Below are positions 1-20,783 of a stretch of DNA of 20,783 nucleotides, in pieces; position 1 is the first letter of the stretch; each line of letters starts with the position of its first letter. A program made the position numbers and the translations under genes. The notes under the pieces were generated by a model, which saw only the letters and a list, made by a program, of their open reading frames with translations, searched no databases and was not told where the DNA came from. Source of the stretch: a virus; IMG/VR virus record IMGVR_UViG_3300027668_000134, positions 1 to 20,783 of that record. One strand, written 5' to 3'.

Positions 1-3000
1 TTTTTACATCACTTGATGTCGTTACTGCCATAAATATTTCATTCAATGCACAAGAGATACTTAGTAACTTTGTGAACTCATTCGTAGAATATTTAGGAGT
101 AATTACTACACTCGAAATATAGTCTCCTAGTTCTTGATGCAAGTATGCCGCCAGTTCTGAGAAGTAGAATGTCGCTCCAAAATCCCAGTTGTCAATTGAA
201 AAGTATTCATTCACTTTCGTAGACACTGCGGTTTTGATTTCGCTGTCTGTGTATCCAACTCCCAACTTTTTAATTACCTTAAACACTGCTTGATTCTCTG
301 TTGTAGCATATGAACCAAATAGATATTTAAACTCTGCGGGAATATAAGCAACATGGTCTGCAATGGCAGCCTTAGGCTCAATTGTAGTCATTAGTTTTTT
401 CAATTCATAATTATTTGGTGGTACTGGTTGTTTAGTTGTAAAATCTTTTGCTATCCATTTGCTTACATTTCTAACATAATCAGAACTCAACACATACATA
501 TCAATAATATTACTTGTGCTAGGATTTATTCGTTTGTTTAAATCTGCATAATGGTCCCATCTGAAACTTGTAAATGTGTCTTCGACAAATGATACTCCTT
601 CTTTCACTGAATATGATATTGAGTTGTGTACTATGTTTTCTCCACTGCCGACAATGTTGTTTATACCTGTAGACCAAACTCCGGCTATTCGTTTATACCA
701 AACTGGTGTTGCGGGAGTTGTGTTATACCACAAGACAGCAGTCAAAGGGACGGTTGAATCTGGAACTCCTGGAACAAAGGCGCCATCCTTAAAGTCTTCT
801 GGTGCCGCATATGCATAATTCGATGCTCTGTCGTATGTTACTCCTTCTACTTTATATGATTCTGTTACCATTTTCTTTCCAGCAGTAATGGTAAAGACTT
901 CATATGGATTACCGTTTGTATTTCCTGCGAACAACTTAACTTTTGTATTATCTTTGTAACCTGCAGTAGTGTAGTAGTCGTCATATACGTGTGATGCTAA
1001 TGTTTTGTATGCCGTATCTATTTGTTTTCCTTCAACTTGTAATTTGAATGATGCTGATACTCTCACTGAGAAGCCAGCAATATCTGATAGAGTTGCCGGT
1101 GAGCCAGTAAATACGTCAATTTTGTCAAGTAGTGAAACGGCATATGTCCAGAATACAATTTTATATGTTGTGCCAGAAACGAGTGTAACTGTAGTATGGT
1201 TTGCATCAATAAAAGAACCAGTTTCTGTTCTAAGAAGAACGTTACTCGTGGTAAGTGCGGTTGCACTTGATATTGTAAATTGTCCATATGGATATTGTTT
1301 GAACTTGATATCTTGGTCTAGTGTGTTGATGTTTAATTGGTTCTGATTGCCGGCGGCATTTGCATCAGTGTCTGCGTGTTGGAATGGCAAAGTAAATGTA
1401 TACTCTGTAGTTCCAGTATCAAAAGAAGTTACTATGCCTGTTCCACTTTGTTCAACATTATCAGTCGTGTCAATAAACGAAAATTTACTACCAGCATTAC
1501 TGAAATAAGTTGTTGATGGAATTCCTTTGAATGCAAAAGTATTCAAATCAGCCGTGCTAATTGTTGCAAAACTACTGTCTGCATTAGAATGGTCTTCAGC
1601 GCCAGAGTAGTTGATAGTAATATTTGATGTTGAAAGATTTGTGTCTGTTGATGCTGATACCACACTGTCTAGTCCAATTTCGCCTGCTAATGATGTTACG
1701 GTAGATAAGTCATCAATTCTCAGAGTAAGTTTGTCTATTTCATCACCTAAACCTAAATCTGTCGCATCACCAATATCTTTACCGGTATCAGTTGTTGGTG
1801 AATATATCTGGGCTCTAGTTAATGGATATTCTACACCATCTGGTGATACCAGAGCATGTGAATAAGTTAGGCCTTCAACACCGCCACTAGTTTGAGTGAA
1901 GTTGTATGATTCTCTGGTACCAGTGTGTAGATATTTGGCGGTAAATTGTGCACCCGTACTGTTATAAACTGCTGAGTTAGAAATTGGTGCTTGTCCCACT
2001 GTAATTTTTTCATTAGTTTCTGATGCTGTATATTTAAATACAGGGTCAGAACCTGATAAGTAATTGAGATATATTGTATCTCGTTGAGTTAGATTCGTTT
2101 CATTATCGACTACATTAGTATTGTTGCCATAGAAAAACTTAACCTGCTCTTTACTTTCAAATGCAACTTTTACGCCTTTGATAACGGCAGTATATTGTGA
2201 TTCATTATCTCTAATTCCAGAAGTGTAGTTAAACACTACATGTATTTGTGAAGGAGTAGCCCCAGTGTGAATTTGCCATTCCCATTCTTGTGCCATACCG
2301 GCTTTCAGTGCATACTTCAATGTAAATGTTGTTTCTGAAACGCTGTCTACTTTGGCCTTAATTGCTTTAACCTCTGCGTCTGTGAATTTTGTTCTTACAC
2401 CTCTTATCATTTTTACAATTTTTTGGGTGGAGTTAGCACCAGTTTTTCCTGAAATTGATTTATCTAGTGTATAGTTTGTTGTACCGTCACTAAGTTTTGT
2501 ACCTATTGCTACAACTTTTGCATATGTTGTTATTGCGCCAATAGTCAATTCAAAAATATCTCCTTCAAATACTTTGCCATCTATTGTAGCATTTACAATC
2601 ATTGAATTATTTGTGGATACTGTAAATGATTTGTTCACTGGTACATTTATACCAACCGCATTATTATACTTGTAGTAAAATTGATTCAATAGGCTCGGAT
2701 GTTTTATTGCTTTAGTAAGTTCATTTCTTATAAAATTATCACTTTTGCCTTGTTCTTTGTTATAACTTAAAGGAACTTTTACTACTTCATCTTCAACAAA
2801 TAGACTTCCATCTGTGCCCGTCACACTTAAATTTGAGTGATGCCCGATTACATCGTCCATCTCAAAGTAGCGAGATTTGCCGGCAAATGATGTGTTTACT
2901 GATTTTACTTTTCTAACTACGTTGCTGCCGAGACTTAATGGATATACGTTATAATCTTGTGCGTTTACCATTCTGTCTTGTGAGTAATAACTTCTAGGTG

Positions 3001-4264
3001 CAATTCTACGAACACTTGCGTATGTTTCGCCAGCGTAGTTCTCAGAGAAGTCTTTAGTACTTGACATTGTGAATGTTAGACTATATGTTCTGTCGTCACT
3101 TCCTATATATGGAATTGTTATATCTACGTTAGTGATGTCGTTTGATTCTACAGAAAAGTTATCGTTGTCTGCTGTTCTGAACCATGTTCTGTAGTTGCCA
3201 CTTGCGGCATTACCAAATACGCCATCTGGGTAAGTTAATTCGATTGAGTTATTGTCAAGTGAACCCACACTTACTATATCGCCAGAGCCCGTTCGTAAAG
3301 CATTATAAATTGCAGTTTCACGGGTAGAGTTGTCTACTTTCGTTACACTTGAAACATAGGTATTATTCGAATCCGTTTTCGTAACCCAAACATCACTGTT
3401 TGATATGTTTACTCCATTTACCTTCTGTCTTCTATTTGAAATCACTGTTCTATAATTTTTATCTTCGTACCCCAATTGTCCTGCAACTGCGTAAACAAAG
3501 AATCCTGTTCTATCACTAGCAGAGCCCAAGTTGTCGTTTCTGTTTATAAGTGTAAACTTTTTAGAAAGATTTGGTTCGTCTTCGTAAAATGTTGTTAGTG
3601 TCTGGTCTAGCACAATACGGACTGCCTCAAAATTTCTGGAAGCGCCTGCTATTGAACTAGCAAATGGATAATTTATGTTCTTTGAAGTTGGAGATTCATT
3701 TATTTCATATAAAGAGTAGTCTACCTCATCAAGAGTCATTGTAGACGCTGGATTTTGAATTTTTGTATTTCCAGTGAATGCCGAATTTAGAACACCAATA
3801 AAGTTCTCATACCAATCAGCATTATTGCTGTCGTTCCAATTTACAATTTTTCCTGCAAGAGATAACCCTTCGTTGTCCAATACTTCTTCATTAGTTGTGA
3901 CACTTGAAATCTTCATAAAGCCCTTTGCGTTGATTGGGCGTGTCTTATTATATCCAAGTGATTTTGCCATTTGAAGAATACTGGCTCTACGTTCAGCAGT
4001 GTCCATGAAGTTTTCACGGGTATTCATATCCAATCTGAATGCTAAACTGTGTCCCATGTATGCGACTAAATCTAAGATTGCGATAAATTCAGAACTTGCA
4101 ACAAAGTCATTAAACTTGTCGGGATAAGTCTGTGCTGTATAATCTAGAAGTGCTGTTCTAATTGTGTCAAAATCATATGCTTTAAGGCTAATATTGGAAA
4201 ATGCTGTATATACTGCTGTCCAACTTTCACTTGCGAATAGATTGTCTGTACGTTCTTGGCTCAT
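1..4264 (-). CDS. gp6: Baseplate wedge protein gp6-like, oversized, 3' end cut by window edge
   Basis: The minus frame from ATG at 4264-4262 stays open to the left edge, giving at least 1421 codons. The first 120 residues carry the gp6-family signature: a segment rich in FDTIRTALLDY, then SSEFIAILDLVAYMGHSLAF and NTRENFMDTAERRASILQMAKSLGYN. In T4, gp6 dimers clamp the inner baseplate wedge and form the ring that controls the sheath switch. The C-terminal end (EFTKLLSISCALNEIFMAVT) resembles the usual gp6 C-terminal segment, so probably only a few codons lie outside the window. T4 gp6 has 660 residues; this one is more than twice that, and the middle is a Thr/Ser/Asn/Val-rich, beta-looking extension. 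It starts 13 bp after the gp25 stop with a GAGAG ribosome site, so the two genes are probably co-transcribed. The family call is firm at the N-terminus; the middle is unrecognised. Confidence 0.85.
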   Translation of the reverse strand, partial: MSQERTDNLFASESWTAVYTAFSNISLKAYDFDTIRTALLDYTAQTYPDKFNDFVASSEFIAILDLVAYMGHSLAFRLDMNTRENFMDTAERRASILQMAKSLGYNKTRPINAKGFMKISSVTTNEEVLDNEGLSLAGKIVNWNDSNNADWYENFIGVLNSAFTGNTKIQNPASTMTLDEVDYSLYEINESPTSKNINYPFASSIAGASRNFEAVRIVLDQTLTTFYEDEPNLSKKFTLINRNDNLGSASDRTGFFVYAVAGQLGYEDKNYRTVISNRRQKVNGVNISNSDVWVTKTDSNNTYVSSVTKVDNSTRETAIYNALRTGSGDIVSVGSLDNNSIELTYPDGVFGNAASGNYRTWFRTADNDNFSVESNDITNVDITIPYIGSDDRTYSLTFTMSSTKDFSENYAGETYASVRRIAPRSYYSQDRMVNAQDYNVYPLSLGSNVVRKVKSVNTSFAGKSRYFEMDDVIGHHSNLSVTGTDGSLFVEDEVVKVPLSYNKEQGKSDNFIRNELTKAIKHPSLLNQFYYKYNNAVGINVPVNKSFTVSTNNSMIVNATIDGKVFEGDIFELTIGAITTYAKVVAIGTKLSDGTTNYTLDKSISGKTGANSTQKIVKMIRGVRTKFTDAEVKAIKAKVDSVSETTFTLKYALKAGMAQEWEWQIHTGATPSQIHVVFNYTSGIRDNESQYTAVIKGVKVAFESKEQVKFFYGNNTNVVDNETNLTQRDTIYLNYLSGSDPVFKYTASETNEKITVGQAPISNSAVYNSTGAQFTAKYLHTGTRESYNFTQTSGGVEGLTYSHALVSPDGVEYPLTRAQIYSPTTDTGKDIGDATDLGLGDEIDKLTLRIDDLSTVTSLAGEIGLDSVVSASTDTNLSTSNITINYSGAEDHSNADSSFATISTADLNTFAFKGIPSTTYFSNAGSKFSFIDTTDNVEQSGTGIVTSFDTGTTEYTFTLPFQHADTDANAAGNQNQLNINTLDQDIKFKQYPYGQFTISSATALTTSNVLLRTETGSFIDANHTTVTLVSGTTYKIVFWTYAVSLLDKIDVFTGSPATLSDIAGFSVRVSASFKLQVEGKQIDTAYKTLASHVYDDYYTTAGYKDNTKVKLFAGNTNGNPYEVFTITAGKKMVTESYKVEGVTYDRASNYAYAAPEDFKDGAFVPGVPDSTVPLTAVLWYNTTPATPVWYKRIAGVWSTGINNIVGSGENIVHNSISYSVKEGVSFVEDTFTSFRWDHYADLNKRINPSTSNIIDMYVLSSDYVRNVSKWIAKDFTTKQPVPPNNYELKKLMTTIEPKAAIADHVAYIPAEFKYLFGSYATTENQAVFKVIKKLGVGYTDSEIKTAVSTKVNEYFSIDNWDFGATFYFSELAAYLHQELGDYISSVVITPKYSTNEFTKLLSISCALNEIFMAVTTSSDVK

Positions 4265-4277
4265 AATGGTCTCTCTA

Positions 4278-4634
4278 TTATTCTCTGTCTAAATCGATAC
4301 TTAATTCTACTGGCTCATTTGTAGGCAGAATTGCAAGTCTCAACATAGCGTTTATTGTATGGTCCGAGTCTGTAACTTCTACACTAACAAAGGTACATCT
4401 TGGGTCATCGTTTATAATATTCGTTAAATCTTCTTTAATTAACTCAGTAGTTTCAGCAGTTAGTGGCTCAAACATCATTTCGTGTATAATTGACCCATAA
4501 GTAGGCAACATCACACGTTCACCCCTACGAGTCATGATATGATTCATAAGGTCTTCAATCACCAAGTCTTTATCATGTAACTCGTGATTTATTGCTTTTA
4601 AATTTTTGGTACTGAACCCTGCGAATGTTGGCAT
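4278..4634 (-). CDS. gp25: Baseplate wedge protein gp25 (gp25-like lysozyme-fold family)
   Basis: This 118-residue protein has the compact gp25/GpW-type fold signature: FSTKNLKAINHELHDKDLVIEDLMNHIMTRRGE near the N-terminus, then LPTYGSIIHEMMFEPL and a C-terminal beta segment with alternating hydrophobics. T4 gp25 is 132 residues. In T4 it joins the inner baseplate to the first sheath ring and is required for sheath assembly. It is the first gene after the late-promoter-like motif at 4667-4675 and lies directly upstream of gp6, a common pairing in contractile-tail clusters. The ATG at 4634 is preceded by AGAGAAAATAATAGAT, a weak, distant ribosome site. No anomalies were seen. Confidence 0.9.
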   Translation of the reverse strand: MPTFAGFSTKNLKAINHELHDKDLVIEDLMNHIMTRRGERVMLPTYGSIIHEMMFEPLTAETTELIKEDLTNIINDDPRCTFVSVEVTDSDHTINAMLRLAILPTNEPVELSIDLDRE

Positions 4635-4666
4635 ATCTATTATTTTCTCTGTAGTTTATGTTACAT

Positions 4667-4675
4667 GTATTTATC
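4667..4675 (-). promoter_or_regulatory. Candidate gp55-type late promoter of gp25-gp6
   Basis: On the minus strand the 9-mer GATAAATAC lies about 33 bases upstream of the gp25 ATG. It matches the T4 late consensus TATAAATA at 7 of 8 positions, and there is no recognisable -35 box, as expected for late promoters. The same 9-mer occurs upstream of the gp48-like operon (12711-12719). gp55 is encoded in this window, so the matching sigma factor is present. Position and repetition support the call; it has no experimental support. Confidence 0.6.
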
Positions 4676-4700
4676 TCTACATAAACTTCGCAGTTTTTGA

Positions 4701-4729
4701 TTGACAAATGGATGCAATTCTGTTATTAT
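4701..4729 (+). promoter_or_regulatory. Sigma70-type promoter of clpP with extended -10
   Basis: A perfect -35 TTGACA (4701-4706) is separated by 17 bp from the -10 TATTAT (4724-4729). A TG one base upstream of the -10 makes it an extended -10 element. The predicted start is near 4736, leaving a leader of about 35 bases before the clpP ATG. The same design (TTGACA, 17-18 bp, TGTTATNAT) recurs before gp55 and before the small RNA. It should be read by host sigma70 polymerase early in infection. Confidence 0.8.
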
Positions 4730-4771
4730 AGTACTAAATAATAGTAATAATCACAACAAGGATAACAAATT

Positions 4772-5362
4772 ATGCCAAATTTAGTACCAATGGTCGTTGA
4801 CCAGTCAGCAAATGGAGAACGCAGTTACGATATTTTCTCTCGTTTATTAAAAGAAAGAGTTATATTTCTGACTAGTGAAGTGAATGATTACCAAGCAGAT
4901 TTGATTTGTGCCCAGTTATTGTTCTTAGAAGCAGAGAATTCAGACAAAGATATACATTTTTATATCAATTCTCCTGGTGGTGCTGTTACATCTGGAATGG
5001 CAATATATGATACCATGCAGTTTATAAGTTCGCCTGTTGCTACTACAGTAATGGGACAAGCATGTAGCATGGGTTCATTACTTGCACAAGCGGGCGCTGA
5101 AGGTAAGAGGCATGTACTACCAAATGCTCGTACAATGATACATCAACCTAGTGGTGGTGCTGGCGGACAGGCTACTGATATGAAGATTCAAGTTGATGAA
5201 ATAATGAAACTGAAAGAAAGATTGACTCAAATCTATGTGAATCATAATTCTGCTGGAAAAACATTTGATGAATTAACTGAAGCAATGGAGCGAGATAACT
5301 TCATGTCAGCAGAAGAAACTGTTGCGTATGGGTTAGCAGATAAAGTTATAGATAAGCGTTAG
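4772..5362 (+). CDS. clpP: ClpP-family serine peptidase
   Basis: This 196-residue protein is close to bacterial ClpP along its whole length. ClpP forms a double heptameric barrel that degrades proteins fed by an AAA+ unfoldase such as ClpX or ClpA. The catalytic triad is intact: Ser99 in GQACSMGS, His124 in MIHQP and Asp175 in ERDNF. The FYINSPGG oxyanion segment (63-70) and the GGAGGQATD handle region (128-136) are also present. No unfoldase gene is visible, so it would have to use the host partner or act alone. It is an isolated plus-strand gene between minus-strand tail genes, with its own promoter at 4701-4729. Its TAG stop overlaps the TAA stop of the converging neighbour. T4's own head protease, gp21, is a different family. 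Host-protein turnover or virion-protein processing are both possible roles. Confidence 0.92.
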
Positions 5363-5991
5363 AATCCAGGTACATAACTGAACATCTTGGCAGTTTTGAT
5401 TTTTTGTTGGGCCAACATAGAATCAACTTTGCCATTTTTCTTTATATTACTTTGAATTTCGTCTGTTACTGAGTACCAGTCTTTTGCATTTATAAGTTTT
5501 GTGATTGGACTCTTTTCTATAGTACTAACACCTTCGGCAAAAAAGTGGTACAATAACGCATCATAATGTGGTTGTGAAATCTTCACTGTGATAAACTTCT
5601 CTAGTACGTTTCCAATGTTTCTTAATTGCTTCTCTAAGATAAATACTGCCGCACCTTTTGTTATTTTTTTCGATGATATATCTATTCGGGTAGATGCAAC
5701 AGTAATATATCCATAGTCTATCTCAGTGTCTGAAATTTTATAGTTATAACCAACGACATTATCAACAATCGTAAGCATCGGCTTATTATCCAATATGATG
5801 GCGTCTTTGCTCACTGACGAAAATGTTAAATTTTTCACATCATTCAGGTCAACTCTCGTGTGACAAAGAAGATAATTTGGATTACCATTTTCATGGTATC
5901 CTGTTCCTAAAAACGTGCCATGGTCTGTTATAACATTTAATGGCATTTGAATATAATTTAGTAATGAGCCTGGTCGTTTATCATATATCAT
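5359..5991 (-). CDS. Lysozyme-fold tail protein, probably catalytically inactive
   Basis: This 210-residue protein is the last gene of the tail operon, starting 2 bp after the gp5 stop. Residues about 107-175 read like the C-terminal part of a phage lysozyme (glycoside hydrolase family 24 type): [19 protein letters not shown], a basic helix, then [20 protein letters not shown] and [12 protein letters not shown]. The expected upstream catalytic segment seems to fall at residues 74-101. There an Asn (N78 in VDNVVGY) stands where T4 lysozyme has Glu11, Asp88 may match Asp20, and the TIGIGH motif is replaced by YITVAST. Residues 1-70 are unrecognised. In T4 this fold is an internal domain of gp5; here gp5 lacks it and the domain appears as its own gene. 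It may therefore be a structural spike or hub partner rather than an enzyme. The assignment rests on motif reading and needs a profile comparison. Confidence 0.5.
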
Positions 5992-5993
5992 AA

Positions 5994-7220
5994 TTATGTA
6001 CCCTTTGCTTTTGACTGAGCAAAAACACTCGTTGTTAGTTTTGTAGAATGTGGTCTAATGAATGGCTCATGTGTTGGTAGTTCAGACACAATTGTTTTTT
6101 TAAGTGTTGTACATTCTAATTCTTCTATATCTGGCATATCACTAGTTAGAATAAGTTCTGATATTGGTGCTAATGGTCCATTTAAATGCAATAGACTACC
6201 AGTCGTTACTATACAATTTACCCCAACGTTAATATTCATTCCAGACTCACTCTGCAAGAATTGGTTACCTTGACTTCTGAAATGTAATTCTTGGTCGGTA
6301 TTAATTTTTGTGGTGCCGAAACTATGTATGTTTATATTTTCGCCCGCTTCTAAATTAATATTTTTATCTGCACGTAAGTTAAAGTCTTTCTGAGTTCTCA
6401 TATTTAGTGACCCCTCTGCGTAGACCATGACTTCGCCACTTGCTCCAACCTCTATCCATCCAGTGCCACTACTATTAATAATATGAATAAAATCATTACC
6501 ACCATCTAACATAATACTAGCACCCGAAGATGTTGTTATTCTTATTTGCTCAGGATGAAGTTCGCCTGTATCATCAACACTGCCATCATCAATTGATATC
6601 GATGAGCCAGCCGATGTTTTCAGTCCAGTAACTTTGCTATGTTGTGGAGTTGCGTATGCCGCATCTCTTCGAGGGCTCGCAGATGTTGGACCTCGTAAAT
6701 CGTCACTAAACGTTCCTTGGTCTCCTAGTACTTTATTATTTGGTGAGTTTGGCAGTTCTTCTCCATTCTTTTCTGCATCTTCTGGACCTAAAACAACTTT
6801 CTGCACAGCAACACCTTCAAATGCACCTTCACCTATTCCACTGCCATCAATATGTGGGTTTCCTTTAACGCCACCAGCAACTATATCTACTGACTCTGAT
6901 GATGTTGCAAACCAAAAGGCATCAACTGTTGAGGCGTGGTCTGCAAAGAATACAAGAATTACAATGCCAGTTTCATCTGGAACATTAAACATAGACCCCG
7001 TTTTTGCATGTTTGAAATATGTTGGTTTCTCCGGACTCTGATTTAATGCTGGAATATACGCGGCAATCCTTCCTTGTCCAGTTGGGTCAATATGTGGAAT
7101 ACCCTTTGAACTTTTAGTAATCGTTATCGCTTTGTATATATTATTTAACTTAGCAATAAGAGGACTGGCTTCATGGGCATATTGTGCATCAACCGTCTTT
7201 TTTATTTTATTGTCAGCCAT
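5994..7220 (-). CDS. gp5: Baseplate central spike protein, gp5/VgrG-like
   Basis: This 408-residue protein has an N-terminal OB-fold-like domain (about 35-115, with GRIAAYIPAL and TGIVILVFFADH). A linker rich in Gly, Pro, Asn and Ser follows (about 118-200). Then comes a repetitive beta-helix region (about 205-335), with successive strands such as IRITTSSGASIMLDG, FIHIINSSGTGWIEV, FNLRADKNINLEAG and INIHSFGTTKIN. These repeats are typical of the trimeric gp5/VgrG needle that pierces the outer membrane. T4 gp5 has 575 residues with a lysozyme domain between the OB fold and the helix; that domain is absent here, and a lysozyme-fold protein is encoded next door. The C-terminal 70 residues after the helix are unrecognised. 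It starts 2 bp after the hub gene stop, matching the gp27-gp5 partnership. Confidence 0.85.
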   Translation of the reverse strand: MADNKIKKTVDAQYAHEASPLIAKLNNIYKAITITKSSKGIPHIDPTGQGRIAAYIPALNQSPEKPTYFKHAKTGSMFNVPDETGIVILVFFADHASTVDAFWFATSSESVDIVAGGVKGNPHIDGSGIGEGAFEGVAVQKVVLGPEDAEKNGEELPNSPNNKVLGDQGTFSDDLRGPTSASPRRDAAYATPQHSKVTGLKTSAGSSISIDDGSVDDTGELHPEQIRITTSSGASIMLDGGNDFIHIINSSGTGWIEVGASGEVMVYAEGSLNMRTQKDFNLRADKNINLEAGENINIHSFGTTKINTDQELHFRSQGNQFLQSESGMNINVGVNCIVTTGSLLHLNGPLAPISELILTSDMPDIEELECTTLKKTIVSELPTHEPFIRPHSTKLTTSVFAQSKAKGT

Positions 7221-7222
7221 AA

Positions 7223-10200
7223 TTAAATTTCTCCGCTACTTGATTTATCTATATAAAATACGTCATGATTAATTTTTATCATTCTTGTAATACCGGTGGT
7301 CTTCCAAATCGCACCCTGTTTTGACTGCGGACCAACTTCGATAGCAGGGAAAAACTTTGCAATTTTTTCTCTCAAATAGGTATAGTCATCACCACCTCCG
7401 GGATTTGAATCGTCATATGTGTTTGTGTATAAACCAAAGAAAGCACTAGGGTCTCCAATTTTTTGTGTAGTTCCATTAACATCTGTGTATGTTATCGGTC
7501 CAATCTTATTAAAATCTTTTACCAATATATTTGCGTTAGAATAATCATCTTTCACTTCTATCATTTGTCCATAATCTGTACTTACAATTAATCTATATAT
7601 TTTTTGTGCTTCATCGTACTGTTGCGCCTCTGATGTCGTAACATTTAAAGTTGGTAAGTCACTTGCTCTACGAGAGGGAAGAATAACGTTAAGTGTATTA
7701 AGTGCCGCGGTTTTAACTATAACTGGTTGACTTGCTACTGCAATCTGTGAAACTGGAATTTTGGCTTGAACAAGTTCTTGTTTCGAACCCGTAGTTATCG
7801 TCCTCACTGCGGATATCACTTCATCTGGCAAACCAAGAGATACCTCTGCTATTTGTAGTTCGACTTCTTGTAATTTTGCTTTATCAGATGTTATTACTGT
7901 AGAATCAGGATAATAACCGTCAAGTTTTGTTTTTAGTGTATCAGCATCTGTTACTAATATGTCTAACTTTTTTGAATTCTTCTTTACTATAACTGCCTTT
8001 TTTAACTGATTTCTACTAACTGAGTCACTACTGATAACATTGATTGCGTTTGCGTAACCTTCAACAGTTGTAAATTCTGATGCTGAGAGATTTTCTACTT
8101 GGTGTGCCTTACTAATCTTTTCTGAAATTGCTTCTAACATTTCGGTTCTTTCTGCTTCGGTTACGGTAACGCCCGCTTCTTTAAGTCTTTTGTCTAAATT
8201 CTTTGCACTATTATCAAACCATTCTTGTTGTTTGCTTTTTAATACTGCTCCAGTTCTATCCATAGGCCACGTTGTCGGGAACGAATCTACAGTGCCTTTA
8301 ATAATGCCATCAATTCCTTGACTTAAGATTTCAATATCAGCCGCTTCTGATACTGTTAACGTATCTGCTGGAATTTTTACAATTTCTAGTCTTCTTGTTT
8401 CAGGATTAAATACTCTTTCTTCGGTTACTATTTCGTCAACTTGTGCCTTAAACCAATGAGTATTCTTCCAATCATTATTTGAATTTGGATAGTTAATTTG
8501 GTCCTTATACATTTGTTCTTCCCAAGTATATTCCGGTACATTTATTCTTTCTTCTACTATGACTTCATTAAGTAATGGCGTAGTTTCTGCTAGTATACTA
8601 TTTTCAACTATTGCGCCTGCTAGTATAGCCCCCTTGCTGTAATATGTTCCAGCCTCAATCTGGTCTACGATAATATTTGCAGAATTACTTCCAGTCGCTT
8701 TTTTTACTATCTTATTGATATCAGCAGGATCATGTCCTGTAATGTTTAATTCTCCACCTACAGCAATTTGATATGCCGCCACTTCTTGTTCTGACAAAAC
8801 AAAGTCAGTCTCAGTGGCAGGGTTAGCAATAACACCGTTGAAATAATCATTGACTGCTGTCACGGTAGATGCTTTGCCTTTGTCATCTGGACTGAGTCCA
8901 AGAGTTGCAAGTAGACTGTTTTCTGATTCTATTACTTGGGCGCAACTACTTGGCGATTTGCCAGTAGCACATGCATCTCGCAATTCTTTTGTGTTTTCAA
9001 GGTAAAAAAGAGCATTGTTTCTTCGAACCATGTTATCTAGTAGAGGCGCCTGATGTTTACCCAAATCGCCAGTTGGATTTAATGCACTCACGGCAAGAGT
9101 GTCTTTTGTATCTTGGTCTATATTTTCAGAGTGCGTGATTGCTCCTTCCATTTTCTCATCAAGTGTGCTGTTAAGCGGCGATAAAAGAAAATCTACTACT
9201 TGCTCGCCTAACGCCATGAATGGTTGATTAGTGCCATTAGGGCCATAAACACTTTCATCATCATCTCTAGTTCCGTCATCAGGACCAGATGATGTTGTAT
9301 AAGTGCTGTCATTGCCACCCGTATCTTCGTTAGGATTTATTGTATGTTCTTGTGTTGTTTCCATCACCTCATCATCAGGAAAGAACTCTGCTGATGGGTT
9401 TTTTACCATAGATAATGTCTGTGTAAATAATCCATTTTGAAAATTACTTGTTATTGATTTTACTGCGTACAGACTCAGTATCATATTTGCTGTTATAATA
9501 TTATCATTGATATCTGTCCCTGTTGCTTTTCCAGATTCTAATATTAGATGTGGAAATCCATTTATTTTAGTCATAGTGTTTAGTGCTATTCTATCACTTC
9601 CTTTGTTTCCGAATTTGGCTTTTTTAGCGGATGGCGGTTCGTGGCCTTCAATCCAATATGGGTCACCCTTAATAGTCATAGATGCAAGAATCATACTCAA
9701 TTTTCCAGCCTTTGCTTCGTAGTATTTTTCTTTGGCGGTGGCGAGGTCTTTAACTGTTTGTGAACTCTGTGTGCTAATTCCACCTTTATCTACTTTTGTT
9801 ACTAATCGTTGGAATGTAATAGGATTTTGTTGTTGTGCCCGTAGTATAGTTGCAAAGTCACTATTAGATAGCGAACTCATAAAGTCGCTTCCCAGTTCTT
9901 CTGCCAATATTATATTTTTATTTTTCTCAGGATTGTTTTTTCGTAAGTTTTCAAATACTGGAGTTGCAAAATCTTGATATTTGAACTCTGGACTATTAAT
10001 GATTCCTGCGGCAATTATATCGCTGTAGAGCGTAGCGTTATCACTAACTAAATCATCTAGCGATGTTTGGGACTTATCGAGAGTTTTTTGTGCGGTTGCA
10101 ATGCCTTTATCTAACTTCTGAACATTCTTCCAAGCATTATATACATTATATCCATTTACTTTTCTGCCTATCTTTTTAGAGAATATGCCATGCTTTGGAT

Positions 10201-11779
10201 CCGGTTCAGTAATTGCCAGGTCATCCATTATCTCTTGCCATGATGAGTTGTTGATTATCTCTTTTAGATTTTCTACATTCTTATATTCATCCATTTCACC
10301 TAATTCGGCTAATATCTTTTGCTTATACTCATCTACAACTACTTTTCGTTCGGCTACTAAGTCTTTAACTACATCCTCTTGTTTAGTAACTACGGCAGAT
10401 GCCACTTCGAAATCTGCTCTTGCTAAGTCAATTAGCGCCTGATGTTCTACTGTTACTTTCGCTCCCAATTCTGTTTTTTGTTTAAACGCATCGTATGTCC
10501 AAGATTCATTTGGAGTTGTAAATACTTTTGTTAACTCCGCATCTAATGAGATATTGAAATCCAATATCTGGTCGTTTTTACCGGTAAATAGATAATGATA
10601 TTTTTTACGGACATGGCCATCATCAAATATTTCTTTAGTAAGTGCCTTACTGTTCTTCACTTTCATAAAATAATCAGGCATGTTCTGTTCAACGAGTTTT
10701 TTAGTGAAGTCTATATAATATTCAACTTGGTATGATTGTGTTCCCTTTACTGGGTTATATCCATTTTCTTTTATTGCGGCGTATGGAGTGATAGCCAATA
10801 CATTAGTATATGTGGCAGTGTCTTCTAGTAGTGCATCTCTTACCGTGTCTGATATAGAACATATCTCTTCTAGCGTAGCATATATATGTTGTCCAGGCAA
10901 AGTATCACCAATTTTTATCGCATTATTTTTGCCTTCTTTAACCATACTCTTCTTGACATCCGTATTAGGTCCAGTCATATTGCTAGAACCTGCCCATTCT
11001 TTAAACTGCGGAGAGAATCTATAATAATAATAATGTTTTAATGATGCAGGCAATTCTTGGTTGTTCATTGCAATTGATTCGTTTAGACTAGAAAAAAAGT
11101 TATCTAACGCAGTTGTTAATGTGGCTCCCGTGTCGTATTCAAAACCGTACTCAGTAGTTGCTACCGCGGCATTCATCACCACCACATCGGCTGGAACTTG
11201 TCCTGTTATTACTGTAGTTGTTCCCCTGGCATCTGTGCTAGTACTTAGATTCTGATAGTCTCTAATTTTAAATGGCAATACTTTTGTCTGTGATAATTTT
11301 GTTGTTTTTGAATCTTGACTTCCAATAAAATTAATTTTTATAAAGTACGATGCATCTGAAATAGAAGTATATCCACATAGTGATACTGCATTTTGTAGGG
11401 TATCTGCTAGACTTGTATTTCCTACTTGCGTAACTGTGAAATCTAGTTTGTCTGCCGTTCCAGCAATTTTACTATAGTTCGAATTTCCCACACCAACAGA
11501 CTCTACTGTTAAATCCGTAACGTTAAATTCAGTTGTGTATCCTGTTTTTGCTAGTACTACATAATTAGTATCAGGTTTTGGCCAAGAATCTGTTGCAATA
11601 GTTGTTGCATCAAATGCCTCTTGTATCTGAAATTGTCGGGTACCTGTTCTATCAACTATAAACCATTCTAGCGTATAGGTATATGTTTCAAGAGCATCTA
11701 ACGGATTTACTATGAACTCTCCGTCAGCCTCGTGTTGATTCATTAAATCTCGTAAGTTACTAATGTTTGTACCTATCAT
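7223..11779 (-). CDS. Giant baseplate hub protein (gp27-like N-terminal half) with about 720-residue extension
   Basis: This 1518-residue protein lies directly upstream of gp5, where a hub that seats the spike would be expected. Hub-type motifs support this: KKYHYLFTGKNDQILDFNIS (392-411), IKGDPYWIEG (703-712), and a C-terminal strand pair around LYAVKSITSNF and NGLFTQTLSMVKN (770-794). Such GDPYW and FTQTL motifs are common in phage hub proteins. A helical, probably coiled-coil insert lies between them (about 445-520 and 555-580). After residue 800 an acidic, Asp/Gly/Ser/Thr-rich linker (about 800-850) leads to a 670-residue C-terminal part that I do not recognise. That part is helical and charged at 1100-1320 and more beta-like near 1370-1518. 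T4 gp27 is only 391 residues. The extension could hold the gp5 spike, act as a tape-like element, or be ejected. The hub role is inferred; the reading frame is certain. Confidence 0.65.
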   Translation of the reverse strand: MIGTNISNLRDLMNQHEADGEFIVNPLDALETYTYTLEWFIVDRTGTRQFQIQEAFDATTIATDSWPKPDTNYVVLAKTGYTTEFNVTDLTVESVGVGNSNYSKIAGTADKLDFTVTQVGNTSLADTLQNAVSLCGYTSISDASYFIKINFIGSQDSKTTKLSQTKVLPFKIRDYQNLSTSTDARGTTTVITGQVPADVVVMNAAVATTEYGFEYDTGATLTTALDNFFSSLNESIAMNNQELPASLKHYYYYRFSPQFKEWAGSSNMTGPNTDVKKSMVKEGKNNAIKIGDTLPGQHIYATLEEICSISDTVRDALLEDTATYTNVLAITPYAAIKENGYNPVKGTQSYQVEYYIDFTKKLVEQNMPDYFMKVKNSKALTKEIFDDGHVRKKYHYLFTGKNDQILDFNISLDAELTKVFTTPNESWTYDAFKQKTELGAKVTVEHQALIDLARADFEVASAVVTKQEDVVKDLVAERKVVVDEYKQKILAELGEMDEYKNVENLKEIINNSSWQEIMDDLAITEPDPKHGIFSKKIGRKVNGYNVYNAWKNVQKLDKGIATAQKTLDKSQTSLDDLVSDNATLYSDIIAAGIINSPEFKYQDFATPVFENLRKNNPEKNKNIILAEELGSDFMSSLSNSDFATILRAQQQNPITFQRLVTKVDKGGISTQSSQTVKDLATAKEKYYEAKAGKLSMILASMTIKGDPYWIEGHEPPSAKKAKFGNKGSDRIALNTMTKINGFPHLILESGKATGTDINDNIITANMILSLYAVKSITSNFQNGLFTQTLSMVKNPSAEFFPDDEVMETTQEHTINPNEDTGGNDSTYTTSSGPDDGTRDDDESVYGPNGTNQPFMALGEQVVDFLLSPLNSTLDEKMEGAITHSENIDQDTKDTLAVSALNPTGDLGKHQAPLLDNMVRRNNALFYLENTKELRDACATGKSPSSCAQVIESENSLLATLGLSPDDKGKASTVTAVNDYFNGVIANPATETDFVLSEQEVAAYQIAVGGELNITGHDPADINKIVKKATGSNSANIIVDQIEAGTYYSKGAILAGAIVENSILAETTPLLNEVIVEERINVPEYTWEEQMYKDQINYPNSNNDWKNTHWFKAQVDEIVTEERVFNPETRRLEIVKIPADTLTVSEAADIEILSQGIDGIIKGTVDSFPTTWPMDRTGAVLKSKQQEWFDNSAKNLDKRLKEAGVTVTEAERTEMLEAISEKISKAHQVENLSASEFTTVEGYANAINVISSDSVSRNQLKKAVIVKKNSKKLDILVTDADTLKTKLDGYYPDSTVITSDKAKLQEVELQIAEVSLGLPDEVISAVRTITTGSKQELVQAKIPVSQIAVASQPVIVKTAALNTLNVILPSRRASDLPTLNVTTSEAQQYDEAQKIYRLIVSTDYGQMIEVKDDYSNANILVKDFNKIGPITYTDVNGTTQKIGDPSAFFGLYTNTYDDSNPGGGDDYTYLREKIAKFFPAIEVGPQSKQGAIWKTTGITRMIKINHDVFYIDKSSSGEI

Positions 11780-11782
11780 TGT

Positions 11783-12073
11783 TTACACCATGTTACTAAT
11801 GTTATCTAAACTCGGAACTTTGATGATTTTGCCTGCAGAAAAATCTCTAATAGGGTCTACTATTAGATTTGCATTTCTGGCAGCATATATCCACCAATAT
11901 TTTGCAGTGCCATAGTGTTGGTAACTGCACAAATCTGGACGTTCGTCAAATTCTTGCGGTATAGTGTATTCTTCATCAAATGGGTCAGCAAATATAGTTC
12001 TCTTACTAATTATATCTAATATCGTATTATCGATTATTGAAGTTTTGCTCCAAGGAGAGTTTTCTTTATACAT
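11783..12073 (-). CDS. gp53: Baseplate wedge protein gp53-like
   Basis: This 96-residue protein has the gp53-family pattern: YKENSPWSKT at the start, LDIISKRTI, then a RPDLCSYQHYGTAKYWWIYA segment, RNANLIVDPI, and a C-terminal GKIIKVP strand. In T4, gp53 (196 residues) forms a ring that clamps neighbouring baseplate wedges around the hub. This short version corresponds to the conserved N-terminal half. Its start overlaps the end of the gp48-like gene by 8 bases, and the hub gene begins 3 bp after its stop, so translation is probably coupled. Confidence 0.82.
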   Translation of the reverse strand: MYKENSPWSKTSIIDNTILDIISKRTIFADPFDEEYTIPQEFDERPDLCSYQHYGTAKYWWIYAARNANLIVDPIRDFSAGKIIKVPSLDNISNMV

Positions 12074-12683
12074 AACCTTTATTCCTTATTTTTCCTGTTA
12101 GATAATCTTTGACACTAAAGTTTTCTCGTACATCTTTCGGAGAGTAGGTAACAGATAGGGACATGACAAACATATTCATAACTGGAACTCTAATGTCTCC
12201 ACCAGCAGTCTCTATTTCTATATAATCTATATCAGAGTCTAAGTTCCACGTAAAGTCACGAACAACACAAGGAATATTTTTATATATTCCATGTGAATTG
12301 AAGCGAAGTATTGGCGGTGGCATGCCAGGATCTGTATCATTTGCCCATTGCATTTTCATTGTACTTCTAATCCACACTGCCGCATTATAAACATACAATG
12401 CTTCTTCTTCACTTCTTACAATCATTGGCGCTGTTATGTTTAGGTCCATATTAGCGTGACTGTCAAATGCACGTTGTTGAAAGTTACTGTGAGTTAAGTC
12501 ATATGAACTATAATTTGCACTCTGAATTACTGATATCGTAGGAGTAAAAGGAAAGTTAAGCCTTGTGAGTGCTTTTGCGTATTGGTTTCTTGGACCTTCA
12601 TACTCATTTGTCAAGATATTACTAAATCTACCACTAGGGTCTTCTAAATATACTGGTTGTTTTGTATAATATGGGGTTGCCAT
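12066..12683 (-). CDS. Baseplate/tail-tube cap protein, gp48-like (possibly gp54)
   Basis: This 205-residue protein is the first gene of the minus-strand tail operon. It has the pattern of tail-tube initiator or cap proteins: LNFPFTPTISVIQSANYSSY (43-62), a central helix with SEEEALYVYNAAVWIRSTMKM, then PPPILRFNSHGIYKNIPCVV, FTWNLDSDIDYIE, and a C-terminal VPVMNMFVMSLSVTYSP. In T4, gp54 and gp48 sit on the hub and template the tail tube. The sequence does not let me choose between the two, though gp48-like is my first guess. The ATG at 12683 follows a good AGGAG site, and a late-promoter-like GATAAATAC lies 28 bases upstream. Confidence 0.65.
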   Translation of the reverse strand: MATPYYTKQPVYLEDPSGRFSNILTNEYEGPRNQYAKALTRLNFPFTPTISVIQSANYSSYDLTHSNFQQRAFDSHANMDLNITAPMIVRSEEEALYVYNAAVWIRSTMKMQWANDTDPGMPPPILRFNSHGIYKNIPCVVRDFTWNLDSDIDYIEIETAGGDIRVPVMNMFVMSLSVTYSPKDVRENFSVKDYLTGKIRNKGYV

Positions 12684-12710
12684 AACTTTTACTCCTAAAC
12701 TATTATAACA

Positions 12711-12719
12711 GTATTTATC
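12711..12719 (-). promoter_or_regulatory. Candidate gp55-type late promoter of the hub/spike operon
   Basis: The minus strand reads GATAAATAC, identical over 9 bases to the motif before gp25, about 28 bases upstream of the gp48-like ATG. It is followed by an AT-rich leader and an AGGAG ribosome site. It sits back to back with the early promoter of the gp55 operon, so early and late transcription diverge from this 153-bp gap. Confidence 0.62.
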
Positions 12720-12780
12720 GTTCTATTATATGCGAAGTTTTCGGACCTGAAGATTTTTACTATATATAGCATTTTACCAC

Positions 12781-12810
12781 TTGACATTGGTCTATAAACT
12801 ATGTTATAAT
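12781..12810 (+). promoter_or_regulatory. Sigma70-type promoter of the gp55 operon
   Basis: A perfect TTGACA (12781-12786), an 18-bp spacer and a perfect TATAAT (12805-12810) with TG one base upstream form an extended -10 promoter. The start would be near 12817. The gp55 leader of about 20 bases contains AGGAG (12823-12827), 9 bases before the ATG. This is the strongest-looking promoter in the window and is likely used by host polymerase early. Confidence 0.85.
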
Positions 12811-12836
12811 TGGTATTAAATTAGGAGAAATATACT

Positions 12837-13706
12837 ATGGCAAGACGTGTAAACTACTTAAACAATAAAGATATGCTTAAGCAAATTCATATCTCTAAGT
12901 CAAACTATTCTTGGTTTGAGGATAGAGACCAACATCATCAGCATGAAATTATCTTATATTCAACTGATGATATTGCTGGTGCTGTAGAACAAGCAAGACA
13001 AAACAAAGCAAAACGCTTACAAAAATTGGCTTGGGATGCGAATGATGATAAGAAAAAGAAACAGGTAGACTTTGAAATCGACCCTAATTCCTTCACTGAA
13101 GACGAAATTGTATTTCGTATAATGGGATTTGACCATATACCAGACGAACCAGGTAGAAAAGCAAATCCAAAAACAGTAGCAGACCACAAAGTAAAATTAC
13201 CATTCCCAGCATTTACACACTATACGTTTGTAGATGGAAAACTTAACGAAGTTGGAATCTCACATTACAACAAAGATAAAGAATTTGATTTGTCTTCTGG
13301 TAAGATTACTGCTATTTTGGCAACGATGTATATCAAGTTAGTAGAACGATATTCACAAAGGTCTAACTGGCGTGGTTATACATATATTGATGAAATGCGT
13401 GGACAAGCATTGCTACAATTAGCACAGATTGGATTACAATTTAACGAAGACAAGAGTGATAATCCCTTTGCTTACTACACAACGGTAGTAAACAATTCAT
13501 TCACTCGTGTACTTAACATAGAAAAGAAAAATCAAGGCATACGTGATGACTTGCTCGAAAAAGCAGGCCAGGCGCCAAGTTGGACAAGACAACTGGCACA
13601 CGAAATGAAATCTCAGGAGCGTTGGCAGAAAGTCGTCAAAACAAAAATTACAGACGATGCTATCCCAACAGAAACCATTAAAGAGATTTATGCCGATAAT
13701 GACTAA
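12837..13706 (+). CDS. gp55: Late-transcription sigma factor gp55-like, with long N-terminal extension
   Basis: This 289-residue protein has its gp55-like core at about 150-245: an amphipathic MYIKLVERYSQRSNWRGYTY segment, DEMRGQALLQLAQIGLQF, then DNPFAYYTTVVNNSFTRVLN and EKKNQGIRDDLL. The last segment resembles the sigma region 2 helices that melt the -10 box. gp55 binds the core polymerase and, with gp33 and the sliding clamp, reads TATAAATA-type late promoters. T4 gp55 has 185 residues. The extra 150 N-terminal residues (His-rich at 30-37, Lys/Arg-rich at 55-76) are unrecognised. It is the first gene of an operon that continues into gp47, which starts inside its last codons. Two matching late motifs (4667-4675 and 12711-12719) precede tail operons in this window. 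Confidence 0.85.
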   Translation: MARRVNYLNNKDMLKQIHISKSNYSWFEDRDQHHQHEIILYSTDDIAGAVEQARQNKAKRLQKLAWDANDDKKKKQVDFEIDPNSFTEDEIVFRIMGFDHIPDEPGRKANPKTVADHKVKLPFPAFTHYTFVDGKLNEVGISHYNKDKEFDLSSGKITAILATMYIKLVERYSQRSNWRGYTYIDEMRGQALLQLAQIGLQFNEDKSDNPFAYYTTVVNNSFTRVLNIEKKNQGIRDDLLEKAGQAPSWTRQLAHEMKSQERWQKVVKTKITDDAIPTETIKEIYADND

Positions 13707-14718
13707 AAACTTATTCAAAAAGGCCGCTTGTTTCACAGATATCCATTGGGGTCTGAAGAACAACGCAAAACAGCACAATGAAGATTGCTTAGATTTCGTT
13801 GATTGGTTTATAGAAGACGCAAAGAAAAGAGATTGCGAAACTTGTATATTCTTAGGCGATTGGCACCATAACAGGTCAAGTCTAAACATATCAACAATGA
13901 AATACAGTCTTGCTGGTCTACGAAGACTAAGCAAAGCATTCGAAAAAGTTTATGTCATTCTAGGGAACCACGATTTGTTTTACCGTGAAACCCGTGATGT
14001 AAACTCTATGGAATTTATTGACGATTTACCTAATGTAGTGCTAGTAAGAGATACGCTAATAGAGGGTGATGTCGGTATTGTGCCATGGTTAGTCGGTGAT
14101 GAATGGAAGAAGATTCCTAAGATAAAGACAAAATACATCTTTAGTCATTTAGAGTTACCAACATTTAAACTCAATGCAATGATTGAAATGCCTGACCACG
14201 GTGGTCTTAAAGGCAGTATGTTTGTAAACCAAGACTATGTATTCACTGGACACTTTCATCAACGTCAGATAAAAGACAATGTAATTTATATTGGTAATGC
14301 GTTCCCTCATAACTTCTCAGACAACTGGGATGATGATAGAGGTTGGATGTACTTAGAATGGGATAAAGAACCAGAGTTCTTTACTTGGAAAGATGCACCA
14401 AAATACAGAACGATTGCATTATCTAAACTGTTAGATGACCCAGATAAGTTTCTAGTACCAAAGACAACAGTAAAGATAACACTAGATATAGATATTTCTT
14501 ATGAAGAAGCAAATTTTATTAAGGATACATTTGTAGAAACATACAAGTTACGTGATGTAACGTTAGTGCCAGTCAAAAGTAATGAACATGAAAATGACAC
14601 TGGTGCTGAAATACATTTTGAAACAATAGATGAAATTGTCGTGTCACAGTTAGCGTCATTAGATAATAACGGCAGTTTTGATAAAAACATACTTATCGAA
14701 ATATATAATAACTTATGA
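13699..14718 (+). CDS. gp47: Recombination nuclease subunit gp47 (SbcD/Mre11 type)
   Basis: This is the metallophosphoesterase subunit of the gp46/gp47 complex, which resects DNA ends for recombination-dependent replication and host DNA breakdown. All calcineurin-type motifs are present: Asp14 and His16 in TDIHWG, Asp54 in GDWHHN, Asn90 and His91 in LGNHD, His150 in FSHLE, and His185 and His187 in GHFHQ. I chose the ATG at 13699, inside the ATGACTAA at the end of gp55. It gives 339 residues, the length of T4 gp47, and puts the first beta strand right after the start. ATGs at 13657 and 13690 are in frame but would only extend the overlap. The gene ends with ATGA shared with the dehydrogenase gene. 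Confidence 0.92.
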   Translation: MTKNLFKKAACFTDIHWGLKNNAKQHNEDCLDFVDWFIEDAKKRDCETCIFLGDWHHNRSSLNISTMKYSLAGLRRLSKAFEKVYVILGNHDLFYRETRDVNSMEFIDDLPNVVLVRDTLIEGDVGIVPWLVGDEWKKIPKIKTKYIFSHLELPTFKLNAMIEMPDHGGLKGSMFVNQDYVFTGHFHQRQIKDNVIYIGNAFPHNFSDNWDDDRGWMYLEWDKEPEFFTWKDAPKYRTIALSKLLDDPDKFLVPKTTVKITLDIDISYEEANFIKDTFVETYKLRDVTLVPVKSNEHENDTGAEIHFETIDEIVVSQLASLDNNGSFDKNILIEIYNNL

Positions 14719-15311
14719 AAAAGATATTAATCACTGGAAGTCGTAAGTACGGCTTGTGCGAGGCTATTTGTAATCTGTTTGATACAATGCCCGATATAGA
14801 ATATGAAACTGCTAGTAGAAGCAATGGCTACTTTTTAGACACAAGTGAAGGTCAGAAAAAATTGGCAGAAAGATATATTGAAGGCGACTTTGATATATTC
14901 ATAAACAATTCTGCAATCTGGAAGTTCCAACAAGTTATGATTGTCGAATCTGTATTTAATGCGATGGAAGAAGCAAATAGAAAAGGACATATTATAAACA
15001 TAGGGTCAACTGCTGATACAGGTGTAAAAGGAAGAACTTGGAGATATCCAACAGAAAAGAAGGCACTTAAAGCATACAACAGAGATTTGACTTACAAAGC
15101 AATGGGTGGCAGTAACATAAAAACAACGTTAATTTCACCAGGAAGTTTAACAACATCAAGTGTTATGAAGAAACATCCAGATAGAAAACTAATTGATGTA
15201 GAGTATATAGCAGAGTTAGTAGTATGGACAATTAGTCAACCAGAGTACATCAACGTCAACGAATTATCAATTGACCCAATACAATTTGGAACTTACGCAA
15301 GAGAGGTATAA
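14715..15311 (+). CDS. Short-chain dehydrogenase/reductase (SDR) family protein
   Basis: This 198-residue Rossmann-fold protein has TGSRKYG (7-13, a variant of the TGxxxGIG nucleotide loop), an NNSA motif (64-67) and Ser98 in INIGSTADTG. The YxxxK active pair is Tyr111 and Lys115 in YPTEK, and SPGS (141-144) follows the active site. All catalytic residues of an NAD(P)(H)-dependent oxidoreductase are therefore present, although at 198 residues it is shorter than the usual 250 or so. The substrate is unknown. It overlaps the gp47 stop by 4 bases and is followed 2 bp later by gp46, so it is placed between the two halves of one nuclease complex. It could be a nucleotide-sugar or small-metabolite enzyme, or may have lost activity. 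Confidence 0.8.
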   Translation: MKKILITGSRKYGLCEAICNLFDTMPDIEYETASRSNGYFLDTSEGQKKLAERYIEGDFDIFINNSAIWKFQQVMIVESVFNAMEEANRKGHIINIGSTADTGVKGRTWRYPTEKKALKAYNRDLTYKAMGGSNIKTTLISPGSLTTSSVMKKHPDRKLIDVEYIAELVVWTISQPEYINVNELSIDPIQFGTYAREV

Positions 15312-15313
15312 GT

Positions 15314-17104
15314 TTGTTAATAATTAAGAACATAACAATAAGAAATTTTATGAGTGTGGGCAATGTGACCCAGGCTGTGAAATTAGACCAGGATGAACTG
15401 ACTTTAGTCCTAGGTAATAATATAGATTTAGGTGGTGATGGTTCTCGTAACGGAACTGGCAAGACCACTCTAATCAATGCGTTGTCATACGGACTATATG
15501 GCAAAGCACTTACAAATATTAAACAGAATAATCTAATCAACAAGACTAATGGCAAAGGCATGATGGTCACAGTTGATTTTGCATACAATGGAAATGAATA
15601 TCGTATTGAACGTGGTCGTTCTCCAAATGTATTTCATTTCTTAAGAGATGGTATGGAACTTGGTGAGAACAGTGTAGAGAACGCTGGTCAAGGTGAAATG
15701 CGAATGACCCAGTTTGAAGTAGAGAGTATCATTGGTCTTTCTCATGCAATGTTCAAACATATTGTTGCACTTAACACATACACTGAACCATTCTTGTCAT
15801 TACGTGCAAATGACCAAAGAGAGTTAATTGAAGAACTTCTAGGAATTACAGAACTATCTCGTAAAGCAGAAGTTCTAAAAGAGATTTCAAAGAATACAAA
15901 AGAACAAGTAAAAGAAGAAGAATACACACTAAAAGCAAAAGAAGATACAAATGCTCGTATTCTAAAAAGTATCAAAGACATTGAACGTAGACAAAGAGTT
16001 TGGACTACTAAACAAACAACTGATATAGAAGCATTAGAGTCCGCACTTAATTCTCTATCTCATATTGATATCAAAGGTGAACTTGAGCAACATGCACTGT
16101 TGGTAACTTACAATGAAAACTTGACTGCTAAAAACCAAGCAACAACTTGGATTAACAGTATTACATCAGACACAACAAAGCAATCAAACTTAATTGAACG
16201 ATTAAACAAAGAAATAGTATTGATTGAAGAACATAAGTGTCACTCGTGTGGTCAAGAAATTCATGATGAGAAACAAGAGGAAATTCTTCTAAGTAAGAAT
16301 ACACTAAAGAACGAAGCAGTAGAACAAGTATCTACAAACGATACTTCGTTAAAAGAACATAATACATTAGTTGAGAGTATTGGTAGCATAGGTGACAAGC
16401 CTGTTACGTTCTACCCTACATTATCTGATGCATACGAACATCAAAATTCTGTAGACAAACTAGTAGAACAGATTGAATCGAATAAGAATGTAGAAGACCC
16501 ATACGCAGAACAAATTGCTGACATGCGTGACAGTGCATTAGAAGATGTTGATTATGGTCATATGAATTCTTTAGTTTCATTACTTGAACACCAAGACTTC
16601 CTACTGAAACTACTAACTAACAAAGACAGTTTTATTCGTAAAAAGATTATAGACCAGAACTTAAGTTATTTAAATTCTCGTCTAGCACATTACTTAGATA
16701 AGTTAGGATTACCACATGATGTGATATTCCAGAGCGATTTAACAGTAGAAATTACTGAGTTAGGTCGTGATTTAGACTTCGATAACTTATCTAGGGGTGA
16801 AAGAAACCGACTTATATTAGGTTTAAGTTGGAGTTTCCGTGACATATTCGAGTCATTATACAGTACAATTAACGTGTTATTCGTAGATGAATTGATAGAT
16901 AGCGGAATGGATACCAATGGTGTCGAATCGTCACTTGCTATTCTTAAGAAGATGGCAAGAGATGGAAATAGAAGTGTATTTTTAATATCACACAAAGAAG
17001 AATTACAAGGACGGGTCGAAAGCGTTCTTAATGTAATAAAAGAAAATGGTTTCACAAGTTTTTCTCATGAAGAGGAAAGCGCCATATATAAAACACAGGA
17101 GTAA
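15314..17104 (+). CDS. gp46: Recombination nuclease subunit gp46 (SbcC/Rad50-type ATPase), TTG start
   Basis: This 596-residue SMC-like ATPase pairs with gp47. Visible motifs are Walker A GSRNGTGKTT (43-52), a zinc-hook CHSCG with Cys309 and Cys312 at the tip of the coiled coil, the signature LSRGE (492-496), Walker B VLFVDE (Asp525, Glu526) and the H-loop SHK (His560). Coiled-coil arms flank the hook (about 180-300 and 315-440). The extra NNIDLGGDG before the P-loop recalls marine T4-like gp46 proteins. T4 gp46 has 560 residues. The reading begins at TTG (15314), 6 bases after AGAGAGGT. The first ATG (15350) would remove the conserved first strand (LIIKNITIRNF), so TTG is the likely start. 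Expression may thus be tuned down, and the ribosome site is complementary to the loop of the small RNA at 19533-19741. Confidence 0.93.
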   Translation: MLIIKNITIRNFMSVGNVTQAVKLDQDELTLVLGNNIDLGGDGSRNGTGKTTLINALSYGLYGKALTNIKQNNLINKTNGKGMMVTVDFAYNGNEYRIERGRSPNVFHFLRDGMELGENSVENAGQGEMRMTQFEVESIIGLSHAMFKHIVALNTYTEPFLSLRANDQRELIEELLGITELSRKAEVLKEISKNTKEQVKEEEYTLKAKEDTNARILKSIKDIERRQRVWTTKQTTDIEALESALNSLSHIDIKGELEQHALLVTYNENLTAKNQATTWINSITSDTTKQSNLIERLNKEIVLIEEHKCHSCGQEIHDEKQEEILLSKNTLKNEAVEQVSTNDTSLKEHNTLVESIGSIGDKPVTFYPTLSDAYEHQNSVDKLVEQIESNKNVEDPYAEQIADMRDSALEDVDYGHMNSLVSLLEHQDFLLKLLTNKDSFIRKKIIDQNLSYLNSRLAHYLDKLGLPHDVIFQSDLTVEITELGRDLDFDNLSRGERNRLILGLSWSFRDIFESLYSTINVLFVDELIDSGMDTNGVESSLAILKKMARDGNRSVFLISHKEELQGRVESVLNVIKENGFTSFSHEEESAIYKTQE

Positions 17105-17107
17105 CAT

Positions 17108-17284
17108 ATGAGTACTAACGCAGAAATTATGGAAGCAATTGAAACATACCAGGCAGAAAATGCTAAGTTTGAAGAAAAAGGTGTAAAAGCCTCAGCGGCT
17201 CGTGCCAGAAAAGCACTAGGCGATATCGGAAAACTTACAAAGGTACGTAGAGCAGAAATCCAAGATAAAAAGAACAATATGTAA
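17108..17284 (+). CDS. Small basic conserved phage protein (histone-H1-like motif)
   Basis: This 58-residue protein starts at ATG 17108, 3 bp after the gp46 stop, and ends at TAA 17282-17284. It has an acidic N-terminal helix (EIMEAIETYQAENAKFEEKG). A Lys/Arg/Ala-rich second half follows (KASAARARKALGDIGKL, then KVRRAEIQDKK), like the small Hc1-type basic helices seen in other marine T4-like phages. It is probably a helical hairpin that could bind DNA or a DNA-processing protein. Its position right after gp46 fits a role in DNA metabolism. No enzymatic motif was seen. Confidence 0.75.
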   Translation: MSTNAEIMEAIETYQAENAKFEEKGVKASAARARKALGDIGKLTKVRRAEIQDKKNNM

Positions 17285-17293
17285 GTAATCAGT

Positions 17294-17878
17294 ATGGAAG
17301 AATATATCCCAAAGTTCTTAGATATGATGTACGATGAAGAGATTGCAAAACATCTCACTATCGAAGAAGTGCGGGATGCATTCCATACAAATCAGATTGA
17401 AAGTAAAAAACAAGCAAGCCTAGCCTTTGATGCCATAAGTGATAATACCAATAGAGTATTATACATCGGCTCATGGCTAGGCTTTCTTACTCGTGCAATG
17501 ATTGAAAAATATCCTAATATAGATTTCTATGAAATTGACATGGACACAAGATGCAAAGCCATTAGTGGTAGATTTAATTATATGTTCAGAAACTATCTTG
17601 GACATGAAACTATAGATATTGATGATTTCAAAAGAATTAACGGGTTTGATACTATTATCAATCTTAGTTGCGAACACATGTCAAAAGATTGGTTCGATAG
17701 AATTAGACCAGGCAAAAAACTTGTTATACAAAGCAATAATCTAGTAATCGATGACCATATAAACAATTGTAAATCACTAGATGATTTCAAAAGCAAATAT
17801 CCTCTCAGTGAGATACACTACGAAAACACATTAGAACTTAACGTATTCAATAGATTTACTTTAGCAGGTGTAAAATGA
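17294..17878 (+). CDS. Class I methyltransferase-like protein (putative)
   Basis: This 194-residue protein has a Rossmann-like core. VLYIGSWLGFLTRAM (55-69) matches a class I methyltransferase motif I, in which the usual DxGxG is IGSWLG. The next strand IDFYEID (76-82) ends in acidic residues where S-adenosylmethionine ribose would be held, and DTIINLSCEHM (119-129) resembles motif IV. A 50-residue helical N-terminus precedes the core. It opens a three-gene set with the ATP-grasp-like and oxygenase-like genes; its stop overlaps the next start (ATGA). The substrate is not evident. No clear ribosome site precedes the ATG at 17294, so translation may depend on the gene before it. Confidence 0.6.
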   Translation: MEEYIPKFLDMMYDEEIAKHLTIEEVRDAFHTNQIESKKQASLAFDAISDNTNRVLYIGSWLGFLTRAMIEKYPNIDFYEIDMDTRCKAISGRFNYMFRNYLGHETIDIDDFKRINGFDTIINLSCEHMSKDWFDRIRPGKKLVIQSNNLVIDDHINNCKSLDDFKSKYPLSEIHYENTLELNVFNRFTLAGVK

Positions 17879-18936
17879 AATTCACAGATGGCGTAGATAA
17901 AAGTCTATTACCCAAAAATATACTTATATTGAATGGTCGTAAAAAATGGGAAACTCTAGTAGAGTTTTGCTTACAGTATGATATTAATTTTAAGATGTTT
18001 GAAGTCGAGGCTGGTGATAAGTTTAATGTAAGTGAAAAATTAAAACCTTATATCACATTTCTTCTGCCAGACCAATATTATAATCCACAATATTACATAG
18101 ACACTTTAGATTTTGAACCTGAATACATTTTAAATTGCAGAGATGATTTCTCGGGCACTACTTTAGAATATGAACTTTCTATACACTATGATTCTAAAAC
18201 ACGATTTGATGAACGGGCTTTAAATTTCTTTACATCAAAGAAAGAACAAGACAGAGTGTGCAAGTTAATGAACATACCTACCTTAGGCGAGGGAAGCATT
18301 GATGATAAAATCATAGTAAAACTAGACAAGGGATATGGTGGCGGGACCAATTATAAAGTCGTTGATAAAAAAGATTACATACCAAAAGAAAATGATTTTA
18401 CACAGAGATACATAGATTACGAATGTACCATAATGCAACATGTGTTAATTGATAATGATGGTGAGTACCACATATACAATTATAGTATGGGCAAATTTGG
18501 AGATGACAATGTAGTGAGTAATAACATTGCGTATCTATATCTATATCCTTGGGTAGACTTTGCAGAAGAAGATATTGCTATCGTAGAAGAATTTTATAGA
18601 AAGTTGAAAAACCACATAACTGTTAAAAACAGAATTTTACTTGTTGAATTTTCTAAAGAAAGAAAAACTGGTAAATTACATTTCCAAGAATTAAATTCTA
18701 GACCTTCTGGAGAATTTGAATTAGGCACCTTCGATTGGAATATTGGCAAGTTCAACACATTAGTAGATTTGTTCACAAACAATGTAGAAGATGAAATAGA
18801 TTACTATCAACAACGTTTAGAAATATATTTCGATAATGTCTTCAATAATGAATTATTTGGATGGGGCACATATGATGGATTAAAAATAGAAAATCTCCCA
18901 TATTCACGAAAAATAAAAACATGGAACACAAAGTAA
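17875..18936 (+). CDS. ATP-grasp-like carboxylate ligase (putative)
   Basis: This 353-residue protein has the order of an ATP-grasp enzyme. An N-terminal domain holds an ILILNGRKKW strand. FTSKKEQDRVCKLMNIPT (119-136) resembles the helix before the central domain. KIIVKLDKGYGGGTNYKVV (145-163) provides the ATP-binding Lys149 and the flexible Gly loop. LLVEFSKERKTGKLHFQELN (255-274) followed by SRPSGE includes Glu272, Asn274 and Arg276, which would bind Mg-ATP. Such enzymes activate a carboxylate as acyl phosphate and join it to an amine or thiol. The partner is unknown. The gene overlaps the methyltransferase-like gene by 4 bases and is 1 bp from the oxygenase-like gene, so the three are probably translated together. 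Confidence 0.7.
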   Translation: MKFTDGVDKSLLPKNILILNGRKKWETLVEFCLQYDINFKMFEVEAGDKFNVSEKLKPYITFLLPDQYYNPQYYIDTLDFEPEYILNCRDDFSGTTLEYELSIHYDSKTRFDERALNFFTSKKEQDRVCKLMNIPTLGEGSIDDKIIVKLDKGYGGGTNYKVVDKKDYIPKENDFTQRYIDYECTIMQHVLIDNDGEYHIYNYSMGKFGDDNVVSNNIAYLYLYPWVDFAEEDIAIVEEFYRKLKNHITVKNRILLVEFSKERKTGKLHFQELNSRPSGEFELGTFDWNIGKFNTLVDLFTNNVEDEIDYYQQRLEIYFDNVFNNELFGWGTYDGLKIENLPYSRKIKTWNTK

Positions 18937-18937
18937 A

Positions 18938-19483
18938 ATGGACACAAGCGACTTTGTAATAGAACTTCCACAAATAGAATTTAATCCTAATGACTTCTTA
19001 AGTTTCATAGACAACTATGAATTCAAAAACTACGTGAGTTCATATGGAAACAAGACACCACAAGATGTATGTTACGATAAGAAACTATTAGAAGAAGATA
19101 TAATACGACACTATCTTAATATCTTTAAAGACTTCAATATAAGTTTTGATTACATTGATGCTTCTAAAGGCACAGGATTTGCTGGTTGGCAGTTAGTTGC
19201 TGGTGATTTTAGAAATCAAGGACTAGCACGACACATCGATACCTATCGACCAACGTGTATAACGTTTCCACTTACATTCCCACAATCAATAGACTTCCAC
19301 GAAACAGATGAAACTGAAGATATATTGTTCACATATCAGTATCCTTCGTCTATTGTGATACTAAACTCGGGTACTAAATCACATTCAGTTAGCCCAACAA
19401 CCGATACCAGACTGCAATTCCAGTTCGATTGCTACAATTCTTGGGAAGAAGTGAACGAATTAGTTAAATTATTATATAAATAA
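18938..19483 (+). CDS. 2-oxoglutarate/Fe(II)-dependent oxygenase-like protein (putative)
   Basis: This 181-residue protein has a cupin-like second half. The metal-binding pattern is His99-x-Asp101 in ARHIDTYRP and His149 in TKSHSV, with Arg158 in TRLQFQF positioned to bind 2-oxoglutarate. The strands between them (CITFPLTFPQ, SSIVILNSG) fit the double-stranded beta helix. Family members hydroxylate proteins, nucleobases or small molecules, and they are frequent in marine phages. It is the last gene of the plus-strand operon, 1 bp after the ATP-grasp-like gene. It is followed by the promoter of a separate small RNA. The substrate is unknown. Confidence 0.68.
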   Translation: MDTSDFVIELPQIEFNPNDFLSFIDNYEFKNYVSSYGNKTPQDVCYDKKLLEEDIIRHYLNIFKDFNISFDYIDASKGTGFAGWQLVAGDFRNQGLARHIDTYRPTCITFPLTFPQSIDFHETDETEDILFTYQYPSSIVILNSGTKSHSVSPTTDTRLQFQFDCYNSWEEVNELVKLLYK

Positions 19484-19497
19484 AACTGTAAAAAGGG

Positions 19498-19526
19498 TTG
19501 ACATTGTGTTATAGTTATGTTATTAT
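19498..19526 (+). promoter_or_regulatory. Sigma70-type promoter of the small RNA
   Basis: TTGACA (19498-19503), a 17-bp spacer and TATTAT (19521-19526) with TG one base upstream give the same extended -10 design as the clpP and gp55 promoters. The -35, spacer and -10 match the clpP promoter exactly. The predicted start is near 19533. No gene with a ribosome site follows within 200 bases. Confidence 0.8.
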
Positions 19527-19532
19527 TAATGA

Positions 19533-19741
19533 ATCAACGAGTGTCTATGTCTCCTCTAAACCTCTCTCATCGACATTGGTACTTGTTGTAGACTCTACTT
19601 AGTAGAGTTAACACTTTAGAATTGAATAATCTTTCAATTTCAAAGTAAGATGGGTCAGACCTTAACGTACCATCCATAAAAAAGAACAAAAAGGGGTAAG
19701 GCGGAAAACCTGGTGTCATTAATTGATACTGGGTTTTTCTT
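19533..19741 (+). ncRNA. Candidate stand-alone phage small RNA with anti-Shine-Dalgarno-like loop
   Basis: About 205 bases lie between a strong promoter and an intrinsic terminator, with no convincing gene. Predicted helices are as follows. Outer helix CAACGAGT (19535-19542) pairs with ACTTGTTG (19581-19588, one G-U). An inner helix ATGTC (19547-19551) pairs with GACAT (19572-19576) and closes a 20-base C/U-rich loop (19552-19571) holding TCCTCT and ACCTCTCTC. A hairpin ACTCTAC/GTAGAGT spans 19592-19608. Another, AATTGAA/TTCAATT, spans 19620-19639. The terminator hairpin is at the end. The loop could pair with purine-rich ribosome sites, in the manner of C-rich regulatory RNAs in other bacteria. 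The only ATG reading inside (14 codons at 19547) has no ribosome site. It could alternatively be a long attenuated leader of the membrane protein gene that starts 42 bases after the terminator. Confidence 0.65.
19705..19741 (+). terminator. Rho-independent terminator of the small RNA
   Basis: AACCTGGTGTC (19707-19717) pairs with GATACTGGGTT (19725-19735) over 11 base pairs including three G-U pairs, with loop ATTAATT. The flanking AA and TT extend the stem. A run TTTTTCTTT follows directly. The G-U pairs favour formation in RNA of the plus strand. Confidence 0.8.
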
Positions 19742-19782
19742 TACCTAAATATACCAATACTATTGAGAGAAATCACATAAAA

Positions 19783-20028
19783 ATGAATTACATTGAAAAG
19801 ATGAAATGGATTGGAACGGGCATGTTTGTCTGTGCAGGCGTATTGATATCTATCAATATTCCAGAGTCTAAGTGGGCGTTTCCAATATTTGCAACGGGAC
19901 ACATCATAGCAATCTATGTATTTGCCACGCTGAAAGACAGGCCATTGCTTGTTCAGAATATGTTTTTCTTGTGTATTGACATGATAGGAATCTATCAGTG
20001 GTTGTTAAAACCTATATTTTTTGGTTAA
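19783..20028 (+). CDS. Small integral membrane protein of unknown function
   Basis: From ATG 19783 this is an 81-residue protein with about three hydrophobic spans: IGTGMFVCAGVLISI (10-24), AFPIFATGHIIAIYVFA (32-48) and QNMFFLCIDMIGIYQWLL (58-75), joined by short loops (ESK, KDRPLL). I start at 19783 because an in-frame start at 19723 lies inside the terminator hairpin, and GAGAGA (19765-19770) gives a weak ribosome site. Small three-span proteins of this kind recur in marine T4-like phages, but I know no function. Its last 17 bases overlap the convergent endonuclease gene. Confidence 0.65.
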   Translation: MNYIEKMKWIGTGMFVCAGVLISINIPESKWAFPIFATGHIIAIYVFATLKDRPLLVQNMFFLCIDMIGIYQWLLKPIFFG

Positions 20029-20449
20029 CACTACTAAGATACTCTTTAAGAATATTTGAACTTCCTACTCGTACATTAATAATGCCATTGTAGTAATCAT
20101 CTGTTTCAAGTACTCTACGGTCAAATTGTTCTTTGGCTTCTACATAACTTAATGCACCACGACTCGGGCAATAGTGTAAAATCTCACGTGTAAAATTCTC
20201 TGGACCATATTTTTTTACATCAGCATTCAAATGGTCAGACGAACCCCAATAGGTTCTCCAATCACTTTCTTTAAATCCACGCCTTTTGTTCTTTCTTCCT
20301 TTAAGAGGTGGTTTAGTAGTCTTAAATCTTGCTAACTTCTTACCTACGTATTTGCGATTATTCACAAGATTCGTAATTAGATACACAAATCCCTCAACAT
20401 TCTCAGGTAAATCATTTACAACTTTATTATTATATGTCCAATTACTCAT
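20012..20449 (-). CDS. GIY-YIG-family endonuclease (putative homing endonuclease)
   Basis: This 145-residue protein has the GIY-YIG core. FVYLITN (21-27) and KYVGKK (33-38) supply the two Tyr motifs, a basic loop follows (43-60), then SDWRTYWGSS (62-71), and Glu104 in SYVEAKEQ is the likely metal ligand. A C-terminal tail rich in NVRVGSSN is short, with no clear DNA-recognition module, as in the small free-standing GIY-YIG proteins of T4-like phages. Such genes cut phage DNA and spread into lineages lacking them. It is the only minus-strand gene on the right and converges on the membrane protein gene. A leader of about 90 bases follows a weak late-promoter-like motif at 20538-20546. Confidence 0.88.
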   Translation of the reverse strand: MSNWTYNNKVVNDLPENVEGFVYLITNLVNNRKYVGKKLARFKTTKPPLKGRKNKRRGFKESDWRTYWGSSDHLNADVKKYGPENFTREILHYCPSRGALSYVEAKEQFDRRVLETDDYYNGIINVRVGSSNILKEYLSSVNQKI

Positions 20450-20474
20450 TATTATCTCATTGTTTATATCTTAA

Positions 20475-20490
20475 TAGGTCTAAAGACCTA
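20475..20490 (-). promoter_or_regulatory. Hairpin in the leader of the endonuclease gene
   Basis: TAGGTC (20475-20480) and GACCTA (20485-20490) form a 6-bp stem around a 4-base loop, about 25 bases upstream of the endonuclease ATG. There is no T run, so it is not a terminator. It could affect translation or mRNA stability, but it leaves the ribosome site free. Confidence 0.35.
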
Positions 20491-20537
20491 ATATCTTCAG
20501 AAATTTCTTTTCGTTTCACTCAAAGAACATTTCATTG

Positions 20538-20546
20538 ATATTTATT
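20538..20546 (-). promoter_or_regulatory. Weak candidate late promoter of the endonuclease gene
   Basis: The minus strand carries AATAAATAT, 7 of 8 matches to TATAAATA, about 90 bases upstream of the endonuclease ATG. Its flanks differ from the GATAAATAC found before the tail operons, and the surrounding DNA is very AT-rich, so a chance match is quite possible. Confidence 0.3.
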
Positions 20547-20596
20547 TCTTCCATATAATTATATATCTATATTATAAACTGCTTGATAGTTTGGAA

Positions 20597-20774
20597 GACA
20601 CAATTGCCCATCCGCTGGAGCAATTGCTAAAAAACTTGATAAGTTCATCAGATTCCATGTCTAAGTTAGCCACTAGTAATGGCGAGGTCGGTTGACGATT
20701 CCCTCTTAACTTAGTATTGCGTCTTGCGACTCAACGGCACCTTGATTAATCCACATAGAATAAAATTTAATCAA
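20597..20774 (-). other. Gene-free stretch with a dense RNA-like fold (candidate structured RNA)
   Basis: No credible gene is present from 20450 to the right edge (longest reading 28 codons without a ribosome site). Five helices pack into 180 bases. (1) CAATTGC (20601-20607)/GCAATTG (20620-20626), extended by CCA/TGG. (2) AACTT/AAGTT at 20633-20645. (3) CTAAGTTA (20661-20668)/TAACTTAG (20707-20714), enclosing two hairpins, GCCA/TGGC (20669-20683) and GAGG..CCTC (20684-20705), as a three-way junction with one unpaired base. (4) On the minus strand only, GTC-GCAA-GAC, a GNRA tetraloop (20721-20730). (5) TTGATTAA/TTAATCAA (20742-20774). The GNRA loop makes the minus strand slightly more likely. 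The element may extend past the window. I could not match it to a known RNA family, tRNA or intron. Confidence 0.45.
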
Positions 20775-20783
20775 AGTCGATAG

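Follow-up and report, generated by a model that had tools for sequence, protein, structure and literature searches.

Among the anti-Shine-Dalgarno small RNAs (sRNAs) encoded by bacterial hosts are the CcsR or 'cuckoo' RNAs of Rhodobacter, which carry the CCUCCUCCC motif. The host-encoded anti-Shine-Dalgarno sRNAs of alphaproteobacteria also include SisA-D of Caulobacter, with a 10-mer motif (PMC12559287). On the phage side, the trans-acting RNAs listed in a review come mainly from temperate phages (PMC12197685), such as PreS of lambda and VpdS of VP882, Hfq-dependent, trans-encoded sRNAs that pair with mRNAs and have host or mixed targets, whereas P22 sar and PAK_P4as15, for which a block of phage mRNA translation is proposed, are described as asRNAs, i.e., cis-encoded (PMC12197685). 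For virulent T4-like phages, little is known of RNAs that act in trans.

Here we describe a small-RNA gene predicted in a 20,783-nt stretch of viral DNA from IMG/VR (hereinafter the window). As with sar and PAK_P4as15, the proposed action of this phage RNA is a translational block of a phage mRNA, but the gene predicted as its target lies at another place in the genome, in trans. In this respect it resembles PreS and VpdS, with a pairing that is predicted here, although the carriers are apparently virulent T4-like phages; sequence relation to PreS and VpdS was compared through Rfam only. Unlike SisA-D and CcsR, to which no relation was detected, it is a single-copy phage RNA that has one 5' hairpin with a constant loop of 19 nt.

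Anatomy of the RNA locus

The segment 19498-19742 is almost certainly a stand-alone small-RNA gene: it opens with an extended sigma-70 promoter close to consensus, followed by a strongly folding stretch of about 210 nt and a terminator hairpin (Table 1). The -35 box TTGACA (19498-19503) and the TATTAT box (19521-19526), with TG ahead of it, are 17 bp apart, and TG-extended sites scoring at least 11/12 occur at only three positions of the 20.8 kb window, namely this one and those of clpP (4701) and gp55 (12781; spacer of 18). The earlier note had drawn attention to this promoter and to its design in common with clpP and gp55, and both observations hold; early synthesis of the RNA would follow from this shared promoter type. 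The stretch of about 200 gene-free bases was likewise recovered, in that no plus-strand ORF of at least 40 aa starts within 19533-19700. A TTG-initiated ORF at 19723 overlaps the terminator, with a conserved portion that begins only at 19783, and the sole other ORF over the RNA, of 50 aa, lies on the minus strand (19567-19719). The intrinsic terminator that had been called from the sequence is a strong hairpin, conserved and covarying in relatives; it was missed by a simple scan for terminators because the rule of the scan requires a T run after the stem, and here part of that run pairs with A's. ARAGORN found no tRNA or tmRNA in the window, and Rfam 15 gave no match in the window at gathering scores and, near the RNA, nothing relevant even with E values as high as 10.

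Table 1. Features of the RNA locus and of the adjoining downstream gene (window positions)
Feature	Position	Strand	Basis or remark
Sigma-70-type extended -10 promoter, TTGACA-17 bp-TG n TATTAT	19498..19526	+	11/12 consensus
Predicted small RNA, about 208 nt	19533..19742	+	fold; 5' end inferred, 7 nt past the -10 box; 3' end at the T run
5' hairpin P1, 16-bp stem with one mismatch, defining element of the family	19535..19588	+	covariation
Constant core CUCCUCUAAACCUCUCUCA, pyrimidine-rich and largely unpaired; resembles an anti-Shine-Dalgarno sequence; predicted seed	19551..19569	+	identity among relatives
Hairpin 2, lineage-specific stem-loop	19591..19609	+	fold; unaligned in most relatives
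Hairpin 3, lineage-specific stem-loop	19613..19646	+	fold; missing from most relatives
Second conserved element GRUGGGUYAGACCUUAACGUACCAYC, hairpin	19649..19674	+	independent pattern scan, 30 contigs
Conserved A-rich linker AAAAAGMACAAAAAGG	19676..19698	+	alignment
Terminator hairpin and T-rich tail	19705..19742 (hairpin 19705-19737)	+	fold; covarying stem in 17 relatives
CTAAATA, T4-type late-promoter-like motif of the next gene, past the terminator	19745..19751	+	motif
Gene for a small membrane protein, a transcription unit of its own, outside the RNA	19783..20028	+	ORF, relatives

A perfect TATAAATA late-promoter octamer is located at the end of the upstream gene (19475-19482) and also occurs in L004 and L065; given this octamer, the RNA might be made late as well in that subgroup. 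The upstream gene itself (18938-19480) has no Pfam or PHROGs match. The membrane protein encoded downstream (19783-20025), which follows the group I RNAs defined below, is very conserved and yields a sub-threshold match to the PnuC/NMN-transporter family (PF04973, E 0.002). Farther downstream, a SegE-type GIY-YIG endonuclease gene is encoded on the minus strand (20012-20449), near a GGTCTAAAGACC palindrome at about 20477-20488.

A conserved RNA family in uncultured phages

Members of the RNA family, which is missing from Rfam, occur once per record in over 60 IMG/VR contigs, the longest of 342 kb. Two groups can be delineated: group I, which includes the window, with RNAs of about 130-250 nt, and group II, with RNAs of about 105-120 nt on contigs of up to 342 kb. 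The family was collected via a search for relatives of the upstream gene and scans with loop patterns; because the latter select for the loop, the collection was repeated loop-free. Among the loci found via the downstream membrane protein or a small basic protein, 61 of 62 contain the RNA, and in the only exception the record begins 39 nt before the gene. When records were picked by a distant unrelated gene, 15 of 32 were found to carry the RNA, five of the copies being diverged. Loss of both promoter and fold in related phages, which the earlier note regarded as an outcome that would speak against an RNA gene, is not what is seen: promoter, 5' hairpin and terminator are kept, including in records found via neighbouring or unrelated genes. 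In 36 of the 37 distinct copies, a promoter of the form TTGAC[A/T]-17-TGnTANNAT is located at a fixed 23-29 nt ahead of the loop; the remaining copy (L019) received an ambiguous automatic call, with another register preferred, and has the same elements visible in its sequence.

The location downstream of oxygenase genes, mentioned in the earlier note, does not hold across the family: the gene upstream of the RNA is an Hc1-like gene in L079-L081 and gp46 in L358, and three of the more distant oxygenase relatives among the records searched (G001-G003) lack the RNA. The three latter records were among the 14 searched with a covariance model of the 5' hairpin, which found one copy per record in 11. 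In the window, the gene for the Hc1-like histone H1 protein (PF07432, 17108-17281) adjoins gp46, and in L079-L081 the RNA directly follows the Hc1-like gene.

Outside this group of contigs, the exact loop pattern had no matches in 84,980 bacterial and archaeal species genomes, blastn of 50,697 phage records revealed no relative of the RNA, and the covariance model produced no match in PA5oct, Paride, Phosso or Atu_ph07 or in five bacterial genomes, with only 150 candidates scored per genome in the latter. Thus, no bacterial copy that would mark the RNA as host-derived turned up in these searches. The same model can be used to annotate this so far unannotated gene in many viral contigs.

The fold of the window RNA (-65.0 kcal/mol) is far more stable than that of 200 shuffled sequences (-42.0 +/- 4.1; z -5.64), and across 11 family members the z-score of the whole RNA ranges from -3.0 to -6.4. 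Together with the promoter, the terminator and the conservation of a family without Rfam match, this fold upholds the earlier proposal of a self-contained phage small RNA gene. All four stem-loops proposed previously (19535-19588, 19591-19609, 19613-19646 and 19649-19673) fold, but only the first and the fourth are conserved, and the fourth is missing from part of the family. A covariance analysis, proposed in the earlier note as a check, revealed compensatory changes. In the model-based alignment of P1, 8 of the 16 pairs are changed on both sides, and double-changed cells number 41, compared to 19.7 +/- 3.7 in shuffles; when the partners were slid, paired cells were halved. The model-based alignment is biased toward structure, and a plain MAFFT alignment agrees with it. 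The number of P1 pairs with a double change is at the shuffle level (8 vs 7.8), so that covariation is supported not by the pair count but by the double-changed cells, together with the covariation score and the slid-partner control. The outer stem of the second conserved element shows a GC-to-AU double change; this element, like the A-rich linker, is conserved only in part of group I. The A-rich linker and the U-rich tail are compatible with a possible dependence of the RNA on Hfq.

The stem of P1 is variable across relatives and its 19-nt loop, CUCCUCUnAACCUCUCUCA, is constant, with small changes only in the most distant copies. The core of the loop differs among relatives at one base only, including the loci found through proteins, and distant copies show deletions of 2 nt (L358 and L359) or 1 nt (L361). 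In the predicted fold, the mean unpaired probability of the loop is 0.90-0.94 (0.90 for the core).

Complementarity of the loop to a late-gene leader

The loop is complementary to AGAGGAG and to GAGAGAGG, i.e., to Shine-Dalgarno-like purines, and resembles a double anti-Shine-Dalgarno sequence. We slightly favor the possibility that the RNA works by pairing with ribosome-binding sites. In all seven contigs that contain both a window-type RNA and one late gene, the candidate target, the leader of this gene ranks first among 25-82 gene starts, with pairing energies of -24.4 to -33.8 kcal/mol, compared to -14.4 to -17.9 kcal/mol for the runner-up gene start; of 200 shuffled loops, one did equally well in rank. 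When 10 distinct target leaders were tested with 1000 shuffled loops each, none of the shuffled loops reached the observed energy, and the target leaders are the strongest loop sites in all group I DNA scanned, the RNA's own antisense aside. The leader was first spotted when the gene starts of several contigs were ranked, and five further contigs were ranked later, with their leaders already seen; given that two of the seven contigs have the same leader and all are related, the effective number is below seven. The leader directly follows a late promoter (e.g., TAAATACTAGTATAAGAGAGAGGGTTTGGAGGAGATATAGTG in L284), which would place both the 5' UTR and the Shine-Dalgarno sequence within the predicted pairing. 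The target gene is located outside the window, and the same gene would presumably be targeted in the window's own phage. The target protein (L271:4001-4705) is predicted to be all-helical (AlphaFold mean pLDDT 84) and is encoded in a neighbourhood that holds a tail-sheath-stabiliser gene; searches assigned it to no family and gave no convincing fold match, one unnamed viral protein was matched at E 2e-5, and tblastn detected no homologue in the phage collection.

The extended match is not shared by all carriers of the loop. In the related subgroup L288-L292, the leader contains only AGAGGAGA, and no extended match was found in the target leader in group II, although conservation of the loop is just as strong there. 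Hence, a single target cannot explain the conservation of the loop, and a further cause, either targets in the host or a protein, is required. The records G022, G025, G026, G029 and G033, first taken as RNA-less, carry diverged copies of the RNA, which leaves no clean RNA-minus control for the target leader.

Several other target ideas were tried. A role as a general repressor of late genes found no support, in that, in six genomes, late-promoter genes did not differ significantly from other genes in loop complementarity. Complements of 7-9 nt to the loop at phage gene starts showed no group-wide excess over 63 loop variants. Pairing with E. coli 16S, 23S and 5S rRNA was at or below the shuffle level, a 9-nt match of the second conserved element to gp55 was present in one phage only (G004) and is attributed to chance, and a group II candidate (MYHSETM..) reached significance in two records that share one leader but was weak in the ortholog in L368. 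Thus, out of the late genes generally, rRNA, gp55, the second element and group II genes, one late gene survived the controls, and this selection bears on the confidence in the following scenario.

On balance, we consider it probable that the RNA is a phage regulatory sRNA. Under this scenario, the host RNA polymerase would probably make the RNA early, from the strong sigma-70-type promoter, and transcription would stop at the RNA's own terminator. The 5' hairpin would present the 19-nt single-stranded loop as a seed that could pair with purine-rich ribosome-binding sites and so block translation. The best-supported target in a large subset of the window-type phages would be the leader of the single late gene (about 235 aa), where a pairing of about 20 bp is predicted to cover nearly the whole 5' UTR along with the Shine-Dalgarno sequence. 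The family offers a precise, mutable pairing hypothesis; if this is confirmed, the switch from early to late genes, otherwise ascribed to gp55-type sigma factors, would gain a layer of control by RNA. More tentatively, these RNAs could represent a new, widespread class in virulent phages that serves as a built-in timer, in which the early RNA silences the specific late gene, and perhaps host mRNAs too, via the constant loop until late transcription outruns the RNA.

Alternative readings and phage lineage

The constancy of the loop even in phages without a matching late-gene leader suits an alternative in which the same RNA gene acts mainly on host RNAs, either ribosome-binding sites of mRNAs or a host small RNA, the late-gene match being secondary and lineage-specific; an anti-Shine-Dalgarno seed would fit many mRNAs. 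We consider this alternative unlikely given that pairing with E. coli rRNA is no better than chance and that the match to a single gene in seven of seven contigs would be left unexplained. Somewhat less likely is that the loop is a decoy for a protein that binds single-stranded RNA, such as a C-rich bait for Rho: it is unpaired, YC-rich and constant independently of any one mRNA target, but its exact letters are kept, beyond mere composition, a Rho site is generally longer than about 20 nt, and the leader match is not accounted for.

An open NTG-SPLNLSH frame spans the loop (window:19547-19590), with small changes in distant copies, so the loop could encode a short peptide, [M/V/L]SPLNLS(H), in which case the unit would be a leader-peptide attenuator. 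The NTG-TCT-CCT-CTN-like frame is open in 39 of 39 distinct copies (one with CCT for TCT), the start is ATG, GTG or TTG and never CTG, and the variable loop base falls in a third codon position. Although this 7-residue stretch is conserved, the frame, the start signal and the C-terminus argue against translation: the Shine-Dalgarno sequence is weak (median -3.3 vs -6.5 kcal/mol for phage genes), the C-termini vary in both length and frame, L358 and L361 have frame-breaking deletions, and in L065 a Ser-to-Pro change accompanies a compensating change in the stem. The weak start signal, these deletions and the peptide-altering change in L065 make translation of the loop unlikely in our view. The least probable of the readings considered is that the RNA is a riboswitch or attenuator in the 5' leader of the downstream gene, as the succession of promoter, structured RNA, terminator and gene could suggest. 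The genes downstream of the RNA are of three unrelated kinds across the family, encoding the membrane protein, a SutA-like protein or a DNA ligase, which makes a cis leader unlikely. Moreover, in group I, CTAAATA intervenes between the terminator and the membrane gene, 22-42 nt ahead of the chosen start codon in those members of the window's group that have the motif inside the scanned interval. The late motif and the varied downstream genes argue for a separate RNA gene, more weakly so for group II, where the next gene follows closely and the motif is missing from most copies, so that a leader is less improbable there. The product of this next gene in group II (L053:4710-4877 and relatives), 55-66 aa long, gives a match to the SutA RNA-polymerase-binding domain (PF20661), above the gathering score in L053.

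The stand-alone RNA gene appears to be carried by a wide range of large, uncultured T4-like phages, apparently marine as the earlier note has it, that are distantly related to PA5oct and Paride. The gp55 and gp46 proteins are closest to those of PA5oct/Paride-type Pseudomonas phages, with 46-50% identity, and the order of the tail and gp55-gp47-gp46 genes is the same. The phage ClpP (window:4772-5362), which has its own TTGACA-17-TGnTATTAT promoter, is about 65% identical to proteobacterial ClpP, a similarity that points no further than to Proteobacteria as the donor.
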